Shown one piece after another: positions 1-64,000 of a stretch of DNA of 64,000 nucleotides. The notes beneath the pieces were generated by a model. It saw only the letters and a program-made list of their open reading frames with translations. It made no database searches and was not told where the DNA came from. The DNA lies in assembly GCA_027493525.1 (NCBI GenBank), contig JAOSKN010000001.1, forward strand, positions 1,426,001 to 1,490,000, in the 5' to 3' direction. Origin of the DNA: Planctomycetota bacterium (GTDB lineage Bacteria > Planctomycetota > SZUA-567 > H5-PLA8). The position numbers were made by a program, and so were the translations under genes. How positions within the stretch are numbered: the stretch's first letter is position 1; the number at the start of each line of letters is the position of its first letter.

Positions 1-2
1 AG

Positions 3-236
3 CAGTCCGCGGCGAAGACCGGCGCGGGCGCGCTGCCGGTCCGGACCTGGACGCCGTTCACGCTGCGCGCGGAAGGCGGCGAGATCGCGCTGCGTATCGG
101 CGAAGCGGAAGAGGGGCTGCGCGTCAACACTTCGATCCGCGACGCGGGCAACTTCGCGATCTACGCCCACACGCGCGACAGCGCCAGCGAGCTGGGCGTC
201 AAGGACCTGGAGTGGCGGCCGCTGCGGAGCCGGTAG
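3..236 (+). CDS. C-terminal end of a DUF1080/laminin-G-like protein (partial)
   Basis: An open frame enters from the left edge and stops with TAG at 234-236. About 77 residues are visible. The segment RTWTPFTLRAEGGEIALRIG, followed by the asparagine/aspartate-rich stretch and the ending KDLEWRPLRSR, resembles the last strands of the beta-sandwich in 3-keto-disaccharide hydrolase (DUF1080) proteins, whose C-termini often read like 'sGeIgLQ..G..v.FRNi.i..L'. The fit is by general shape only. The start and any signal peptide lie outside the window. It converges on glcF, with only 2 bases between the two stop codons. Confidence 0.55.
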   Translation, partial: QSAAKTGAGALPVRTWTPFTLRAEGGEIALRIGEAEEGLRVNTSIRDAGNFAIYAHTRDSASELGVKDLEWRPLRSR

Positions 237-238
237 GC

Positions 239-1564
239 TCAGGCGCCGGAAGGGTCGACCACCGCCCGCGCGAGCAGTTCCATCGGGTGCCGCACGTCGC
301 AGGCAAGGCCCGCTTCGCGGCAGCCTTGACGAAGCTGAAGGATGCAGCCGGGGTTGCCGGTGAGGACCGTCTGCGCGCCGGTCTGCTTAAGCGCTTCGAC
401 TTTCCGCGCAAGGATTTTCCAGGACATCTCGGGCTGGGTGAGGTTGTAGATGCCGGCCGCGCCGCAGCAGAAATCCGCGTCGGGCAGCTCGACGAGCTTC
501 AGTTCCGGAATCCGCCGCAGCACGGCCAGCGGCTGCGCGGAGATCTTCTGCCCGTGCAACAGGTGGCACGGCGCGTCGTAGCAGGCGGTCAGCGGGACCG
601 GCCGGAGCGGCGCGACGGGCTCCAGCCCCGCGAGCAGTTCGCTCACGTCCCTCACCCTGGCGCTGAACTCCTTCGCGCGCGAGTCGCCGGGGAGCAGTTC
701 GGCGTACTCTTTCAGGGTCGAGCCGCAGCCGGCGGAGTTGTTCACGATCGCGTCCACGCCCAGGCCCTCGAACATCTGGAGATTGCGCCGCGCGAGGCTC
801 CGCCCGGCCTCGGCTTCGCCGGCGTGGAACATCAGCGCGCCGCAGCAGGCCTGGCCGGGCACGCTGAGCACCTCGCAGCCGTGCGCCTGCAGCGCCTTCA
901 CCGTGGCGCGGTGAATCCCGCCCATGACGAGGTCCATCACGCAGCCGCTGAAGAAGGCCACCCGCAGGCGCGGCGGGCCGCCGAAGGCGGGAAAGACCGC
1001 CGGGGCGTGCTCGCGGAACGGCGGCTCGGCCAAGTCCGGCTGCATCGCCTCGAGGTCGCGGAGGCGCTGCGGGAGGTGCTCGACGGCGCCGCTGCGGCGC
1101 AGGAAATCGCGCAGCCCGCTGCGCTGCAGCAGGCCCAGGGCTTTCACCAGCAGCGCGAGGCGCTCGTGGTGCGGGAAGAGCTGCTTGAAGAAGAGCGCGC
1201 GCAGGAAACGGCCGACTCCGCCGGGCGGCCGCGCGCGCAGGAGCTCTTCGCGGGTGGATTCGAGGATCCGCCCGTAATGCACGCCGCTCGGGCAGGCCGT
1301 CTCGCAGGCGCGGCAATCGAGGCACAGGTCGAGATGCCCGGCGACGGCGCCGGTCGGCTGGAGCCGCCCGTCGGCGAGCCCCTTCATTAGGTACAGCCGG
1401 CCGCGCGGGGAGTCGTTCTCGTTCCCGTTCTCGCGGTAGGTCGGGCATGCGCCGAGGCAGAGCCCGCAGTGGACGCAGGAGCGGAGCAGCTCGGAGGCCT
1501 CGTCGGGGAACGCGAAGGCGCTCGGCGCGGGCACGGCAGCGGGCTCAGGCGCATGAACGGGCAT
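239..1564 (-). CDS. glcF: Glycolate oxidase iron-sulfur subunit GlcF
   Basis: Predicted electron-transfer subunit of membrane-associated glycolate oxidase (glycolate to glyoxylate). Two ferredoxin-type [4Fe-4S] motifs are visible: C30-x2-C33-x2-C36-x3-C40 (CVHCGLCLGAC) and C81-x2-C84-x2-C87-x3-C91 (CLDCRACETAC). They are followed by two cysteine-rich CCG domains, one with CCGALMFHAGE and one with CCGAAGIYNLTQPE, as in the GlcF/heterodisulfide-reductase D fold. At 441 aa it is close to the usual GlcF length. I chose the ATG at 1564 because the longer open frame upstream only translates the heptamer repeat at 1606-1666 into HSAFRIP units. GlcD and GlcE lie upstream on the same strand, but PPK2 and a TPR protein separate them from GlcF. 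Confidence 0.93.
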   Translation of the reverse strand: MPVHAPEPAAVPAPSAFAFPDEASELLRSCVHCGLCLGACPTYRENGNENDSPRGRLYLMKGLADGRLQPTGAVAGHLDLCLDCRACETACPSGVHYGRILESTREELLRARPPGGVGRFLRALFFKQLFPHHERLALLVKALGLLQRSGLRDFLRRSGAVEHLPQRLRDLEAMQPDLAEPPFREHAPAVFPAFGGPPRLRVAFFSGCVMDLVMGGIHRATVKALQAHGCEVLSVPGQACCGALMFHAGEAEAGRSLARRNLQMFEGLGVDAIVNNSAGCGSTLKEYAELLPGDSRAKEFSARVRDVSELLAGLEPVAPLRPVPLTACYDAPCHLLHGQKISAQPLAVLRRIPELKLVELPDADFCCGAAGIYNLTQPEMSWKILARKVEALKQTGAQTVLTGNPGCILQLRQGCREAGLACDVRHPMELLARAVVDPSGA

Positions 1565-2004
1565 GCGCGTATTCTGGCGGGGCCGGCGCGGGGACTCAAG
1601 TGCTTGCGGAATGCGGAATGCGGAATGCGGAATGCGGAATGCGGAATGCGGAATGCGGAATGCGGACATAACCCGTTGGTCGTGGGCATTTGGAATAAAT
1701 GCAGAAAATATCGGATCGTGGTTTTGTCGTCGCGTTGATTGCCGGATTCGCGGTCAACCAAGCCCGAAGGGCTTGCATACCTCAGCCCAGGGTTGGCGCG
1801 CAGCGCCTACCCTGGGTCCAAGCGCCCCGCCCCATCCAACTCTGAAAGAGTTGGATCGCCCACGCGCATCAACCGAAGGCGAGAACCCTCACCCCGGACC
1901 CCTCGCAAGCTCGGGGTCTCGACCCTCAACTTCGGGGAGAAGGCGCGCGGATTCGAGAGGCCAAACCAAACGGCACGGGGCGGCTGCGCCGGCCCGTGGC
2001 ACGC
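1565..2004. other. Intergenic spacer with tandem heptamers and a cluster of palindromes
   Basis: No gene is supported here. After the (GCGGAAT)8 array come three consecutive palindromes: AGCCCGAAGGGCT (1761-1773), a stem pairing CCCAGGGT (1786-1793) with ACCCTGGG (1809-1816) extended by GGCGC/GCGCC, and ATCCAACTCT (1834-1843) pairing with AGAGTTGGAT (1847-1856) around a GAA loop. A further imperfect dyad surrounds 'ctcgcaagctcggggtc' (about 1905-1925). The string looks like a dispersed palindromic element. Open frames crossing it have unlikely composition and no ribosome-binding site. Confidence 0.6.
1606..1666. repeat. Heptanucleotide tandem array (GCGGAAT)8
   Basis: Eight perfect copies of GCGGAAT occupy 1606-1661, followed by a partial GCGGA. 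The array lies 42 bases upstream of the glcF start codon, on its 5' side. Seven-base units resemble the short tandemly repeated repetitive (STRR) sequences described in cyanobacteria. Six related arrays occur elsewhere in this window. Confidence 0.95.
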
Positions 2005-2796
2005 TCACGCCAGCGAGCGCAGCAGCGCCTTCCCCTCGCTCAGGTAGCGGCGGTCCTCGGCGGGGGCCTGGCCGGAGGTCTCGAGCATCTCCTCCAGGAC
2101 CTGCCGGGCCTGCTCGCGCGCGCCGCTCTCGGCCAGCGCCTTGGCGTAGGCGAACTCGGTGAGCGGGCGCGGGTAGGCGCGGTGGAGCTTGCGCAGTTCC
2201 TCGACGGCCTCCCCGGTCCGCCCCAGTCGATGCAGGCACTCGGCGTAGCGCAGCCACGCGCGGCCGAAGCGGAGCTTCTTCTCGCCGGCCATGACCTTCT
2301 CCAGGTGGACCAGCGCGCCCTGCGGGTCGCCCGCGGCGAGGCGGCAGAGGCCCAGGTGGTAGCGCGCCTCGTAGTTGCCGTCTTCCTGCTCGACGAGCGG
2401 CGCGAGGAGGCGTTCGCAGTCCTGGAGGCGGCCGGCTTCGTAGTAGAGCCCCGCCAGCTCCTCGCGCGCGGCGGGCGTGTCGGCCATGCGCAGGGCCTGT
2501 TCGGCTTTGCGTATGCGCGCTTTCAGGCCCAGGCCGAAGAGCCCCTTGCCTCCGCCGGCGGCCAGGCCGCCGCGGAACAGGCTCTTTACATGGAGCACGA
2601 AATAGACCAGCGCGCCAAGCGGCTGGAAGAAGAAGATCACGAAGGCCCAGTACGAAAGCCCATAGCGCCGGATGCTGTCGACGAGCATCCAGATCATGAA
2701 GCCCAGGTACAGCAGGTACACCGCCTCGTGAGCCCACCACGGGGCGTAATACCCCGGCTCCAGTTCGACGGGTTCGGATTCCAGCGGCGCCTCCAT
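2005..2796 (-). CDS. TPR-repeat inner-membrane protein
   Basis: A 263-aa protein with two hydrophobic segments near the N-terminus (about residues 25-40 and 48-68, ending VYFVLHVKSLFRGG). This part resembles the membrane segment found at the start of phospholipase-D/cardiolipin-synthase-like proteins. From about residue 85 the protein is helical with TPR-like repeats: alanine, leucine and glycine at TPR spacing, for example YEARYHLGLCRLAAGDPQGALVHLEKV. It probably scaffolds protein contacts on the cytoplasmic side. It lies between ppk2 and glcF on the same strand, with 54 bases to ppk2. No enzymatic motif is visible. Confidence 0.8.
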   Translation of the reverse strand: MEAPLESEPVELEPGYYAPWWAHEAVYLLYLGFMIWMLVDSIRRYGLSYWAFVIFFFQPLGALVYFVLHVKSLFRGGLAAGGGKGLFGLGLKARIRKAEQALRMADTPAAREELAGLYYEAGRLQDCERLLAPLVEQEDGNYEARYHLGLCRLAAGDPQGALVHLEKVMAGEKKLRFGRAWLRYAECLHRLGRTGEAVEELRKLHRAYPRPLTEFAYAKALAESGAREQARQVLEEMLETSGQAPAEDRRYLSEGKALLRSLA

Positions 2797-2850
2797 GGCG
2801 CCCCATCTTACCGACCCCCCTCGAACTCGTCGCGCTCAAAGGCGCGTGGC

Positions 2851-3774
2851 TCAGAAGGCCTCCGGGACGATCATCTCGCCGGGAACGGGCTGGCGGTTGT
2901 AGTCCTCGTGGTGCTCGCGCTCGGGCAGGCTTACGGCTGGATGTTCGATCTCCTGGTAAGGGACCTGGGAGAGCAGGTGCGCGATGCAGTTGAGGCGCGC
3001 CTTCTTCTTATCGACGGCGGGGACGATCCACCAGCGCGCCTCGGGGATGTGCGTGCGCTCGAGCATCGCCTCCTTGGCCTTCGTGTAATCCTCCCAGCGC
3101 CGGCGGGATTCGAGGTCCATGGGGCTGAGTTTCCACTGCTTCAGCGGATCCTCGGTGCGGCAGCGGAAGCGGAACTCCTGCTCGGCATCGGAGATCGAGA
3201 ACCAGTATTTGATCAGGTGGATGCCCGAGCGGACCAGCATTTTCTCGAACTCGGGCACGGAGCGGAAGAATTCCTCCAGGTCCGCATCGTTGCAGAAGCC
3301 CATGACGCGCTCGACGCCCGCGCGGTTGTACCAGCTCCGGTCGAAGAGCACGATCTCGCCGCCGGCCGGCAGGTGCGCGACGTAGCGCTGAAAATACCAC
3401 TGTGTTTTCTCGCGCTCGGATGGCGCGGTGAGCGCGCTGACGCGGCAGACGCGCGGGTTCAGGCGCTGCGTGATGCGCTTGATCACCCCGCCCTTGCCGG
3501 CCGCGTCGCGCCCCTCGAAGAGGATCACCAGCTTGTACTTCGTATGCGCGACCCAGTCCTGGAGCTTCACCAGTTCGCCCTGCAGGCGGAAGAGTTCCTT
3601 GAAGTACTGCTTGCGCAGGCGCAGGCGCTCCTCGAAGGCCTTGTCGACGACCACGGTGGCGCCGCGGTTGTCGCCGTCCTCGAGTTCCAACTCGAGTTCC
3701 TCGTCCATGCTGTCCTGCACTTCGCCGTGGATGCGCCGGAAGAGTTCGGCTTCGGAGGCGTCGCGTTCGCTCAT
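2851..3774 (-). CDS. ppk2: Polyphosphate kinase 2 family protein
   Basis: Cytoplasmic PPK2-type enzyme that moves phosphate between polyphosphate and nucleotides. The 307-aa protein has a Walker A loop GRDAAGKGG at residues 88-96 and a Walker B/lid region LFDRSWYNRAGVERVMGF, both diagnostic of PPK2. The family core NPRVCRVSALTAPSEREKTQWYFQRYVAHLP lies between them. I chose the ATG at 3774 because GAAAGGAG precedes it at good spacing; a longer frame to 3858 lacks such a site. The N-terminal 45 residues are acidic (DEELELELEDGD). It sits inside the glycolate oxidase cluster, which is not an arrangement I recognise. Whether the preferred acceptor is NDP or NMP cannot be told from the sequence. 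Confidence 0.93.
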   Translation of the reverse strand: MSERDASEAELFRRIHGEVQDSMDEELELELEDGDNRGATVVVDKAFEERLRLRKQYFKELFRLQGELVKLQDWVAHTKYKLVILFEGRDAAGKGGVIKRITQRLNPRVCRVSALTAPSEREKTQWYFQRYVAHLPAGGEIVLFDRSWYNRAGVERVMGFCNDADLEEFFRSVPEFEKMLVRSGIHLIKYWFSISDAEQEFRFRCRTEDPLKQWKLSPMDLESRRRWEDYTKAKEAMLERTHIPEARWWIVPAVDKKKARLNCIAHLLSQVPYQEIEHPAVSLPEREHHEDYNRQPVPGEMIVPEAF

Positions 3775-3945
3775 GGCGGGGACTCCTTTCAAAAGCAGCG
3801 CGTGACATAACCACGTGAAATTTAATCCGCGGAGGGCGCGAGGTTCAAGCGGTCTCACGCGGATAAAGTCCCGGCCATGGCCGCATGAACGCGCCTTAAA
3901 GGTCCGGGTCCTTGCCGTCGCGAGGCAAGGCGCGTGCAGATGCCG

Positions 3946-5269
3946 TCAGATGCCTTCGACAAAACGGCCGGGATTGAGCACCGCATGCGGGTCGAGCGCC
4001 CGCTTCAACCCGCGCATCAGCGCCCACTCGGGGCGCGGCGGGCCGAAGACGGGCTGGCGCAGGGGCAGGGCGCCGTCCTTCCACGCCACGGTGACGGGAA
4101 GGCCGCTCTCGCGGAGCGGGCGCACGACGGCGTCGAGGTCCGGCGGATCGCGGTCGGCGTCGCCCTCCAGGTGCGCGAAGAGTTCGACGCAGACGCGCCC
4201 GGGGAACTCGAAGAAGCCCGTCAACAGGCCGAAGTGCGCGGCCTCGGCGAGCCGGTCGGCGGCGGCCATGTGCGCGGGGAACTCGGCGGGAAACGCCGGC
4301 CAGTGCAGGCGCGCGAGCAGTTCCGGCTCGACGGTCTGGCCGCCGGCGAGCCGCACAGCGCGCAGGCGCCTCGGGCGGCGCGCCCAGTCCTCGCCGTCCA
4401 CCTGCCGCGCGCCGGTCTCGCGCAGGCGCGCGCCGGCCGCGACGGCGGCGGCTTCGAGTTCCCGCAGCAGCCGCGCGTGATCCGGCGGGGAGGCCTCGAT
4501 GCCAAGCTGCGCGGAGAAGGGCTTGCCGGGGAAGCCGGCCACCGCGGCGCTGAACGGCAGGCGCTGGACCAGTTCGCGGACGAGCCGGAAGCCGGTCTCG
4601 AAATCGTCGTGGACCAGTTCCTGCACGCTGGCCGTCTCGGGCAGCGGGCGCAGCTTGAAGGTGAGTTCGGCGATCACCCCCAGCGTGCCCAGCGCGCCGG
4701 TGTGGAGTTTCTCCAGCGCGTAGCCGGTGACGTTTTTGACGACCTTCCCGCCGCAGCGGCGCACGACGCCGTCCCCGTTCACGACGGTCAGGCCCAGGAG
4801 CATGTCGCGCAGGGTCCCGTAACCGAGCCGCCGGGGGCCGGAGCGGTCGGTGGCGACGAGCCCGCCCAGCGTGGCCGCCTCGGGGCCGTCGAGGGGCAGG
4901 CGCTGCCCGTGCTCGAAGAGCGCCTCCTGGAACGCGCCCAGCGAGAGGCCGGCCTGCGCCGTCGCGACCATGTCCGCGGGCGAGTGCTCCACCAGCCGGT
5001 CCAGGCGCTGCAAGGAGAGCAGCACCGCGCCGGCCGGCGCCGCCTCCCCGAACCCCATCGCCGTCCAGCCGCCGCAGGGGGACCAGCGGCACGCGCTGCT
5101 CGCCCGCGAGCCGCACGCACGCGGCCAGCTCTTCCACGCTGCCCGGCTTCAGCAGCGCCACCGGCTCCACGCGGTCGGTCGCCAGCGCCTGCAAGATCGC
5201 CGGCGCGTCGACGACGTGCTCTGCGCCAAGGGCAGCGCGGGCGGAGGAGAGAAAGGCGGCGTGCGGCAT
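3946..5269 (-). CDS. glcE: Glycolate oxidase FAD-binding subunit GlcE, interrupted by a 1-base frameshift
   Basis: Second FAD-domain subunit of glycolate oxidase. The N-terminal part starts at the ATG at 5269 (MPHAAFLSSARAAL...) and runs to '...EQRVPLVP'. The rest continues in another frame as 'PCGGWTAMGFGEAAPAG...' through the FAD-binding loop and VKNVTGYALEKLHTGALGTLG to LDPHAVLNPGRFVEG. The switch falls in a run of five G (plus strand 5077-5081). Removing one base restores VPLVP-CGGWTAMGFG, which matches the conserved PxGGGT-type FAD motif. The coordinate length is 3n+1, as expected for one extra base. Either a consensus error or a recent inactivation is possible; intact GlcD and GlcF favour an error. 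An alternative annotation would call only 3946-5058. Confidence 0.85.
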
Positions 5270-5284
5270 TCTTGGCCCCAAGAA

Positions 5285-5370
5285 GTGAACGGTAAACGGT
5301 GAACAGTAACGGCTCCAAACCTGGCAGCGCTGAAGGCTGTTACTGTTCACCGTTTACTGTTTACTGTTTC
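5285..5370. repeat. Inverted heptamer arrays (GTRAACR) between glcD and glcE
   Basis: The left arm GTGAACGGTAAACGGTGAAC... (5285-5310) is the near-perfect reverse complement of the right arm starting GTTACTGTTCACCGTTTACT (about 5339-5364), around a 28-base loop. Each arm is built from 7-base units GTGAACG, GTAAACG and GTGAACA. A large hairpin is possible in glcDE mRNA. The TAA stop of glcD (complement of 5361-5363) is part of the right arm. Confidence 0.9.
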
Positions 5371-6815
5371 CTCATCGGCGGCCTCATCGCGGGCGGCTTA
5401 TGCCCCTTCACTTCCCAGCAGCGCCGCGACGGGATCGCTTTACCCGGATTGGCGAGATACCGGGGGTCGAAGACCTCACGGACGCGGCGCATGCCTTCCA
5501 GGTCGTCCTCGCCGAAGACGCGCGACATGAAGCGTAGTTTCTCCAGCCCGATGCCGTGCTCGCCGGAGAGCATCCCGCCCGCGTCGATCACCGCGGAGAG
5601 GATTTCCTCGTTGCACTTCAGCGCGGCCTCGACCTGCGCGGGCACGCGCTCGTCGAAGAGGATCAGCGGATGCAGGTTCCCGTCGCCGGCATGAAAGACG
5701 TTGGCGTTGATCAGCCCGTGCCGCTCGGCGGAAGCCTGGATGCGCCCGAGGACTTCCGGCAGACGGCTGCGCGGGATCACGCCGTCCTGGACGTAGTAGC
5801 TCGGGCTGAGTCGGCCGACGGCGCCAAAGGCCTGCTTGCGCGCCTTCCAAAGCAGCAGCCGTTCCTTCTCGTCGCGCGCCTGCCGGACCTCCAGGCATTC
5901 CGCGAGGCGGCAGCAGGCCATCACGCGCTCGGCGAGCAGGTCCAGGCCGTCGCGCAGCCCGTCGAGTTCGATCAGCAGCACCGCGCCGGCATCGGTGGGG
6001 AAGCCTAGGTGGAGCCAGGACTCGACGGCGCGGACGATCGTGCGGTCGATCAGTTCCAGCGCGGCCGGCACGATGCCGCGCGCGATCACGTGGCTTACCG
6101 CGCGGCTGGCCGCGTCGATGGACGGAAAGACCGCCAGGAGCGTCTTGACCGTCTCGGGGTTCGGGGTGAGCTTCGCCCAGACCTTCGTCGCGATCCCGAA
6201 GGTGCCCTCGCTGCCGACGAAGAGCCCCGTCAGGTCGTAGCCCGCGCCGCGCCCGTGCGGCCCGCCGAATTCCATCACCCGCCCGTCGGGCAACACCACT
6301 TCCAGCCCGAGCACGTGATTGACCGTGACGCCGTATTTGAGCGTATGCGGGCCGCCGGAGTTCTCGGCCACGTTCCCGCCGATGGTGCAGGAGCCCTGGC
6401 TCGAGGGGTCCGGCGCATAGTGCAGATGTTTTCCGGCGCAGGCGCGGGTGAGGTGCAGATTGACCAGCCCGGGCTCGACCAGCGCCACGCGGTTCTCGAG
6501 ATCGAGTTCGAGGATGCGCTTCATCCGGGCGGTCTCGACGACCACCGCCCCATGGAGCGCGACGGCGCCGCCGCTGAGCCCCGTCCCCGCCCCGCGCGCC
6601 ACGAAGGGATGCGAGGCCTCGTGGCAGGCTCGCACCACCGCCGCAACCTCTTCGGTGGAATGGACAAACACGACCGCGCCGGGCGTGGCCGTATCGAGCG
6701 TAAGACCGTCGCATTCGTAGACGAACAGTTCGTCGGACGAGGTCTGAACGTTGGCCTCGCCCACGGCTTCGCGCAGGGCGGTGAGCAGCGCGGGAGTCGG
6801 CTTTTCTGTGGGCAT
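5361..6815 (-). CDS. glcD: Glycolate oxidase catalytic subunit GlcD
   Basis: FAD-dependent flavoprotein of the FAD_binding_4/FAD-oxidase_C family that oxidises glycolate (or D-lactate). The phosphate/FAD loop PFVARGAGTGLSGGAV lies near residues 68-83. The family stretches NVAENSGGPHTLKYGVT, GSEGTFGIATKVW and NVFHAGDGNLHPLILFDE follow, and the C-terminus has SGEHGIGLEK, with the conserved histidine, and FDPRYLANPGKAIP. From the ATG at 6815 it is 484 aa, normal for GlcD; the frame extends to 6869 but without better evidence for that start. Its tail (KGHKPPAMRPPMRKQ) runs into the heptamer repeat, which provides the stop codon. It is first in the minus-strand glc cluster. Confidence 0.93.
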   Translation of the reverse strand: MPTEKPTPALLTALREAVGEANVQTSSDELFVYECDGLTLDTATPGAVVFVHSTEEVAAVVRACHEASHPFVARGAGTGLSGGAVALHGAVVVETARMKRILELDLENRVALVEPGLVNLHLTRACAGKHLHYAPDPSSQGSCTIGGNVAENSGGPHTLKYGVTVNHVLGLEVVLPDGRVMEFGGPHGRGAGYDLTGLFVGSEGTFGIATKVWAKLTPNPETVKTLLAVFPSIDAASRAVSHVIARGIVPAALELIDRTIVRAVESWLHLGFPTDAGAVLLIELDGLRDGLDLLAERVMACCRLAECLEVRQARDEKERLLLWKARKQAFGAVGRLSPSYYVQDGVIPRSRLPEVLGRIQASAERHGLINANVFHAGDGNLHPLILFDERVPAQVEAALKCNEEILSAVIDAGGMLSGEHGIGLEKLRFMSRVFGEDDLEGMRRVREVFDPRYLANPGKAIPSRRCWEVKGHKPPAMRPPMRKQ

Positions 6816-6954
6816 GCGAAGTGACCGATTTTTGCCGGATGGATTGATTTCGACAGGATACGTCCGCACGTTGTGATTAGCAAGTTGACCGTGGCGGCCT
6901 GAAGCCTCGATTCAGCCTACGCGCCGGAATTCTAACTCTCATAAACCTATACAC

Positions 6955-6984
6955 TTGACGAAAACGGCAGGAGCGACCGATAAT
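6955..6984 (+). promoter_or_regulatory. Predicted sigma-70-type promoter of the P-type ATPase gene
   Basis: A -35 box TTGACG (6955-6960) and a -10 box GATAAT (6979-6984) are separated by 18 bases. They lie about 80 bases upstream of the preferred GTG start at 7067, in the divergent spacer between glcD and the ATPase. The prediction rests on sequence match alone. Confidence 0.5.
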
Positions 6985-7066
6985 CCGTGAATCAGCCCCT
7001 TGGCACGGCCCGATACCGTACTATAAGAAGGAATTGCCCACCGCCGTCTGGATTCGGAGTTCCCGA

Positions 7067-9457
7067 GTGTCCGAGCGCGAGAGCAGAGAACGTATTTCGG
7101 TCCTCGTGATCGGCGGCATGCATTCGGCCGCGTGCGTCACGCGCATCGAGAACGCCTTGCGTAAGATCGAGGGCGTGCGCAGCGCCAGCGTGAACCTGCT
7201 GACGCGCATGGCCACGGTCCGCCACGCGGGCAGCGTGCGCGCCGACCGGCTGATCGCCGCGGTGGGCGAGGTGGGCTACGAGTCCACGCAGGCCAGTTCC
7301 GGGACCGACCCGCGCGAAGAGCAGACCTTTGGCGATACCATCGAGGTGATCGCGAGCCGGCGCAGCCGCTTCGTGGCCGGCGCGGCGCTGACCTTCATCC
7401 TCTTCCTCGTCGACCAGTTCATGGGCGGCGACAGCATCACCAAGATCATGTGGCTGTTCCTGCTGGCCACGCCGGTGCAGATCACGGTGGGCTGGGAGTA
7501 TTACCGCGGCTTTTTCAAGGCCCTGCGCAAGTGGTCGTTCAACATGGACAGCCTGGTCGTGCTGGGCTCGTCGGCGGCTTACCTGCAAGGCGTGCTGGCC
7601 TTCGTGGGGCGCGTCAGCGACGACCCGGACCTGAGCCGCTGGCCGCCGCTCTTCGCCGCCGCCTCGGCGATCCTCACCGTCGTCTCGCTGGGCAAGTACC
7701 TCGAGTCGCACGCGCGCGAATCGACCACGCGGCTGTGGGGCAGCCTGCGCGAGATGATGCCGCAGGAGGCGCGCGTGCTGCGCGACGGGCGCGAGCAGGT
7801 CATCCCCGCCGGCGTGGTGGCGCTGGGCGACCTGGTCCTGGTCCGGCCGGGCGAGAAGGTCCCCGTGGACGGCTTGGTCGTCGAGGGCGCCAGCGAGGTG
7901 AACGAATCGCTGCTTACCGGCGAGGGCCGCCCGGTCCCGAAGGTGAAGGGCGACAAGGTCGTGGTGGCCAGCGTCAACGGATCGGGGCTGCTCAAGGTCC
8001 GCGCGACCGGCGTCGGGGAGCAGTCCACGCTGGCGCAGATCTCGCGCATGGTCGCCGACGCCCAGCAGCACAAGGCGCCGGTGCAGCAGATGGCCGACAA
8101 GGTCTCGGGCGCGCTGGTCCCCGTGGTGCTGCTCCTGGCGCTCGTCACGTTCGTGGGCTGGTTCTTCGGCCCTTACGCGATTCAGAAGCTCTTCCCCGAC
8201 TTCGTGGCCGGCCTGGCGCCCGGGAGCTGGCTGCAGTTCCTGGCGGTCGAGCCGTCCATCACGCGCGCGCTGTACCCGGCCATCGCGGTGCTGGTGGTGG
8301 CCTGCCCGTGCGCGCTGGGGCTGGCGACGCCCTCGGTGGTGCTGGTGGCCACCGGCGTGGGCGCGCGGCGCGGCCTGCTGATCAAGGGCGGACAGGCGAT
8401 CGAAGCCGCCGGGCGCGTCCGCGACGTGGTCTTCGACAAGTCCGGCATCCTGACCGAAGGCAGCTTCCACGCCCGCGAAGTGCTGGTGGGCGAGGGCGTG
8501 CAGCGCGACGAACTCCTCAATATCGCCGGATCGCTGGAGGCGTGCAGCGAGCACGCGCTGGCCAAAGGCGTCGTCGCCGAGGCCAAGAAGAGCACGCTGA
8601 TCCTGCGCAAGGTGGACGATTTCGAGGTCCTGCCCGGGCGCGGGCTGCGCGGCAGGATCGGCTCGCGCGCCTACCTGCTCGGCTCGCGTTCGCTGCTGGA
8701 AGAGCGCGGCTTCCCCCTGGACGGCCCGCTGGCCGCGCGCGTGCAGGAACTGGAGTGCGACGGCTCCACCATGGTCTTCCTGGCCCAGGAAAAAGGCCGC
8801 GTGCTGGGCGCGATCGCGATGATCGACGCGGTGAAGGAGACGGCGCCGGCGGCCGTCGAGGAAATCCGCGCGATGCACCTGAACGTGCACCTGCTCAGCG
8901 GCGACAACCCCGCCGCCGCCGAGACCGTCGGGCGCCGCTGCGGTTTGCAGAAGCACGAGATCCACGGCCTGATGCGCACCGAGGACAAGATCGACTTCGT
9001 CTGGACGCTCCGCGACGCGGGGCGCCGCGTGGCGATGGTCGGCGACGGCGTCAACGACGCGCCGGGCATGGCCGCCGGCGACGTGGGCATCGCGCTGGGC
9101 ACCGGGACCGACCTGACCGTGGAAGCCGGTTCCATCGTGCTCGTCAGCGGCGACCCGCGCGGGGTCTCGCGCGTCCTGCGCCTGTGCCAGGAAGCGCTCC
9201 GCGTGATCCGCTGGAACCTCGTCTGGGCCTTCGGCTTCAACGCGGTGATGATCCCTCTCGCCATGTTCAACCAGCTTCAGATCGGCTTCGCCGCGCTCGC
9301 CATGATCGCCAGCTCCGGCTTGGTCGTCGCCAACTCGATCCGCCTGTCCAAGGTGAACCTCGACGAGCCCGAGCCGCTGGCCGATCCGGTCCCCGGCGGC
9401 GCGCCGGCCGCCGCCCTGGCGACCGCGACCCCCACTCACTTGCGCGCGCTCAAGTAG
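7067..9457 (+). CDS. Heavy-metal P1B-type ATPase with altered signature motifs
   Basis: Membrane pump for a transition metal such as Cu+, with CopA-like architecture: an N-terminal HMA-like domain, then eight predicted membrane helices with [14 protein letters not shown] in the sixth, and the actuator and P/N domains. Several signatures deviate. The HMA site reads GGMHSAAC with only one of the two cysteines. The phosphorylation loop reads DKSGILTEG (8435 onward) instead of DKTGTLTEG. The N-domain HP dipeptide is HA (SEHALAKG). The hinge [24 protein letters not shown] is close to normal, as is the TGE loop (LLTGEGRPV). I prefer the GTG at 7067, with CGGAG 7 bases upstream; a TTG at 7034 is the in-frame alternative. 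Metal specificity is not certain. Confidence 0.88.
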
Positions 9458-9472
9458 CCCGCGCAGGGGCAT

Positions 9473-9505
9473 AAAAAAGAGGCCGCCCGCGAACGGGACG
9501 GCCTC
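9473..9505 (-). terminator. Rho-independent terminator of the 47-aa protein gene
   Basis: On the minus strand, GAGGCCG (complement of 9499-9505) pairs with CGGCCTC (complement of 9479-9485), followed by a run of six T (complement of 9473-9478). It lies 33 bases after the stop of the small gene at 9538-9681. Confidence 0.7.
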
Positions 9506-9537
9506 TATACACCTCTCTCGAATCCCGAGCGCAGGCG

Positions 9538-9681
9538 TTACTTGTCGCGGATCTTCTTCCGCTCCAGGCGCCCGAGCACCCAGGCCAGACCGAACCCGCC
9601 CACCAGCCCGACCACGAAAGCCAGCGCCACGGCGGCGGAAATGACGGGGGCATCGTTGGGCGTGACGTGAGCCAGCAGCAT
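9538..9681 (-). CDS. Small single-span membrane protein (47 aa)
   Basis: Reads MLLAHVTPNDAPVIS, then a hydrophobic segment AAVALAFVVGLVGGFGLAWVL, then a basic tail GRLERKKIRDK, so it should be a one-helix membrane protein. The start at 9681 has a strong ribosome-binding site, AAAGGAGA, about 7 bases upstream, and a terminator follows at 9473-9505, so it looks like a complete independent transcription unit. No family is recognised. It lies between a metal-pump gene and a YHS-like gene, on the opposite strand to both. Confidence 0.7.
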   Translation of the reverse strand: MLLAHVTPNDAPVISAAVALAFVVGLVGGFGLAWVLGRLERKKIRDK

Positions 9682-9867
9682 CGGAAATCTCCTTTTAGGA
9701 TCCAAAGCAACGCCCAGAGCGTAACCGATGGCCGCACGGGGAGAAAGTCTTTTTAGCCCGCGGCGGGCAGCCAATCCCTGTTGCGCCGGCCTACTCCAGG
9801 TGACACAATGCCTGGGCGTGAATAAAGCTCGGGCCGCGTACGTCTCGCCGGCACGGAGGACTCGCTC

Positions 9868-10266
9868 ATGAATCGCATGTCCGGCGCCTGGCTTCCGACC
9901 CTGGCGTTGAGCGCCTTGCTGGCCTGCGGCCTGCTGCCCGCGCGCGCCGAGGAAGGCGAAGGCGCGAAGACCGAGGCGCCCAAGAAGGATCCCAAGGACA
10001 TGAACGCCGACGAGGCCCAGGCCGCCGGCCTCTGCCCCGTATGCAAGCAAGAGTCCAAACCGGTCTACCGCGTTGAAGTCGGCGACAAGGCCTACAACTT
10101 CCACTCGCGCGACTGCAAGAAGACCTTCGCCGCCGACCCGGCCAAGTACGGCGCCAAGCTGAGCGACGCCGAAAAGCGCAAGCACGACGAGAAGGAGAAA
10201 GAAAAGAAGACCGCCGCGCCCCCCGCGGAAGAAAAGAAGACCGAAGACTCGATGATGGGGCAGTAG
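9868..10266 (+). CDS. Secreted YHS-like metal-binding protein
   Basis: A 132-aa protein with a signal peptide (MNRMSGAWLPTLALSALLACGLLPARAEE; the cysteine in the h-region could also make it a lipoprotein). The core LCPVCKQ...YRVEVGDKAYNFHSRDCKKTFAADPAKY (about residues 54-93) has the CPVC...F.C...F..dP..Y layout of the YHS/TRASH family, which binds metals through cysteines. Both flanks are rich in lysine and glutamate. It probably binds metal in the periplasm. It lies just downstream of a metal-pump gene, but at 410 bases with its own terminator (10291-10313), so joint transcription is not shown. Confidence 0.75.
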   Translation: MNRMSGAWLPTLALSALLACGLLPARAEEGEGAKTEAPKKDPKDMNADEAQAAGLCPVCKQESKPVYRVEVGDKAYNFHSRDCKKTFAADPAKYGAKLSDAEKRKHDEKEKEKKTAAPPAEEKKTEDSMMGQ

Positions 10267-10290
10267 CTCGGAAGTCGAATCGCAATCCCA

Positions 10291-10313
10291 AGGGGCCGCA
10301 AGGCCCCTTTTTT
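10291..10313 (+). terminator. Rho-independent terminator after the YHS-like gene
   Basis: GGGGCC (10292-10297), a GCAA loop, GGCCCC (10302-10307) and six T (10308-10313). It begins 25 bases after the stop codon at 10266. The tetraloop and T-run make it convincing. Confidence 0.88.
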
Positions 10314-10332
10314 ATTGGACCGGACCATTCCC

Positions 10333-11034
10333 ATGGATGAGCCCGAACCTGCCGCCGTTGCGTCATCGCTTGAACGCCCTGAACAGGCAGCGGGGTTGGG
10401 GCGGAAGTTTCAGCTCGCGTTGTACATGTCGGGAGCGTGCTTTGCCGGAACGATTCTGATCGCCTTTACTTGCGATGTTATGATGGGTGTGCCGCCACAA
10501 CGGTTCGTATATTTTCACTTCGGCAGCATGCTCGCGATCCTGGTCACCGGCCTGCTGCGCTTCGGCTACGTACTCTTCATCGAACTCCAATCGCGGCTGC
10601 ACGAATGGCTGATTACATTGGGCGCGCTGAGTACTACCACCGCTCTGACGTTGGCGCTCACTTCGGACTGGGCGCCTACTGATGAAAGCGACGCTTTCTG
10701 GCGGGCACTGATCCTCTCGATGTCTTTTGCCGCTGCGTTCATCCTTGGTTCGGCCTGGGGTTGGCGAACCTGCCATCGGCTCAAGCTCGAGAATGGCCAA
10801 GCACGCGTAAGGCTGCTCGGCATAGGCTGGCTTTTCGTCTTGGGCTTGGGCACGGGCGCACTTTGGACCTTCCAAACCGTGATCGCCATTGTGTATCTTC
10901 TGCGAGGCTGGAGCGGAATGCTTACGACCCGTCAATTCCTGGTCTACTATGGCTCATGTTTCGCGCTCAGCCTTCTGGCCATTCCGGGGCTAAGTATGGA
11001 ATGGAAGCTGCGCAAGGCCGCGAAAAAGTCCTGA
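10333..11034 (+). CDS. Multi-span membrane protein of unknown function
   Basis: A 233-aa protein with about six hydrophobic helices, for example LALYMSGACFAGTILIAFTC, HFGSMLAILVTGLLRFGYVLF and LSMSFAAAFILGSAWGW. The ends are polar: an acidic start MDEPEPAAVASS and a basic end EWKLRKAAKKS. No family is recognised. I use the ATG at 10333; the frame opens at a TTG (10315), but that TTG lies directly behind the terminator of the gene before it. Codon use is less GC-biased than its neighbours. Confidence 0.65.
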   Translation: MDEPEPAAVASSLERPEQAAGLGRKFQLALYMSGACFAGTILIAFTCDVMMGVPPQRFVYFHFGSMLAILVTGLLRFGYVLFIELQSRLHEWLITLGALSTTTALTLALTSDWAPTDESDAFWRALILSMSFAAAFILGSAWGWRTCHRLKLENGQARVRLLGIGWLFVLGLGTGALWTFQTVIAIVYLLRGWSGMLTTRQFLVYYGSCFALSLLAIPGLSMEWKLRKAAKKS

Positions 11035-11098
11035 ACTTCTCCGCGTACTCCGCGCCCTCAGCGGTTAATATCGGTTTTGGCCCGCGAAGGGAGGCCCC

Positions 11099-11632
11099 AT
11101 GTCCAAAGCCATCCTCGTCCTGGTCGTGATGTTCGTTGCCGGCCTCGGCACGGTTCTCTACCTCGCCGGCAAGCGCTGGTTCGGGAACGAAAAGAACCCC
11201 GACGACCTCGCCGCGCCGGCCGAACCGGGCACGGTCGACCGGAAGGTCGAAGGCTGGGTCGACTCGGCGAAGCAGGCCGGCAACACCGCGCTGAAACAGG
11301 CCGAACGGGGCGTCAAGAAGCTCGAACGCGCCGCCGAGGAGGCCCTGGACTCGAAGTACGACGTGAAGTTCGAGCCGAATCCGGTGACGCTCAAACCCGG
11401 CGAAAAGGCCGAGGCGAAGGCGATTCGCACCGGCGACAACGGCCAGGCCCTGACCCTCCTCATGCTGCCCTCCAAGAATTCGGGGCTCACCGTCCAGCCC
11501 GTCGTCTTCAAGGCCGGCGCCGCCGAGGCCGCGCTCGTGGTCGAAGCCGCGCCCGACGCCAAGTCCGCCTTGTTGACGCTTCACTACAAGCACTTCAACT
11601 TCATTTTGGCGGTGGAGGTGAAGGCGGAGTAA
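11099..11632 (+). CDS. Membrane-anchored protein with a C-terminal beta-sandwich-like region, unknown function
   Basis: 177 aa. An N-terminal signal anchor (AILVLVVMFVAGLGTVLYLAG) is followed by a helical, charged region (about residues 40-85, with KVEGWVDSAKQAGNTALKQAERGVKKLERAAEEAL). The rest, from YDVKFEPNPVTLKPGEKAEAKA, reads like an immunoglobulin-type domain of the kind found in pre-peptidase or DUF1573-like sandwiches. The start follows GAAGGGAG. It probably sits on the outer face of the membrane. No enzymatic motif is seen. Confidence 0.65.
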   Translation: MSKAILVLVVMFVAGLGTVLYLAGKRWFGNEKNPDDLAAPAEPGTVDRKVEGWVDSAKQAGNTALKQAERGVKKLERAAEEALDSKYDVKFEPNPVTLKPGEKAEAKAIRTGDNGQALTLLMLPSKNSGLTVQPVVFKAGAAEAALVVEAAPDAKSALLTLHYKHFNFILAVEVKAE

Positions 11633-11739
11633 CGGCCTGCTCCAGCCTTGCCCGGACCCCGGCTTTACTCCTCTGCCCCGTGTACGGGATGTTATTTCCA
11701 AATATAATGCCCGCTCGAACTCGTGACCCGAGGCCGGCG

Positions 11740-12522
11740 ATGCTGATTATCTGGGGCTCCAAGCGCAAGGAACTCGAGCTCGGCTGGGTCGCGGACCTGT
11801 GCCTCGCGTGCGGCAGGCCCACCGCGCACCGGCTCCGGGAGGTCCGTTCCGTCAGCCACCTCTACTACATCTCCCTGGGCAACGGCAGCCTCGCCGGGTA
11901 CGAGATCGTCTGCCGCGAGTGCGGCCGGGTCGGCGCCGCCGAGACCGACGATTACGCCGACTTCGGCGATGAGCCGGACGAGGACCTCGGCGCGCTGGTC
12001 GAACGGACCAACCCCGAATTGCCCCGGCGGATCGTCGCTCGGGAGGATCTCGCGCGCCGCATCGCCGACGGCAGCGCCAGCCCCGAGGACCGCCTGCACG
12101 CGCTCACGGAGACCCTCTTCGCCTTCGCGGCCGAGCTGGAGGAGCGCGGCAAGGAGACGCACTTCGACCTGCGCGCCGGGCTCTGGCTGCTGGGCGTCTT
12201 CGTGGCGCCCTTCGCGGTCGGCGTCGCGGCGCAGGCGCTCTTCGCCGGGGGCTCACCGGTCCCCAGCTACCTCGCGTTGGGCTCCATCGGCGTCTGCGTC
12301 GTCATGCTCGTCGTCGCGCTGGCCACCGAAGGCTCGCGCTACGCGCGCAAGAAGCTCATCCCCCAAATGCTCCCCAGGCTGCGCGAGCTGAAACCCACGC
12401 TGGAGGAACTCGAAGAGGTGCTGGGGCGGTTCAAGAAGGGCGGCCTGGCGCTCGGCAAGAAGCTCAAGCCCCTCGACGTGTTCGAGGCGCTGGCGGGAAG
12501 TTCATGCCAGAATGCGCCGTAA
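11740..12522 (+). CDS. Zinc-ribbon membrane protein of unknown function
   Basis: 260 aa. Two CxxC knuckles, CLACG (residues 18-22) and CRECG (about 53-57), suggest a zinc ribbon at the cytoplasmic N-terminus. Two membrane helices follow (GLWLLGVFVAPFAVGVAAQALF and LALGSIGVCVVMLVVALA). The C-terminus is charged and helical (LRELKPTLEELEEVLGRFKKG). I choose the ATG at 11740, with GAGG upstream; an upstream in-frame ATG at 11707 lies inside a perfect -10 box TATAAT (11703-11708), so transcription probably begins after it. Confidence 0.65.
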   Translation: MLIIWGSKRKELELGWVADLCLACGRPTAHRLREVRSVSHLYYISLGNGSLAGYEIVCRECGRVGAAETDDYADFGDEPDEDLGALVERTNPELPRRIVAREDLARRIADGSASPEDRLHALTETLFAFAAELEERGKETHFDLRAGLWLLGVFVAPFAVGVAAQALFAGGSPVPSYLALGSIGVCVVMLVVALATEGSRYARKKLIPQMLPRLRELKPTLEELEEVLGRFKKGGLALGKKLKPLDVFEALAGSSCQNAP

Positions 12523-12569
12523 GTTTCTATAGGAAATAATTGGGAATCCAACCTTCCTGATGTCGGTCG

Positions 12570-13442
12570 TCAGTGTGTTTTCCCATACTTCGCCTGGAGG
12601 TCGCGCGCCATGCGCGCGCAGACGGCCAGCTTGAGCGGATCGACGCCGGTCTTGTGCCCGAGCGCCTCGAAGCGCTCGACGAGGCCTTCGGTGGGCACGT
12701 TGGAGATCAACTTGTCGGCGGCAAAGGGGCAGCCGCCCATGCCGCCGGCCGCGCCGTCGAAGCGCCGGCAGCCGGCCTCCAGCGCGGCGAGCACCACTTC
12801 GTGCCAGTCGCCGGGGCGGCCGTGGAAGTGCGCGGAGAGTTCCAGCACGGGAAACTCCTTCGCGGCGCGGGCGAAGACGCCCCGCGCCTGCCCCGGTTCG
12901 GCGGCCGCGCAGGTATCGGACAGCGCGACGTGGCGCACGCCCAGCCGGACCAGGGAGCGGAGCATCTCCATCAGCGCCGCCTCGCTCCAGGCCTCCCCGT
13001 ACGGATTGCCGAAGGCCATCGAGACGTACACGAGGAAACTCATGTCGTGCGATTCGGTCCGCGCGAGCAGCCGCTCGACGAGCGGCCAGGTCTCCGAGAC
13101 CGACTTCTTCGTGTTGCGGACCTGGAACTCGTTGCTGAGACTGAAGGGGAAGCCGAGCGTGTCCAGGCCGCCGACGCCGAGCGCGCGCTCGACGCCCTGC
13201 TCGTTGACGATCAGGCCGATGTACTCGATCTCCTCGCGCGGCGGGAGCGCGCGGACGACGGCCTCGGTGTCGGCCATCTGCGGGATCGCCTTGGGGCTGA
13301 CGAAGCTGCCGACTTCGACGTGCCGCAGGCCGGTCTCGAGGAGCGCGCGAAGGTAGGCGATCTTTTCGGCCGTGGGGATGAAGCCCGGGAGGCCCTGAAA
13401 AGCGTCTCGGGGCGTCTCGACGAGGGCGACGTGATCGGGCAT
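12570..13442 (-). CDS. HMG-CoA lyase-like aldol lyase
   Basis: A 290-aa TIM-barrel protein of the HMGL-like/DRE-TIM family. The N-terminal VETPRDAFQGL corresponds to the conserved VEVGPRDGLQ motif with catalytic Arg-Asp. LRHVEVGSFVSPKAIPQMAD matches the family strand 2 'iEvtSFVSPKwvPQmaD'. The loop GGMGGCPFA carries the active-site cysteine of HMG-CoA lyases. HFHGR probably supplies metal-binding histidines. It may therefore cleave HMG-CoA or a related acyl-CoA (leucine degradation), but short HMG-CoA-lyase relatives also act on other substrates. The ATG at 13442 has GGAGG upstream. It diverges from the hydroxypyruvate-isomerase-like gene, with 125 bases between the starts. Confidence 0.85.
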   Translation of the reverse strand: MPDHVALVETPRDAFQGLPGFIPTAEKIAYLRALLETGLRHVEVGSFVSPKAIPQMADTEAVVRALPPREEIEYIGLIVNEQGVERALGVGGLDTLGFPFSLSNEFQVRNTKKSVSETWPLVERLLARTESHDMSFLVYVSMAFGNPYGEAWSEAALMEMLRSLVRLGVRHVALSDTCAAAEPGQARGVFARAAKEFPVLELSAHFHGRPGDWHEVVLAALEAGCRRFDGAAGGMGGCPFAADKLISNVPTEGLVERFEALGHKTGVDPLKLAVCARMARDLQAKYGKTH

Positions 13443-13567
13443 GGCCTGGCGGCCTCCGGGGGAAGGCGTCTCCAGCATTCTACACCATGCCAGGCCGTGT
13501 GCTTGCCGGTTGCGCCCGATTCGGTACGCTCGCCGAAGCCAGCCGCATCAACCCGGGAGACCGAAGC

Positions 13568-14326
13568 GTGGCCGAGATCCTGCATTCCTTCGCGTGGTGG
13601 GCCTTCTCCAACAAGATGCTCGACAAGGCCAAGCTGCTGCGTGAGGCCAAGCGCATCGGCTACGACGGCGTGGAGATGATCGGCGAGGAACTCTGGCCGG
13701 CCGTGAAGGACGCGGGCCTGCGCCTCGCCAGCATGGGCGGGCACAAGTCGCTCACCGACGGCCTCAACAAGCGGCACAACCACGAACGCATCGAGCGCGA
13801 GCTGAAGGAGAACCTCGCCAAGGCCAAGGAGCACGAGGTTCACGCGCTGATCTGCTTCAGCGGCAATCGCTGGGGCGTGCCCGACGCCGAGGCCGTCCAG
13901 GTCTGCGCCGACGGGCTCAAGCGCGTCGCCGGGGACGCCGAGAAGGCCGGCGTCACCCTGGTCCTGGAATTGCTCAACAGCAAGGTGGACCACCAGGGCT
14001 ACCAGTGCGACCGGACCTGGTGGGGCGTGGAGGTGGTGCGCCGCGTGGGCTCGCCCAGGGTCAAGCTGCTCTACGACATTTACCACATGCAGATCATGGA
14101 AGGCGACGTGATCCGGACCCTTCGCGACAACATCGACGACATCGGGCACTTCCACACCGCGGGCAACCCCGGGCGCAAGGATCTCGACGACGAGCAGGAA
14201 CTTTATTACCCCGCGATCGCGAAGGCGATCCAGGCGACGAACTACCGCGGCTACATCGGGCAGGAATTCAGCCCCAAGGGCGAACCGATCCCCGCGCTGG
14301 AAGCGGCGTTGAAGGCCTGCCGGTAG
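13568..14326 (+). CDS. Hydroxypyruvate isomerase-like TIM-barrel protein
   Basis: A 252-aa AP-endonuclease-2-fold (xylose-isomerase-like) protein. Active-site strands read LVLELLNSKVDHQGYQCD (Glu), VKLLYDIYHMQIMEGD (Asp/His), IGHFHTAG (His) and YIGQEFSPKGEP (Glu), as in hydroxypyruvate isomerase and related sugar isomerases. Hydroxypyruvate isomerase makes tartronate semialdehyde, which would fit with glycolate oxidase and glycerate kinase elsewhere in the window, but the substrate is inferred. I use the GTG at 13568 (VAEILHSFAWW...), which gives the usual family length; the open frame extends to 13487 without family-like sequence. Confidence 0.8.
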   Translation: MAEILHSFAWWAFSNKMLDKAKLLREAKRIGYDGVEMIGEELWPAVKDAGLRLASMGGHKSLTDGLNKRHNHERIERELKENLAKAKEHEVHALICFSGNRWGVPDAEAVQVCADGLKRVAGDAEKAGVTLVLELLNSKVDHQGYQCDRTWWGVEVVRRVGSPRVKLLYDIYHMQIMEGDVIRTLRDNIDDIGHFHTAGNPGRKDLDDEQELYYPAIAKAIQATNYRGYIGQEFSPKGEPIPALEAALKACR

Positions 14327-14336
14327 TCGCGGCGGG

Positions 14337-14846
14337 TCAGGCGCCCTTGGGCGCGGATTCGAGCTTGCGGCGGATGTCGTCCCAGGGCGCGCGGTAGAGG
14401 CGCACCTCCAGGCCGGTGCGTTCGGAGAGTTCCACGGCCAAGTCCTTGCGCGTGGGATTGGCGCAGGCGACGCAGAGCAATCCGTCGATGCGCTCGAAAG
14501 GAACCACCTCGAGGTCCTGGCAGTACTCGGCCGGCAGGAGCGCCAGCGCCTCGGCGGACACCGGGAAAAAGCGCAGGAAGACGCGCGGCGTGTGGGTCTG
14601 CTGCTTCAGCGCGGCGCCGAGCGCGGCGTCGTCCACCCCGCACTCGTCGCGCAGGATCCGGCCCAGCGGCAGGAAGGACTTGCGCTGCACGCTCAGCGCG
14701 GCCTCGAGCTGCTCTTCCGCGATGAGCCCGGCATCCTTGAGCAGGCGCCCGAGGGGCAAGCCCTCCTTGCGCTTGCGCCGGCCGCCGCCCTGCTTGCGGT
14801 CGCGCTCGGGCTGATTTCCGAGCCGGTGAATGCGCACATGCGCCAT
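14337..14846 (-). CDS. Type II secretion/pilus ATPase N-terminal (MshEN-like) domain protein
   Basis: 169 aa. From about residue 30 the pattern LPLGRLLKDAGLIAEEQLEAALSVQ...PLGRILRDECGVDDAALGAALKQQ is the repeated helix layout of the T2SSE_N/MshEN domain. The C-terminal half (residues 90-165: YCQDLEVVPFERIDGLLCVACANPTRKDLAVELSERTGLEVRLY) matches the second half of that domain, which in other proteins can bind cyclic-di-GMP or act as a docking module. The ATPase domain is absent, so it is a stand-alone regulatory or adaptor domain. The N-terminal 30 residues are very basic (KQGGGRRKRK). Confidence 0.75.
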   Translation of the reverse strand: MAHVRIHRLGNQPERDRKQGGGRRKRKEGLPLGRLLKDAGLIAEEQLEAALSVQRKSFLPLGRILRDECGVDDAALGAALKQQTHTPRVFLRFFPVSAEALALLPAEYCQDLEVVPFERIDGLLCVACANPTRKDLAVELSERTGLEVRLYRAPWDDIRRKLESAPKGA

Positions 14847-14918
14847 GCCCAGATGCTAAACGCCAACCGCGTGACGGCGCAAGCATATTCCAGGGGCCGG
14901 CGATTCGGCGCGAAGCGC

Positions 14919-14977
14919 TTGACAGGGGCCGCCGCGCGGTCTAAAGTTAGCCGAGGTTAAGTTAGACGCGGCAAACT
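14919..14977 (+). promoter_or_regulatory. Promoter with two overlapping DtxR-box-like operators
   Basis: -35 TTGACA (14919-14924) and -10 TAAAGT (14942-14947) are spaced by 17 bases. Two imperfect 18-bp palindromes overlap the -10 and start region: AGTTAGCC-GA-GGTTAAGT (14945-14962) and AGTTAGAC-GC-GGCAAACT (14960-14977). The half-site GTTAGCC is the core of the published DtxR/IdeR box. The DtxR-type gene begins 13 bases later, so autorepression in the presence of metal is the natural reading. Confidence 0.7.
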
Positions 14978-14989
14978 TGGGACCACGGC

Positions 14990-15517
14990 ATGACGCAGTC
15001 CGCCCGGAAAACCGAGCGCCCGGCCCACGGCAACGGCCTCCGCCCCCGCTCCCTCTCGGCAAACATGGAGGACTACCTCGAGGCCATCTTCCGCCTCGCC
15101 GAGCGCGAAGGCGCCTGCCGCGTCTCGCAGATCGCCGAAAAACTGGGCGTCAAACGCCCCAGCGTCTCGAAGGCGCTCAAGCGCCTCAAGGAGCAGGGGC
15201 TCGTCGTCCATACGCCCTACGGCGGCGTGGGCGTGACCGCCCGCGGGAAGCAGGTCGCGCTGCAGCAGGTGCGCACCCACCGCGTGCTGACGAATTTCCT
15301 CACGGGCGTCCTGAAACTCCCGGAGGACCTCGCCGAACACGACGCGTGCCTGATGGAGCACGCCATCAGCCACGAGACCGTGGAACGGCTGGTCGAGTTC
15401 ATCGACCACCTGAAGGTACAGGACCGCAACGGCGGCTCGAGCTTCCGCAAGGGCCGCGCGCCGAAGGACGCGAAGGGCGTGCGCCGTTCGCGCCGAAGCT
15501 GGACGAGCAGGGTCTAG
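14990..15517 (+). CDS. DtxR/MntR-family metal-dependent regulator
   Basis: 175-aa DNA-binding repressor. Residues about 22-85 form a winged helix (MEDYLEAIFRLAE...CRVSQIAEKLGVKRPSVSKALKRLKEQGLV). The dimer and metal region follows, with THRVLTNFL and EHDACLMEHAIS. The Cys-x-x-Glu-His pattern (C-L-M-E-H) matches the DtxR/IdeR primary site (Cys102, Glu105, His106) better than the MntR form, which has Glu in place of Cys. There is no SH3/FeoA domain; the basic tail (SFRKGRAPKDAKGVRRSRRSW) is not family-like. It begins directly after operator-like palindromes and ends 10 bases before the porin start. Confidence 0.88.
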   Translation: MTQSARKTERPAHGNGLRPRSLSANMEDYLEAIFRLAEREGACRVSQIAEKLGVKRPSVSKALKRLKEQGLVVHTPYGGVGVTARGKQVALQQVRTHRVLTNFLTGVLKLPEDLAEHDACLMEHAISHETVERLVEFIDHLKVQDRNGGSSFRKGRAPKDAKGVRRSRRSWTSRV

Positions 15518-15527
15518 GGGACAAGCC

Positions 15528-16883
15528 ATGCGCGCACTTCGAACCGGACTCGCACGCCGCGCCGCGCCCGCGCCGCGTGCGGACTTTTTTCTTGGACCCA
15601 AAGTTAGCCTGGGCAAACTATGCGCCGCCCTGGCTTCCCTGCTCGTCGCCTCCCTCGCCGCGGCCGGCGAACCGGAGAGCGACTCGCGCAAGCACCACCA
15701 TCCCCACGGCGGCGCCGGCGAACCGCTCGCGACGCCCGACTACTGGAGCGGCGCGCACCTCACCGGAGACTGGAATGGCGCGCGCGCCTGGGCCGCCGAG
15801 CGCGGCCTGGAGTTCGAGATCGTGTACACCGGCGAGGTCATGGACAACGCCCGCGGCGGCGTCAATACCCGCGGCGCCGCCGAGTACATCGGCACGCCCG
15901 ACGTCATCGCCGATCTCTACCCCGAGCGCATGGGCGGCTGGCAAGGCGGGCAATTCCACTTCTGGTTCACCAACGTCCACGGCGCGGGGCTGACCGAACG
16001 CCACGCCGGCGACGCGCAGGTCCTCAGCAACCTCGAAACCGAGCCCTTCACCACGCTCTACGAGGCCTGGTACCGGCACGCCTGGTGGGACGACCGGTTC
16101 TGGATCAAGGTGGGCAAGTTCGACGCCAACATCGATTTCGCGGCCTCCGATTACGGCGGCGAGTTCATCGTCTCCTCGTTCGGCTTCCCGCCGATGATTC
16201 CCTTCGGCACGTACCCCAATACGGGGCTGGGCGCGGAAGCCGGGTTCCGCATCAACGCCTGGGCGGGCGTCCAGGCGCTCTTCCAGGACGGCGCGCCCAA
16301 CGATACGTCCGTCGGCGGCGGCAAGACGATGTTCGACGGCGAGGGCGGGCACGTTTCGATGTTCGAATTCCACTTCAGCCCGCCCTGGCTGCCCGAGCGG
16401 CTCCCGGGCACGCTCAAGCTCGGCGCCTGGCATCACAACGGCGACTTCGAGGAACTGACCTTCGCCCAGGATCCGCCCCCGGCCTTCTCGAGCAACTACG
16501 GCGCCTACGCGCTCTACGACCAGCGCCTGCTCAAGGAGCGCGACGATCCCGGCGACGAACAAGGCCTGGGCCTGTTCCTGCAGGCCGCCGTCGCCCCACA
16601 GGACCGCAACGAGATCGACCGCTACTTCGGGGCCGGGCTGGTCTATCGCGGCGCGCTGCCTTCGCGCGACGCGGACGTCGTGGGCTTCGGCGTCGCGCAC
16701 GCGCGGTTCAGCAACCGGCTGAACCGCACGCGCGCCGTGTTCGAGACCCAGTACGAGTTTTTCTATCGCGTGCAGGTGACTCCGTTCCTGTGGCTGCAAC
16801 CGCAGGCCGTGTACGTGCACCAGCCCTCGGGGGTCGAACGCGACGCCTTGGCGCTGGGGCTCCGGTTCGAGGTGAATTTCTGA
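15528..16883 (+). CDS. OprB-like porin of the metal-uptake locus
   Basis: 451-aa predicted outer-membrane beta-barrel. After the signal region, the sequence ATPDYWSGAHLTGDWNGARAWAAERGLEFEI is the N-terminal signature of OprB carbohydrate-selective porins. Alternating aromatic strands follow (FWIKVGKFDANIDFA, AEAGFRINAWAGVQALF) and the end ALGLRFEVNF has the terminal Phe typical of outer-membrane proteins. Just after the signal peptide there is a histidine cluster (KHHHPHGG). The ATG at 15528 has AGGGGA upstream, but a terminator-like hairpin and a DtxR-box-like operator lie inside the first 90 bases, so the true start could be later. Its neighbours suggest passage of metal or metal chelates, not sugars. 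Confidence 0.75.
   Translation: MRALRTGLARRAAPAPRADFFLGPKVSLGKLCAALASLLVASLAAAGEPESDSRKHHHPHGGAGEPLATPDYWSGAHLTGDWNGARAWAAERGLEFEIVYTGEVMDNARGGVNTRGAAEYIGTPDVIADLYPERMGGWQGGQFHFWFTNVHGAGLTERHAGDAQVLSNLETEPFTTLYEAWYRHAWWDDRFWIKVGKFDANIDFAASDYGGEFIVSSFGFPPMIPFGTYPNTGLGAEAGFRINAWAGVQALFQDGAPNDTSVGGGKTMFDGEGGHVSMFEFHFSPPWLPERLPGTLKLGAWHHNGDFEELTFAQDPPPAFSSNYGAYALYDQRLLKERDDPGDEQGLGLFLQAAVAPQDRNEIDRYFGAGLVYRGALPSRDADVVGFGVAHARFSNRLNRTRAVFETQYEFFYRVQVTPFLWLQPQAVYVHQPSGVERDALALGLRFEVNF
15602..15619 (+). promoter_or_regulatory. DtxR-box-like operator before the porin core
   Basis: AGTTAGCC-TG-GGCAAACT is an 18-bp palindrome with 7 of 8 paired positions, and it shares its left half exactly with the operator at 14945. 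A weak promoter (TTGGAC about 15592 and AACTAT about 15617) would place it between -35 and -10. A GC hairpin CGCACG/CGTGCG ending in six T (about 15551-15590) lies just before it and could terminate the regulator transcript. Confidence 0.6.
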
Positions 16884-16927
16884 ACGCGCCGCCGAGCGCG
16901 GGCGCGGAACCATGAGGAGGATTTCCG

Positions 16928-17809
16928 ATGTGGCGTAACCTGCCGTTCCTGGTCCTGGCCGCCTGCCTGGCGCTCGTACCCGCGCGGGCCGCGGAGAAGA
17001 AGCTGATCGTCTGCTCGACCACCCAAGTCGCCGACTTCACGCGCCAGGTCGTGGGCGACCGCGCCCGCGTCGCCTGCATCCTCGCGCCCGGCGCCGACCC
17101 GCACCTGTACGAGCCCAAGCCCGGCGACGCGAAGCTGGTCCAGCAGTGCGACCTCGTCATCCAGAACGGCCTGGGCCTGGAAGGCAAGAACTGGATGGCC
17201 AACCTGGCCCAGGACGCCGGCAAGCCCGTCGTCGCCGCCACCGCCGGCGTCAAGCCGCTGGTCCTGGACGAGCACGGCGCGACTCACGACGATCCGCACG
17301 CCTGGTTCGACCCGGTCAACGCCGCCGTCTACGTGAAGAACATCCTGGAGAGCGTCAGCAAGCTCGATCCCGACCACGCCGAGGAGTTCGCCGCGCGCGC
17401 CAAGCTCTACCTCCAGCACCTGCGCGTCCTCGATGCCTGGATCAAGGAGCAGTTCAACGCGATTCCAAAAGAGCAGCGCATCCTGGTCACGAGCCACGAC
17501 GCGTTCAACTACTTCTGCCAAGCCTACGGCTTCCGCAACCAGGCTCCCGCGGGCTGGACGACCGAAGGGGAGATCACGCCCGAGCAGCGGCAGAAGGTGG
17601 TCGCCTCGATCGCCAGCTTCGGCGTCAAGTCGATCTTCGTCGAGACCAGCGTCAACCCGAAGACGATCCAGGACATCGCCAGGGACGCCGGCGTGAAGGT
17701 CGGCGGGGAGTTGTACTCGGACTCGATGGGTCCCGCGGGCTCGGCGGGCGAGGAGTACCTCGGGATGATGCGCGAGAACGTCCTCACCATCCTCCACGCG
17801 CTGAAATAG
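16928..17809 (+). CDS. Metal ABC transporter substrate-binding protein (ZnuA/TroA/MntC type)
   Basis: 293-aa periplasmic protein of the cluster A-I family that captures Zn2+, Mn2+ or Fe2+. The signal peptide MWRNLPFLVLAACLALVPARAAE precedes the mature chain. The four expected ligand sites are visible: His in GADPHLYEP, His in DDPHAWFDP, Glu in IFVETSVNP and Asp in LYSDSMGP. The long charged His-rich loop of ZnuA is missing (only LDEHGATHDD), which leans towards Mn or Fe, although not decisively. It is followed at 18 bases by an unknown gene and then by the ATPase and permease; AGGAGGA precedes its start. Confidence 0.9.
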   Translation: MWRNLPFLVLAACLALVPARAAEKKLIVCSTTQVADFTRQVVGDRARVACILAPGADPHLYEPKPGDAKLVQQCDLVIQNGLGLEGKNWMANLAQDAGKPVVAATAGVKPLVLDEHGATHDDPHAWFDPVNAAVYVKNILESVSKLDPDHAEEFAARAKLYLQHLRVLDAWIKEQFNAIPKEQRILVTSHDAFNYFCQAYGFRNQAPAGWTTEGEITPEQRQKVVASIASFGVKSIFVETSVNPKTIQDIARDAGVKVGGELYSDSMGPAGSAGEEYLGMMRENVLTILHALK

Positions 17810-17827
17810 GCAACGGCGGGACGAACC

Positions 17828-18361
17828 ATGCGTATCGTGCTGGCCATCGCCATCTGGGCGCTCTGCGTGGGCGGGGTCCGGCTGTACCTCGCCCACCGCG
17901 ACGAGAACCGCCCGGCTGCTCCGCCGGCCTTCGAACGCCGCGAGGCGCCGGGCGCCTACGCGCTGGAACTCACGACGACCTTCGGCTGGCGGCCGCAGTC
18001 GGCGGAGCCGGATCCGTTCTCGCTCTCCGGGGAACCCGAGGCGCCGACCCCGCCCTTGCGCGTGCAGCTCGATGGCCGGGAGATCCTGGCCTGGACGCGG
18101 GAACTTAAGCCCGGCGAACCCGTCCGCGCCGCGGACATCCAGGGCGTGAAGACCGGCAAGAACGAGTTCTTCATCCGCGCGCTCCCGCAAGGCGAGCACG
18201 CCGGCGCCCGCCATGCCGTTCGCGTGCGCCTCTTCCGCGACGAGCGCCCGCTGGCCGACCGCACCTTCTGGACCGAGGGCGCGCTGGGGCTGGCGGAAAC
18301 GGTGAGCATCGAAGTCGAACCGGAACCGCGCGCTCCAGGGGAAGCCGAACATGCCCACTGA
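17828..18361 (+). CDS. Membrane-anchored protein of unknown function in the metal-transport operon
   Basis: 177 aa with an N-terminal signal anchor (MRIVLAIAIWALCVGGVRLYLA) and a soluble beta-rich remainder (LRVQLDGREILAWTRELKPGEPVRAADIQGVKTGKNEFFIRALP; HAVRVRLFRDERPLADRTFW). The end is His/Glu-rich (GEAEHAH). No family is recognised. It ends inside the ATPase gene (11-base overlap), so translational coupling is likely. Position suggests an accessory periplasmic part of the transporter. The overlap and operon place are seen; the role is inference. Confidence 0.7.
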   Translation: MRIVLAIAIWALCVGGVRLYLAHRDENRPAAPPAFERREAPGAYALELTTTFGWRPQSAEPDPFSLSGEPEAPTPPLRVQLDGREILAWTRELKPGEPVRAADIQGVKTGKNEFFIRALPQGEHAGARHAVRVRLFRDERPLADRTFWTEGALGLAETVSIEVEPEPRAPGEAEHAH

Positions 18362-19166
18362 GCTGCGGCTCGATCCGGCGCCGAGCACCGACCCGCCGAA
18401 GCCCGAGGCCCCGGCGCTGGAGGTCGAACATCTCACCGTCAGCTACGGCCCCAAGCCCGCGCTCCTCGACGTGACCCTTTCGGTGCGGCACGGGCAGCTC
18501 GTGGGGATCATCGGCCCCAACGGCGCGGGCAAGTCCACCTTCATCAAGGCGGTGCTGGGCTTCGTGCCCTCCGATTTCGGGAGCGTGAGGGTGCTGGGCA
18601 CGCCGGCGCGCGAGGCCAAGGGCAAGGTCGCCTACGTCCCGCAGCGCGGGAGCGTGGACTGGGATTTCCCGATCTCCGTGCGCGAGGTGGTGATGATGGG
18701 CCGCTACGGGCGCATTCCGTTCTGGCGCGATCCGGGCCCCGAGGACCGCGAGGCCGTAAGCTACGCGCTGGAGACGGTGCGAATGTCGGAGTTCGCGGAC
18801 CGGCAGATCGGGCAGCTCTCGGGCGGGCAGCAGCAGCGCGTCTTCATGGCCCGCGCCCTGGCGCAGGCCGGGCAGATCCTGCTGCTCGACGAACCCTTCG
18901 CCGGCGTGGACGCCGCGACCGAGCGCGCGCTGCTGGACGTCCTGCGCCGCGCCAAGCAGGACGGGCGCACGCTGCTCGTCGTCCACCACGACCTCGTCAG
19001 CGCGGGAGAGTACTTCGACGAGCTGATCCTGCTCAAGCAGCGGCTGGTCGCTTACGGGCCGCCCGAGCACGTGCTGCGCGAGGACCTCCTGACCGAGGTC
19101 TACGAGGGCAAGCTCAAGGCCTTTAGCGTGCTGCGCGCGCGCGACGCCGCGGGGTACGAAGGATAA
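18351..19166 (+). CDS. Metal ABC transporter ATP-binding protein (ZnuC/MntB type)
   Basis: 271-aa ABC ATPase. Walker A GPNGAGKST, Q-loop in YVPQRGSVDWDFPI, signature LSGGQQQRV, Walker B ILLLDEPFAG and H-loop VVHHD are all intact. The Q-loop region 'RGSVDWDFPISVREVVMMGRYG' is characteristic of the manganese/zinc/iron cluster-A ATPases. It drives import through the permease encoded next, 31 bases downstream. Confidence 0.93.
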   Translation: MPTELRLDPAPSTDPPKPEAPALEVEHLTVSYGPKPALLDVTLSVRHGQLVGIIGPNGAGKSTFIKAVLGFVPSDFGSVRVLGTPAREAKGKVAYVPQRGSVDWDFPISVREVVMMGRYGRIPFWRDPGPEDREAVSYALETVRMSEFADRQIGQLSGGQQQRVFMARALAQAGQILLLDEPFAGVDAATERALLDVLRRAKQDGRTLLVVHHDLVSAGEYFDELILLKQRLVAYGPPEHVLREDLLTEVYEGKLKAFSVLRARDAAGYEG

Positions 19167-19197
19167 GGAGGCGCGGCTTGCCCGCGCCCGCGAAGCC

Positions 19198-20733
19198 ATG
19201 AACGAGCTGCTCCGTTTCTTTGCCGCCCCGTTCGAATTCCCCTGGTTCGGGAAGGCGGTGCTGGCCGGGAGCCTGGTGGCGATCGTCTGCTCGGTCGTCG
19301 GCTGCCTGGTGATCCTGCGCCGCATGGCGTTCCTCGGCGACGCGCTCTCCCACGCCATGATCGCCGGCGTGGGCGCGGGCTACCTGTTCATGAAGGTGGT
19401 CTTCGGCTACAAGGCCCACGCGCTGGGGATGCTGCTGGGCGCGCTCATCTCGGCCGTCCTGACGGTGCTGCTGATCAATTTCGTCTCGCGTTCGTCGCGG
19501 ATCAAGCAGGACGCCTCCATCGGGATCATGTACTGCTTTATCTTCGCCGCCGGGCTGGTCCTGGTGACGCGCTTCCAGGACCTGATCCACATCCACGTGC
19601 AGCACTTCCTGGTGGGGGACGTGCTGAGCGTGGCGGACGAGGACCTGAAACTGACGAGCTACGTCGCGGCGCTGGTGCTCTCGATGGTGCTCGTCTTTTT
19701 CCGGCATTTCCAGATCACGAGCTTCGATCCGATCATGGCCGCCTCGCTGGGCTTTCCCGTGGGGCTGCTCGACTACGCCTTCACGCTCTGCGTCTCGCTG
19801 GTGGTGGTCAGCGCGATCAGCATGGTGGGCGTGATCCTGGTGGTGGGGCTCCTGATCACGCCCGCGGCGACGGCCTACCTGCTCACCGACCGGCTGCAGC
19901 GGATGATGGGCCTGGCCGCGCTCTTCGGCGTCACCAGCGTCGTCGGGGGGCTGTACTTGGGCGTGGCGCTGAACAGTTCGGGCGGCGGCGCGATCATGGT
20001 CTTCTGCTCGCTGCAATTCCTCGCCGTGCTGGTCGCGGCGCCGCGCTACGGGCTGCTGGGCGGCTGGCTGCGCCGGCGGCGCATGATCCCCCAGGACCTG
20101 ATGGAAGACATCCTCCGCGCGGTGCTGAAGGGCGGCGGCGAAGTGAAGTCGGCGCAGGTCGGCGCGCAGTTGCCCCACCCCGGCGCCTCGGTCTCGCGCG
20201 CGCTCGCGATCATGGCCGGCGACGGGCTGCTCCGCGAGAACCAGGGCGCCTATGCGCTGACCGAACAGGGGCTCGACCACGCCAAGCGCGTCATGCGCGC
20301 GCACCGGCTCTGGGAAACCTACCTGCAACGCGTCGGCACCCCGGCCAGCGAACTCGACGCGCGCGCCCATACGCTCGAGCACATCTACGAGGAAGAGGCG
20401 ATGGACTACCTCGACCACAAGCTCGGCCATCCGCTCACCGATCCCCACGGCAGCGAGATCCCCGCCGACTTCGTGCATCTGGAGAGCGGCCTGCCCGTGA
20501 TGCTCAGCCTGCTGCGCCGGGGCCAGCAGGCCCGCGTCGTGGCGCTCCGCCGCCCCGCCGAAGACGCCGGGCTGAAGCCCGGCGACCGCCTCGTCATGAC
20601 CGGCCGGCAAGGCGACGGGAAGGTCTGGGGCGTGCGCCGCCAGGACGGGCAGGAACTGAAGCTCGACCACGCCGCCGCCGACGCGGTCCTCGTCGAAGTG
20701 GTCCGCGAAGAACCGCGGCCGCCGCAAGCCTGA
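19198..20733 (+). CDS. Metal ABC permease fused to a DtxR-like and a FeoA-like domain
   Basis: 511 aa. Residues 1 to about 290 form an ABC-3 permease with about 8 helices and the motifs RRMAFLGDALSHAMIAGV and GVILVVGLLITPAATAYLL. From about residue 298 it becomes soluble: a winged helix (QDLMEDILRAVLKGGG...VSRALAIMAGDGLLRENQGAYALTEQG), then a DtxR metal/dimer region (RAHRLWETYLQRVG...AHTLEHIYEEEAMDYLDHKLGHPLTDPHGSEIP), then a FeoA/SH3-like region (about 430-505, with GLKPGDRLVM). The cytoplasmic tail would let metal state be sensed at the transporter. Such permease-DtxR fusions are known in databases for some phyla, but what the tail does is not established as far as I know. Confidence 0.9.
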   Translation: MNELLRFFAAPFEFPWFGKAVLAGSLVAIVCSVVGCLVILRRMAFLGDALSHAMIAGVGAGYLFMKVVFGYKAHALGMLLGALISAVLTVLLINFVSRSSRIKQDASIGIMYCFIFAAGLVLVTRFQDLIHIHVQHFLVGDVLSVADEDLKLTSYVAALVLSMVLVFFRHFQITSFDPIMAASLGFPVGLLDYAFTLCVSLVVVSAISMVGVILVVGLLITPAATAYLLTDRLQRMMGLAALFGVTSVVGGLYLGVALNSSGGGAIMVFCSLQFLAVLVAAPRYGLLGGWLRRRRMIPQDLMEDILRAVLKGGGEVKSAQVGAQLPHPGASVSRALAIMAGDGLLRENQGAYALTEQGLDHAKRVMRAHRLWETYLQRVGTPASELDARAHTLEHIYEEEAMDYLDHKLGHPLTDPHGSEIPADFVHLESGLPVMLSLLRRGQQARVVALRRPAEDAGLKPGDRLVMTGRQGDGKVWGVRRQDGQELKLDHAAADAVLVEVVREEPRPPQA

Positions 20734-20795
20734 GCGGCAGCCCGCCGGCCACGCGGTTGCCCGTCGCGCTCCTTCAGGACGATTCCAGGATGGAA

Positions 20796-21728
20796 CTACG
20801 GGCTCAGGTCGCTGACGGGCGGCAGGGCATCGGGCGCGCGAGGCGTGAAGTAGAACGGGTCGTCGCCCACGATGCGCGGCGGCGCGACGCTCACCCCGGG
20901 CAGGCTGGGGACGTTGGGCGTGGAGCCCGCCACCGGCGTGCCGGGCACGACCGGAGGATGCAGTTCGATGTCCTCGTCCGGATGCGGATCGTCGCCATCG
21001 AAGTAGGGAATGTTGCTGAGCAGCACATCGAGGTCTTTCTCGTCCGCCTGCTCGCCCACCGGCTCCGCGCCGTCATGGTCGCAGCACTTTTTCTGATCGC
21101 GCGGGCGCTTGAGTTCCACGAGGGATTCCTCGTGCGCCAGACACCAGCACTCCATCTCGCCGACGATCAGCACCAAGCGCGAGCAACCGCGCCGCCCCAC
21201 CTGCCGGGGCTCCTCGTGCTTCAGGACGAACGAGGAAGGCATCAGCGTCCGGCCCATCAATGCCGTCGTGCGGACCGAGAACCCGCCCGCGTGCGCGACC
21301 TTGCTGGTCTTCACGCGGATCGTGCCGTGGTAGAGCGTCAACAAGGTCCGCACGCCGCGCGAGGTGATAACCCGTTCGGTCAGGTTCAAGCGCGTGCCGG
21401 GACCCAGCACCAGAAGGCTGCCGTCCATCAATTCGATCTGCGCGGTGGTCTGGGAATCCGTGAGCAGCGTGTCCTGCGGCCGAATGTGCTCGCCCACCTG
21501 GACCGGTTCGGCCTTGCTGGTACCACGGCGCTGCACCTGGAGCTTCGGTTTGCCCAACGAAGCGACGACTTGGCCTTCCTTTTTCTCGACTTCAGGGTTG
21601 GCGATGATGGTCGTGACCCAGCCATCCGTGAGCGGGATGTCTGTGGGTCGTACTCGTGAAGGCACGGGCTCTTGCGCCCAAGTGGAGGCGGCAGCAAGTG
21701 CCAGGATTAGAACAAGGTGCGCCCTCAT
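20796..21728 (-). CDS. Secreted FecR-domain-like protein
   Basis: 310 aa with a signal peptide (MRAHLVLILALAAASTWAQ). The middle (about residues 80-155: GEHIRPQDTLLTDSQTTAQIELMDGSLLVLGPGTRLNLTE...LLTLYHGTIRVKTSK...FSVRTTALMGRT) matches the FecR fold, with threshold 'l..G..i..ds.t.a.l.l.dGs.i.l...s.l' and 'l..G.i.v.......f.v.T....v.GT'. A cysteine-containing stretch (MECWC, KKCCDHDG) and a proline-rich acidic tail follow. No sigma factor or receptor gene is adjacent, so a structural role is as likely as signalling. The longer frame upstream to 21914 has no family-like residues. Confidence 0.75.
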   Translation of the reverse strand: MRAHLVLILALAAASTWAQEPVPSRVRPTDIPLTDGWVTTIIANPEVEKKEGQVVASLGKPKLQVQRRGTSKAEPVQVGEHIRPQDTLLTDSQTTAQIELMDGSLLVLGPGTRLNLTERVITSRGVRTLLTLYHGTIRVKTSKVAHAGGFSVRTTALMGRTLMPSSFVLKHEEPRQVGRRGCSRLVLIVGEMECWCLAHEESLVELKRPRDQKKCCDHDGAEPVGEQADEKDLDVLLSNIPYFDGDDPHPDEDIELHPPVVPGTPVAGSTPNVPSLPGVSVAPPRIVGDDPFYFTPRAPDALPPVSDLSP

Positions 21729-22029
21729 GATGCTGATCTCATCCCCCACCTGACGCGCAATGCGCCGCTTTTCGTATTTCGCCAATCTTATAGCGCACAT
21801 TGAGTCTCCATAAAGTACATTCTTCGTCAGTTCTTCACTCTCATGAAGCTTACTGGCAAAGGCCGAGCCAACTATAACTTGAGACCATTCTGTTGCTTCG
21901 GCCAACAAGCGCAACGCCTTTAGAGACGCACACGAGCATGTAAATTGCTCATTTGTAGTGTAGAAGTTATGTTTAGGCCTAGATTCATGTCATCTTGACA
22001 TGATTTGGTTCATAGGATAGGATCCCGAC
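21729..22029. other. AT-richer divergent spacer between the FecR-like gene and fmdB
   Basis: About 300 bases, clearly less GC-rich than the surroundings. Its right end contains the fmdB promoter (21986-22023). No gene is supported; the open frame on the minus strand here is the N-terminal extension of the FecR-like gene and lacks a signal peptide. Confidence 0.55.
21986..22023 (+). promoter_or_regulatory. Palindromic promoter of the FmdB gene, probably leaderless
   Basis: CATGTCA-TCT-TGACATG (21986-22002) is a perfect 7-bp dyad that contains the -35 box TTGACA (21995-22000). A -10 box TAGGAT (22018-22023) follows at 17-base spacing. The predicted start of transcription, 6-7 bases on, coincides with the ATG at 22030, and no ribosome-binding site exists. 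Confidence 0.6.
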
Positions 22030-22338
22030 ATGCCCACCTACGCCTACATGTGCTCCCATTGTGGCCATGAATTCGAGAAGTTCGAGAGCATCAAGGCCAA
22101 GCCGAGCAGCGCCTGCCCATCCTGCAACAAGAAGAAGGCCAAGCGCCAGATCAGCGGCGGGGCGGGATTCCTCTTTAAGGGCAACGGGTTCTATACCACC
22201 GATTACCGCTCCTCGTCCTATAAGGAGTCGGCCAAGAAGGACTCGTCGAGTTCCTCGTCCACCTCGACCGCGCCGTCCGGTGGATCGTGCGGTTCGAGCG
22301 CCTGCTCGGGCGGAACCTGCGCCGGCGCCAAGTCCTGA
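22030..22338 (+). CDS. FmdB/CxxC-type zinc-ribbon regulatory protein
   Basis: 102 aa. The start MPTYAYMCSHCGHEFEKFESIKAKPSSACPSCNKKKAKRQISGGAGFLFKGNGFYTTDY matches the FmdB_1 zinc-ribbon family closely: two CxxC pairs, then the GxGFYxTDY motif. The tail is serine-rich and ends in cysteines (SCGSSACSGGTCAGAKS). Members are annotated as putative regulators, but their exact role is unsettled. Confidence 0.88.
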   Translation: MPTYAYMCSHCGHEFEKFESIKAKPSSACPSCNKKKAKRQISGGAGFLFKGNGFYTTDYRSSSYKESAKKDSSSSSSTSTAPSGGSCGSSACSGGTCAGAKS

Positions 22339-22342
22339 CGCC

Positions 22343-22825
22343 TCACTCGATCGGAAAGCCGGCCTGCTTGTAGCCTTCCCAACCTCCGGCGAAGACCTTG
22401 GCGCCCGGGTAGCCGCGCGCCTCCAGCATCTCCACGACCCGGTCGGCGCTCATGCACTGCGCGCTGTCGCAGAGCACCACCACCAGCCGGGCCGACTGAA
22501 GATACAGCATCAGTTCGGGCATCCGCGCGTCGAGGTCTTCGGGCGTGACGGCGACGCTGCCGGACGGCCGGCCTTGGGCGTGGAGGCGTTCCGCGCGCGC
22601 GTCCAGGAGCAGGACGCCTCCGCGGGTCGCTTCGGCGGCGTACTCGGCCGGTTCGATGCGCGGCGCGCCTTCGGCCACGCGCCCCGGACCGCTCGGATCG
22701 AGGATCGGGACCGGCCGGCTGGAGAGCGCGTTGGTGGCCAGGCCCAGCACGCCCGCGAGCGCGACCAGCGCGAGCGCGCGGAGCAGGTCGCCGCGCCAGG
22801 AAGCCGCGGCCGGATCCGCGTTCAA
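22343..22825 (-). CDS. Membrane-anchored rhodanese-domain protein
   Basis: 160 aa. One N-terminal helix (LLRALALVALAGVLGLATNAL) anchors a periplasmic rhodanese-like domain (about residues 55-160) with GGVLLLDARAERLHAQGRPSGSVAV and the active-site loop VVLCDSAQCMSADRVVEMLEARGYPGAKVFAGGWEGY. The cysteine of the loop is present. Rhodaneses shuttle sulfur; the anchor suggests a periplasmic redox or sulfur role. It shares the bases ATGA with the DUF1573 gene before it, so the two are translationally coupled. Confidence 0.85.
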   Translation of the reverse strand: MNADPAAASWRGDLLRALALVALAGVLGLATNALSSRPVPILDPSGPGRVAEGAPRIEPAEYAAEATRGGVLLLDARAERLHAQGRPSGSVAVTPEDLDARMPELMLYLQSARLVVVLCDSAQCMSADRVVEMLEARGYPGAKVFAGGWEGYKQAGFPIE

Positions 22826-24027
22826 GGCGCGCCCAGGGCCGGCAGCTTGGGCTTGCCGACGATCGGCCGGCCGTGCTTCTGGTCGACCGGCGGCGAGAAG
22901 ATGTACGGCACGCGCAGGTCGGGCAGGCCTTCCAGCTTCAGGATCAGGTCGCCGCGGTACGCGCGGCCGTCCTGCGGGAAGGGCTGGGGATAGTTCAGTT
23001 CCAGCTTGATCTGGACGCCCTCGACCGTGGTCTTCCAGGCCACCTCAAGCCCCTGGCTGTCCTTGACGTCCAGAAGCGCCAGCGGCCGGTTGTCGACGCG
23101 GCGCAGGTAGACCTCCAGGCGCGGCACGTTCCCGTCGAGCCGGCGCATGGCCACGATGGAGAGCGGCTGGACGATCAGGTCGCCCTGCACGCCGGCGATG
23201 ACGCTCAACGGGATCTCGCGGGCCTTCTCGTTGTCCGTGTAGATCTTGTACTCGCCCTTGATCAGCCCGAGGCGCGCGCCGGCGCTGAAGACGACCTCGA
23301 CCAGGTGGACGTCGCCCGGACCGCCCGGCTTGGGCCGGTGGGTGATCTTGATCTCCTCGTTCGCGTCCCCGCCGACGCTCAGGATGCGAAACGGCTTCCC
23401 GGCGAAGTGCTTCACGGCAAGGGTGATGCTCTGCGACGCGCCCTTGCGGATCATCCCGAAGCTGGCGGCGGGCGGCTCGAGCACGATCTCGTGATGCACC
23501 GTCGCCTTCACCGCCGGGGCCACCACGGCGTTGTCGCCCTCGTCGGTGACGACGCCGATCGAAACGTGGTCGCTGTAGCGCTCGCGCTTGGCGTGGTAGG
23601 AACCCTTCAGTTCGCAGCTCGCGCCCGGTTCGAGGACGACGTCGAGCGGCTGGACCGAGACGCAGCCGCAGCCGGCGCGAACCTCGACGATATGGATCGG
23701 CTTGGCCGTCGGGTTCTTCAGCACGAAGACGAAGGGGTGATGGGACTCGGGGTCCACGACGCCGAAGTCGATCTCGGGCGGCTCGGAGAGCAGCCGCGAA
23801 CGCATCGTGGTCGCGTCGGGGTTGGAGGCCTCGTGCGGCAGGTCGGGGTCGTGCGGGACCACGATCGCCTGCTGAGCCGTCACGTCGACCGGAGGCGGCG
23901 GGGCGGGCTTCGTGTCGACGGGGTTGGGGCTTGGACTCGCCGGCGGCGGCTCCTGCCGCCCCCAGATCACATAGGCGGAAGCCACCCCCAGCACCGCCGC
24001 AAGCAAGACCCACTTTGCGCTCTGCAT
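22822..24027 (-). CDS. DUF1573-domain exported protein
   Basis: 401 aa. The N-terminal helix WVLLAAVLGVASAYVIWG is a signal anchor, followed by a proline-rich linker. Two Ig-like DUF1573 repeats follow: PPEIDFGVVDPESHHPFVFVLKNPTAKPIHIVEVRAGCGCV with the characteristic GCGC turn, and PPAASFGMIRKGASQSITLAVKHFAGKPFRILSV. A third beta domain reaches the C-terminus. Such proteins are common in Planctomycetota and Bacteroidota and have no defined activity. The coupled rhodanese downstream suggests a shared periplasmic function. Confidence 0.85.
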   Translation of the reverse strand: MQSAKWVLLAAVLGVASAYVIWGRQEPPPASPSPNPVDTKPAPPPPVDVTAQQAIVVPHDPDLPHEASNPDATTMRSRLLSEPPEIDFGVVDPESHHPFVFVLKNPTAKPIHIVEVRAGCGCVSVQPLDVVLEPGASCELKGSYHAKRERYSDHVSIGVVTDEGDNAVVAPAVKATVHHEIVLEPPAASFGMIRKGASQSITLAVKHFAGKPFRILSVGGDANEEIKITHRPKPGGPGDVHLVEVVFSAGARLGLIKGEYKIYTDNEKAREIPLSVIAGVQGDLIVQPLSIVAMRRLDGNVPRLEVYLRRVDNRPLALLDVKDSQGLEVAWKTTVEGVQIKLELNYPQPFPQDGRAYRGDLILKLEGLPDLRVPYIFSPPVDQKHGRPIVGKPKLPALGAP

Positions 24028-24119
24028 GCCATCGCCCTTCTAACGCATCCCTGTACGCCCGCAAGCAGACGCCCTAGGGCGGACAGGACTTAGGCGGTTC
24101 TTGAGACGCCTCCGCGAGA

Positions 24120-24209
24120 GCCTTAAAAAAGATGCACCGAGGTGCAGTGATTCTGGGGTCTGGGGTCTGGGGTCTGGGGTCTGGGGTCAGAATGCCTTAA
24201 AAAATGCAC
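24120..24209. repeat. (TCTGGGG)5 heptamer array between short direct repeats
   Basis: Five perfect copies of TCTGGGG lie at 24152-24186. They are bracketed by GCCTTAAAAAAGATGCAC (24120-24137) and GCCTTAAAAAATGCAC (24194-24209), direct repeats that differ by a 2-base gap. It lies in the spacer upstream of the DUF1573 gene. Confidence 0.9.
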
Positions 24210-24265
24210 GGTGTGCCCCGAGTCTCCCCTCAAAAGAATTGCCGTCGGCGCTTGATCCATAGTTC

Positions 24266-24448
24266 ATGCGGCGTGGGCTTCGCCTGTTCCTTCTATTGAC
24301 CTGGCTGGCAGCCTGGCCCTTCAGCGAAATCGTGGGCCGCCCGCCGGAGGCCGAGACTCCGGCGCCGTTGGGCCTCACGGCGCTGGGCATCGTACTTTGG
24401 TTGGTCATGACCGTGGGCTGCGCGAAGATAGGACATAGCTTGCGTTAG
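24266..24448 (+). CDS. Small two-helix membrane protein (60 aa), tentative
   Basis: MRRGLRLFLLLTWLAAWPFSEIVG followed by a polar linker and LGLTALGIVLWLVMTVGCAKIGHSL gives two membrane segments with a positive N-terminus. No good ribosome-binding site or family is seen, so this is a possible gene only. It sits between the repeat at 24120-24209 and the Fic gene. Confidence 0.4.
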   Translation: MRRGLRLFLLLTWLAAWPFSEIVGRPPEAETPAPLGLTALGIVLWLVMTVGCAKIGHSLR

Positions 24449-24553
24449 GTAATTCCCGCAACGCCCAGCTTGCCCAAGCCTATTCCCTCAGTTCCATGCA
24501 CAGCATGGCGCGGGGTTAGGGGACGTGCTGTCGGTACCGCCCCGAAATCCGCA

Positions 24554-24591
24554 ATGGATACCGGATCCTCAAATGGATACTATATGGATAC
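24554..24591 (+). repeat. Three direct copies of ATGGATAC before the fic gene
   Basis: ATGGATAC occurs at 24554-24561, 24573-24580 and 24584-24591 (spacings of 19 and 11 bases), ending only 4 bases before the GGAGGA ribosome-binding site of the Fic gene. A binding site for a regulator is possible. Confidence 0.6.
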
Positions 24592-24609
24592 TCCGGAGGA
24601 ATGCGCCGC

Positions 24610-25647
24610 ATGTTCCTGCATGCCGTCAAACGACTTCAGAGCCAGGCCCCCACCATGCCGACGGCATGGCTGATGGGCGCGTGCATGGAAGCCAAGGGCA
24701 AACAGGAACTCTGGACCATGCGGAAGCCCGAAGTGCTGGCGGCACTGCGGGAGCAGGCCGTCATCCAAAGCGCCGAGTCCTCGAACCGCATGGAAGGCGT
24801 GACCGTCGCGCCTGGAAGGCTGCGGCCGATCCTGTTGGGCAAGTCGAAGCCCAGGGACCGTTCCGAGGAGGAATTGGTCGGCTACCGCAAGGCCCTCCAA
24901 TGGATTCATACGCGCAATCCGGAGCCGCTGGAGCCCGGCGTGATCCTGCGTTTGCACGCCCTTTCACAAGGAGGCTTCGCGGGCGACGCGGGGAAGTGGA
25001 AGAAGCGGGACAACGAGATCATCGAATACGGCGAACGGGGCGAACCCGTGGTCAGGTTCAAGCCCACGAGCGCCAAGGCGACCCCCGACGCCGTGCACAC
25101 GCTGTGTATCGTATACCGGGACTTCTGCGACAAGGAGCGCCTGCCGCCCTTGCTGGCGATCACGACGTTCGTCTTCGACTTTCTCTGCGTGCATCCGTTT
25201 CGCGACGGGAACGGGCGCGTATCCCGCCTGCTTACGACCCTGCTCCTCCAGCAGCACGGATTCGAGGTAGTACGCTACCTGAGCCTCGAGCGCCTGATCG
25301 AAGAAAGCAAGGCGGATTACTACGAGGTGCTGAAACGGTGTTCGAAGGGCTGGCATGATGGGAAAAACGAGATCGTGCCCTGGTGGAACTACATGCTCGG
25401 CATCCTCAAGAATGCGTACGGCGAGTTTTCCAGCCGCGTGGAAAGGTTTGGCGCCATCGGCAAGGCCGATCTGGTGCGAACGGCGGTGCTCCGGCAGGAG
25501 GCGGCCTTCACCGTATCGACGATCGCGACTGCTTGCCCTTCGGTAAGCGTGCCCTACATCCGGAAAGTCCTGAAACAGATGCGGAGCAAGGGCGAGGTTG
25601 CCGTCCAAGGCTACGGCCGCGGAGCCAAGTGGACGTTGCTCGCATAA
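24610..25647 (+). CDS. Fic-domain protein with N-terminal inhibitory helix
   Basis: 345-aa probable AMP-transferase of the Fic/DOC family. The catalytic loop HPFRDGNGRVSR (from residue 195; HPFxxGNGRxxR) is intact. The inhibitory motif (S/T)xxxE(G/N) is seen as SNRMEG at residue 58, so it would be an autoinhibited class II Fic, held off by its own N-terminus. A DUF4172-like N-terminal part and a C-terminal winged-helix-like tail (FTVSTIATACPSVSVPYIRKVLKQMRSKGEV) complete the layout. I use the ATG at 24610, 9 bases after GGAGGA; the ATG at 24601 touches that site. No antitoxin gene is adjacent. Confidence 0.9.
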   Translation: MFLHAVKRLQSQAPTMPTAWLMGACMEAKGKQELWTMRKPEVLAALREQAVIQSAESSNRMEGVTVAPGRLRPILLGKSKPRDRSEEELVGYRKALQWIHTRNPEPLEPGVILRLHALSQGGFAGDAGKWKKRDNEIIEYGERGEPVVRFKPTSAKATPDAVHTLCIVYRDFCDKERLPPLLAITTFVFDFLCVHPFRDGNGRVSRLLTTLLLQQHGFEVVRYLSLERLIEESKADYYEVLKRCSKGWHDGKNEIVPWWNYMLGILKNAYGEFSSRVERFGAIGKADLVRTAVLRQEAAFTVSTIATACPSVSVPYIRKVLKQMRSKGEVAVQGYGRGAKWTLLA

Positions 25648-25669
25648 TTCGTTCGCGAGCCCGGAGACT

Positions 25670-28600
25670 TCACGGCCCCAGTTCCGCGCGCAACTCGGCG
25701 ACCTTCTGCAGCGCTTCGGCCCGCGCCGCGCGGGCTTCCGGCGGCGTCTCCGCCGGGCCGCCGTGAATCCCGAGCTGCTTGCGGTACGCCCCGTCGGCGC
25801 GCCAGGCCGCGTCCTCGGCTTCGACGAGCCGCAGGAGCTGAGCGTGCCGCTCGCGCTCGGCCAGGGGCAACGCCTCCTCCCTGCCTTGCGCGCGCGCTTC
25901 GAGAACCTTCCGCTCCAATTCGACGAAGGCTTTGCGGTGCGCGACCTTCTTCGTCATGAAATCCAGTTGCCAGAGGAAGTCCGGGGTCAGGATCTCCGGA
26001 TGCGCGCGCCCGGCGGCTTCGATGCGCTTGAGTTCGTCCAGGCGCTCTTCGTCGGCGCCGCGGACTTCCGGGAGCACGCCGGCCGCGGGCCGGGGCGTCC
26101 GGACGGGCTCCGGCGCGCCGCGCGCGTAGCAATCCTTCAGGAAGCCGTCCATTTCCGGCCAGTGCTTGTCCTTCCACGCCGCGCCGACGCCGACGGCCTC
26201 GAGCATCCCCGGGTACTCGGCGGCGGCGGCGTACTCCCCTTTCATGAAGTGGACCTCGCTGGCGCGGCGCGAGACGCGGACGTACCACGGCGCGTCGCGA
26301 TCGGGGGCCTCGCGCTTGAGCGCGTAGAGGATCTCGAGCGCTTCGGCGTAGGCGCCGTTCGCCGCCTTGAGCTGCGCGCTCTGGAAGCGCAGGTCCTGCG
26401 AGTCGCCGTAGTGCGCGATCTGGATCTGAAGCTGCGCGTCGGCGACTTGGCGGTAGCGCATGGCCACGTCCTCCTGCCCGGCCGCTTCGGCGACCTGGAG
26501 CGCGAGTTCGACGAGCAGGGCGCGCGTGCCGAGGATGCCGCGGCGGAATTCAAGCTCCCGCTCGATGGCGCCGAGGAAGCTCTCGCCCCGGAAGCGGTCG
26601 GCGTCGCCGCGGGGCTGGACGGTCGGGGCGTCCGGATGGTTGCGCCGGATCGTAGCGAGCTGCGCGAGCGCCTTGTCGTAATCCTCGTCAAGCTTGTCGT
26701 GCGCGGGCCGCCGCGCGGGTACGCCGCGATGGGCGACGCCTTCGCGCGTGTCGTATAGCAAATCGACGAGCGTTTCGTGGTCCTGCTTGCAGCGCTGCCA
26801 GACGGCGCGGTCGTCGAAGCGGAGCATCCCGAGCATGGCCTTCAGCACGATGGGCCATTCCTCATCGCCGATTCGCGCGTTCTTCGCCTGGGGGTCGAAC
26901 TTCGCCAGAAGCTCGGCGGCGAGGTCCGCGGCCTGCCGCGCGCGGCCGGCGTGCCTGAGCAGCGAGAGCATGCGCGCGTAGTCGTCGAGCGCCGGGGCGG
27001 CCCGCGCGGCGAATTCCTGTCCCAGGTAGTCGGCGGCCTTGGCGTAAAGCGCCGCGGCGGGCCGCGCCTGGGCTTCGGCGGCCCGTGCGAGTTCGTGATA
27101 GCGCGCGGCGAGCGCGCGAGCGGCGAAGCCGGCGTACTCGGGCTGCGCCTCGAACTTCGCGGCCAGGGCTTCGGCCGCGGCGAGCTTCGCGGCGGCCTCC
27201 TCGGGCGGCGCGGACCGGGCCAACTCGGTAAGGGCCTGGAAACGGCGCAGGCGCGCGAGCGCCAGGCGCGAGGGCTCGGCGCCTTGCGCCTCGAACGCCT
27301 CGTAGGCCGCGCCGGCCTCGAGGAGCGCGCTCCAGTCGCGCGCGCCGTAGTGGATCAGCACGCGGTGAAAAGCCGCCGACTCGAGCAGCCGCGCACGGGC
27401 CGCGGCGCGTTCGGCGCCGGGCTCCGGATGCGCCGCGGCGAAGACTTCGAAGCGCGCCAGCGCGGCAAGCGCTTTCGCGGTCAGCTCGGGCAGGCGCGCG
27501 CCGGCGGGGGCGTCCTTCAGCGGCGGCTCGGCGGCGAGGATCTGCGCGTTGGTCCAGGCGCTGGCGGCCTGGAAGAGCAGTTCGTCCCGGCGGGGCTCGT
27601 CCTCGGGCAGGGCCTCGTAGGCGGCCGCGGCCCTCTCGAAGCCGGCGAGCGCCTCGGCGAGGCGTTCGAGCGCCTCCCGCCGCTGCCCCGCCTGAACCAA
27701 GCGCCGGCCTTCGCCGGCGAGGCGCGCGGCGTCTCCGAGCGCGACCTTGGCCTCCAAGCGCGGGCCATGCCGGGTGTCCTCGTCCGCGTAGCGCAGCGCG
27801 AGATGCGGGTTGATCCGGCTCAACGCCTGGAAAGCGTGGCTCCGGTTGCGCCTCGCCTTGGCGCGCCAGCCTTCGCGGGCCGGATCCTGTTCGTCGGCGC
27901 GGTCGAGTTCGGCAAGCGCGCCCTGGACATCCTTGCGCCGCTGGAAGGCGGGATCCCGCTTCGGATCGGGCAGCCATTTCGCGCGGGCGGCGGGCGCGAA
28001 GGCCGCTTCGAGCGCGTCGCAGGCGAGAATCGCCGCCTCGTAATCCTCCTGCCGCAGGTACGCGAGACCCAACTCGAACCAGGCCTGGGGCTCGACGCGC
28101 AGGCGCACGGCGGGGTCCGCGCCCTGCTTCCGCGCTTCTTCGACGGCGCGCTGGTAGAAGGGCACGGCGCCGCGGAAACGCTCGCCGGCCTCGGCCTGCG
28201 CCTGCGCGGCCTCGCCGCCTTCGAGTTCGCGCGCGCGGCGCCAGGCGTCCATGGCCTCGAGGAACTGCCCGTGCGCGACGGCGAGCCAGCTTTCGGCGGG
28301 CAGCGTGAAGCGCACGCCGGCCGCGCGCCCGCGGCGGGCGAGTTCGGCCATGGCGCGCGCGGCGTTGTTCGACCACGGCGGCCCGGCGCGGACGACGGCG
28401 TGGAGATCGTTCAGCGCCTGCTCGTACTCGGCCGCGCCGGCCTCGGGCTGCCGCGCGAGGGCCTGGGCCATGCTGATGCGCAGGCTCTTGCCGGCCGGCT
28501 CGTCGTAGAGCCTGCGCATCTCGGCGTCGGCGGGCGGGAAGAACGCCGCTTTCACGATCCGCACGATTTCGGCGCAGCGTTCGGGGTTCTTCTCCGCGCC

Positions 28601-29545
28601 GCGCTCCTTCATGGAGATCATGTCGAGCAGGATCGCTTTGCGTATCTCGCCCAGCGCCTCCCGCGCCTGCGGCGGGTACTCGCTCAGATCGTACGAGAGC
28701 GCCTCCTGCCACGCGGCGACGGCCTGCGCCTCGTCCTGGACCCGCGCGAAGGCGCGGCCTTTCATGCAGCCGAACCAGACGCAGAGATCGTCGAGGAGCC
28801 CGAGGTCCTCGGAGCCGAGCTGCGCGTCGAGGTGCGCGACGAGCGCCCGCGCGGCCTCGCGCCGCTCGGCGCTATCCGGCGCCAGCGCGTCGAGGGCCTC
28901 CACGCGCAGCAGGACGTGCGGGCGTTCCTCGTCGAGGTACGCGGACAGGGCTTTCTGGAGCGCGGGGAGCAGCTTCGCGCGGCGGGCTTCGTCCTCAAGT
29001 TCGCCGATCTCGTTCATGAGCCGCGTGACTTCGGGGCGCAGCGGCTCGGCGCGCCCGGCGTGTTCGCGGGCCTTTTCCTCGAAGAGCCGCGCGGCTTTCG
29101 CGCGCAGCGCCGGCGCGCCGGCGGGGGTTTCCTCGGCGGCCCTGACCATGGCGCGCGCGTAGTCGAGCTGCAGCTCCGCGGCCTCGCGGCGGCCGGTTTC
29201 GTAGAGCGCGTGGCCGGCGCCGGCGGCGAGGAACTCGCGGTAGAGCCGCTCGGCCTCACCGAGCAGTTGCTCGCGCTTCGCGGGCGTGGCGTGCCGGGCC
29301 TCGGTGCGGCGCAGCAGCGCGAGGACGAGCTTGCTTTCCAGCCGTCGCGGCGGGCGCGGGTCGCCTTCCATGCCGCGGGCGAGGCGCTCGACGAGTTCGC
29401 CCGAGGCCAGCGAGGGGTCGGCCTGGGCGAGGAGCCGGCGCGCGTATTCGTACTCGGAGCCGGTCCGCGGCGATTCTTCGGCGCGCGGCGCGGCGCACGC
29501 AAGCAGCGCCAGGATCATGCAGGACACGGCGGACGATTTCGGCAT
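25670..29545 (-). CDS. Very large secreted TPR-repeat protein
   Basis: 1291 aa with a signal peptide (MPKSSAVSCMILALLACAAPRAEE; the cysteines could also indicate a lipoprotein). Nearly the whole chain is alpha-helical with TPR-like periodicity: many copies of A..Y..A....aL....p....a..eLA, for example YLRQEDYEAAILACDALEAAF and RALAARYHELARAAEAQARPAAALYAKAADYLGQEF. No catalytic motif is visible. It probably forms a long periplasmic solenoid for protein contacts. GGAGGGG lies just upstream of the ATG at 29545. Alanine, arginine and glutamate dominate, in line with the GC-rich genome. Confidence 0.85.
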   Translation of the reverse strand: MPKSSAVSCMILALLACAAPRAEESPRTGSEYEYARRLLAQADPSLASGELVERLARGMEGDPRPPRRLESKLVLALLRRTEARHATPAKREQLLGEAERLYREFLAAGAGHALYETGRREAAELQLDYARAMVRAAEETPAGAPALRAKAARLFEEKAREHAGRAEPLRPEVTRLMNEIGELEDEARRAKLLPALQKALSAYLDEERPHVLLRVEALDALAPDSAERREAARALVAHLDAQLGSEDLGLLDDLCVWFGCMKGRAFARVQDEAQAVAAWQEALSYDLSEYPPQAREALGEIRKAILLDMISMKERGAEKNPERCAEIVRIVKAAFFPPADAEMRRLYDEPAGKSLRISMAQALARQPEAGAAEYEQALNDLHAVVRAGPPWSNNAARAMAELARRGRAAGVRFTLPAESWLAVAHGQFLEAMDAWRRARELEGGEAAQAQAEAGERFRGAVPFYQRAVEEARKQGADPAVRLRVEPQAWFELGLAYLRQEDYEAAILACDALEAAFAPAARAKWLPDPKRDPAFQRRKDVQGALAELDRADEQDPAREGWRAKARRNRSHAFQALSRINPHLALRYADEDTRHGPRLEAKVALGDAARLAGEGRRLVQAGQRREALERLAEALAGFERAAAAYEALPEDEPRRDELLFQAASAWTNAQILAAEPPLKDAPAGARLPELTAKALAALARFEVFAAAHPEPGAERAAARARLLESAAFHRVLIHYGARDWSALLEAGAAYEAFEAQGAEPSRLALARLRRFQALTELARSAPPEEAAAKLAAAEALAAKFEAQPEYAGFAARALAARYHELARAAEAQARPAAALYAKAADYLGQEFAARAAPALDDYARMLSLLRHAGRARQAADLAAELLAKFDPQAKNARIGDEEWPIVLKAMLGMLRFDDRAVWQRCKQDHETLVDLLYDTREGVAHRGVPARRPAHDKLDEDYDKALAQLATIRRNHPDAPTVQPRGDADRFRGESFLGAIERELEFRRGILGTRALLVELALQVAEAAGQEDVAMRYRQVADAQLQIQIAHYGDSQDLRFQSAQLKAANGAYAEALEILYALKREAPDRDAPWYVRVSRRASEVHFMKGEYAAAAEYPGMLEAVGVGAAWKDKHWPEMDGFLKDCYARGAPEPVRTPRPAAGVLPEVRGADEERLDELKRIEAAGRAHPEILTPDFLWQLDFMTKKVAHRKAFVELERKVLEARAQGREEALPLAERERHAQLLRLVEAEDAAWRADGAYRKQLGIHGGPAETPPEARAARAEALQKVAELRAELGP

Positions 29546-30001
29546 GGCAAGACCCCTCCGTGCGCCGCGGCACGGGCCGCGGGCATGGGTTGAACCGCTG
29601 ACACGCTGGCTTTGCCGACCTTCATCCCTGGCGGGGTTTGCCGGCGGGCGGGGATGGTCGCGTCGCCGGGCGGGTTACGGGCCTGCGGAACGGGGGCGTC
29701 CGCGAGGGCACCGTGTCGGGATAACGGGGTGGGCGGGGAAAGCTGGCGGGAAAATCCGGGCGAACGGAGCTTGGCCATCCTCTGCCAAATTCAAACGCTC
29801 TTGCCCTCACCGCACAAACGGCGGGTTGCCAGGAGCGGACGCCGCGGAGCAAGGGCCGTTGACTTGCTCCGTGCTGAGAGGCGTTCGCTCGCGCTCATGC
29901 TTCCATCCATTCGTTCACGTGCAGGAATTCCCCGTCTCGAACGCCCCATTCCAACCAGCGAAAACTCGACCTGTGGTATTGACCTGGAGTCGCTACCCGC
30001 C
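29546..30001. other. Gene-free spacer upstream of the TPR giant
   Basis: About 450 bases, very GC-rich to about 29760 and then more mixed. No gene is supported. The main content is the first copy of the 98-bp direct repeat (29829-29925). The string CACAAACGGCGGGTTG just before it also appears near 32335 as CGCAAACGGCGGGTGG. Confidence 0.5.
29829..29925 (+). repeat. 98-bp direct repeat, copy 1
   Basis: Begins CCAGGAGCGGACGCC, includes AAGGGCCGTTGACTTGCTCC and ends CATTCGTTCACGTGCAGG. It aligns without gaps to copy 2 at 30986-31083, at about 85-90% identity by eye. The two copies bracket the HELAH metallopeptidase gene. Confidence 0.85.
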
Positions 30002-30919
30002 CTAGCCCTGCTTTTTGCTTCCATCTTGCTCAATCAACTTCTTGAGCCGCGCGGCTTCGCCGTAGTCTTCTCGTTCTATGGCTTGCCGCAATTTCTCCTC
30101 CAGTCCTACCGGCTGTGCCGACGCCTTTTGAAGCACAAGCGCGCCCGCCGCGTCCATACCGAGCACGCAATTCCGGTCGCCGCGCATGTAGCGGATGGAG
30201 CGCTTGAAGTTCCTCCGAGTGCGCCAGTCCAGGTGGCCGATCCAGCCCGGCTTCAAGTCCTTCTGAATCCATGCCGACATGGCCAGAGCGTGACAGATGA
30301 CAGCGGTGGGCAAATACCCCATTCTGTTCGTAGGAACCTCGTACCCGTCGTAATCAGGTCGGAAGTCGCGCTCGGCCGTCCTGGCTTGAAAAATGCCGAA
30401 CCCGAAAAAGACGGCGGCTAGGTCGGTCAGCTTCTCATAGTCCTCCCAGTCCGGCTGAATGTCCGACTCGCGGTGAAGTTTCACGTGCGCCAGTTCGTGG
30501 GCCAGTGTGGCGATCAAGCCGTCAAAGTCGCGGCCGAGTCCGCGGTCGATCAGGACCTTCTGATCGTACCCGTCGCGATAGAGGCCCGGCGTCGAGCTGC
30601 TTTGATAGCTGATCGCGCCGGTAAAGAGATCGAATTCGGCGCGTGCCCGCTTCTCGCCCTCGTACAGTTGAAAGTCGACGTACCGCTCGTCGAGTTTCAG
30701 GTGCCGGCAGAGGCACGAAAAGAGCCGCCGCATGTCCCGGGGCGAGCGGTCGAATGCGCGCGCGCTGAAGTCGCCCTCGGGGGCCACGGGTTGGCGCTTC
30801 GTGAAATCGTCGCTCCCGAATTGCCCCATCAGCCAGTTCAGCCGCTTCACCAGCCACTCCACCTCTTTCTGCTCGATGGGGCAATCCGTAGGGAATAGCC
30901 ACGCGAGGAATTCAAACAT
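30002..30919 (-). CDS. HELAH zinc metallopeptidase-like protein with a UVR motif
   Basis: 305 aa. The zinc site HELAH is at residues 141-145 in FDGLIATLAHELAHVKLHRES; DYEKLTDLAAVFFGFGIF would supply the later ligand, as in HExxH gluzincins. The C-terminus (about residues 273-298: LEEKLRQAIEREDYGEAARLKKLIEQ) is a UVR motif, the UvrB-UvrC contact helix also found in ClpC and McsA. No signal peptide is seen. GGAGG precedes the ATG at 30919. The gene lies between 98-bp direct repeats. The substrate is unknown. Confidence 0.75.
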   Translation of the reverse strand: MFEFLAWLFPTDCPIEQKEVEWLVKRLNWLMGQFGSDDFTKRQPVAPEGDFSARAFDRSPRDMRRLFSCLCRHLKLDERYVDFQLYEGEKRARAEFDLFTGAISYQSSSTPGLYRDGYDQKVLIDRGLGRDFDGLIATLAHELAHVKLHRESDIQPDWEDYEKLTDLAAVFFGFGIFQARTAERDFRPDYDGYEVPTNRMGYLPTAVICHALAMSAWIQKDLKPGWIGHLDWRTRRNFKRSIRYMRGDRNCVLGMDAAGALVLQKASAQPVGLEEKLRQAIEREDYGEAARLKKLIEQDGSKKQG

Positions 30920-31433
30920 CGCAGCCTCCCTTCGAGCGGGCCTTGTAGCGCGGTCGCCCGCGGCCCCGGCGGGGATGGCGTGTGACCAGGAGCGGGCGCT
31001 GCGAAGCAAGGGCCGTTGACATGCTTCGTGCTGGGAGGCGTTCGCTCACTCTCATGCTTCCGTCCATTCGTTCACGTGCAAGGACACGCCGAAGATTCCA
31101 GCCCCATCGAGCGCGCATCGGCAAGAAGCAAGCCAACGGCCTCTTGCTCCTTGCCGCCCGCCTTTCGGCCTCGACCTCGCCGGCGCCCTGCAATTCCGCG
31201 CTTGCTTCGGCCCATGCCGATGACTCTGCAACCCGATCCGAGAGCAAAATGGACTTGGCAAGTTCATTTGGTTATTGAGGCGTGAACCGGCGCTTCGGAC
31301 ATGTGGCAAATGCCCCGACCTTCATTCGCCCGCATTGGATGCAGACAGCGGCTGTCATCAGCCCTCCGCCTAAAGAGCACGCCTGCCGTGTCGCACCTCG
31401 TTGTCGTTGCCGTCCACAAGCGGACTACCCCCA
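30920..31433. other. Gene-free spacer with the second direct-repeat copy
   Basis: 514 bases. It holds copy 2 of the 98-bp repeat (30986-31083). The remainder (31090-31433) is mixed in composition, with short open frames that lack ribosome-binding sites and family-like sequence. It may be remnant DNA. Confidence 0.5.
30986..31083 (+). repeat. 98-bp direct repeat, copy 2
   Basis: Begins CCAGGAGCGGGCGCT, includes AAGGGCCGTTGACATGCTTC and ends CATTCGTTCACGTGCAAG; homologous to 29829-29925, in the same orientation. Confidence 0.85.
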
Positions 31434-31880
31434 TTATCGGCTCTTCAACAGCGCCAGGGCTTCCTCACGAGGGTACATACCCGCATTTCGAAGCGCCTCC
31501 CTTTCCAGGAGTCGCTCCGTATCATTCATTCGAAGAATGGTGCAGGTTACGCTGCCGATGTCGGTCCGCGGTACGATCTCTGCTCCGATTATCGCGAAGT
31601 GTTCGGACCACCAATCGGATCTTGGGTTAAATAACCGGATCAACTCGATGCGATTCTCGAGTCGAGATCCTAGGTCGGTACCCTTGTAACGATTGCAGAA
31701 CATGCAGGCGTACGCCAGGTTTTCCGGATTTGCGGTTCCGCCATGTTTGCGACTGACGATATGGTCAATTTCACATCCGAAGAAGGTGTCGAGCTCGTGA
31801 ATGAGGCAATATTCACAAAGACCCCGGGCTCGGGCGGCGACCAAGCGTCGCACCTCTGCGCCGATCGGCTCATGGGCCAT
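31434..31880 (-). CDS. HNH endonuclease
   Basis: 148 aa. The HNH fold is clear: ARARGLCEYCLI (first zinc knuckle), CEIDHIVSRKHGGT (the catalytic DH with following H), NPENLAYACMFCNRYKGTDLG (second knuckle and N). The C-terminal part (residues 70-148) is not recognised. Such free-standing HNH nucleases occur in mobile elements and defence loci. Codon use is less GC-rich than in most neighbours, suggesting transfer. The upstream gene overlaps it by 11 bases. Confidence 0.88.
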   Translation of the reverse strand: MAHEPIGAEVRRLVAARARGLCEYCLIHELDTFFGCEIDHIVSRKHGGTANPENLAYACMFCNRYKGTDLGSRLENRIELIRLFNPRSDWWSEHFAIIGAEIVPRTDIGSVTCTILRMNDTERLLEREALRNAGMYPREEALALLKSR

Positions 31881-32109
31881 GTCGAAGGTGCTCTCGCGCC
31901 TTGGCCTTGGCCAAACGCATTAAGTGCTCCAGTTCCATGTAATGGCTGAGCTCGGCGGATTCTTCCGTACTCAATTGGCTCTCTTTTTCACGCTCAATAA
32001 GTTCGGCGACTCGGTTCTTGGTTGCGATGGAAGGTTGAAATGCAACAATCTCGTTGGGGGTAGTGCCCGCGGCCAGGAATTCAACGATTTCCGTATATAC
32101 CTTAAGCAT
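31870..32109 (-). CDS. Small partner protein of the HNH nuclease
   Basis: 79 aa from the ATG at 32109 (an upstream ATG at 32136 is possible). It is helical: VYTEIVEFLAAGTTPNEIVAFQPSIATKNRVAELIEREKESQLSTEESAELSHYMELEHLMRLAKAKARE. This composition is that of the small proteins often found before HNH nucleases (seen repeatedly in cyanobacteria), whose role is not known to me. Its end overlaps the HNH start, so translation is coupled. Antitoxin or nuclease-control functions are possible but unproven. Confidence 0.75.
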   Translation of the reverse strand: MLKVYTEIVEFLAAGTTPNEIVAFQPSIATKNRVAELIEREKESQLSTEESAELSHYMELEHLMRLAKAKAREHLRHGP

Positions 32110-32327
32110 GGATATTCGACACCCCAGCGTTTCCAAACCGTCCAGCTATCGAGCGCGGCCATTGTACGCGGGCATGCGAGCCAGAACTCGTCTTAATCCA
32201 CCCTTCCTTGTCGCTTATCCAGCATAGCAACGAGCGTCTTCCAGGTCAACGAGTGCATGGGTTGAACGCTACAACGACCCTCGCGCAAGGGCTTAGCCTC
32301 CATACCAAGCCGTTCTCGTCCGCTCAT

Positions 32328-32679
32328 TCACCGCGCAAACGGCGGGTGGACGATCTGCTCGCCGCAGTAGATGCACAGGGCGTGGCGTTTGTTGAGGATG
32401 CGCGAGCAGCGCGGGCATTGCACCGGCGCGGTCTTGGCGACCTTGCCGTCGAGCTTGCCGTCCTTCAGGTCGATCTTCGCGACGCGGCGCATCAGGTCCT
32501 CGTCGCTGTACCCGTGATGCTCCTTCAGGATTTCCCAAAGCGCCTCGCCGATCATCAACAGGCGTTCGACGTCATGCTGGAGCGCCGCGATCTCGTCGGA
32601 ACGGCGCGTGGCCGACGGGTCGTGCTTCCGGAACGGGCAGTTTGGCGTTCATGCCGCCGACGGACGTGTAGTCGAACAT
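32328..32679 (-). CDS. Small zinc-ribbon protein, interrupted by a 1-base frameshift
   Basis: The start at 32679 (MFDYTSVGGMNAKLPVP) has GGAGA upstream. After about 16 codons the reading continues in another frame as KHDPSATRRSDEIAALQHDVERLLMIGEALWEILKEHHGYSDEDLMRRV..., then a zinc ribbon CPRCSRILNKRHALCIYCG. The shift lies near 32628-32631 (CCGG); removing one G joins the two parts into about 116 aa, and the total length is 3n+1. The helix-then-ribbon layout could bind nucleic acid or protein. If only the intact frame is annotated, the gene is 32328-32558. Confidence 0.7.
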
Positions 32680-32694
32680 CGCAGGATCTCCCTG

Positions 32695-32775
32695 TGACCT
32701 CAAATCCCAATACTCAAGATCCAAGAACCAAACAAATCACAAATTCTAAACCACAAAACAGAAAACCGAAAACGC
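32695..32775. repeat. Degenerate A-rich heptad-like repeat
   Basis: A stretch of loosely repeated AAxCCxAAxx words (caaatcccaa, caagatccaagaacc, aaaaccgaaaacg) of very low GC content in a GC-rich region. It resembles the degenerate intergenic repeats of the same genome but has no strict unit. It precedes the zinc-ribbon gene (minus strand). Confidence 0.5.
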
Positions 32776-32867
32776 CCACAGCAGCGTCGAGATTCCGCGG
32801 CGCCAGGCCACGCTGCATTCAGGCGTCACCTACAAGATTGCGGTCGAATCCTTTCGACAATCGCCCT

Positions 32868-34076
32868 TCAGCTTCTCGGAACTCGGGGCCTGGAACTCGG
32901 AACTGCTTTCAGCCAGGACTCGGCGCGCGCGGCGGCGAGCCGTTCGAGCCAGAACGCGCCGCGTTCGAGGGCCTCGCGCTTGGAGCCGGCGAAGCGAACG
33001 AGGCTTTCGAGGGCCGCGAAGCGGCGCGCCAGGGCGGGGCGCGCGGCGAAGGAGACGCCGCCGCCGACGGCGACGCAGGGCACGCCGGCGGCGCGCGCGC
33101 GGGACGCGACGCCCGCCGGGGCCTTGCCCATCAGGGTCTGCCGGTCGAGGAGGCCCTCGCCGGTGACGGCGAGCGACGCGCCGCGAAGGCGGCGGTCGAA
33201 GTCGAGCGCGTCAAGGACGAGGTCGATGCCGGGCTTGAGCGCCGCGCCGAGGAAGGCCACGCAGCCTGCGCCGAGCCCGCCGGCGGCGCCCGCGCCGCGC
33301 AGGCGGCGCACGCGCAGGCCGAGGTCGCGCTCGACGACGGCCGCCAGGCGGCTGAGCGCCCGGTCGAGCTTCGCGACGTCGGCGGGCGTCGCGCCTTTCT
33401 GCGGGCCGTAGACGGCGCTGGCGCCGCGCGCGCCGGTGAGCGGGTTGTTGACGTCGCAGGCGACGGTGACGGGGACCTTGCGCAGGCGCCGGTCGAGGCC
33501 CTTGAGGTCGATGCGCGCGAGGTTCAGGAGCGCGGCGCCGCCGGGCGGGAGATCGCGGCCTTCGGCGTCGAGGAGCCGCGCGCCGAGCGCCTGCGCCATG
33601 CCCGCGCCGCCGTCGTTGGTCGCGCTGCCGCCGATGCCGAGGAGGATCGCGCCGGCGCCGTGGTCGAGCGCGGCGCGGATCTGGTCGCCGACGCCCCAGG
33701 TGGTGGTGACGTTCGGGTCGCGGCGCTCGGGCGGCACGAGCGGGAGGCCACTGGAGGCGGCCATCTCGAGCACCGCGGTGGGGCGCTTGCGGCCGGGCGG
33801 CGGGGGCAGCAGCGCGAAGCGCGCGGTGCGGCGTTCGCCCAGCGGCCCGCGCACCGCGGCGGCGACCGTCCGCGCGCCGGGGACGGCGCGGGCCAGCGCT
33901 TCGACGAGCCCTTCCCCGCCGTCGGCCAGCGCGACCGTGTCGGGATCGCAGCCGGCGCGGCGCAGCCCGCGGGCGAGCGCGGCATTAGCCTGTGCGGAGC
34001 TGAGCGTTCCCTTAAAGGAAGCGCAGGCGACGAGCACGCGCGGCCGTCTGAACCGGGGAGGCCGAGCGGGCTTCAT
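32868..34076 (-). CDS. Glycerate 2-kinase (GlxK/GarK family)
   Basis: 402-aa kinase, ATP + D-glycerate to 2-phosphoglycerate. Family landmarks are FKGTLSSAQANAALARGLRRAG near the start, VALADGGEGLVEALA, LEMAASSGLPLVPPERRDPNVTTTWGVGDQI, LLGIGGSATNDGGAGMAQALGA, VACDVNNPLTG..GASAVYGPQKGA and SLAVTGEGLLDRQTLMGKAP. All are typical and intact. The end (residues about 370-402) is more variable. Its first bases overlap the stop of the zinc-ribbon membrane protein (ATGA), so it is coupled to it. It could finish a glycolate-to-glycerate route started by GlcDEF. Confidence 0.93.
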   Translation of the reverse strand: MKPARPPRFRRPRVLVACASFKGTLSSAQANAALARGLRRAGCDPDTVALADGGEGLVEALARAVPGARTVAAAVRGPLGERRTARFALLPPPPGRKRPTAVLEMAASSGLPLVPPERRDPNVTTTWGVGDQIRAALDHGAGAILLGIGGSATNDGGAGMAQALGARLLDAEGRDLPPGGAALLNLARIDLKGLDRRLRKVPVTVACDVNNPLTGARGASAVYGPQKGATPADVAKLDRALSRLAAVVERDLGLRVRRLRGAGAAGGLGAGCVAFLGAALKPGIDLVLDALDFDRRLRGASLAVTGEGLLDRQTLMGKAPAGVASRARAAGVPCVAVGGGVSFAARPALARRFAALESLVRFAGSKREALERGAFWLERLAAARAESWLKAVPSSRPRVPRS

Positions 34077-35517
34077 TTCTTGCCGCTGAAGCGCGAACGG
34101 CGGGAACTCGACGCGCCATTCTTGGTGGGCGTGTCCTCGTCGTCGTCGTCATCGTCGTCGTCGTCGTCATCGTCGTTGATATCGTCGTCTTCTTCGTCGT
34201 CGTCATCGTTTTCTTCAGCGTCGTCCGCGCTGCCGTTCGGTTTCGTGACGGGCTTCAGCGTGCGGCTGGGCTTCTCGGACTTCTCGCCCGAGCGTCCGCC
34301 GGCCCCGCCCGGCTTGCCCGATTTGCCTTTCGGCGCATCGCCCTTTTTGAAGACGAAGAAATAGGTGTAGCCGACCCAGGCGCCGAGGAAGAGCAGGGCT
34401 CCGCCAAGAACGCCGGCGACCCAGACCCAGGGGTTGCCGCCGTCGATGGTGACGCCGAGGATCTGGTACTTCTTGAGCTGGAACTCGCCCGTGGACAGGC
34501 CCCAGAACAGATAGACGGCGAAGGCGAGCGCGCCGAGCGGGACGGCGCCGACGAACATCCAGAAGACGGCCTTCTCGAGGTTGAGCGGCGGGGGCGGAAG
34601 CGGCTCGTCCTCGCGGCGCGTGGCGCGCCCGCGGCGGGAGGCGGACGGGGCGATGGACGCGGAGGAGGCGGCCACGGCCTGCAGGATGCCGCCGGAGAGG
34701 TCCCCGTCGCGCTGCTTGAGGTCCTTGGTCTTCTCGTCGAAGTCGATGTCGTCCCCGTCGAGGGTGTAGCTGGACTCGCCGGGCCCGGGTTGCTTGGGCG
34801 CGCCGATCTCGATCAGCTCATCGAGCATCGCGGAGCGGACCGCGGCCTCGACTTCGCCGGGCGGGGGCATGGGGAGCGTCTCGTCGGGGCCCAGGTTCGG
34901 CGGATTGGAATCGTCCGGGCGCTTTTTCTTCTTTCTTTTTTCTTCTTCTTGCGCCGGGTCTCCGAGGGCTCGTCGCGGTCGTCCCGGAGGTTGATGACGG
35001 GCTGGGTCTCGCCGAGATCCTCGCCGCTTGGGGCGTCCTTGCCGTCCTCGCTGTCCGCCGCAGGCTTGGCCTTGCGCGGGGCCTTCTTCTCGGGACGCGT
35101 TTCGTCCTCGTCATCCGGATTCGCGGCGCCGGAGGGGGCGGATTTCGACGGCTTGAGCGTCGCGGGCTTGAGGCCGACGTCGCTGCGGCCATCGGGCAAC
35201 TTGCGTTCCTCGGGAGCGAGCTTCTTCGCGGACGGCTTGGTGGGCTTCGCCAAGTTCGCCGTGGACGGCGCGTCGTCGGTGAGCCTCGCGCTGCGGGCTT
35301 TGGAGAGCGCGGCGGCGATGCGGCTGGAACTGGAACCCGTGCCCGCGCTCGGGCCGGGATCGCCCTTCTTGACCGCCTTCAGGTCCAGCTCCGCGCCGAG
35401 CTTATAGTGCTGGTTGCACCACGGACAGATGAGCACTTGTCCGGGCTTCTTCTTGGAAAGGTCAAAGACGACCTGGCCGCACGTGCAGGGAGCCGAGGCG
35501 CCGTGGGTGTCTTTCAT
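34073..35517 (-). CDS. Zinc-ribbon and acidic-tail membrane protein, with a frameshift
   Basis: The N-terminal part (from the ATG at 35517: MKDTHGASAPCTCGQVVFDLSKKKPGQVLICPWCNQHYKLG) is a CxC...CxxC zinc ribbon followed by a long Lys/Ala/Pro/Asp-rich linker. The second part is read in another frame after the lysine-rich point RRKKKKK: RPDDSNPPNLGPDETLPMPPPGEVEAA..., then two membrane helices (AVFWMFVGAVPLGALAFAVYLFWG and WVWVAGVLGGALLFLGAWVGYTYFFVF), and a tail with a run of twelve aspartates. The length is 3n+2, as for one missing base, most simply in the A-run at 34936-34941. The two zinc ligand pairs suggest a metal- or RNA-contacting head on a membrane anchor. The function is unknown. Confidence 0.65.
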
Positions 35518-35676
35518 CGTGGCTTCGCTGCGATCCCCGAGGCGGCGCGCGACCGGGGCGGTCCCGGCGCGAACACGAGCCGGCTACTATAGCGGAGGCG
35601 CGGCCAAATTCATGGGAGTTTTGTGACTCCCAGGCATGGAAATCGGGGCGCGCGCGGCCGGGCCTCCCGGACGGGG

Positions 35677-37157
35677 CTAAACCGGCGGGCGCTGCGCGTG
35701 ATGCGCGGTGCGGGCCTGGTAGGCCGCGGCGGTACGGAGCATGCGGACCTCGTCGAAGGGCCGGCCGAGCAGTTGCATGCCCACGGGCAACCCGCTTTGC
35801 GTAAAGCCGCAGGGCATCGAGAGGCCGGGAATCGTGGCGAGGTTGGCGGTGATGGTGAAGATGTCCGAGAGGTACATGGCGAGCGGGTCGTCGGCCTTCT
35901 CGCCGACCTTGAAGGCCGGGGTGGGCGAGGTCGGCCCGACGATCACGTCGCAGGCCTCGAAAGCCTTGTCGAAGTCCCGGCGCAGCAGCGCGCGGACTTT
36001 CTGGGCCTTGAGGTAGTAGGCGTCGTAGTAGCCACTGGAGAGCGCGTAGGTGCCGAGCATGATGCGGCGCTTGACCTCGGCGCCGAAGCCCTCGGCGCGG
36101 CTCCTGCTGTACAGTTCGACCAGGCCGGCCTCATCCGGCGTGCGGTGGCCGTAGTGGACGCCGTCGAAGCGCGCGAGGTTGCTGGAGGCCTCGGCGGTGG
36201 CGACGAGGTAGTAGACGGCGATCCCGTACTTGCTGTTGGGCAGCGAGACGTCCACGGTCCGCGCGCCGAGGGCCTTGAGGTCCTCGAGGCCCTTGCGCAC
36301 GGCCGCCTCGACCTCGGGGTCGCCGCCCTTGACGAAGTACTCGGCGGGGACGCCGACGCGCAGGCCGTTCAGGTCGGCGGGGGCTCCGAGCGCGGCGAGT
36401 TCGCGGGGCAGTTCGGCGGCGGCGCTGGTCGCGTCGCGCTCGTCCTTCCCCCGATGACCGCCAGGGCCAGCGCGGCGTCGGCCGCGTCGCGCGCGAAAGG
36501 CCCGATCTGGTCGAGCGAACTGGCGAAGGCCACCAGGCCGTAACGCGAGACGCGCCCGTAGGTGGGCTTGAGGCCCGTGACACCGCAGAGACAGGCCGGC
36601 TGGCGGATCGAGCCCCCGGTGTCGCTGCCCAGCGCGAGCGGGACGATCCCCGCGGCCACCGCGACGGCCGAGCCGCCCGAACTGCCGCCCGGAACGCGCT
36701 CGCGGTCCCACGGGTTGCGCGTCGTCATCAGCGCGCTGTTCTCGGTCGAGCTGCCCATGGCGAACTCGTCGAGGTTCGTCTTGCCGATCGGCGTCGCGCC
36801 CGCGGCGAGGAGCTTCTCCACGGCCGTCGCCGTGTACGGCGGGACGTAGTTTTCGAGGATCTTCGAGCCGCAAGTGGTGCGCGTGCCCTTGAGGCACATG
36901 TTGTCCTTGAGCGCGACGGGCACGCCGGCGAGCAGGCCAGGATCCTCGCCGCGCGCGAGCTTCGCGTCGGTCGCGCGCGCCTGTTCCAGCGCCAACTCGT
37001 CCAGGATCGAGACGAAGACGCGCAAGCCGCCGTCGAGTTCGTGCGCGCGCGCCAGCGCCGCGCGGGCGGCGTCCTCGGCGGAGAACGCCTTCGCGCGCAC
37101 GCCCGCGGCGACCTCGCGCGCGCTCATCCAGGCATAGCTCTTGGGATCGAGAGGCAT
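35677..37157 (-). CDS. gatA: Aspartyl/glutamyl-tRNA amidotransferase subunit A, with a frameshift
   Basis: Amidase subunit that supplies ammonia to amidate misacylated Glu-tRNA(Gln) or Asp-tRNA(Asn). The N-terminal frame carries [24 protein letters not shown] with the catalytic Lys, [14 protein letters not shown] and [48 protein letters not shown]. It then loses frame after VIGG. The other frame resumes with [14 protein letters not shown] and runs to the normal end [35 protein letters not shown]. Adding one G to the run at 36448-36452 (plus strand CCCCC) restores [12 protein letters not shown]. The total length is 3n+2. GatA is essential in most bacteria that use it, so a consensus error is likely. 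The start at 37157 has GGAG upstream. Confidence 0.93.
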
Positions 37158-37315
37158 GTACGGCTCCGTGCCGGCTGGCGAAGGCGATCAGTCTACGGGG
37201 ACGGCGGACGCGGGCAAGTGAGAGCGCCGGGCGAAGCGGCGTCACGTGGACCGGCGCGGGTGGGATGCAAGAGAACGACGGGGTCCTTTCACGCATCTCG
37301 TTTTGCGTTTCATGC

Positions 37316-38350
37316 TCACCCCTGCACGCCCTTCACCACCACGTAGGCCACCGCCGACCCAAGGCCCATGAACAGGATCACGAAATAGAGCGCGATCAGC
37401 CCGAGCGCGGGGCCCCAGCCGGACGAACGCATCTGGATTCGCTCCCACAGTTCCCGGACGGAGAAGGCCATGTCGGAGGCCTTCTTGGGCTGCAGGAACG
37501 GGGACTCCACCTGGATGGTCTCGGAGAGGAACTCGGCGACCTCGGGGGTCAGCGGGGGCGGAGGCGCGCCGGGCGGGGCTTCGAGGGCGGGCTTGAGCCG
37601 GTGCGCCAGACGCCCGGTGCGCATGGAGGTGGACGAACCGAGCGCGAAGAGGAGGCCGAAGCCGACCAGCAGCCAGGCGTCCATCCAGAAGCCGAGCCCG
37701 GCGAGCGCCAGGCCGGTGCCGAACTTGAACCAGCCCTCGGCGAGCGGGCTGCGCGCGAAGAGGACGCGGTTCCAGAAGTGCCCCCCGCCGAGGGGAAAAA
37801 AGGGCAGCAGGTTGAAACCGTTGACGACCAGCAGGAGTTCGCCGGCGCGACGAAGCGCCGGATGGGCGCCGCCGGAAGCCGCGTCGTACAGCAGCAGACA
37901 CGACCCGCAGGCGATTCCCGGCGCCGGCCCCAGGAGCGAGACGAGCGCCTCCTGCCAGTCCTCGGCGTGCTCCTTCCTCCCGGTCGCCGCCGCGCCGAGA
38001 GCGGGAATGAACAGGATGCGCAGATCGCGATAGCCGAAGGCGAGCATGCCCAGGTAGTGGCCCAGTTCATGCAGGAAGAGGATCACGAGCAGGAGCGCGA
38101 GGTCGATCGGCTCGAATTGCCAGTAGCCGACGAGGAGAAAGAGCGCGGCCGAGACGACCAGAATCAGGAGCCCCTGCCCCACTCCGGTGCGCTTTCGGTT
38201 CAGGGCCTCGATGGCCTCGACGATCTCCGCGCCGTCGAAATGACGCGGCGGCGGGTGCATCCGAGCCTGGAGTTCGGCCTCGTGCGCGGCGCGGGCCGAG
38301 TTGGGCGGCGGCGGAGCGGAATCCCGCGGCGCTGGGGACGGTTCGTCCAT
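37316..38350 (-). CDS. M50/site-2-protease-like membrane protein
   Basis: 344 aa with about six helices. [27 protein letters not shown] contains the zinc-binding HELGH. The second family motif appears as [19 protein letters not shown], where the expected LDG aspartate is replaced by Gly (PLGGG). The order of helices and motifs otherwise fits the S2P/M50 family (intramembrane zinc proteases such as SpoIVFB or RseP). The C-terminus ([17 protein letters not shown]...) precedes a final helix. Without the Asp ligand, activity is doubtful. Confidence 0.78.
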
Positions 38351-38532
38351 GCCGCATGGCATACCAAATCGGCGCAGGGGAGCAACCGGGCGCGGCGGAG
38401 CGGGTCGAGCGGAGTACCGGAGTCGAAGGGCGGGATTCCTGCAAGCGTTTCAATTTCGCCGCGCGAACACAGCCCGGCGGGCCTTGCCGCCCGATGGCAG
38501 GAATCGCGCAGGATTCGGAATTTTGATTTTGG

Positions 38533-40005
38533 GTAACCGTTCAGTCCCCTATGAAGGCTCATTTTTTACGTCACGCCATCCGATACTGTATGTGTGCGCG
38601 AGCTTAAACCCAACCCGGCTTGTCCGAATTGCGCGGTGCTCCTGGCGCGGATCGAAGAATTGGAAGCCAAGCTGGAGCGGCTTTCCGAGCGCTTGAACCA
38701 GAATTCCTCGAACTCTTCCAAACCACCGTCGTCCGATGCGCCCTGGCAGAAGCCTCCAGCCGCCAAGAAGCCGAGCGGCCGCAAACCCGGCGGACAACCC
38801 GGACATCCGGGCCATCACCGTGTACGTTTGCCGCCCGAACGGGTCACGCACGTGGTCCATTACGTGCCGCACGTATGTGCGGAATGCCAAGCCCCCTTGT
38901 CTAAGCGGCCAGGGCCACACGATCCGCATCCGACTTGGCATCAAGTCGCGGAGTTGCCGCCGCAGCCGGCCGAAATCACCGAATACCAGGGGCACGCACG
39001 CACCTGTCCGTGCTGCGGCTGCCGCACCCGCGCGGAGATTCCGCCGGAGATTCAAGCCCATGCGCTGGGTCCCAACCTGGCGGCGGCGTTGTCGTATCTG
39101 AGTGGGCGTGGCCACGCCAGCAAGCGCAACGTCCAGGAACTCGCCGAGACCGTCTTTGGGGTCCCGCTATCCCTGGGCACGGTGATCAAGCTCGAACACG
39201 AGATGAGCGGCGCGCTGGAAGGGCCTCACGCGCAGGCGCTGGCGGCCGTGCGTGGGGCGGCTTTCAAAAACGTGGATGAAACCGGCTGGGCGAAGGGTGG
39301 CAAGCTGTGTTGGCTGTGGGTGGCAGCCACGCGGAGCGTCGCAGCCTTTCAAATTCACGCCCACCGGGGTAAGGACGGCCTGAAGGCGTTGCTGGGGGCG
39401 TGTTGCGGCATCCTCGGCTCCGACCGCTGGGGCGCCTACGCGCACCTGCCGCCGCGGCAGCGGCAAATTTGCTGGGCGCACCTCAAGCGCGATTTTCAGA
39501 AGTTGATCGACCTGGGATCCGCGACACAACCGCTCGGCCGAGCGGGCCGCAAGACCGCCCGAGCGGTCTTTGCGGCCTGGAAGGATTTCAAAGACCGGCG
39601 TTGCGACCGTGCCGCGCTACACGTGCGGTTGCAACCGATACGCCTGCGTTTCCAGAGAACGCTCCGGCTCGGAAGCAGGGGCGCGGACCCCAAAACCAAG
39701 CGCTTTTGCAGACGCGTGCTGAAAGTCTACGACGCGCTGTGGACCTTCGCGGCCGTCGAAGGCATCGAACCGACCAACAACCACGCCGAACGGATGTTGC
39801 GTCCGGCGGTGCTGTGGCGCAAAGGGAGCTTCGGCAATCACAGTACCGCAGGCTGCCGTTTCACCGAACGGATCTTGACCACCGTGCAGACCTTGCGTTT
39901 GCAAAAGCGTCCCATCCTTGACTATCTGCGCAGGGCCTTGGCTGCTCACCGCACCGGCGCAAAGGCTCCGGCATTCCTTGCAGCGGTAGGGAACTGAACG
40001 GTTAC
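38533..40005 (+). mobile_element. IS66-family insertion sequence, complete
   Basis: 1473 bp. The terminal inverted repeats read GTAACCGTTCAGTCCCCTA (38533-38551) and, inverted, GTAACCGTTCAGTTCCCTA (complement of 39987-40005), matching at 18 of 19. Perfect 8-bp target duplications GATTTTGG flank it (38525-38532 and 40006-40013), as expected for IS66. Only one transposase gene is present; there is no tnpA or tnpB, as in the ISBst12-like subgroup. Confidence 0.93.
38594..39997 (+). CDS. IS66-family transposase
   Basis: 467 aa from a GTG at 38594. N-terminal coiled coil (ARIEELEAKLERLSERLNQNSSNSSKPPSSDAP) with the IS66 signature NSSNSSKPPSSD, then a proline/lysine-rich linker (KKPSGRKPGGQPGHPGHHR), a zinc-finger region (HVCAECQ, CPCCGCRT), and the DDE core with VDETGWAKGGKLCWLWV (first Asp), SDRWGAYAHLP (second) and NNHAERMLRP (Glu). 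The catalytic residues look intact. The gene ends 8 bases before the right end of the element. Confidence 0.93.
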   Translation: MRELKPNPACPNCAVLLARIEELEAKLERLSERLNQNSSNSSKPPSSDAPWQKPPAAKKPSGRKPGGQPGHPGHHRVRLPPERVTHVVHYVPHVCAECQAPLSKRPGPHDPHPTWHQVAELPPQPAEITEYQGHARTCPCCGCRTRAEIPPEIQAHALGPNLAAALSYLSGRGHASKRNVQELAETVFGVPLSLGTVIKLEHEMSGALEGPHAQALAAVRGAAFKNVDETGWAKGGKLCWLWVAATRSVAAFQIHAHRGKDGLKALLGACCGILGSDRWGAYAHLPPRQRQICWAHLKRDFQKLIDLGSATQPLGRAGRKTARAVFAAWKDFKDRRCDRAALHVRLQPIRLRFQRTLRLGSRGADPKTKRFCRRVLKVYDALWTFAAVEGIEPTNNHAERMLRPAVLWRKGSFGNHSTAGCRFTERILTTVQTLRLQKRPILDYLRRALAAHRTGAKAPAFLAAVGN

Positions 40006-40046
40006 GATTTTGGAATCCGGGCAAGAAGCGTAAGACTCAAGCGGCG

Positions 40047-41642
40047 ATGAACGACGCGACGAACCCTGCACCGAATCGAGTCCGGCCGCGCTGGCTCGCG
40101 CTGGCCGCGATCCTCGCGCTGAGCGGCGCGGCGCTGGCGTACGTGCGGCTGAGCGAGCCGATCGTGGTCCGCGGGATGTCGAACGGGCTGACGCTCGCGC
40201 TGGCCCTGGCCACGGGCGGGGCGCTGGTGCTCTGGTTCGCGTTCCTGAGCGGGCTGCCGCGGCGCGCGCGCTTCGCGGGGCTGGGCCTGGCGGCGGCGGG
40301 CGCCGCGGGCCTGGCGCTATGCCTGCGCGTGGAGGGCTATCACGGCGACATCCTGCCCGTGCTGACCTGGCGCTGGGCGCCGCCGCGCGACTACACGCTG
40401 CCCGAGTTGGCGCCGAAGGTCGCCGAGGCCCCGCCGGCCGGCGCGGAAGCGCCAGGCCCCCTGGTCGAGGCCGCGCCGGGCGACTGGAGCCGCTTCCTGG
40501 GGCCGCGCGGCGACGGCTGGGCGGAGGCCGGCGCGCTGCCGGCCGAATGGTGGACGCGCGCGCCGAAGGAGCGTTGGCGGCGGGCCTGCGGCGCGGGCTG
40601 GGCGGGCTGCGCCGTCGCCGGGGACCGGGTCTACACGCAGGAGCAACGCGGGCCGTACGAACTGGTGGTCTGCGTGGGCCTCGACGACGGCAAGGAAAAG
40701 TGGGTCCACCGAGACGAAGCGCGCTTCAGCGAAGAGATGGGCGGCGACGGGCCGCGCGCCACGCCGACGGTCTCGGAGGGAATCGTCTACGCGCTGGGCG
40801 CGACGGGGATCCTGAACGCGCTCGACGCGCGGAGCGGGGAACTGCGCTGGTCGCGGAACGTGCTCGCCGAGAGCGGGCAGCCGAACCTGATGTGGGGCAA
40901 GTCGGCCTCGCCCGTGGTTTACGACGGGCGGGTCGTCGTCACGCTGGGCGGCGCGCCGGAAGGGACCACCGCGGCGTTCCGCTGCGCGGACGGCGAGCCG
41001 GCCTGGCGGGCGGGCGCGGACCAGTCCAGCTACTCCACCCCGGCGCTGGGCCAACTGGCCGGCGCGCGGCAGCTCGTCGTCGTCTACGCCGACAGCATCG
41101 CCGGGCACGACCCGGCCGGCGGGAAGACGCTCTGGACCTACGCCTGGAAAGGCGCGCCCGCGAAGGTGGCTTCGCCGAAGCTTCTCGACGGCGACCGCGT
41201 GTTGCTCACCGTCGGCTACGGACTGGGCGCGCGGATGCTGAAGGTTTCGCGCGCCGGAGACGGCGGTGACGCGGCGAGCTTCGGCGTCGAGGTGCTCTGG
41301 CAGAACCTCAATCTCAAGACCAAGTTCACCAATCCGGTGCTCAAGGACGGCTGCGCGTACGGACTCGACGAGGGCCGCCTCGCCTGCGTGCGCCTGGAAG
41401 ACGGCGAGCGGCTATGGAAGGGCGACAGCTTCGGTCACGGGCAGCTCATCGGCGCCGGAGACGTGCTGATCGTTCAGGCGGAGCGCGGCGAGGTGGTCTT
41501 CGCGGCGGCCAGCCCCGAGGCGTTCAAGGTCTGGCAGCGCATCCCCGCGCTCAAGGACAAGACCTGGAATTATCCGGCGCTTTCGGGGCGAAACCTGATC
41601 GTGCGTAACGACCGCGAGATGGTGTGCCTCGAACTGCAGTGA
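40047..41642 (+). CDS. PQQ-type beta-propeller membrane protein
   Basis: 531 aa. Three hydrophobic segments (ALAAILALSGAALAYV, LTLALALATGGALVLWFAFL, FAGLGLAAAGAAGLALCL) precede a soluble propeller with PQQ/BamB-like blades: VAGDRVYTQEQ...LDDGKEKWVHRDE, ATPTVSEGIVYALGATGILNALDARSGELRWSRN, VLKDGCAYGLDEGRLACVRLEDGERLWKG. The opening WSRFLGPRGDGW is the common start of planctomycetal PQQ-like-repeat proteins. No PQQ ligand is certain, so it may be purely structural. The stop TGA at 41640 lies in the heptamer repeat. Confidence 0.85.
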   Translation: MNDATNPAPNRVRPRWLALAAILALSGAALAYVRLSEPIVVRGMSNGLTLALALATGGALVLWFAFLSGLPRRARFAGLGLAAAGAAGLALCLRVEGYHGDILPVLTWRWAPPRDYTLPELAPKVAEAPPAGAEAPGPLVEAAPGDWSRFLGPRGDGWAEAGALPAEWWTRAPKERWRRACGAGWAGCAVAGDRVYTQEQRGPYELVVCVGLDDGKEKWVHRDEARFSEEMGGDGPRATPTVSEGIVYALGATGILNALDARSGELRWSRNVLAESGQPNLMWGKSASPVVYDGRVVVTLGGAPEGTTAAFRCADGEPAWRAGADQSSYSTPALGQLAGARQLVVVYADSIAGHDPAGGKTLWTYAWKGAPAKVASPKLLDGDRVLLTVGYGLGARMLKVSRAGDGGDAASFGVEVLWQNLNLKTKFTNPVLKDGCAYGLDEGRLACVRLEDGERLWKGDSFGHGQLIGAGDVLIVQAERGEVVFAAASPEAFKVWQRIPALKDKTWNYPALSGRNLIVRNDREMVCLELQ

Positions 41643-41735
41643 ACGGTGAACAGTGAACGGTGAACAGTGAACGGTGAACGGTGAACTGGAACACATAGTG
41701 CTGTTCACTGTTCACTGTTCACTGTTTACTGTTTA
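41639..41735. repeat. Inverted heptamer arrays (GTGAACR) between convergent genes
   Basis: Seven 7-base units GTGAACG or GTGAACA occupy 41639-41687; five units CTGTTCA or CTGTTTA occupy 41701-41735, in the opposite sense. The two arms can pair around a loop of about 14 bases. Lying between convergent genes, the hairpin could act as a two-way transcription stop. It also supplies the stop codon of the PQQ-type gene. Confidence 0.9.
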
Positions 41736-41760
41736 CTGATCACTGTCTCCCACTTACCGA

Positions 41761-43863
41761 CTACCTTCCCTCGATCCCCACGGCGCGCTCCAGGGCTTTC
41801 AGGGTGGCTGGCGCATGGTCGGTGGACTCGATCTTGAGCGCGTCGGCGGCGTCGAAGCGCTTGTAGACCTGCCGCGCGAAGGCGTAGGCGCGGTCGGCCG
41901 CGGCGGCGTCGAGGCGTTCGCGGCGCTGGTCGACGGCATTGAGCAGGGTCAGGCCGCGCGGCGCGACGCAGGCGGCGACGTGAGGGAGGTCGTAGTCGTT
42001 CAACACGCCGGGGAGGAAGAGGCTGAAGTGGTGGTTCTGGAGCCGGTTCTCGACGAGGCACTTGTAGGTGCTGAGGCCGCGGAAGAGGACGGCGCGTTCG
42101 ACCTTGGCGTCCAGCGCGGCGGCGTAAAGGGCCCAGAGCGCCCCGCGCCCGACGCCGACGAGGTTGAGATGCTCGGGCTGCACCTCCCAGCGAGTGCGGA
42201 GGTATTCGAGCGTGCGGAGCACGTCGAAGACGCGCATGCCGAAGAGGTCGAGCCCGACGTTAAGCGCGCGGCGCGCCCAGGTGGCTTCTTCGCCGAGGAG
42301 CAGACGCTCGTAGGCGTCGCCGTCCTGGCGCTCGGGCTGCACGCGGGTCTCGCCGGCGCCTCGCACGTCGATGGCCATGACATGCAGGCCGCCTTGGGCG
42401 AGGCGCTTCATCCAGTCGCCGATGGCGGAGATGGCCGCGACGCCGCGTTCGTGGACGGCCAGGACCGTGGGCCGCGCCTGCCGCCCCTGATCGTCTTCGG
42501 GCGGGGTGTAGAAGGCGTACGGCAGGTACACGCCGTCCTCGACGATGAGCCGGCCCTTCTCGACGGCCAAGCCCCAGTCGGAGCCGTGGGACTCGACGTG
42601 GCCTTCGACGGGACCGTGGGGTTCGGGCATGCCCAGGCGGGCGCGGAAGCGCGCGCGGAGCTGCTCCTGCATGCCGCGGGCGGCCTCGGCGTCCCGGGGG
42701 AGTTCCGCGGCGGGAGGCAGGGCGCGCGCGCGTTCGCGGTGGTGGCTGAAGAGGTCGGCGAGGCTGAGGGACTTGCCGACCTGCCCGGTCTCGGTGGCGC
42801 AGAGCACCGCGGGCTGCTCGGTGGGCGTCTGGGGCTCGCGCGCGTCGCTATCGGGAAGCGCGAAGGCGCGCGCGAAGAACTCGGCCAGCCGCGCGCGCAG
42901 GACCCGGCCCAGGTCAGCGTGCTGGTCGAGTTCCACGGTCTCCAGCCTGGACTCGGCCCCGAGGAAGGCGTAGGCGTCGCCCAAATCCTTCAGGTACGCG
43001 GAGACGGGTTCGTCCTTCGCCGCGCGGACGGGATAGGCGAGCAGGAGCGGGCGCGGGGCGAAAGGCACCAGGAGGTCCGCGGGCGTGACCCCGCGCGCGA
43101 GCGCGCCAAAGAGGTTCTGCTCGATGCAGCCCCCGCCGAGCGGGTCGAGTTCCTCGGGGTGCAGCCCGCACGCGGCCGCCGCGGGGCGCTCGTCGAGCAC
43201 GCAAAGGTAGCGCAAGAGCGCCGAGCCGCCGTCGAGCCCCAGCACGCCCAGGCGCCGGGCGTCCACGTCGGGGCGCTCGCCAAGGAGGTCCAGGCCACGC
43301 ACGGCCTCCCAGGCCATCGCCAGGCCCAGGTGCTGCCCGGTGAGAAAGAGCATGTTGCCCAGATGCGTGTGCTCGGCGGGAACCGTCTGTCCGATCCAGC
43401 TCCGCCGCAGCGTGACGTCGAAGAACTGGATGCGTTCGCCCTGCCCAAGCTGGTCGGCGACGAGCGTGACGATGCCGCGCCGGGCGAAGAGCTGCGCGAG
43501 GCGCTGGTACACCGCGCCCGCCTTGCCCTCGACGTTGTGGTTGCTGAGCAGCAGGACCGCCGGGGCCGGGGCCTCCGCGCGCGCGGGGCGGTACAGGTTC
43601 GCCGTGACGACCATCCCGGGACAGCACTCGTAGGTGAGGATCTCGACGCGGTAGCCTTCGCGGTCGAGCGCGCTGACGGCCTGCACGTTCAGCGCCGTGC
43701 GTTCGGGGCAAGCCCCGAGGATCTCCGCGGCCACCTGGCGGATCTCGTCCTGCCGGCGGCGCAGGTCGTCGGCCCCCTCGAGATGCTCGATCCGCAGGCG
43801 CCGGCGTTCGAGCTGCCCGGCGGCCACGCGGCGGATGTAGTCCTGGACGATGCCTTCGTTCAT
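41761..43863 (-). CDS. Two-domain alpha/beta hydrolase-like protein without visible nucleophile
   Basis: 700 aa with two alpha/beta-hydrolase domains in tandem (about residues 40-335 and 440-700). Domain 1 has APAPAVLLLSNHNVEGKA and LGVLGLDGGSALLRYLC; domain 2 has RPTVLAVHERGVAAISA and LNLVGVGRGALWALYAA. In both, the nucleophile elbow that should read GxSxG lacks serine: GLDGG and GVGRG. A histidine near each end is present (VELDQHADLGR and IESTDHAPATL). The layout resembles acetyl-xylan-esterase-like or dienelactone-hydrolase-like proteins of Planctomycetota. There is no signal peptide. It may be a binding or scaffold protein. Confidence 0.8.
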   Translation of the reverse strand: MNEGIVQDYIRRVAAGQLERRRLRIEHLEGADDLRRRQDEIRQVAAEILGACPERTALNVQAVSALDREGYRVEILTYECCPGMVVTANLYRPARAEAPAPAVLLLSNHNVEGKAGAVYQRLAQLFARRGIVTLVADQLGQGERIQFFDVTLRRSWIGQTVPAEHTHLGNMLFLTGQHLGLAMAWEAVRGLDLLGERPDVDARRLGVLGLDGGSALLRYLCVLDERPAAAACGLHPEELDPLGGGCIEQNLFGALARGVTPADLLVPFAPRPLLLAYPVRAAKDEPVSAYLKDLGDAYAFLGAESRLETVELDQHADLGRVLRARLAEFFARAFALPDSDAREPQTPTEQPAVLCATETGQVGKSLSLADLFSHHRERARALPPAAELPRDAEAARGMQEQLRARFRARLGMPEPHGPVEGHVESHGSDWGLAVEKGRLIVEDGVYLPYAFYTPPEDDQGRQARPTVLAVHERGVAAISAIGDWMKRLAQGGLHVMAIDVRGAGETRVQPERQDGDAYERLLLGEEATWARRALNVGLDLFGMRVFDVLRTLEYLRTRWEVQPEHLNLVGVGRGALWALYAAALDAKVERAVLFRGLSTYKCLVENRLQNHHFSLFLPGVLNDYDLPHVAACVAPRGLTLLNAVDQRRERLDAAAADRAYAFARQVYKRFDAADALKIESTDHAPATLKALERAVGIEGR

Positions 43864-44022
43864 GCGAAGTTCCCAACCACGTTCGGTTCGTCAAAGAGAG
43901 TCCGCGATACGCGCGGAACGGACAACGATGTGGCCGGCCTGCCATTCATAATCTAACACGTAGCCGCGCCGGACGGAACCTTTTTGGGCCTCGCAACACC
44001 GGAAAAAGTGAGCGCGCGCGGG

Positions 44023-45432
44023 CTACAAGGCGAGTTTCAGTCCGGGCTTCAGTTCCGGCAGGGTCAGGCCCGCCAGCCCCTGCCCGTCGAAGCTGGTGAG
44101 CGGAGACAATTCCAGGCACAGGTCCGGCATGCCGCCGGGCTGGCGCGGAACCCGCCTCCCGGCGGCCTCGAGCCACGCGGCGGCCTCGGCGACGAGGTAG
44201 GCGCGCGCGGTGGCCGGGCTGTCCTCGCCTTCGGCGTTCTTGACCGGCGCGAAGTCGGCCTCGCGGGCGACCTCCAGGGTCACGCTGGCCTTCGCGCGCG
44301 GCAGCGCGTCGAAGACGAAGGTCTCGAACTTCACGCCGTTCTTCTCGCCGGGCTTGAGCTGAACCGGCCGCCCGTCCGGGCCGACGCACGGCACGGCCTT
44401 CTCGGCCTTGTGGAAGGGCAGGCGGAAGCCGCCCGCGTTGAGCCGCTCGACGAAGCCCACGTCCAGCAGGTGGATCGCGATGTTGCCGGCGGCGAAGCGC
44501 AGCGAGCCGTCGGGATTGGCGGCCTTCGCGAGGTCTTCCGGCAGGTCGCTATACTCGATCACGCCCAAGCGCCCATCGACCCTCCCCAGGACGCCGACCT
44601 TCTCGCGCCAGTCGCGCTTGCGCACGGCCTTGCTGGACATCTCCGCGCCGGCCTGGAGATGGAAGCCCAAAAAGACCGGGTCGGCGATCTTCACCAGGAC
44701 GTTGTCGACCTGGAAGTAGAAGAGCGTGTCGACGCCCTGTTCGGCCAGCCACGCGCAGGCGCCGGACTCGTGGAGCGCCTTGATCGAGCCGCCATGTCCA
44801 TTGGGCGAGAGCGCGAGGCTGGAGCGGGTTTCAAGCAGGAGCTTCCCGCGCCGGTCGACGGCGGGCATGTTCTCCTGGACGATGAAGCGCACGCTCGCCG
44901 GATCCAGCCCGAAGAAGCCGCGCGCCTCGAAGAAGGCCCGCGTGGCCGCGTCGTTGGCCGTGGAGGTCATCACGACCCAGGGCAGCTTCGCGCCATAGCG
45001 GCGGCGCAGGGCCAGAATCTTCTCGGCGTGGAGCTGGAAGATCGTGCGCCGCGTGACGGGGCCGATGACGTAAGCGCCCTTGGGGCCGTCGAAGCCCAGG
45101 CGCGTGCCCTGGCCGCCAGCGACGAGGAAGCAGCCCACGCGCCCGGCACGCAGGGCGGCCTCGCCGGCCGCGCGGGCCTCGGCGAAACGGTCGCGCTCGG
45201 CCTCGGTCTTCGGAAGTTCGATCAGCGGCGCGGGCTCCAGAACGGGCGGCTTGGACGCGGCGGCGTCCGGCGCGAGCAGGTCCTTCGTGAGCCGGTCGAG
45301 GAGGCCGAAGTCCAGCGCGGCCAGTTGCCCGAGCAGCCGGCCGCGCTCGGCCTCGTCGAGCCCGTCCCAGAAAGCGAGCACGTGCGCCTGGCCGTGCGCG
45401 CGAATCGTCTCGAGCAGGTCCTTGACGTTCAT
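44023..45432 (-). CDS. UDP-N-acetylglucosamine/UDP-sugar pyrophosphorylase, eukaryote-like
   Basis: 469 aa of the UDPGP (UAP1) family, which makes UDP-sugars from UTP and sugar 1-phosphate. The nucleotide loop GCFLVAGGQGTRLGFDGPKGAY is intact, as are VMTSTAND, FIVQENMPAVD, SPNGHGGSIKALHESG, FYFQVDNVLVKIADPVFLGF and GVIEYSDLP. GNIAIHLLDVGFVERL, KPGEKNGVKFETFVFDALP and ANDAATRAFFEARGFFGL also follow the eukaryotic type. Bacterial cells usually use GlmU, so this form is a known feature of Planctomycetota and some others. The start shares bases ATGA with the phosphatase gene after it. Confidence 0.92.
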   Translation of the reverse strand: MNVKDLLETIRAHGQAHVLAFWDGLDEAERGRLLGQLAALDFGLLDRLTKDLLAPDAAASKPPVLEPAPLIELPKTEAERDRFAEARAAGEAALRAGRVGCFLVAGGQGTRLGFDGPKGAYVIGPVTRRTIFQLHAEKILALRRRYGAKLPWVVMTSTANDAATRAFFEARGFFGLDPASVRFIVQENMPAVDRRGKLLLETRSSLALSPNGHGGSIKALHESGACAWLAEQGVDTLFYFQVDNVLVKIADPVFLGFHLQAGAEMSSKAVRKRDWREKVGVLGRVDGRLGVIEYSDLPEDLAKAANPDGSLRFAAGNIAIHLLDVGFVERLNAGGFRLPFHKAEKAVPCVGPDGRPVQLKPGEKNGVKFETFVFDALPRAKASVTLEVAREADFAPVKNAEGEDSPATARAYLVAEAAAWLEAAGRRVPRQPGGMPDLCLELSPLTSFDGQGLAGLTLPELKPGLKLAL

Positions 45433-45926
45433 GCGGCCGGCCCCTTGGCGAAACGGGCGAGAAAATCGAGCTGCGCGGCGGTCTCGGGGACGCGGAGGCC
45501 GCGGGCCCGCTCCAGCCGGTCCAGCACGGCGTCCAGGGGCACGCCGAGAAGCAGGAGCACACAGGCCGAGACCAGCGCCGAGCGGCCGATGCCCGCGTAG
45601 CAGTGGACGAGCACGGAGCGGCCCTGGGCCACATGCTTCTGCAGCTCTTGCGCGAAGGCCCGCGTCTCGTCCAGGCTGTCCGGCACGCCATGGTCGGAGA
45701 TCGGGAAGGCATGGAAGAGCAACCCCTGCCTGGCGCAGGCGCCGGCCTCGTCGTCCAGGCCCAGGCGCGCGGCTTCCAGGGGTTCGAGGAACGAAGCCAC
45801 CACGTCCACGCCAGCCTCGCGCAGCCGGCGCATCTCGGCATCCAGGGACGGAATCGCGCAGGGCCGGGGCGTGAAGGCCAAGCGGCCGGGCGCTACGCCT
45901 TCGATCCAGGGCACGTCCGTGCGCAT
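45429..45926 (-). CDS. Dual-specificity/tyrosine phosphatase-like protein
   Basis: 165 aa. The CX5R loop is HCYAGIGRSALVSA with Cys and Arg present, and an upstream Asp, IIISDHG-like, in LLFHAFPISDHGVPD, fits the general acid. This is a cysteine-based phosphatase of the DSP/PTP superfamily, with protein or small-molecule substrates. The ATG at 45926 begins MRTDVPWIEG; longer frames run into the fabI side. It overlaps the UDP-sugar pyrophosphorylase start by 4 bases. Confidence 0.85.
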   Translation of the reverse strand: MRTDVPWIEGVAPGRLAFTPRPCAIPSLDAEMRRLREAGVDVVASFLEPLEAARLGLDDEAGACARQGLLFHAFPISDHGVPDSLDETRAFAQELQKHVAQGRSVLVHCYAGIGRSALVSACVLLLLGVPLDAVLDRLERARGLRVPETAAQLDFLARFAKGPAA

Positions 45927-45946
45927 GGCAGGTTCCGCCGGGGGAA

Positions 45947-46849
45947 TCAGGACTGCGCGCCGGCGAGCGCTTCGGGCTCCATGCCCATCGAGTGATAACC
46001 CTTGTCCACGTAGACCGTCGTGCCGGTAATCCCCGCGCCCAGCGGCGAGCAGAGGAACGCGGCCGCGTGGCCCACGTCGGCGGCGGTGTTGTTCTCGGGC
46101 AGCGCGCTGTTCTTCTTGTAGTAGTCGAGCAACAGTTCGATGGTGCCGATGGCCTTGGCCGCGCGGGACGGCAGGGGGCCGGCGCTGACGGTATTGACGC
46201 GCACGTTCCACTTGCGCCCGGCCTCGAAGGCCAGCACGCGCGTGTCGCTTTCGAGCGCCGCCTTGGCGCTGCTCATCCCGCCCCCGTAGCCGGGGATGAC
46301 GCGCTCGGAGGCCATGTACGTCAGCGAGACGATCGCGCCGCCGGGGCGCATCAGCGGGCCGAAGCGCTGCACGAGGCTGATGAGGGAGTAGGCGCTGGCG
46401 CTGAGCGCGGCGAGGTAGCCCTTGCGGCTGGTCTCGAGGAGCGGCTTCTTCACCTCGGGGCCGTTGGCGAGTGAATGGACGAGCACGTCGAGGCTCTGCT
46501 CGCCGTGATCCTGCTTATAGGCTTCCGCCGCCTCGGAGATGGTGTAACCGCTGAGGTCCTTGTAGCGCTTGTCCTCGCGCAGTTCGGCAGGGACATCCTC
46601 CGGGGCGTCGAAGGCCGCGTCGAGCGGGTAGATCTTGGCGATCTTCATCTTCGCGCCGCCGGGCAGATCGAGGTCGAGGCGGTCGCGCTCGAGACTCTTC
46701 TGGAGCAGCGAGAGGACGGGCGGCCAGGTGCCGACGGAAATTTCGGCGCCGGCGGCGGCGAGGGCCTTGCAGATGGCCCAGCCGTAGCCGTGGTCGTCGG
46801 CGATCCCGGCAACGAAGGCGCGTTTGCCGGTCAAGTCGATGGGCAGCAT
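45947..46849 (-). CDS. fabI: Enoyl-[acyl-carrier-protein] reductase FabI (plant-like type)
   Basis: 300-aa NADH-dependent reductase for the last step of each fatty-acid elongation round. The N-terminus [43 protein letters not shown] is the SDR-type nucleotide site of FabI. Tyr-x6-Lys is [28 protein letters not shown], and [18 protein letters not shown] follows. The insertion around [33 protein letters not shown] is characteristic of the chloroplast/Chlamydia-type ENR. The ATG at 46849 is chosen because the family begins there; an extension to 46915 is not family-like. Confidence 0.94.
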
Positions 46850-46998
46850 GAGGTCGTCTCCGGAGCTCGGGTGCGCGCACGAGGATACCAGACATCCGCG
46901 CGCGGCAAAGGGCACGCCGCTCGGGATTCTGGACTGCCTTCGGCGCGCCGGATAGGGTATGCCGTAGACTCAGACCTCAGGCGCGCCGGAGGCCCGCG

Positions 46999-47994
46999 AT
47001 GGACACCATCCTCAGACTGGTGGACGCCTTGCAGGACCGGCCTTACGAGGCCGGCGAGGATGTCCTGCGCGAGGGCGAGAACAGCGACGAACTGTTCCTG
47101 CTTTCCGAGGGCGCGGTGGAAATCCTGCGCAAGGACGTGCGCATCTGCGAGATCGCCGAGCGCGGCGCGCTCTTCGGCGAGATCTCGGCGCTGCTGGGCA
47201 TCCCGCACATGGCGACCGTGCGCACGCTGCGGCCCTCGCGCTTCAAGGTCGTGAACCAGGTCAAGCCGTTCCTGCACCAGGCTCCCGACGTCTGCCGCGA
47301 GGTCGCCGTGGTGCTGGCTTGGCGGCTGGTGGAGACCAGCAATTTCCTGGCGGACCTGCGCACCGAATTCCTTCTCCGCTCGCAAGCCGCCTCCGTGGAG
47401 GGGAGCGAAGAGTCCAAGCTCCTCGGCGCCTTCCGCGAATACTGGCTCCAGTCGTGGAAGCTCTTCGAGCGGCAGCACTATCAGGACGCGGGCATCGAGA
47501 CCGAGACGCTGCGCTACGAACAGTTCCTGCCCGGCGAGGTGGTCCTGCGGCAGGGCGTCCGGGACGAGAAGCTGCTGATCCTGCGCACCGGCTCGGTGGA
47601 GGTGGTCAAGAACGAGACGCCGCTGTTCATGGTCTGGGACCGCGGCGTGCTCTTCGGCGAAATCTCCGCGCTCCTGGGCACGGGCCACACGGCCACGGTC
47701 CGCGCGCTGGAGCCCAGCACGTTCCAGGTCGTCGAGAGCGCCGACAAGCTCTTCCGCAGGCACGTGGACGTGGCGTGGTACGTCGCGCGCCTGCTGGCCA
47801 AGCGGCTGCTGGACGCCAACAAGTACTTCGTCGGGCTCAAGCAGCAGCTCAAGCGGCTGACGGACGAACTCCAGAAGGAACAGGCGACGCAACTGGTGGA
47901 ACTGCTCGAAGAGGCCGAACAGGAAATGCAGAAGCGCCACGTGCTCCGCCCGGGCGGTTCGGGCCTGCACTCGCGGGCGCTGGAAGAGACCTGA
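46999..47994 (+). CDS. Protein with two cyclic-nucleotide-binding domains
   Basis: 331 aa. Two CAP-type cNMP-binding domains, at about residues 10-115 and 165-270: EAGEDVLREGENSDELFLLSEGAVEILRKD...IAERGALFGEISALLG and PGEVVLRQGVRDEKLLILRTGSVEVVKNE...RGVLFGEISALLGTGHTATVRALEPSTF. Both have the GEISALLG phosphate-cassette region, though the classic Arg of a cAMP site (GExALL..xxRxAT) reads HMAT or HTAT, so true cAMP binding is uncertain. The C-terminus is coiled-coil (LKQQLKRLTDELQKEQATQLVELLEEAEQEM). There is no DNA-binding HTH. Confidence 0.88.
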   Translation: MDTILRLVDALQDRPYEAGEDVLREGENSDELFLLSEGAVEILRKDVRICEIAERGALFGEISALLGIPHMATVRTLRPSRFKVVNQVKPFLHQAPDVCREVAVVLAWRLVETSNFLADLRTEFLLRSQAASVEGSEESKLLGAFREYWLQSWKLFERQHYQDAGIETETLRYEQFLPGEVVLRQGVRDEKLLILRTGSVEVVKNETPLFMVWDRGVLFGEISALLGTGHTATVRALEPSTFQVVESADKLFRRHVDVAWYVARLLAKRLLDANKYFVGLKQQLKRLTDELQKEQATQLVELLEEAEQEMQKRHVLRPGGSGLHSRALEET

Positions 47995-48064
47995 CGCCGG
48001 CGCCCGGCGGGCCTATCCCGCGCCGGCCCGCAGCACGCGCCGTTCCCGTCTCCCGCGCAGCACT

Positions 48065-48403
48065 TCAGCCACCTTTTTCCTTCAACGGCGCCAGGTCGCC
48101 GGACTTCACGACGTAGCCTTCCGCGCTCCAGGTCATGAAGTTGTCCTTATAGTTCGAGTAGGCGGTGTTGATCACCACCGGGAGCCGCCGGTCAAGGGTC
48201 TGGAGCCGCTCCAGCAACGCGATGCCGTCCAGGCCGGGCATGGAGATGTCGAGGATGACCAAGTCGGGCCGGCGCGTGCTCACCATCTCCAGCGCCTCCG
48301 CGCCGCCCCCGGCGGTCCGGACGCCGTACCCTTCCTCCTCGAACTCCTCCTTATAAAGGAGGCGGAGGTTCCGGTCGTCGTCGACAACAAGGAGGTTCGC
48401 CAT
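48065..48403 (-). CDS. Single-domain response regulator
   Basis: 112 aa of receiver domain alone: LLVVDDDRNLRLLYKEEFEEEGY (acidic pocket), LVILDISMPGLDG (phosphoacceptor Asp), VVINTAYSNYKD (Thr/Tyr switch region) and YVVKSGD (conserved Lys). No output domain. A good GGAGG lies before the ATG at 48403. No kinase gene is near. It probably relays phosphate to another protein. Confidence 0.92.
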   Translation of the reverse strand: MANLLVVDDDRNLRLLYKEEFEEEGYGVRTAGGGAEALEMVSTRRPDLVILDISMPGLDGIALLERLQTLDRRLPVVINTAYSNYKDNFMTWSAEGYVVKSGDLAPLKEKGG

Positions 48404-48516
48404 GGAGCACCTCCTGCTGGGGACTTGAAAGCGGGAAGGCAGGCCTTCCGTCAATAAAATACCCTATTGTCCTTTATAAGTCCAATCGTTCAGCCATCCT
48501 GGCGGTGGAGAACGCC

Positions 48517-49461
48517 TTACCTGCGGGCTTTCAGCGCGGCGTTCAGGTCGGAAGCCATCTTCTCGGCGGCGGCGCGAGCGGCCTCGGCGAAGCGTGCCTC
48601 GCCGAAGTCCTTGGCGTAAGGCTGCTCCTTGCAGGCGAAGACGATCCCGCGCGAGGAGTTCACCACCGCGCCGAGGCCGTCGCGGTGGAAGCCCGCGGCG
48701 GCGTCGGCGGCCGTGCCGCCCTGCGCTCCGTAGCCGGGAATGAGCAGGATCGCGCGCGGCATCTTCTCGCGCAGCTCGCGGAGTTGCTCCGGGTAGGTCG
48801 CGCCGACGACCGCGCCGACGGGATGGAAGCCCGTGCGGCCGACATGCTTCTCGCCCAGCGCGTTGACCATCTCGGCGACGTGCTCGTAGATCTTTTTCCC
48901 GCCGCTTTCGAGGTCCTGCAAGTCGCCACTGCCGGGATTGGAGGTCTTCACCAGCACGAAGAAGCCTTTGCCGTTGGCGACGCCGATATCGAGGTACGGC
49001 CGCAGCGTGTCGTGGCCCAGGTAGGGGTTTACGGTGAGCGCGTCGGCGTCGAAGCCCACCGTGGCGCCGCCGGTGATGTTCATTCCGCCCAGGTGCGCGC
49101 GCGCGTAGGCCACGGCGGTGCTCCCAATGTCGCCGCGCTTGGCGTCGCTGATGACGACGTAGCCCTTGGCCTTCGCGTGCCGTACGGTGGCCTCGAACGC
49201 GCGGATGCCTTCGCTGCCGAACTCCTCGTAGAACGCGACCTGCGGCTTGCAGACGGGAACCAGATCGGCCAGCGCGTCGAGCAGCGCCGTATTGAAAGCG
49301 ATGAAGGCCTCGGCGACGGCCGCCGGCGTATGGCCGTGGCGCTTGATCGCGTCCTCGCGCAGCGGCGCGGGGAGCAGGTCGAAGCGCGGATCGAGGCCCA
49401 GGCAGACGGCGTTGCCTTTTTGCTTCACGGCATCGTTGAGGCGGTCGGCGAAGTGGCTCAT
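48517..49461 (-). CDS. pyrF: Orotidine 5'-phosphate decarboxylase, type 2
   Basis: 314-aa pyrimidine-synthesis enzyme (OMP to UMP). The active-site strand VVISDAKRGDIGSTAVAYA carries the DAKRGDI motif of the longer subfamily 2. NAVCLGLDPRFDLLP, CKPQVAFYEEFGSEGI, NPYLGHDTLRPYL, VLVKTSNPGSGDLQDL and IPGYGAQGGTAADAA also fit. The ATG at 49461 (MSHFADRLN) is preferred; the frame extends into the heptamer array at 49471-49503 but that part is repeat translation. Confidence 0.94.
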   Translation of the reverse strand: MSHFADRLNDAVKQKGNAVCLGLDPRFDLLPAPLREDAIKRHGHTPAAVAEAFIAFNTALLDALADLVPVCKPQVAFYEEFGSEGIRAFEATVRHAKAKGYVVISDAKRGDIGSTAVAYARAHLGGMNITGGATVGFDADALTVNPYLGHDTLRPYLDIGVANGKGFFVLVKTSNPGSGDLQDLESGGKKIYEHVAEMVNALGEKHVGRTGFHPVGAVVGATYPEQLRELREKMPRAILLIPGYGAQGGTAADAAAGFHRDGLGAVVNSSRGIVFACKEQPYAKDFGEARFAEAARAAAEKMASDLNAALKARR

Positions 49462-49470
49462 GGCAAAAAC

Positions 49471-49503
49471 GGTAAACGGTAAACGGTGAACGGTAAACGG
49501 TAA
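49471..49503. repeat. Heptamer array (GGTRAAC)4 upstream of pyrF
   Basis: Four units GGTAAAC, GGTAAAC, GGTGAAC, GGTAAAC and a partial fifth. It is one-armed here, and lies 10 bases upstream of the pyrF start codon. It belongs to the same family as the arrays at 5285 and 41639. Confidence 0.9.
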
Positions 49504-49547
49504 GAATGCTGGCACCCCGTGACGGGGCTAACCGCATTGATAGCAAC

Positions 49548-50036
49548 TTAACTTTGTAACGTACTAAATTGGGCTCGCACGCGATTGAATATATCCTCGT
49601 CCATGACTGCCAAATTAAGGAAGATCCCTTCTGCAGCGTACGCGAAGGGGCGCAGGCGTGTCATTTGATCCCAGAAATTGACGATTAGGGGGTTTTTGGG
49701 AAGTGAACTTACCGAGTCTGCCAGCGCCCAAGTCGAATAATTCACAAACACCTCAAGGTCCCCAATCTCCTTCAATTCATTGAACACATACCATTCGGAA
49801 AAACCACAACTTGGGACCTCGCATAGGTCTTTTATTCTAGGACTGTATGCAAGTGCCTTCCTCGAAAACCAACCTGCTTTAATTTCTTCTGCACTCAACT
49901 TCAGCGGACCACTGTCAAAGCTGGTAACAACTACGTGCTTGCCAAGCACCAACTCGGGAGCATTTTCTACCAAGGAATCGAGGAAGCCTGTATCGGAATG
50001 AAGCCAGTAATACCCAGCCTGTTTCCCTTGATTCAT
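49548..50036 (-). CDS. Hypothetical protein of low GC content
   Basis: 162 aa, no family recognised. AAGGGA precedes the ATG at 50036. The sequence is soluble and rich in aromatic residues (YYWLHSDTGFLDSL, WYVFNEL, WDQMTRLRPFAY). Its base composition is much lower in GC than its neighbours, so it is probably acquired. The size and acidic/aromatic content recall immunity-type proteins, but that is guesswork. Confidence 0.6.
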   Translation of the reverse strand: MNQGKQAGYYWLHSDTGFLDSLVENAPELVLGKHVVVTSFDSGPLKLSAEEIKAGWFSRKALAYSPRIKDLCEVPSCGFSEWYVFNELKEIGDLEVFVNYSTWALADSVSSLPKNPLIVNFWDQMTRLRPFAYAAEGIFLNLAVMDEDIFNRVRAQFSTLQS

Positions 50037-50112
50037 GGCTTGTTCCCTTGTGTTGATTTTGGTTATGGTTCTTCAGCGAAGATTTGGCAACTAAATCCAG
50101 GACTCAGAGACC

Positions 50113-51237
50113 TTGGACGAATTTGCTCTCGGCGACCGCGCGCTCCTCGACGCGCCCGGCCGCGCCCTCCTGATCAGCCGCACGCCGCGGCGGCCGGCGC
50201 CGGGCACGCCGTGGGTGCGCGCGATCAGGGACGCCGTGGCCGCGAGCGCGGCAGCCGGCGAGGCGCTGGTCACCGGGCTCGGCCGCGACCCCTTCGACCT
50301 GGCGCTGGCCGCGTGCCGGGAAGCCGGCGGCGCGGCCGTCGTCGTCCTCCAGGACACCTTCGAACGCGATCCCTTTGTAAATGAAGCACGCGCCTGGCTG
50401 CCGGAGCGCCATCTTCTCGTCGCGCCCGAACGCCCGGACGAAACGCTCTTCCGCGCCGAACGCCTCGCCGCGCGCGACCGCCGCATCGGCGCGCTCGCCC
50501 GGCGCGCCTCGGTGCTCCACATCCGCGAGGGCGGGAACATGGAGCGAGCCGCCGCGGACCTCGCCGCGCGCGGCGTGAGCCTCGATTTATCCTTCCAGCT
50601 TCCCAACCTGGATGCGCCGACGCATCGCGCGCCCGGCCTCGGCGTCCGCTTCCGCGCCTTTGAGAATTGGAACGCCCTGACGCACTACACGCGCGAGCCC
50701 GACGGGGCTTGGCCGGACGAACCGCGCGCCGCGTACCTGGGCTGGCTGCTGGACGGGCGGCCCGACGAAACGCGCACGGGCCTCGATGCGCTGCGGCGCA
50801 TCCTCGCCATGCGCAGAATTCTCGGTTCGGGAAGACTGATGTCCGCGCGGACGCCGCTGGTCAGTTTCACCGCGCGCGCGCCGCACGACTTGCCCGAACT
50901 GCTGCGCTGGCGCAAGGGGCTCCGGCGCTGGACGTTTCGCCCCTACGGCATCGCGATCCGGCGCGAAGCGCTCGCGGACCTCGGCGCGCGGGCGGTGCGC
51001 TACCTGCACGACGCCGGCTTGAAGGCCCTGGCCCCTGAGGACCGGCTCTTCGCGCAGAAGCACGCGCCGCCCGAGACGGACTGGACAGGCGAGGCCGAGT
51101 GGCGGCTGCGCGGGGATCTGGATCTCGCCGCGCTGCCGTCCGGTTCGTGGCGCGCGCTGGTCCCCACGCGCGCGGAAGCCGCGGCGCTGGAATCCGCGAG
51201 CGGAAGTGCGGTTGCGTGGCTCGCGCGGGACCCCTAG
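50113..51237 (+). CDS. Hypothetical protein with a Rossmann-like N-terminus
   Basis: 374 aa from a TTG at 50113, the first possible start after an in-frame stop at 50092. The N-terminal part (VRAIRDAVAASAAAGEALVTGLGRDPFDLALAACREAGGAAVVVLQD) alternates helices and strands like a nucleotide- or DNA-binding Rossmann fold, loosely similar to DprA/LOG. No DprA or LOG motif (e.g. PGGxGT) is present, so I do not assign it. The rest is arginine-rich and without recognisable motif. The length and composition fit a genuine chromosomal gene. Confidence 0.6.
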   Translation: MDEFALGDRALLDAPGRALLISRTPRRPAPGTPWVRAIRDAVAASAAAGEALVTGLGRDPFDLALAACREAGGAAVVVLQDTFERDPFVNEARAWLPERHLLVAPERPDETLFRAERLAARDRRIGALARRASVLHIREGGNMERAAADLAARGVSLDLSFQLPNLDAPTHRAPGLGVRFRAFENWNALTHYTREPDGAWPDEPRAAYLGWLLDGRPDETRTGLDALRRILAMRRILGSGRLMSARTPLVSFTARAPHDLPELLRWRKGLRRWTFRPYGIAIRREALADLGARAVRYLHDAGLKALAPEDRLFAQKHAPPETDWTGEAEWRLRGDLDLAALPSGSWRALVPTRAEAAALESASGSAVAWLARDP

Positions 51238-51274
51238 CTTGCGCACGGACCTTATACCTAAGGAGAGACGACCC

Positions 51275-51637
51275 ATGTCCGAACAGACGGTTCCCGGCAC
51301 GATCTGCCATGTCGAGATTCCCGCGCCAGACCTGGAGAAGGCCAAGACCTTCTTTCGCGAGCAATTCGGCTGGACGATCCACGACAACCTCGGGCCCACC
51401 TACTGCCTCTGGAGCGCCGGCGGGCTCGGCGGCGGGTTCTCCTCCGAGATGGCCGTGGTCGAAGGCGGCTTGAACGTCATTCTGGCCGTCGACGACATCC
51501 CCGGGAAGCTCGAAGCGATCGCGCGTGCCGGCGGAAAATCCGTGCAGGGCAAGACCGAGATCGGCGGCGGACACGGCTTCTTCGCGCTCTTCAAGGATCC
51601 CAACGGCAACCGCCTGGGCTTATGGTCGAAGACCTGA
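51275..51637 (+). CDS. Glyoxalase/VOC-superfamily protein
   Basis: 120 aa, one VOC (glyoxalase-bleomycin-resistance fold) domain: ICHVEIPAPDLEKAKTFFREQFGWTI at the start, LILAVDDIPGKLEAIARAGGKSVQGKTEIGGGHGFFALFKDPNGNRLGLW at the end. His and Glu ligands are seen (CHVEIP; HGFFALFKDP; NRLGLW lacks the usual Glu). It may act as a dioxygenase, a thiol transferase or a metal-binding protein. AAGGAGAGAC precedes the ATG at 51275. Confidence 0.88.
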   Translation: MSEQTVPGTICHVEIPAPDLEKAKTFFREQFGWTIHDNLGPTYCLWSAGGLGGGFSSEMAVVEGGLNVILAVDDIPGKLEAIARAGGKSVQGKTEIGGGHGFFALFKDPNGNRLGLWSKT

Positions 51638-51718
51638 CCGTTCAGCCGGCGGGGCAATTGAAATCCGCGCGCGCCCGGCGTAGGCTCGTTCTTTACGCCG
51701 ACACCAGGGGGAATCCAC

Positions 51719-52756
51719 ATGCGCGCGGCCTTCATCCGGCAGTTCGGCGGCCCCGAGGTCGTCCAGATCGGGCAACTCGACCGGCCCAACCCCGGGCGCG
51801 GCGAGGTGCTGGTCAAAGTGAAGGCCTCGGCGCTGAACCACCTCGACGTCTGGGTGCGCAAGGGCCGCCCCGGCGCGGAGGCGAAAGGCGCGCACATCCT
51901 GGGCAGCGACGCGGCCGGCGTGGTCGAAAAGGTTGGCGAGGACGTCGAGGCCTTCGCGGTTGGCGACGAGGTCGTGGTCAACGCGGGCGTAAGTTGCATG
52001 AAGTGCGCGTGGTGCCGGCGCGGCGATCACAGCGAGTGCCCGCAGTTCAAGCTCCTCGGCTTCCAGCTTCCCGGCACGCACGCCGAGTACCTCGTCGCGC
52101 CGGCCTCGAACCTGGGACATAAGCCGCTGCACCTGACCTGGCCGGAGGCCGCGGCGCTGCCGCTGTCGCACCTGACCGCTTGGCACATGCTCTTTCCGCG
52201 CGCGCGCTTCCGCGTCGGCGAGACGGTCCTGATCCACGGCATCGGCGGCGGCGTGGCCTTGGCCGCGCTGCAGATCGTGAAGATGACCGGCGGCAAGGCG
52301 ATCGTGACGAGTTCCTCCGACGAGAAGCTCGCGCGCGCGAAGGAACTCGGCGCCGCCCACGGCCTCAACTACAAGACCGGCGGCGACGTGGCCGCGCAGG
52401 TGAAGGAGCTGACCGGCGGGCGCGGCGCGGACATCGCCTTCGACACCGTCGGCGCGCCGACTTTCCCCATCAGCTTCGCGGCCGTGCGCCGCGGCGGGCG
52501 GATCGTCACCTGCGGCGTCACCGGCGGACGCGAGGCGACCGTGAACCTGCAACTGCTCTACTGGAACCACATCAGCCTGATCGGCTCGACCATGGGCAGC
52601 CATGAAGACTTCCAGTGCCTGCTCCCCGCCGTCGGCATGTCGCACCTGCGCCCGGTCGTGGATAAGGTCTACAAACTGGAGCAGTACGCCGAGGCGGTGC
52701 GACGGATGGAGTCGGGCGCGCAATTCGGGAAAATCGTGCTGGATATCGACGCGTAA
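51719..52756 (+). CDS. Zinc-type alcohol dehydrogenase/quinone reductase family protein
   Basis: 345-aa MDR-family NAD(P)-dependent oxidoreductase. GxxVE-type start (MRAAFIRQFGGPEVVQIGQLDRPNPGRGEVLVKVKASALNHLDVWVRKG), structural zinc lobe with four Cys (CMKCAWCRRGDHSEC), NAD loop VLIHGIGGGVALAALQ, then GADIAFDTVGAPTF and GRIVTCGVTGG. The catalytic-zinc Cys (usually C at position 38-46) reads N in ALNHLDVW, as in quinone-oxidoreductase-like branches. The exact substrate is unknown. Confidence 0.88.
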   Translation: MRAAFIRQFGGPEVVQIGQLDRPNPGRGEVLVKVKASALNHLDVWVRKGRPGAEAKGAHILGSDAAGVVEKVGEDVEAFAVGDEVVVNAGVSCMKCAWCRRGDHSECPQFKLLGFQLPGTHAEYLVAPASNLGHKPLHLTWPEAAALPLSHLTAWHMLFPRARFRVGETVLIHGIGGGVALAALQIVKMTGGKAIVTSSSDEKLARAKELGAAHGLNYKTGGDVAAQVKELTGGRGADIAFDTVGAPTFPISFAAVRRGGRIVTCGVTGGREATVNLQLLYWNHISLIGSTMGSHEDFQCLLPAVGMSHLRPVVDKVYKLEQYAEAVRRMESGAQFGKIVLDIDA

Positions 52757-52829
52757 CCCGGCGCGGCCCGGCCGCGCTTAGGGCGGTCTTCGAAACGACC
52801 GGGAGGCGCCGGTCTACCATGAGTGCTTC

Positions 52830-53453
52830 ATGACAGAACCCCCATATGCGCGGAACCCCATAGATAACTGGCTGGGGCGATTGCTTCGCTTGCTACTCGC
52901 GTGCCTGATTGGGATGTGCAGCTATTTCATGTGGCGCGTCTCCGAAGTAGTGCGGCGAATCGAGGAAACCGTCGTCTCGGTGAGTACCGACGTAAAACAG
53001 GTCACGCAAACCGCCGCGAACATGTCCAAACGGGTGGACGAAATCGCGGTAAAGCTCGATCGCCTGGAGACGGCAACCAAAGAGAAGCTGCATCTCGATG
53101 AGGCCCGGCACCTCAAAGATGAAGTCAAGAGTTTGATCGATGACGAGGCCGACAGGAATCTACCGGCCGAAGCGCGCAAAGAGATCGAGTACCTGCTCGA
53201 GAAAGTCAAGGCGTCCGGACTCAAATTCACCTACGACGACCACGTGCGCTCGGCGTCTTATTACTACGCGAAGTTGTACGCCAAATACAAAATCTACGCA
53301 CATACACTCGACTCAGCGGAAGACTTCATCGAGCGCGTCGCCACCCGATCGGTTGGCGGAAATCCCTATTCTGTCATAGACGGCGAAACGCGGACTCCCT
53401 TGAACAAGTGGCTGGCCAAGCATCTACAAGAAGCGCGCAGGCAGGAAAGATGA
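52830..53453 (+). CDS. DUF5329-like membrane-anchored coiled-coil protein
   Basis: 207 aa. One helix near the N-terminus (LLRLLLACLIGMCSYFMW), then a coiled coil (VVRRIEETVVSVSTDVKQVTQTAANMSKRVDEIAVKLDRLETATKEKL). The C-terminal half (ARKEIEYLLEKVKASGLKFTYDD...YYAKLYAKYKIYA...AEDFIERVATRSVGGNPYSVIDGETRTPLNKWLAKHLQEAR) follows the layout of the DUF5329 family. No function is known. Confidence 0.75.
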   Translation: MTEPPYARNPIDNWLGRLLRLLLACLIGMCSYFMWRVSEVVRRIEETVVSVSTDVKQVTQTAANMSKRVDEIAVKLDRLETATKEKLHLDEARHLKDEVKSLIDDEADRNLPAEARKEIEYLLEKVKASGLKFTYDDHVRSASYYYAKLYAKYKIYAHTLDSAEDFIERVATRSVGGNPYSVIDGETRTPLNKWLAKHLQEARRQER

Positions 53454-53642
53454 TTGAAGCGAATGACTTGCTACTTTGGAATCACAACTGAACCGCAGCA
53501 TGACGCTATGTTTCGAAGATACCATGTGAAACCTCTCGTAACGCTCACGCGCGAATATCGGCACGAAAGCAGCCGGCGCAAGAAACGCACGAAGGGCGGC
53601 CCGTCTGCGCCCTGAAGTTCATTTTTTCATCCTCAGTTTTGC

Positions 53643-56267
53643 CTACTTGGCCAGCTCCGCCAGCCGCTTGAGCATCGTCTCGCGCGCCGCGCTGAGCTTC
53701 TCGTCGGACCAGGCCGCTTCATCTTTCTTGTATCCTTCCACGCTCCACGCTTGCAAGGCGGGGTCGCCGGCCGGGGCGAGCTGCTCCAGCGTGGCGCGGA
53801 TGCGCAGGTCGAGAAGCCCCTCGCGCGTGCCGAGCCAGAGCGGCGTCTTGAGCGCGCCCAGCTCGCGGTGCACCAGGAAGCAGCCGAAGGACGGCTCGCG
53901 CCCGTCGAGGTTGTAAAACGCGAAGCCCTGCGTGAAGCAGCCGATCCACTGCATGCGCCCTTCGGCGCCGAGCTTCGCGCCGCGCCAGGCGTGCAGCCCC
54001 ATGCCGTAGCGGTCGAGCCCGTTGTTGTAGACCCAGGGATGCTGGCCCTGTTCCTTCATAACCTTCAGGCTCTCGGCGTCGTGAAGGTTCACGGCGGGCG
54101 CGTAGGTGTTTGCGGCGAGCTTCCGCCACAACTCGTCGGCGCCGTGGAAACTGGTGTAGCCGATGGTGCGGATGCCGGTGGCGGTGAACGGCGCGACGTG
54201 CCCGATGGCGACGTTCTTCTCGTCGGGCGTGCCGGGCTCGTCGTAGGCGTAGACGTAATGCGGGGGCATGCCGCGCGCCTCGAGGTCCTGGATCGCCGCG
54301 GCCCACGCCGCGGGATCCTTCGCGCCGTACTTGATCCCCGGAAGGAAGCCGCCGTAGGGCACGATCGCGCGGACCGGGCCGTACTTCCGCGCCAGTTCGA
54401 TATAGCGTTCGGGGTTGGCGCCTTTGAACGCGGGCTTTGCTCCGGACGCGTCGAGCCTCCAGTCCAGCCCCGGCCCGCCGCTCAGCGCCGTCAGCCCCGC
54501 GCGCATCTGCTCTTTCAGGAAGTTCTCCTGGAGCTTCCACCACGTCGCCTCGTCGAGCGCGCCCGGTCCGAAGGGCAGCGCGTTGCAGAAGAGCCCCAGC
54601 GGGAACGGCGTCGCTTCGAGCGCGACCGGGAGCACCCGGATCGCGAACGAGACGCTCGCGGTGGCGTTCGGCGCGCTCAGTTTGATCTCGGCCTGATAGT
54701 TGCCCGCCGGGCAATCGGCCGGGATTTCGTACTCCACCGCCAGCGAACGCGCGCAAGCGGGGCCCACGCCGAACTCCGCGGCCGGGCGGTAGTGGTTGAC
54801 TTCCAGCCACGCGGCGCCGACGCCGTACGCGCGGCTGGGCAGGTAGCGGCCGTACGAGACCGCGGGCGCGGGCAGCGGGCCGGGCGCGGGGGCCTCGACC
54901 TTCACCTGCACCTCGCTCTTGGCGTACACGCCGAGCTGGACCGTGACGCGCTGGCCGCGCGCGGCAAGCACCTCCTTGAGCGGCGCGCGGGGCGCCTGCT
55001 CCGGCCAGTCGCGCGGATAGACCTGCGCGCCCGGCGGCAGCGCGTGCAGGACCAGCGCCGCGTTCGGCGCCGCGCGACCCTCGCCGCGCCGCCCGCGGTC
55101 CTGCGCGACGAAGGTCGTCGCAATCGCCTCGCGCTGCCGGGCCTCGTGCGCGGCGAGGAACGCTTTGCCCTCGTCGGTGTCCGGGGCCAGGATCAGTCCG
55201 GCCACGCGGAGCGGATAGCCAATGAGGCCCGTCACGTGCAGCGTGAAGACGTTGGCGCCCTTGGCCGCCTCGAACGTGAAGCTCGTGATCGCGTGCGCGG
55301 GCCAGACGCAGGTCTCGGCGAGCTTTGCCATATCGGTCAGCTCGACGTCCTGGAAGAAGAAGTGCGGCCCGTCGGGGGTGAACTCGTGCGCGCTCACGGC
55401 CGCGCCGTTGAGCTTCAGCTCGGCCTTCGCGTACCCGGCGAACTCGTCCTCCCAGAACCCGCCCCGTTCGTAGGCGATCCAGCCGAGGTATTTCCCGCCG
55501 GGCAGGTCCACCTGGAAGCCTTTATCGGGCCAAGCCACTCCGTCGCCGAGCAGCGGCGTGGGGAAGGACATGTTCTTGCCCAGCGCGCGGCCGTCGGCAA
55601 GGAGGCCAAAACCCTTCGCCGCGTCGAAGCGGGTGTTGTGGAAGACCCCTTGGAAGTCGCGCATCACCTGCGTGCCGGCCTTCCCGAAATCGAAGGCGAA
55701 GCCGCCGGCGGTCTCCAGCTTCTTCAGCTTCACGACCTCGATCTTGTCGATGAAGACCGGCCCCGAACCCTGGTTGGTGAAGGAAAGGCGGGTGATGTTC
55801 CCGGTGTCGATGGGCGTCTTGATCTTGCCGCGGTAGGGCTTGTTCTCTTCCCCGCGCCAAAGCGCGCCGCTGATGTCCAGTTCGACGGTCTGCTCGCCGG
55901 GCGGCACGCCGAATCCGTTCTGGTGCCGCTCGTGGAAGGAGGTGTGCTGGTCCTGGAGCTCGAAGCCCACGCTCGCGGCCTGCTCGCCCGCGTTCTGCAT
56001 GTGCACGCGCAGGACGCTGTAGCCCTTCCAGTCGCGCAGCTTCAGCGTGGAGAGCGCCGACATGAGGCCCGGATCGATGCGCAGCGAGCGCTCGCCGTCG
56101 GCCTTCCAATCTTTCGAGAACGCCACCTCGCCGGGCTTGTCGCCGGGCCACTTGCTCACCTCGAAGTCCTGCTCGAAGTCCTGGACGACGGCTGATTCGA
56201 GTTCCTGCGCGTGCACGGCGGCCGGCAGGCCCAGGCACAGCACGAGAACCAGCGCGGCAGGTTTCAT
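53643..56267 (-). CDS. Secreted glycoside hydrolase-like protein (GH123/DUF4091 type)
   Basis: 874 aa with a signal peptide (MKPAALVLVLCLGLPAAVHAQE). The first half is beta-rich, with carbohydrate-binding-like domains (VVQDFEQDFEVSKWPGDKPGEVAFSKDWKADGERSLRIDPG). The C-terminal half (about residues 560-800) is a barrel with HYVYAYDEPGTPDEKN, where the Asp-Glu pair (DE) is the catalytic signature of DUF4091/GH123 enzymes, then YTSFHGADELW, WVYNNGLDRYGMGLHAW and LGTREGLLDLRIRATLEQL. It probably breaks down a complex glycan outside the cytoplasm. AAAGGA lies before the ATG at 56267. Confidence 0.85.
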   Translation of the reverse strand: MKPAALVLVLCLGLPAAVHAQELESAVVQDFEQDFEVSKWPGDKPGEVAFSKDWKADGERSLRIDPGLMSALSTLKLRDWKGYSVLRVHMQNAGEQAASVGFELQDQHTSFHERHQNGFGVPPGEQTVELDISGALWRGEENKPYRGKIKTPIDTGNITRLSFTNQGSGPVFIDKIEVVKLKKLETAGGFAFDFGKAGTQVMRDFQGVFHNTRFDAAKGFGLLADGRALGKNMSFPTPLLGDGVAWPDKGFQVDLPGGKYLGWIAYERGGFWEDEFAGYAKAELKLNGAAVSAHEFTPDGPHFFFQDVELTDMAKLAETCVWPAHAITSFTFEAAKGANVFTLHVTGLIGYPLRVAGLILAPDTDEGKAFLAAHEARQREAIATTFVAQDRGRRGEGRAAPNAALVLHALPPGAQVYPRDWPEQAPRAPLKEVLAARGQRVTVQLGVYAKSEVQVKVEAPAPGPLPAPAVSYGRYLPSRAYGVGAAWLEVNHYRPAAEFGVGPACARSLAVEYEIPADCPAGNYQAEIKLSAPNATASVSFAIRVLPVALEATPFPLGLFCNALPFGPGALDEATWWKLQENFLKEQMRAGLTALSGGPGLDWRLDASGAKPAFKGANPERYIELARKYGPVRAIVPYGGFLPGIKYGAKDPAAWAAAIQDLEARGMPPHYVYAYDEPGTPDEKNVAIGHVAPFTATGIRTIGYTSFHGADELWRKLAANTYAPAVNLHDAESLKVMKEQGQHPWVYNNGLDRYGMGLHAWRGAKLGAEGRMQWIGCFTQGFAFYNLDGREPSFGCFLVHRELGALKTPLWLGTREGLLDLRIRATLEQLAPAGDPALQAWSVEGYKKDEAAWSDEKLSAARETMLKRLAELAK

Positions 56268-56504
56268 CGATGATCCTTTCGAGACCGGAACGAAGCGGGT
56301 CGGCAACGACAAACACCGATGGACATTACACCGCGCAGGCGCAGGAAGTTGAAGGGAAAGTCAGGCGCAAGCGATGGACCTGAAGCGGGAATTCCAAACG
56401 GCAAGGACCACCAATAATCAGGCAATGGCTCAAACAGCAAACATCACAAAACTTCCTTCCAACCCCTGCCGTTCTCCGTGCCTCCGTGGTAAATCCGCAC
56501 GCCG

Positions 56505-57560
56505 TTACCTGTGATCCACCTTCACCGGCTCGTGCGTCTCCGCGCTCTGATAAATCGCCACGCAGAGCGCCAGCGCTTTGCGCGCTTCCTCGCCGCTGAT
56601 GAGGGGCGTCGTGTCCTCGCGGATCGCCTTGGCGAAGTCCGCGAAGTACGCGCCGCGCTCGTCGGTCCCGTACAAGCCCTTCCCCACATCCACGTCCGTC
56701 CACTGCCCCTTGGTCAGGCCCGGCACGCCCTCGCGGGCGGTGTAGACGCGCAGCGGCGAGGCCAGCACGAGCTGCCCTTCGCTGCCGTAGAGCCGGTCGC
56801 CGAAGGACTCCTTGCCGCGCGCGCAGCTCATCGCGTCGATGCTCCCGATCGCGCCGCCGCGGAAGTGCACGACCGCGGAGATGTTGTCCTCGACCTCCAC
56901 CGGCGTCAGGTGCGTGGCCGCCTCGGCGTAGACGCGCTCGGGGACGAGTCCCGTGAGCCAGAGCACGAAATCGAGGTTGTGGCTCAGGTTCATCACCAGC
57001 ACGCCGCCGCCGGACTTCTCCTTGCTCTGCCGCCAGTCGCTCTTCGCGCGCCCCGTGTAGCCGCCGGACCAGTAGCTCTCGGGCTTGTCCGCGGCGACGT
57101 GGACCTGGTAGCGCAGGATCTTCCCGATCGCGCCGGCCTCGACGAGTTCCTTCGCCTTCCGCACCATCCCCGAGTAGCGCGAGATGTAGTTGATCGAGAG
57201 CTTCACGCCGGCCGCGTGGCAGGCGGCGATCATCTCGTCGGCCTGTGCCAGCGTGCAGGCGATGGGCTTCTCGCAGGCCACGTGCTTCCCGGCCTTGGCG
57301 GCCTGGATCGCCAGGGGCGCGTGCAGGAAGTGCGGCGTGCTGAGCACCACCGCGTCCACGTCGTTGCGCGCGAGCAGCGCGTCCACCTGCGTCACCGCCG
57401 GGACGCCCAGCCGCTCGCCGGTGTCCTTCGCCAGCCCTTCGACCACGTCCTGCACCGCCGCGATCGCGCAGGATTCGGACAAGCCTTGCAGCGCCTTCAC
57501 CGAGTGCATGGCGATCTCGCCGCAGCCGATCAGGCCGAAACGGACGGGGGAGGCGGGCAT
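56505..57560 (-). CDS. Gfo/Idh/MocA-family NAD(P)-dependent oxidoreductase
   Basis: 351 aa. The dinucleotide loop FGLIGCGEIAMHSVKALQG, then DVDAVVLSTPHFLHAPLAIQAAKAGKHVACEKPIACTLAQADEMIAA with the family EKP motif, and NLSHNLDFVLWLTG with the His of the GFO_IDH_MocA C-terminal domain. Such enzymes oxidise or reduce sugars and inositols. It precedes a secreted glycosidase on the same strand, so a role in using the released sugar is possible. Confidence 0.92.
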   Translation of the reverse strand: MPASPVRFGLIGCGEIAMHSVKALQGLSESCAIAAVQDVVEGLAKDTGERLGVPAVTQVDALLARNDVDAVVLSTPHFLHAPLAIQAAKAGKHVACEKPIACTLAQADEMIAACHAAGVKLSINYISRYSGMVRKAKELVEAGAIGKILRYQVHVAADKPESYWSGGYTGRAKSDWRQSKEKSGGGVLVMNLSHNLDFVLWLTGLVPERVYAEAATHLTPVEVEDNISAVVHFRGGAIGSIDAMSCARGKESFGDRLYGSEGQLVLASPLRVYTAREGVPGLTKGQWTDVDVGKGLYGTDERGAYFADFAKAIREDTTPLISGEEARKALALCVAIYQSAETHEPVKVDHR

Positions 57561-57628
57561 GGTGAGGGCTCCTTATGAGACAACATCGAGTTGAAAAAGG
57601 ACATTGCCTAATGCGCCGGACAGCTCTT

Positions 57629-57712
57629 GAAACGTGAAAACGGCTCAGAAGCGGCAGCTAAACGAAAGCCGCTGCCTTCGGGTCCCTTCACGTTTCACGT
57701 TTTACGTTTCTC
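57629..57712. repeat. Inverted heptamer-type repeat ACGTTTC overlapping lipA's end
   Basis: GAAACGTGAAAACG (from 57629) is repeated in inverse as CACGTTTCACGTTTTACGTTTC (about 57689-57710), built from 7-base units ACGTTTC and ACGTTTT. The TGA stop of lipA (complement of 57695-57697) lies inside the right arm. Confidence 0.75.
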
Positions 57713-58645
57713 GCCGTACCCTTCCAGCACCTGCTCCGCCTGGTAACTGCTGCGCACGAATGGCCCGCAGGCGGCGGCCTTGAAGCCGATCGAGAGCGCG
57801 TACTCCTCGTAGCGCCGGAAGGTGTCCGGCGTGACGAATTCGGCCACGGGCAGATGCTCGGGACTCGGGCGCAGGTACTGCCCGACGGTCAGGATCTCGC
57901 AGCCGGCCTCGCGCAGTTCGTCGAGCGTGACGCGGACTTCGTCGAAGCGCTCGCCCAGCCCGACCATCAGCCCGCTCTTGGTGGGCAGGGCCGGGTCGAG
58001 GCGTTTGACGAGGCTCAGCACGCGCAGGCTGCGCCGGTAGTCGCCCTGCGGGCGGACGGGCGGATGCAGGCGCTCGACGGTCTCGGTGTTATGGTTGAAG
58101 ACGCCGGGGCGGGCCTCGACGACCGTGCGCAGGCAGTCCTCGCGCGCGTGGAAGTCCGGCGTGAGCACCTCGACGACCAGCTCGGGGCCGCAGGCGGCCT
58201 TGAGCGCGGCGATGGTGCGGGCGAAGTGCGCGGCGCCCTCGTCGGGCAGGTCGTCGCGCGCGACGCTGGTGACGACGACGTGGCGCAGGCCGAGCTGCTT
58301 CGTGGCTTCGGCGACGCGCTCGGGCTCGTCGGCCAGCGCCAGGAGGCTCTCGCCGCGCCCGGTCTTGACCGCGCAGAAGTGGCAGGCGCGCGTGCAGTGC
58401 TCGCCGAGGATCATGAAGGTCGCCGCGCCGCGGTTCCAGCACTCGCCCAGGTTGGGGCATTCGGCCGACTGGCAGACGGTGTTGAGCTTCAGGCCGGCCA
58501 GGAGTTCCTGGGTGCGGGTGTCGTAGCGCGCGGGCCAGGGCTTGCGCAGCCACTCGGGAAACTCGCGCACGCGCTTGCGTTCGGGCCGCGGGTAAAAGCT
58601 CCCATCGCGGCCGTCCGAAGCTGGGGACACATCGTGCTCCTGCAT
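57695..58645 (-). CDS. lipA: Lipoyl synthase LipA
   Basis: 316-aa radical-SAM enzyme that inserts sulfur into octanoyl groups to make lipoate. Auxiliary cluster CQSAECPNLGEC and SAM cluster CTRACHFCAV are both intact, as are NHNTETVERLHPPVRPQGDYRRSL, KSGLMVGLGERFDEV and GPFVRSSYQAEQV. The tail (GYGEKRKT) runs into the repeat at 57629-57712. It is alone here; lipB or PDH genes are not in the window. Confidence 0.95.
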   Translation of the reverse strand: MQEHDVSPASDGRDGSFYPRPERKRVREFPEWLRKPWPARYDTRTQELLAGLKLNTVCQSAECPNLGECWNRGAATFMILGEHCTRACHFCAVKTGRGESLLALADEPERVAEATKQLGLRHVVVTSVARDDLPDEGAAHFARTIAALKAACGPELVVEVLTPDFHAREDCLRTVVEARPGVFNHNTETVERLHPPVRPQGDYRRSLRVLSLVKRLDPALPTKSGLMVGLGERFDEVRVTLDELREAGCEILTVGQYLRPSPEHLPVAEFVTPDTFRRYEEYALSIGFKAAACGPFVRSSYQAEQVLEGYGEKRKT

Positions 58646-58758
58646 CCCATCCTTCTATCACCGGCCGGCCCGAGTTTCAAAGCGAGCCGTGCAGCAGCGC
58701 GCGGCCCGGGGGCTCTTGCTCTTTGAGGCCGATACGCAGGGGCCGGGAGAGCAGACCG

Positions 58759-59898
58759 ATGCGCACCTTGATCCTATCCCTGCTGGCTCTGGCACTGTTG
58801 GGCTTGGGTGGGAGCCTTCGCGCCCAGGATGCCAGCCGCCAGCAGGCCGCCGCGCTGAGCCAGGAGGTCCACCAGGCCTTCGCCAAGCAGGACTACGCCC
58901 GCGCCGAACAGAAGTGCCGCGAGTTGCTGGCCTTGATGCCCGGCCATCCCAACCCGCATTACAATCTCGCCTGCGCGCTGGCGCGGCAGGGCAAGAACGA
59001 CGAGGCGCTGGCCGAGTTGGGCAAGGCCGCCGAGGCCGGCTACAACGATCCCGCGCACCTAAAGGCCGACGAGGACCTCGCCGCGCTGCGCGCGGACAAG
59101 CGCTTCGCGGAGATCGCCGCCAAGGCCCGCGAGAACGAACAGCAGGGCAGCTACGAAAAGGGCGCCGAGCTCGCGGGGCTCAAGAGCATCGAGGCCTTCC
59201 CCGAGGGCGGGCTGCGCTACCGGCTGCGGCTGGGCAACGAAGCCGGCGCCGAGAAGCCCCACAGACTGATCGTCTGGCTGCATCCCAGCGGCGGCTCGAT
59301 GAACAACGTCGCCGAGGGCCTCGCGCCGCTCTTCGCCCAGCACGGCTACGCGATCGTCGTCTTCACTCAGAAGCAGTGGATGGGCTGGAGCAGCGAGGAC
59401 GCGGAGAAGCTCGCCAAGACGCTTCCCGAACTGGAGAAGGTCGCGGGGCTCGACGCGAAGCGGCCGATCTTGATGGGCTACAGCGCCGGCGGACAGATGG
59501 CGCTCTCGCTGTGGGGCGCCGATCCCCGCCCCTACGGCGGACTGGTCCTCGACGCGGCCTATCCCATCGATGCCGAGGCGTACATGCGCGGCCAAGTCAA
59601 GGCCATGGACCTGCCCAAGGACGAGGCGATCCGCAAGATTCCCGTCTTCGCCCTGGTCGGCGACAAGGACGGCGGCGCGCAGATGTGGCAGAAAGTCATG
59701 AACGACTGGCTCTCGGCCGGCATTCCCCTCACCTACCGCACCGTGGCGGGCAAGGGGCACACCTGGCTCTTCGGTCCGGAACAGAAGAAAGCGCTGACCG
59801 AATGGCTGGATCAGGTTGCGGCCGGGAAGTTCCCGTCCGACCCACCGGCGCAGGCCCCGGCGCCCAAGCCGGAGGCTCCCAAGCCGGATCAGCCCTGA
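58759..59898 (+). CDS. Secreted TPR-alpha/beta-hydrolase protein
   Basis: 379 aa with a signal peptide (MRTLILSLLALALLGLGGSLRAQ). A TPR pair (YARAEQKCRELLALMPGHPNPHYNLACALARQGKNDEALAELGKAAEAGYND) is followed by an esterase-like hydrolase with WLHPSGGSMNN, nucleophile LMGYSAGGQMALSL, LVGDKDGGAQMWQ and catalytic-type GKGHTWLFG. Ser, Asp and His candidates are all present. The end is proline-rich. It probably hydrolyses an ester in the periplasm. The gene after it is a longer relative. Confidence 0.85.
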   Translation: MRTLILSLLALALLGLGGSLRAQDASRQQAAALSQEVHQAFAKQDYARAEQKCRELLALMPGHPNPHYNLACALARQGKNDEALAELGKAAEAGYNDPAHLKADEDLAALRADKRFAEIAAKARENEQQGSYEKGAELAGLKSIEAFPEGGLRYRLRLGNEAGAEKPHRLIVWLHPSGGSMNNVAEGLAPLFAQHGYAIVVFTQKQWMGWSSEDAEKLAKTLPELEKVAGLDAKRPILMGYSAGGQMALSLWGADPRPYGGLVLDAAYPIDAEAYMRGQVKAMDLPKDEAIRKIPVFALVGDKDGGAQMWQKVMNDWLSAGIPLTYRTVAGKGHTWLFGPEQKKALTEWLDQVAAGKFPSDPPAQAPAPKPEAPKPDQP

Positions 59899-60085
59899 GT
59901 CCGGCCCGGCCGGCAACGCGGCGCGTTTCGCTTGTTTCTTTAACTTCTTGTGTGAAGCCTGGTTAAGAAGTCAGGAAATGCCGGATTGGTGAAGTAAATC
60001 CCTACCTCGTCTCATCCATATTAGTAGGGGTCAGGCGCCGCATGGCGTCGGCCCGCCTACCGTCGCACCGGAGCCGCCTTCCCCC

Positions 60086-62230
60086 ATGTCGAGAATAGGC
60101 CTCGCGCCGGCGCTCTGCCTGGCCGTCCTGTTGTCCGATACGCCGGTGTTCGCGCAGATGCTGCCCGACGCGGACCCGGTGCCGCTCTGGGACCAGTTGG
60201 AGCGGGCGTACCAGCGCGGGGATTTCCAGCGCGTGGTCGCGCTCTCGCGAAAGGCGATCGTGGACATGCCCACGATGCCCGCGCCGCGCTACGAACTGGC
60301 CTGCGGACTGGCGATGTTGGGGAACAAGAACGCGGCCCTGGAAGCCCTCGCCGAAGCGCTGGCCCTGGGCTTCCACGACCCGGCGCAGTTGCGCGAGGAG
60401 GAATATCTCAAGCCGCTCCACGACGAACCGCTCTTCTGGACCGTCGTGAAGGACGCGCGCGAGATGGAGCAGCTCGGGAAGGCCGAGCCCGGCCCCAAGC
60501 TGGAGGGCGTCCGGACGCTCGAGGATTTCCCCGAGGGCGGGCTCCGCTACCGGCTCCATATGAGTCCCGAGGCCACGCCGCAAAAGCCGCAGCGGTTGCT
60601 GGTCTGGCTCCATCCAACCGGCGAATCGATGAACGACCGCGTCGAATTGCTGGCCCCGCGCCTCAACAAGCTGGGCCTGGCGCTGGCGGTCTTCACCCAG
60701 AAACCCTGGAACGGCTGGCAGCCCGAGGACGCCATGCGCATGATCAAGCGCACGCTGCCGGCGCTGGCCAAAGTGCCCGGCGTGGACGGAAAACGGCCCT
60801 ACCTGTTCGGATTCAGCGCCGGCGGACAGTTGGCGCTGACCTTGTGGAGCGAGAACCCCGAGCGCTACGCCGGGATGATCCTCGACGCGGCCTACCCCAT
60901 CAGCAGCGTCCACTACGGGCCCGATTCGATGGGCAACGTCCGTTCCCCCACCGCGCCGGGGCACCTGGCCGCGCCGCTCTTCGTCGCCGTGGGGACCAAG
61001 GACAGCGGCGCGCGGCTGTGGCAGCGCGTGGCGCCCCGCTGGAAGAAGGCCGGCGTCAACCTGACCTACCACCCCGTGCCCGAGCGCGGGCACGAGTACT
61101 TCTTCGAAGGCGCGGCGCTCGACGCCGTCGAAGCCTGGCTCCGCAAGGTCCTGGCCGGCGAGCGCCCTTCCGACTACGGCCCGCTTCTGAACGAGCAGCC
61201 CGTCGAGACCACGCTCACGCCCGAGGAACGCGCGGAGCATCTGAACCGCTTGGCGCTGGAGTTCCGCGAGGCCTACGGCGCCGGCGACTTCGAGGGCGCG
61301 GCCTCCCTGGCGCGTTCGGGCATCGCGCTGATGCCGCAGCAGCCTTACCCCTACTGGGCGCTCGCCCGCGCCCTGGCCCAGATGAAGCACCTCGAGGAGG
61401 CGCTCTCGGCCCTGGACGACGCCGTCGAGCGCGGTTTCAGCAACACCGCCGCCCTGCGCGAAGACCAGGGACTGGCCTCGCTGCACGGGAAGGAACGCTT
61501 CGAGCGCCTGCTCAAAGCGGTCCGCGAAAAAGAGACCCAGGGCACGCCCGAACCGGCGCCGAAGCTCGAAGGCGTCAAAGTCGTCGAGGACCATCCCGAA
61601 GGCGGATTCCGCTTCCGGCTCTACCTGCACCCCCAAGCCTCCAGGCCGCAACCGCTGATCGTCTGGCTCCATCCCAAAGGCGCTTCGCTCTGCGGGACCG
61701 TCGAGCCGTTCGCCCCGCGCCTGACCCAGGCCGGCTTTGCGCTGCTCGTGCCGACGATGAAAGCTTGGACCGAATGGCAGGGTCAGGATCTCGAACGCCT
61801 GATGCGGCGCACGCTCCCGGCGCTGGGGACCATCCCGAACGTGGATTTCTCCGCGCCGATCCTCTGGGGCCAGGGCGACGGCGCGCAGGCCGCCCTCGCG
61901 CTCTGGAGCAACGGGCTGGGGCCCTTGGGCGGCCTGATCCTCGGCGCGGCGCCGCCCACGGAAGATCAGCCCCCCGGCGCGCAAGCCGCGCCGAACCTGC
62001 TCTCGCCTCCGCTCGAGGATGCCAATCGCCGCGCGCCGCTCTTCGCGCTCGTGGGCGAGAAGAGCCCCTCCGCCGCAGCCTGGGCCAAAGCCGCGACCCT
62101 CTGGCGCAGCCAGGGCGTGCCGCTGGCGCTGAACTCGATCCCCGAAAGGGGCGATGAGTGGCTCTTTGACGATGCGCGTTTTGATGAGCTGTTGAAGTGG
62201 TTAGCGAAACTCCCCGTCCGAAATCCATAA
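60086..62230 (+). CDS. Tandem TPR-alpha/beta-hydrolase protein, second module degenerate
   Basis: 714 aa with a signal peptide (MSRIGLAPALCLAVLLSDTPVFAQ). Two copies of the TPR-plus-hydrolase unit seen in the gene before it. Unit 1 (about residues 25-365) has WLHPTGESMND and an intact elbow FGFSAGGQLALTLW with GHEYFF. Unit 2 (about 385-714) has WLHPKGASLCG but the elbow reads ILWGQGDGAQAALAL, with Gly-Asp instead of the Ser. It clearly arose by duplication of the single-unit gene; unit 2 has lost the nucleophile. Confidence 0.85.
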   Translation: MSRIGLAPALCLAVLLSDTPVFAQMLPDADPVPLWDQLERAYQRGDFQRVVALSRKAIVDMPTMPAPRYELACGLAMLGNKNAALEALAEALALGFHDPAQLREEEYLKPLHDEPLFWTVVKDAREMEQLGKAEPGPKLEGVRTLEDFPEGGLRYRLHMSPEATPQKPQRLLVWLHPTGESMNDRVELLAPRLNKLGLALAVFTQKPWNGWQPEDAMRMIKRTLPALAKVPGVDGKRPYLFGFSAGGQLALTLWSENPERYAGMILDAAYPISSVHYGPDSMGNVRSPTAPGHLAAPLFVAVGTKDSGARLWQRVAPRWKKAGVNLTYHPVPERGHEYFFEGAALDAVEAWLRKVLAGERPSDYGPLLNEQPVETTLTPEERAEHLNRLALEFREAYGAGDFEGAASLARSGIALMPQQPYPYWALARALAQMKHLEEALSALDDAVERGFSNTAALREDQGLASLHGKERFERLLKAVREKETQGTPEPAPKLEGVKVVEDHPEGGFRFRLYLHPQASRPQPLIVWLHPKGASLCGTVEPFAPRLTQAGFALLVPTMKAWTEWQGQDLERLMRRTLPALGTIPNVDFSAPILWGQGDGAQAALALWSNGLGPLGGLILGAAPPTEDQPPGAQAAPNLLSPPLEDANRRAPLFALVGEKSPSAAAWAKAATLWRSQGVPLALNSIPERGDEWLFDDARFDELLKWLAKLPVRNP

Positions 62231-62249
62231 CGGCAGGTCGTGTTATAGT

Positions 62250-62300
62250 TTTTCATAACACCCAAATTTCCTTCCGTTTTCCCTTGCAGTGTTATGAAAA
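62250..62300. repeat. 12-bp perfect inverted repeat
   Basis: TTTTCATAACAC (62250-62261) and GTGTTATGAAAA (62289-62300) with 27 bases between. A smaller overlapping hairpin GTGTTAT/ATAACAC (62240-62246 and 62255-62261) uses the same left bases, so two alternative folds are possible. Confidence 0.8.
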
Positions 62301-62423
62301 CCAGTTATCTATCCTCTTGCTTTACACAACATCTAGCGCAATGGAGCGCTCAACACAGAACCTAGAGTCGTAGCGTCTGCGCGAGCTACAATCCCCCCAC
62401 TAGTTCGCGTTGGCGTTTACGAG

Positions 62424-62453
62424 ACCGGAGGTCGCAAGACCTCCGGTTTTTTT
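62424..62453 (+). terminator. Strong rho-independent terminator
   Basis: ACCGGAGGTC (62424-62433), loop GCAA, GACCTCCGGT (62438-62447) and a run of seven T (62447-62453). It lies 193 bases after the TPR-hydrolase stop, with other structure in between. Confidence 0.92.
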
Positions 62454-62597
62454 GTGCCCATTTTTTTCCATAAGTCCTTGTGCGCTATCCCGTCACAGTG
62501 CCCGTTCGATCCGTTGACCCGCGCGGGGTCATTTAGGGTTGAACCCCAGAAGGCTTTAGATAGAGTCGTTCGAACCTGGGGAGGTTCTTCCATCGTT

Positions 62598-64000
62598 ATG
62601 CGTTCGCGCGCTTGGCGTTATGTGATTGCAGGAGTAGCGGCGCCGCTGAGCGTGCTGCTGCTCGTGTGCATCGTCGGGCAGCGCGTGCCTCCTCAAGTTC
62701 CGTACGTCCCCGCCCCGCTCGCGGCGGAGCCCGACCCGGAGGCCAAGGCCGACGCGCGCGTGACGCTCGAAGCCTTCCCCCATTGGGGCGGCGGCTGGTC
62801 GAGCGCCGCCGAAGACGGCGCGCATTTCTTCGACCGCGCGCGGGCGCAGGAACTCCGCCAGGCTGCCGGAGCGCAGGCGCGGTACGTAATCGACCTGAAC
62901 GCGCGCGCGATCCTGCCTGACCCGGCGGTTAAGCCCGAAGAACTCGTCCCCGCCGGAGCGCCGCGGACGCTGCTCCTTCAGTTCAAGGCACAGCCGAGCG
63001 AAGCGCAGAAACAGGAACTCGCGCGGGCCGGCGTCGAGGTGATCCGCTACCTCGACGGGCACGCCTACCACGCGCGCGGCACGCGGGAGGCCTTTGCGGC
63101 GGCGCGCGCGAAGGAGTACGTCCGCGCGCTGGCGAAGCTCGACGCGCGGGACAAGCTGCATCCGCAGGTCTTCGCCGGGCGCAAGCCCGAATACGCGAAG
63201 CTCGGCGAAGGCATCTACGGCTACCGCCTGCTGGCCTACCCGGGCGCGCGACTGGACGAACTGAAAGCGGCCGTGGGCGAGGCCGGGGCGTCGCTGGTTC
63301 CGCAGGCCCCCAGCGTCCTGGGCCCCATGTTCGGGTTCAGCGGCGACGACAAGGCGATCCTGGCCCTGGCGGCGCTCCCGCAGGCGCGCTTTGTGAATTA
63401 CCTGCCCCCGCCGCCGGCCAAGCGCGACGCGACCACCGACCAGAACACCAACGTCACCGATGTCCGCGACGGCCCGCTGGCGCTCAGCGGAGCCGGCGTG
63501 GAGGTCGCCGTGCGCGAGGTCGAGAAGACGGGCACAGGGATCCAGCCCACGCCCGAAGACGTCCACGTGGATATCGAGCTCAACTACATCGACGAGGACT
63601 TCGACTCCGGCGCGCCCTTCGATCCCGATCACGCCACGAGCGTCAACGGGCAGATCGGCGGCCAGGGGGTGCAGGTCCCGAACGCCAAGGGCATCGCGCC
63701 GGGCGTCTTCCTTCACGGCTACGACCTGTACCCGCTGAATATCGACGCTTTCGCCACCGACGACATCGTGAACGCCGACGAGTTGCTGAGCGTGCGGCTG
63801 AGCAACCACTCCTACGGCCCCACCGGCGAAGGCGACGGGAGCTACGACACCATCAGCGCCGACTGGGACCAGGTCCTGCGCGACGGCGCGCTGGGCGAGG
63901 GACTCCTCGCCATGATCGCCAGCGCCGAGATCTCCCCCATCCGGCACAAGCAGATCGACTTCTTCAGCGGGATGAAAAACAGCATCTGCGTCAGCGCCAC
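62598..64000 (+). CDS. Secreted S8 (subtilisin-like) peptidase, runs off the window
   Basis: Open frame from the ATG at 62598 to the right edge (467 codons) without a stop. Signal peptide or anchor MRSRAWRYVIAGVAAPLSVLLLVCIVG. A long pro-region follows (LLLQFKAQPSEAQKQELARAGVEVIRYLDGHAYHARG). Then GVEVAVREVEKTG, DPDHATSVNGQIGGQG (the H-A/G-T-x-V-x-G helix with catalytic His) and LSVRLSNHSYGPTGEGDG (the Asn of the oxyanion hole) fit the S8 order. The position of the first catalytic Asp reads VREVE, so Asp may be replaced or displaced. The catalytic Ser region lies beyond 64000. Confidence 0.75.
   Translation, partial: MRSRAWRYVIAGVAAPLSVLLLVCIVGQRVPPQVPYVPAPLAAEPDPEAKADARVTLEAFPHWGGGWSSAAEDGAHFFDRARAQELRQAAGAQARYVIDLNARAILPDPAVKPEELVPAGAPRTLLLQFKAQPSEAQKQELARAGVEVIRYLDGHAYHARGTREAFAAARAKEYVRALAKLDARDKLHPQVFAGRKPEYAKLGEGIYGYRLLAYPGARLDELKAAVGEAGASLVPQAPSVLGPMFGFSGDDKAILALAALPQARFVNYLPPPPAKRDATTDQNTNVTDVRDGPLALSGAGVEVAVREVEKTGTGIQPTPEDVHVDIELNYIDEDFDSGAPFDPDHATSVNGQIGGQGVQVPNAKGIAPGVFLHGYDLYPLNIDAFATDDIVNADELLSVRLSNHSYGPTGEGDGSYDTISADWDQVLRDGALGEGLLAMIASAEISPIRHKQIDFFSGMKNSICVSA

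What the first reader, a model, noticed from the sequence alone, without database searches (positions are those of the whole stretch)
14919..20733. A DtxR-box-controlled metal uptake locus with an extra unknown component
A DtxR-type regulator, OprB-like porin with a His cluster, binding protein, an unknown anchored protein, ATPase and regulator-tailed permease form one plus-strand cluster. Three operator-like palindromes (14945, 14960, 15602) share the GTTAGCC half-site of the DtxR box. I see no other set of genes in the window so tightly fitted together. It couples outer-membrane, periplasmic and inner-membrane steps of metal import under one regulator.
Basis: partly seen in the sequence, partly recalled or inferred. 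Interest (0 to 1): 0.75.

Follow-up and report, generated by a model that had tools for sequence, protein, structure and literature searches.

The report
Metal importer with repressor-derived brake
A planctomycete gene cluster encodes a metal importer, likely for manganese, whose membrane pore carries a copy of a metal-sensing repressor domain that keeps its likely metal-site residues but has lost its DNA-reading ones, so it would throttle import directly when the cell is full, and beside the pore gene lies the gene of an unannotated, predicted partner protein.

Summary
Six plus-strand genes form one cluster: DtxR/MntR-type regulator, OprB porin, ZnuA-type binding protein, unknown protein, ATPase, and an ABC-3 permease with a DtxR tail. 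Three palindromes (14944, 14959, 15601) are the three best matches in the 7.46 Mb genome and recur around the same regulator in five family genomes. In one of these the regulator precedes mntH, so manganese is the likely metal; but the binding protein's His-His-His-Asp ligand positions also suit zinc.

Two parts stand out. (1) The unknown protein belongs to an unannotated family (147 hits): a conserved membrane helix, a predicted beta-sandwich and a His/acid tail. Its gene lies beside 12 of the 13 full-length tailed permease genes in 294 Planctomycetota genomes, a divergent frame fills the slot in the 13th, and none was found at 17 shorter-tailed loci. (2) In 76 permease tails the metal/dimer region is nearly invariant while the DNA-reading helix drifts: its contact motif is in 1 of 76 tails, against 27 of 30 soluble regulators.

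Best reading: an importer controlled twice, by a repressor on its promoter and by a repressor-derived sensor on the permease (inferred trans-inhibition), plus a dedicated subunit. Nothing was tested experimentally.

The parts
14919..14947 (+). sigma-70-like promoter TTGACA-N17-TAAAGT, -10 overlapping operator 1
   Evidence: only promoter-like site in 14800-20900; equivalent site found by the same scan in L020 and L027, not in L021
14944..14963 (.). operator-like palindrome 1 (AAGTTAGCCGAGGTTAAGTT)
   Evidence: tandem with box 2, 15 bp apart, in five family genomes
14959..14978 (.). operator-like palindrome 2 (AAGTTAGACGCGGCAAACTT)
14990..15517 (+). DtxR/MntR-type regulator, 175 aa, two DtxR domains, no SH3-like domain found
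   Evidence: PF01325 5.6e-20, PF02742 1.3e-18; nearest solved chains include 8pvt (DR2539) and MntR
15528..16883 (+). OprB-type porin with a His-rich segment (KHHHPHGG) after the presumed signal peptide
   Evidence: PF04966 9.1e-49; His-rich segment also in the two homologues in L020 and L021
15601..15620 (.). operator-like palindrome 3, inside the presumed signal-peptide codons of oprB
   Evidence: kept in L021 in another reading frame
16928..17809 (+). ZnuA/PsaA/TroA-type metal-binding protein; ligand positions His59, His124, His190, Asp265
   Evidence: PF01297 2.2e-85; positions by alignment to Mn lipoproteins and among operons
17828..18361 (+). unknown accessory protein: N-terminal membrane helix, predicted beta-sandwich, His/acid C-terminus
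   Evidence: no Pfam/NCBIfam match; 147 family hits; model pLDDT 91.2
18351..19166 (+). ABC ATPase of the metal importer
   Evidence: PF00005 6.3e-29; best NCBIfam hit a Mn ATPase model, below cut-off
19198..20733 (+). ABC-3 permease (residues 8-280) fused to a DtxR-type tail (about 296-424) and an SH3/FeoA-like end (about 440-502)

Best explanation
This cluster encodes a metal ABC importer, likely for manganese, that is predicted to be shut down at two levels by DtxR-type metal sensing: a soluble repressor that would bind three palindromes at the promoter and at the start of the transporter genes, and a repressor-derived domain fused to the permease that would sense cytoplasmic metal and stop transport directly. 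Steps shown here by sequence: the genes and their order; the three boxes and their recurrence around this regulator; the tie of the unknown protein to this permease type; the loss of the DNA-reading motif but not of the metal/dimer residues in the permease tail. Steps inferred: the metal ion enters through the OprB porin, is captured by the binding protein and passes a permease homodimer; the fused tails pair through the DtxR dimer domain next to the ATPases; when metal fills the tail, the dimer locks the importer (trans-inhibition), as the C-terminal domains of MetNI and ModABC do; the metal-loaded soluble regulator covers the -10 region. The unknown protein is inferred to be a dedicated subunit: its conserved helix packs on the permease in the membrane and its periplasmic sandwich and His/acid tail help dock the binding protein or pass metal.
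For: Operators. In the five family genomes with a close copy of this regulator, 11 of the 12 places with at most 2 mismatches lie at the regulator; G005 and G006 have none at that level. Among the 13 full-length tailed-permease operons, boxes (up to 4 mismatches) are found in the 7 that have a regulator gene next to them, just upstream of it, and in none of the 6 where none is seen. Metal: the same regulator and boxes precede mntH (Nramp 1.2e-136; MntH model 612 bits, cut-off 430) in G002, and in G003 an importer whose binding protein has His-His-Glu-Asp, the set of Mn lipoproteins; nearest fold matches are the Mn importer PsaB and the Mn repressor DR2539. Tail: entropy 2.57 bits in the helix-turn-helix against 0.96 in the metal/dimer region over 76 tails, unlike 30 soluble regulators (1.69 and 1.84); contact motif in 1 of 76 tails against 27 of 30 regulators; H369, E373, H395, H411, H417 in 76 of 76. 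Unknown protein: in 12 of 12 genomes with a profile hit it lies directly upstream of the ATPase and tailed permease; not found at the 17 shorter-tailed loci; membrane helix as conserved (1.72 bits) as the folded body (1.87).
Against: No binding, transport or expression data exist. Metal: the binding proteins of this operon type have His-His-His-Asp in 12 of 12 visible cases, not the Glu of the Mn lipoproteins, and NCBIfam zinc models score highest for the binding protein (AztC 238.6, cut-off 350) and the permease (AztB 191.5, cut-off 280), though none reaches cut-off; zinc or a Mn/Zn system is therefore not excluded. The tail's HTH is still predicted as a folded winged helix and is mildly basic on average (net +1.5; regulators +3.4), so DNA binding is not excluded. 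The tail has His where MntR has a Glu ligand (MntR ligands recalled). Trans-inhibition and the role of the unknown protein rest on conservation alone. In G232 the profile search did not find the unknown protein; the frame in its slot matches only in the first 24 residues.
Confidence: 0.5

Rival explanations
1. The system imports zinc (or both zinc and manganese, or iron) with the same architecture.
For: Binding-protein ligand positions His-His-His-Asp in 12 of 12 visible operons of this type and in L028, the set of TroA and AztC (recalled), where Mn lipoproteins have Glu. The best NCBIfam models for binding protein and permease are the zinc models AztC and AztB, below cut-off. His-rich segments in OprB (3 of 3) and at the end of the unknown protein suit zinc. 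The regulator has Cys at a metal position in 28 of 30 relatives, as DtxR does (recalled).
Against: The same regulator and boxes stand before mntH in G002 and before a His-His-Glu-Asp importer in G003. Nramp matches of 245-458 bits occur in G002, G005 and G006, which lack the tailed permease; G000 and G001, which have it, hold only a weak Nramp (68 and 92 bits, still over Pfam's cut-off), G004 none; but G003 has neither. The best ATPase model is a Mn one.
Confidence: 0.3
2. The permease tail is a membrane-tethered repressor that binds the same boxes, pulling the operon to the membrane when metal is present.
For: The tail still folds as winged helix plus DtxR dimer domain plus SH3-like end in the model.
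Against: The contact motif is kept in 1 of 76 tails against 27 of 30 soluble regulators, and the helix-turn-helix is the most variable of the regions compared.
Confidence: 0.1
3. The unknown protein is an ordinary signal-anchored protein that merely shares the operon, with no part in transport.
For: Its fold is a common beta-sandwich without a clear relative, and no metal binding was tested.
Against: It lies between the same two genes in 12 of 12 genomes (binding protein visible in 11) and was not found at 17 shorter-tailed loci; its membrane helix is as conserved as its fold.
Confidence: 0.1

Closest known systems
PsaBCA/MntABC/SitABCD cluster of Mn ABC importers
   Different: the permease carries a DtxR tail and SH3-like end, an extra anchored protein is encoded between binding protein and ATPase, and the third ligand position is His, not Glu
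TroABCD with TroR (Treponema) and AztABC zinc importers
   Same: His-His-His-Asp binding protein (recalled for TroA and AztC); TroR is a DtxR-family regulator of a metal ABC importer (recalled); AztC and AztB are the best NCBIfam models here, below cut-off
   Different: no tailed permease or extra anchored protein of this family is known to me in them; not tested
MntR/DtxR-family repressors (DR2539, SloR, IdeR)
   Different: the tail is part of a permease and has lost the DNA-contact motif
Trans-inhibited ABC importers MetNI and ModABC (review PMC10710835, passages seen)
   Same: C-terminal cytoplasmic domain that would sense the imported substrate
   Different: there the domain is on the ATPase, here on the permease, and it derives from a repressor; inhibition is not shown here
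MnoP, outer-membrane Mn channel of Bradyrhizobium (PMC9334652, passage seen)
   Same: outer-membrane protein for Mn entry, the role proposed here for OprB
   Different: sequence relation to the OprB protein here was not tested
MmpS5, anchored periplasmic partner of MmpL5

Membership tests
DtxR/MntR repressor family (gene 14990-15517) | N-terminal winged helix PF01325 and dimer/metal domain PF02742 above cut-off | tested here: met
   71.7 bits (cut-off 26) and 67.1 bits (cut-off 27)
DtxR/MntR repressor family (gene 14990-15517) | metal-dependent binding to a palindromic operator | not testable with these tools
   only conserved palindromes at the expected places are shown
MntR equivalog (NCBIfam) | score above the curated cut-off of an MntR model | tested here: not met
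   best NF008273 100.8 bits against 153
DtxR/MntR repressor family (permease tail) | PF02742 domain | tested here: met
   71.6 bits, cut-off 27
DtxR/MntR repressor family (permease tail) | PF01325 domain and conserved recognition-helix contacts | tested here: not met
   no PF01325 match up to E 0.1; contact motif in 1 of 76 tails
ABC-3 / ZnuA metal importers | PF00950 permease, PF01297 binding protein, PF00005 ATPase above cut-off in one cluster | tested here: met
   201.4, 286.8 and 101.8 bits
Manganese-specific ABC importers | Mn-type binding protein (His-His-Glu-Asp) or Mn equivalog above cut-off | tested here: not met
   ligand positions are His-His-His-Asp and no Mn or Zn equivalog cut-off is reached; works-like-Mn rests on the regulator's context
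OprB porin family | PF04966 above cut-off | tested here: met
   167.2 bits, cut-off 22.9
Trans-inhibited ABC importers | substrate-binding C-terminal domain that inhibits transport | not testable with these tools
   domain and conserved positions present; inhibition untested

The most novel reading that the evidence does not exclude
A repressor became a brake: in these bacteria a DtxR/MntR regulator was fused to the importer it once regulated, gave up DNA and now gates metal entry from the permease itself, while a soluble copy keeps control of the promoter; and this importer class has an obligate new subunit with a metal-binding tail.
Probability: 0.44. Interest if true: 0.78.

Novelty: new variant of a known kind. 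Interest (0 to 1): 0.6.

Why it matters
It would be the first case known to me in which a metal-dependent repressor fold serves as a post-translational metal gauge inside a divalent-metal ABC importer, so that how such importers are stopped once the cell is full becomes testable by cutting off one domain. It also gives a widespread protein family (147 hits; Planctomycetota and, by source names, Thermodesulfobacteriota), called hypothetical where named, a firm operon context and a testable role.

Tried and rejected

I first took the binding protein for a His-His-Glu-Asp (Mn-type) protein; a recount showed His at the third position.

A terminator-like hairpin plus T-run lies between regulator and box 3 in G000, G001 and G004, but the scan's totals are near chance and I saw no such hairpin in G002 and G003 (sequence read by eye), so it is not built on. 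A second promoter at box 3 was considered; the scan showed none there in G000, G001 or G004, so the role of box 3 (roadblock, looping or local promoter) stays open.

Literature: the listings showed no paper on a permease with a DtxR domain; I read none of the listed papers for this, and papers outside that library were not seen. Source databases do label such fusions ('ABC-type Mn2+/Zn2+ transport system permease subunit/Mn-dependent DtxR family...'), so the fusion itself is known to annotators.

Rows dropped before counts: the permease alignment A3 used 76 of the 120 listed proteins (of 140 hits), leaving out fragments and others by hand; the unknown-protein alignment A2 used 84 of 120 listed (of 147). 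The regulator control used the window's protein and 29 of the 30 loci given (the 30th is the window again), out of matches in 109 of 294 genomes. In one search at most 12 candidates per genome were scored.
Full report
WHAT IS THERE. The window belongs to a planctomycete genome (G000, 7.46 Mb); the contig of the same-genus genome G001 has the length of JABTUM010000001.1, a Planctomycetota MAG. From 14990 to 20733 six plus-strand genes follow each other: regulator, oprB, binding protein, unknown, ATPase, permease. Pfam assigns PF01325 and PF02742 to the regulator, PF04966 to the porin, PF01297 to the binding protein, nothing to the unknown protein, PF00005 to the ATPase, and PF00950 plus PF02742 to the permease, with a sub-threshold FeoA match at its end. 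Minus-strand frames on either side match MshEN (upstream) and FecR (downstream) domains.

OPERATORS. Three 20-bp palindromes of the form AAGTTWGCC-NN-GGCWAACTT lie at 14944, 14959 and 15601. They are the three best matches in the genome. Since that pattern came from the sites, I repeated the scan with a palindrome from a distant operon (L027): it hits these three places and no other in 64 kb at up to 4 mismatches. A close regulator (70% or more identical) is found in five of seven family genomes, G000-G004; G005 has only a 33%-identical fragment at a contig end, on the same contig as its mntH, and G006 none. In all five, two boxes 15 bp apart precede the regulator and a third follows it (one G004 box is weak, 5 mismatches, and the third box of G001 has 4). 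Of 12 places with at most 2 mismatches in these five genomes, 11 are at the regulator; the exception is in G003 (C76); G005 and G006 have none at that level. At 3 mismatches the pattern is no better than its reversed control (26 against 34 places). Across the 13 operons with a full-length tailed permease, boxes (up to 4 mismatches) stand just upstream of a regulator gene in the 7 operons that have one nearby (window, L020, L021, L042, L043, L047, L048) and none is found in the 6 where no regulator is seen (L044, L045, L046, L049, L050, L110); L028 likewise has neither at that level. The first box overlaps the -10 of the only promoter-like site in the cluster. The third box lies in the presumed signal-peptide codons of oprB; in G004 the same DNA is kept but read in another frame (offset 1 in G000 and G001, 0 in G004), which points to selection on DNA. 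In L027, where no OprB homologue was found, the third box sits just upstream of the binding-protein gene.

WHICH METAL. The regulator and its boxes behave as a movable module. In G002 a 70%-identical regulator with the same three boxes is followed by an Nramp transporter scoring 612 bits on the MntH model (cut-off 430), with a Usp domain at its end; in G003 it is followed by a ZnuA-type protein 34% identical to ours and an ATPase, up to the contig end. That G003 protein has His-His-Glu-Asp at the ligand positions, the set aligned in Mn lipoproteins (ligand roles recalled). Our own binding protein does not: it has His59, His124, His190 and Asp265, and so do the binding proteins of all 12 tailed operons in which one is visible, and of L028. 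His-His-His-Asp is, from recall, the set of TroA (Zn, Mn) and AztC (Zn), and AztC and AztB are the best NCBIfam models for binding protein and permease, below their cut-offs, while the best ATPase model is a Mn one. Nramp matches of 245-458 bits occur in G002, G005 and G006, weak ones (68 and 92 bits) in G000 and G001, none in G003 and G004. I therefore hold manganese the most likely metal because of the regulator's other targets, with zinc or a mixed Mn/Zn system as a serious rival.

THE UNKNOWN PROTEIN. Searched alone it looks like an orphan. With the four syntenic proteins from L020, L021, L027 and L028 as a profile it has 147 hits; the 120 listed have no precomputed Pfam domain and, where a source names them, are 'hypothetical' or 'uncharacterized', from Planctomycetes and from Desulfomonile and other Thermodesulfobacteriota (one labelled Pseudomonadota) by source names. 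In 294 Planctomycetota genomes the profile finds it in 12; in all 12 it lies directly before the ATPase and the tailed permease, and in 11 the binding protein is seen before it (in G264 the contig ends). The 13th genome with a full-length tailed permease, G232, gave no profile hit, but a 205-aa open frame fills the slot, matching over the 24 residues of the membrane helix (58%) only. At the 17 loci with shorter-tailed permeases no hit better than E 0.09 was seen within the 1.5-kb flanks; in 11 of them the slot itself is in view, and binding-protein and ATPase genes overlap or lie within 45 bases. The AlphaFold2 model (84 sequences, pLDDT 91.2) is one helix (2-26) and a beta-sandwich (44-163). 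The helix is as conserved (1.72 bits) as the body (1.87) while the linker is free (3.17): R2 in 83 of 83, G15 in 84 of 84, G16 in 82, W10 in 73 and R24 in 74 of 84. That is unusual for a mere anchor and suggests contact with another membrane protein, most simply the permease. The C-terminus has two or more His in its last 8 residues in 62 of 84 members, His being 1.5% elsewhere. Periplasmic location, contact and metal relay are inferred.

VERDICT. The finding is real. The soluble regulator, porin and importer are members of known families; the combination of a DtxR tail that no longer keeps its DNA contacts on the permease with a co-conserved new protein is a new variant of a known kind. What is shown is conservation and gene order; what is inferred is the metal, repression, trans-inhibition and the subunit's role.

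Noticed in passing
L109:2641-4551 (G002): MntH-type Nramp fused to a C-terminal Usp domain (PF00582, 2.5e-21), under the same three-box regulator: another importer with a fused cytoplasmic domain in the same family.
   Followed up: partly
window 15568-15592 and equivalents in L020 and L021: GC-rich hairpin plus T-run just upstream of operator 3, inside the start of oprB in G000 and G001; scan totals near chance, not seen in G002 and G003.
   Followed up: partly
L061-L077: Seventeen permeases in 15 other Planctomycetota genomes carry a shorter DtxR tail, several as tandem pairs of tailed permeases, without the unknown protein.
   Followed up: partly
L043:10690-11607, L047:10458-11351, L048:4384-5289: A second, divergent ZnuA-type binding protein (30-33% identical) directly after the tailed permease in one genus (g109); ligand positions His-His-His-Asp in two, His-His-His-Glu in L043 by the alignment.
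   Followed up: partly
L028, upstream of the binding protein (6343): In the Pirellulaceae operon no AAGTTAGCC box with 4 or fewer mismatches was found; a TTGACA followed by a different AT-rich palindrome-like stretch lies before the binding protein.
   Followed up: no
window 20796-21914 (-): FecR-domain protein convergent with the operon, also next to it in L020 (12172-13263).
   Followed up: no
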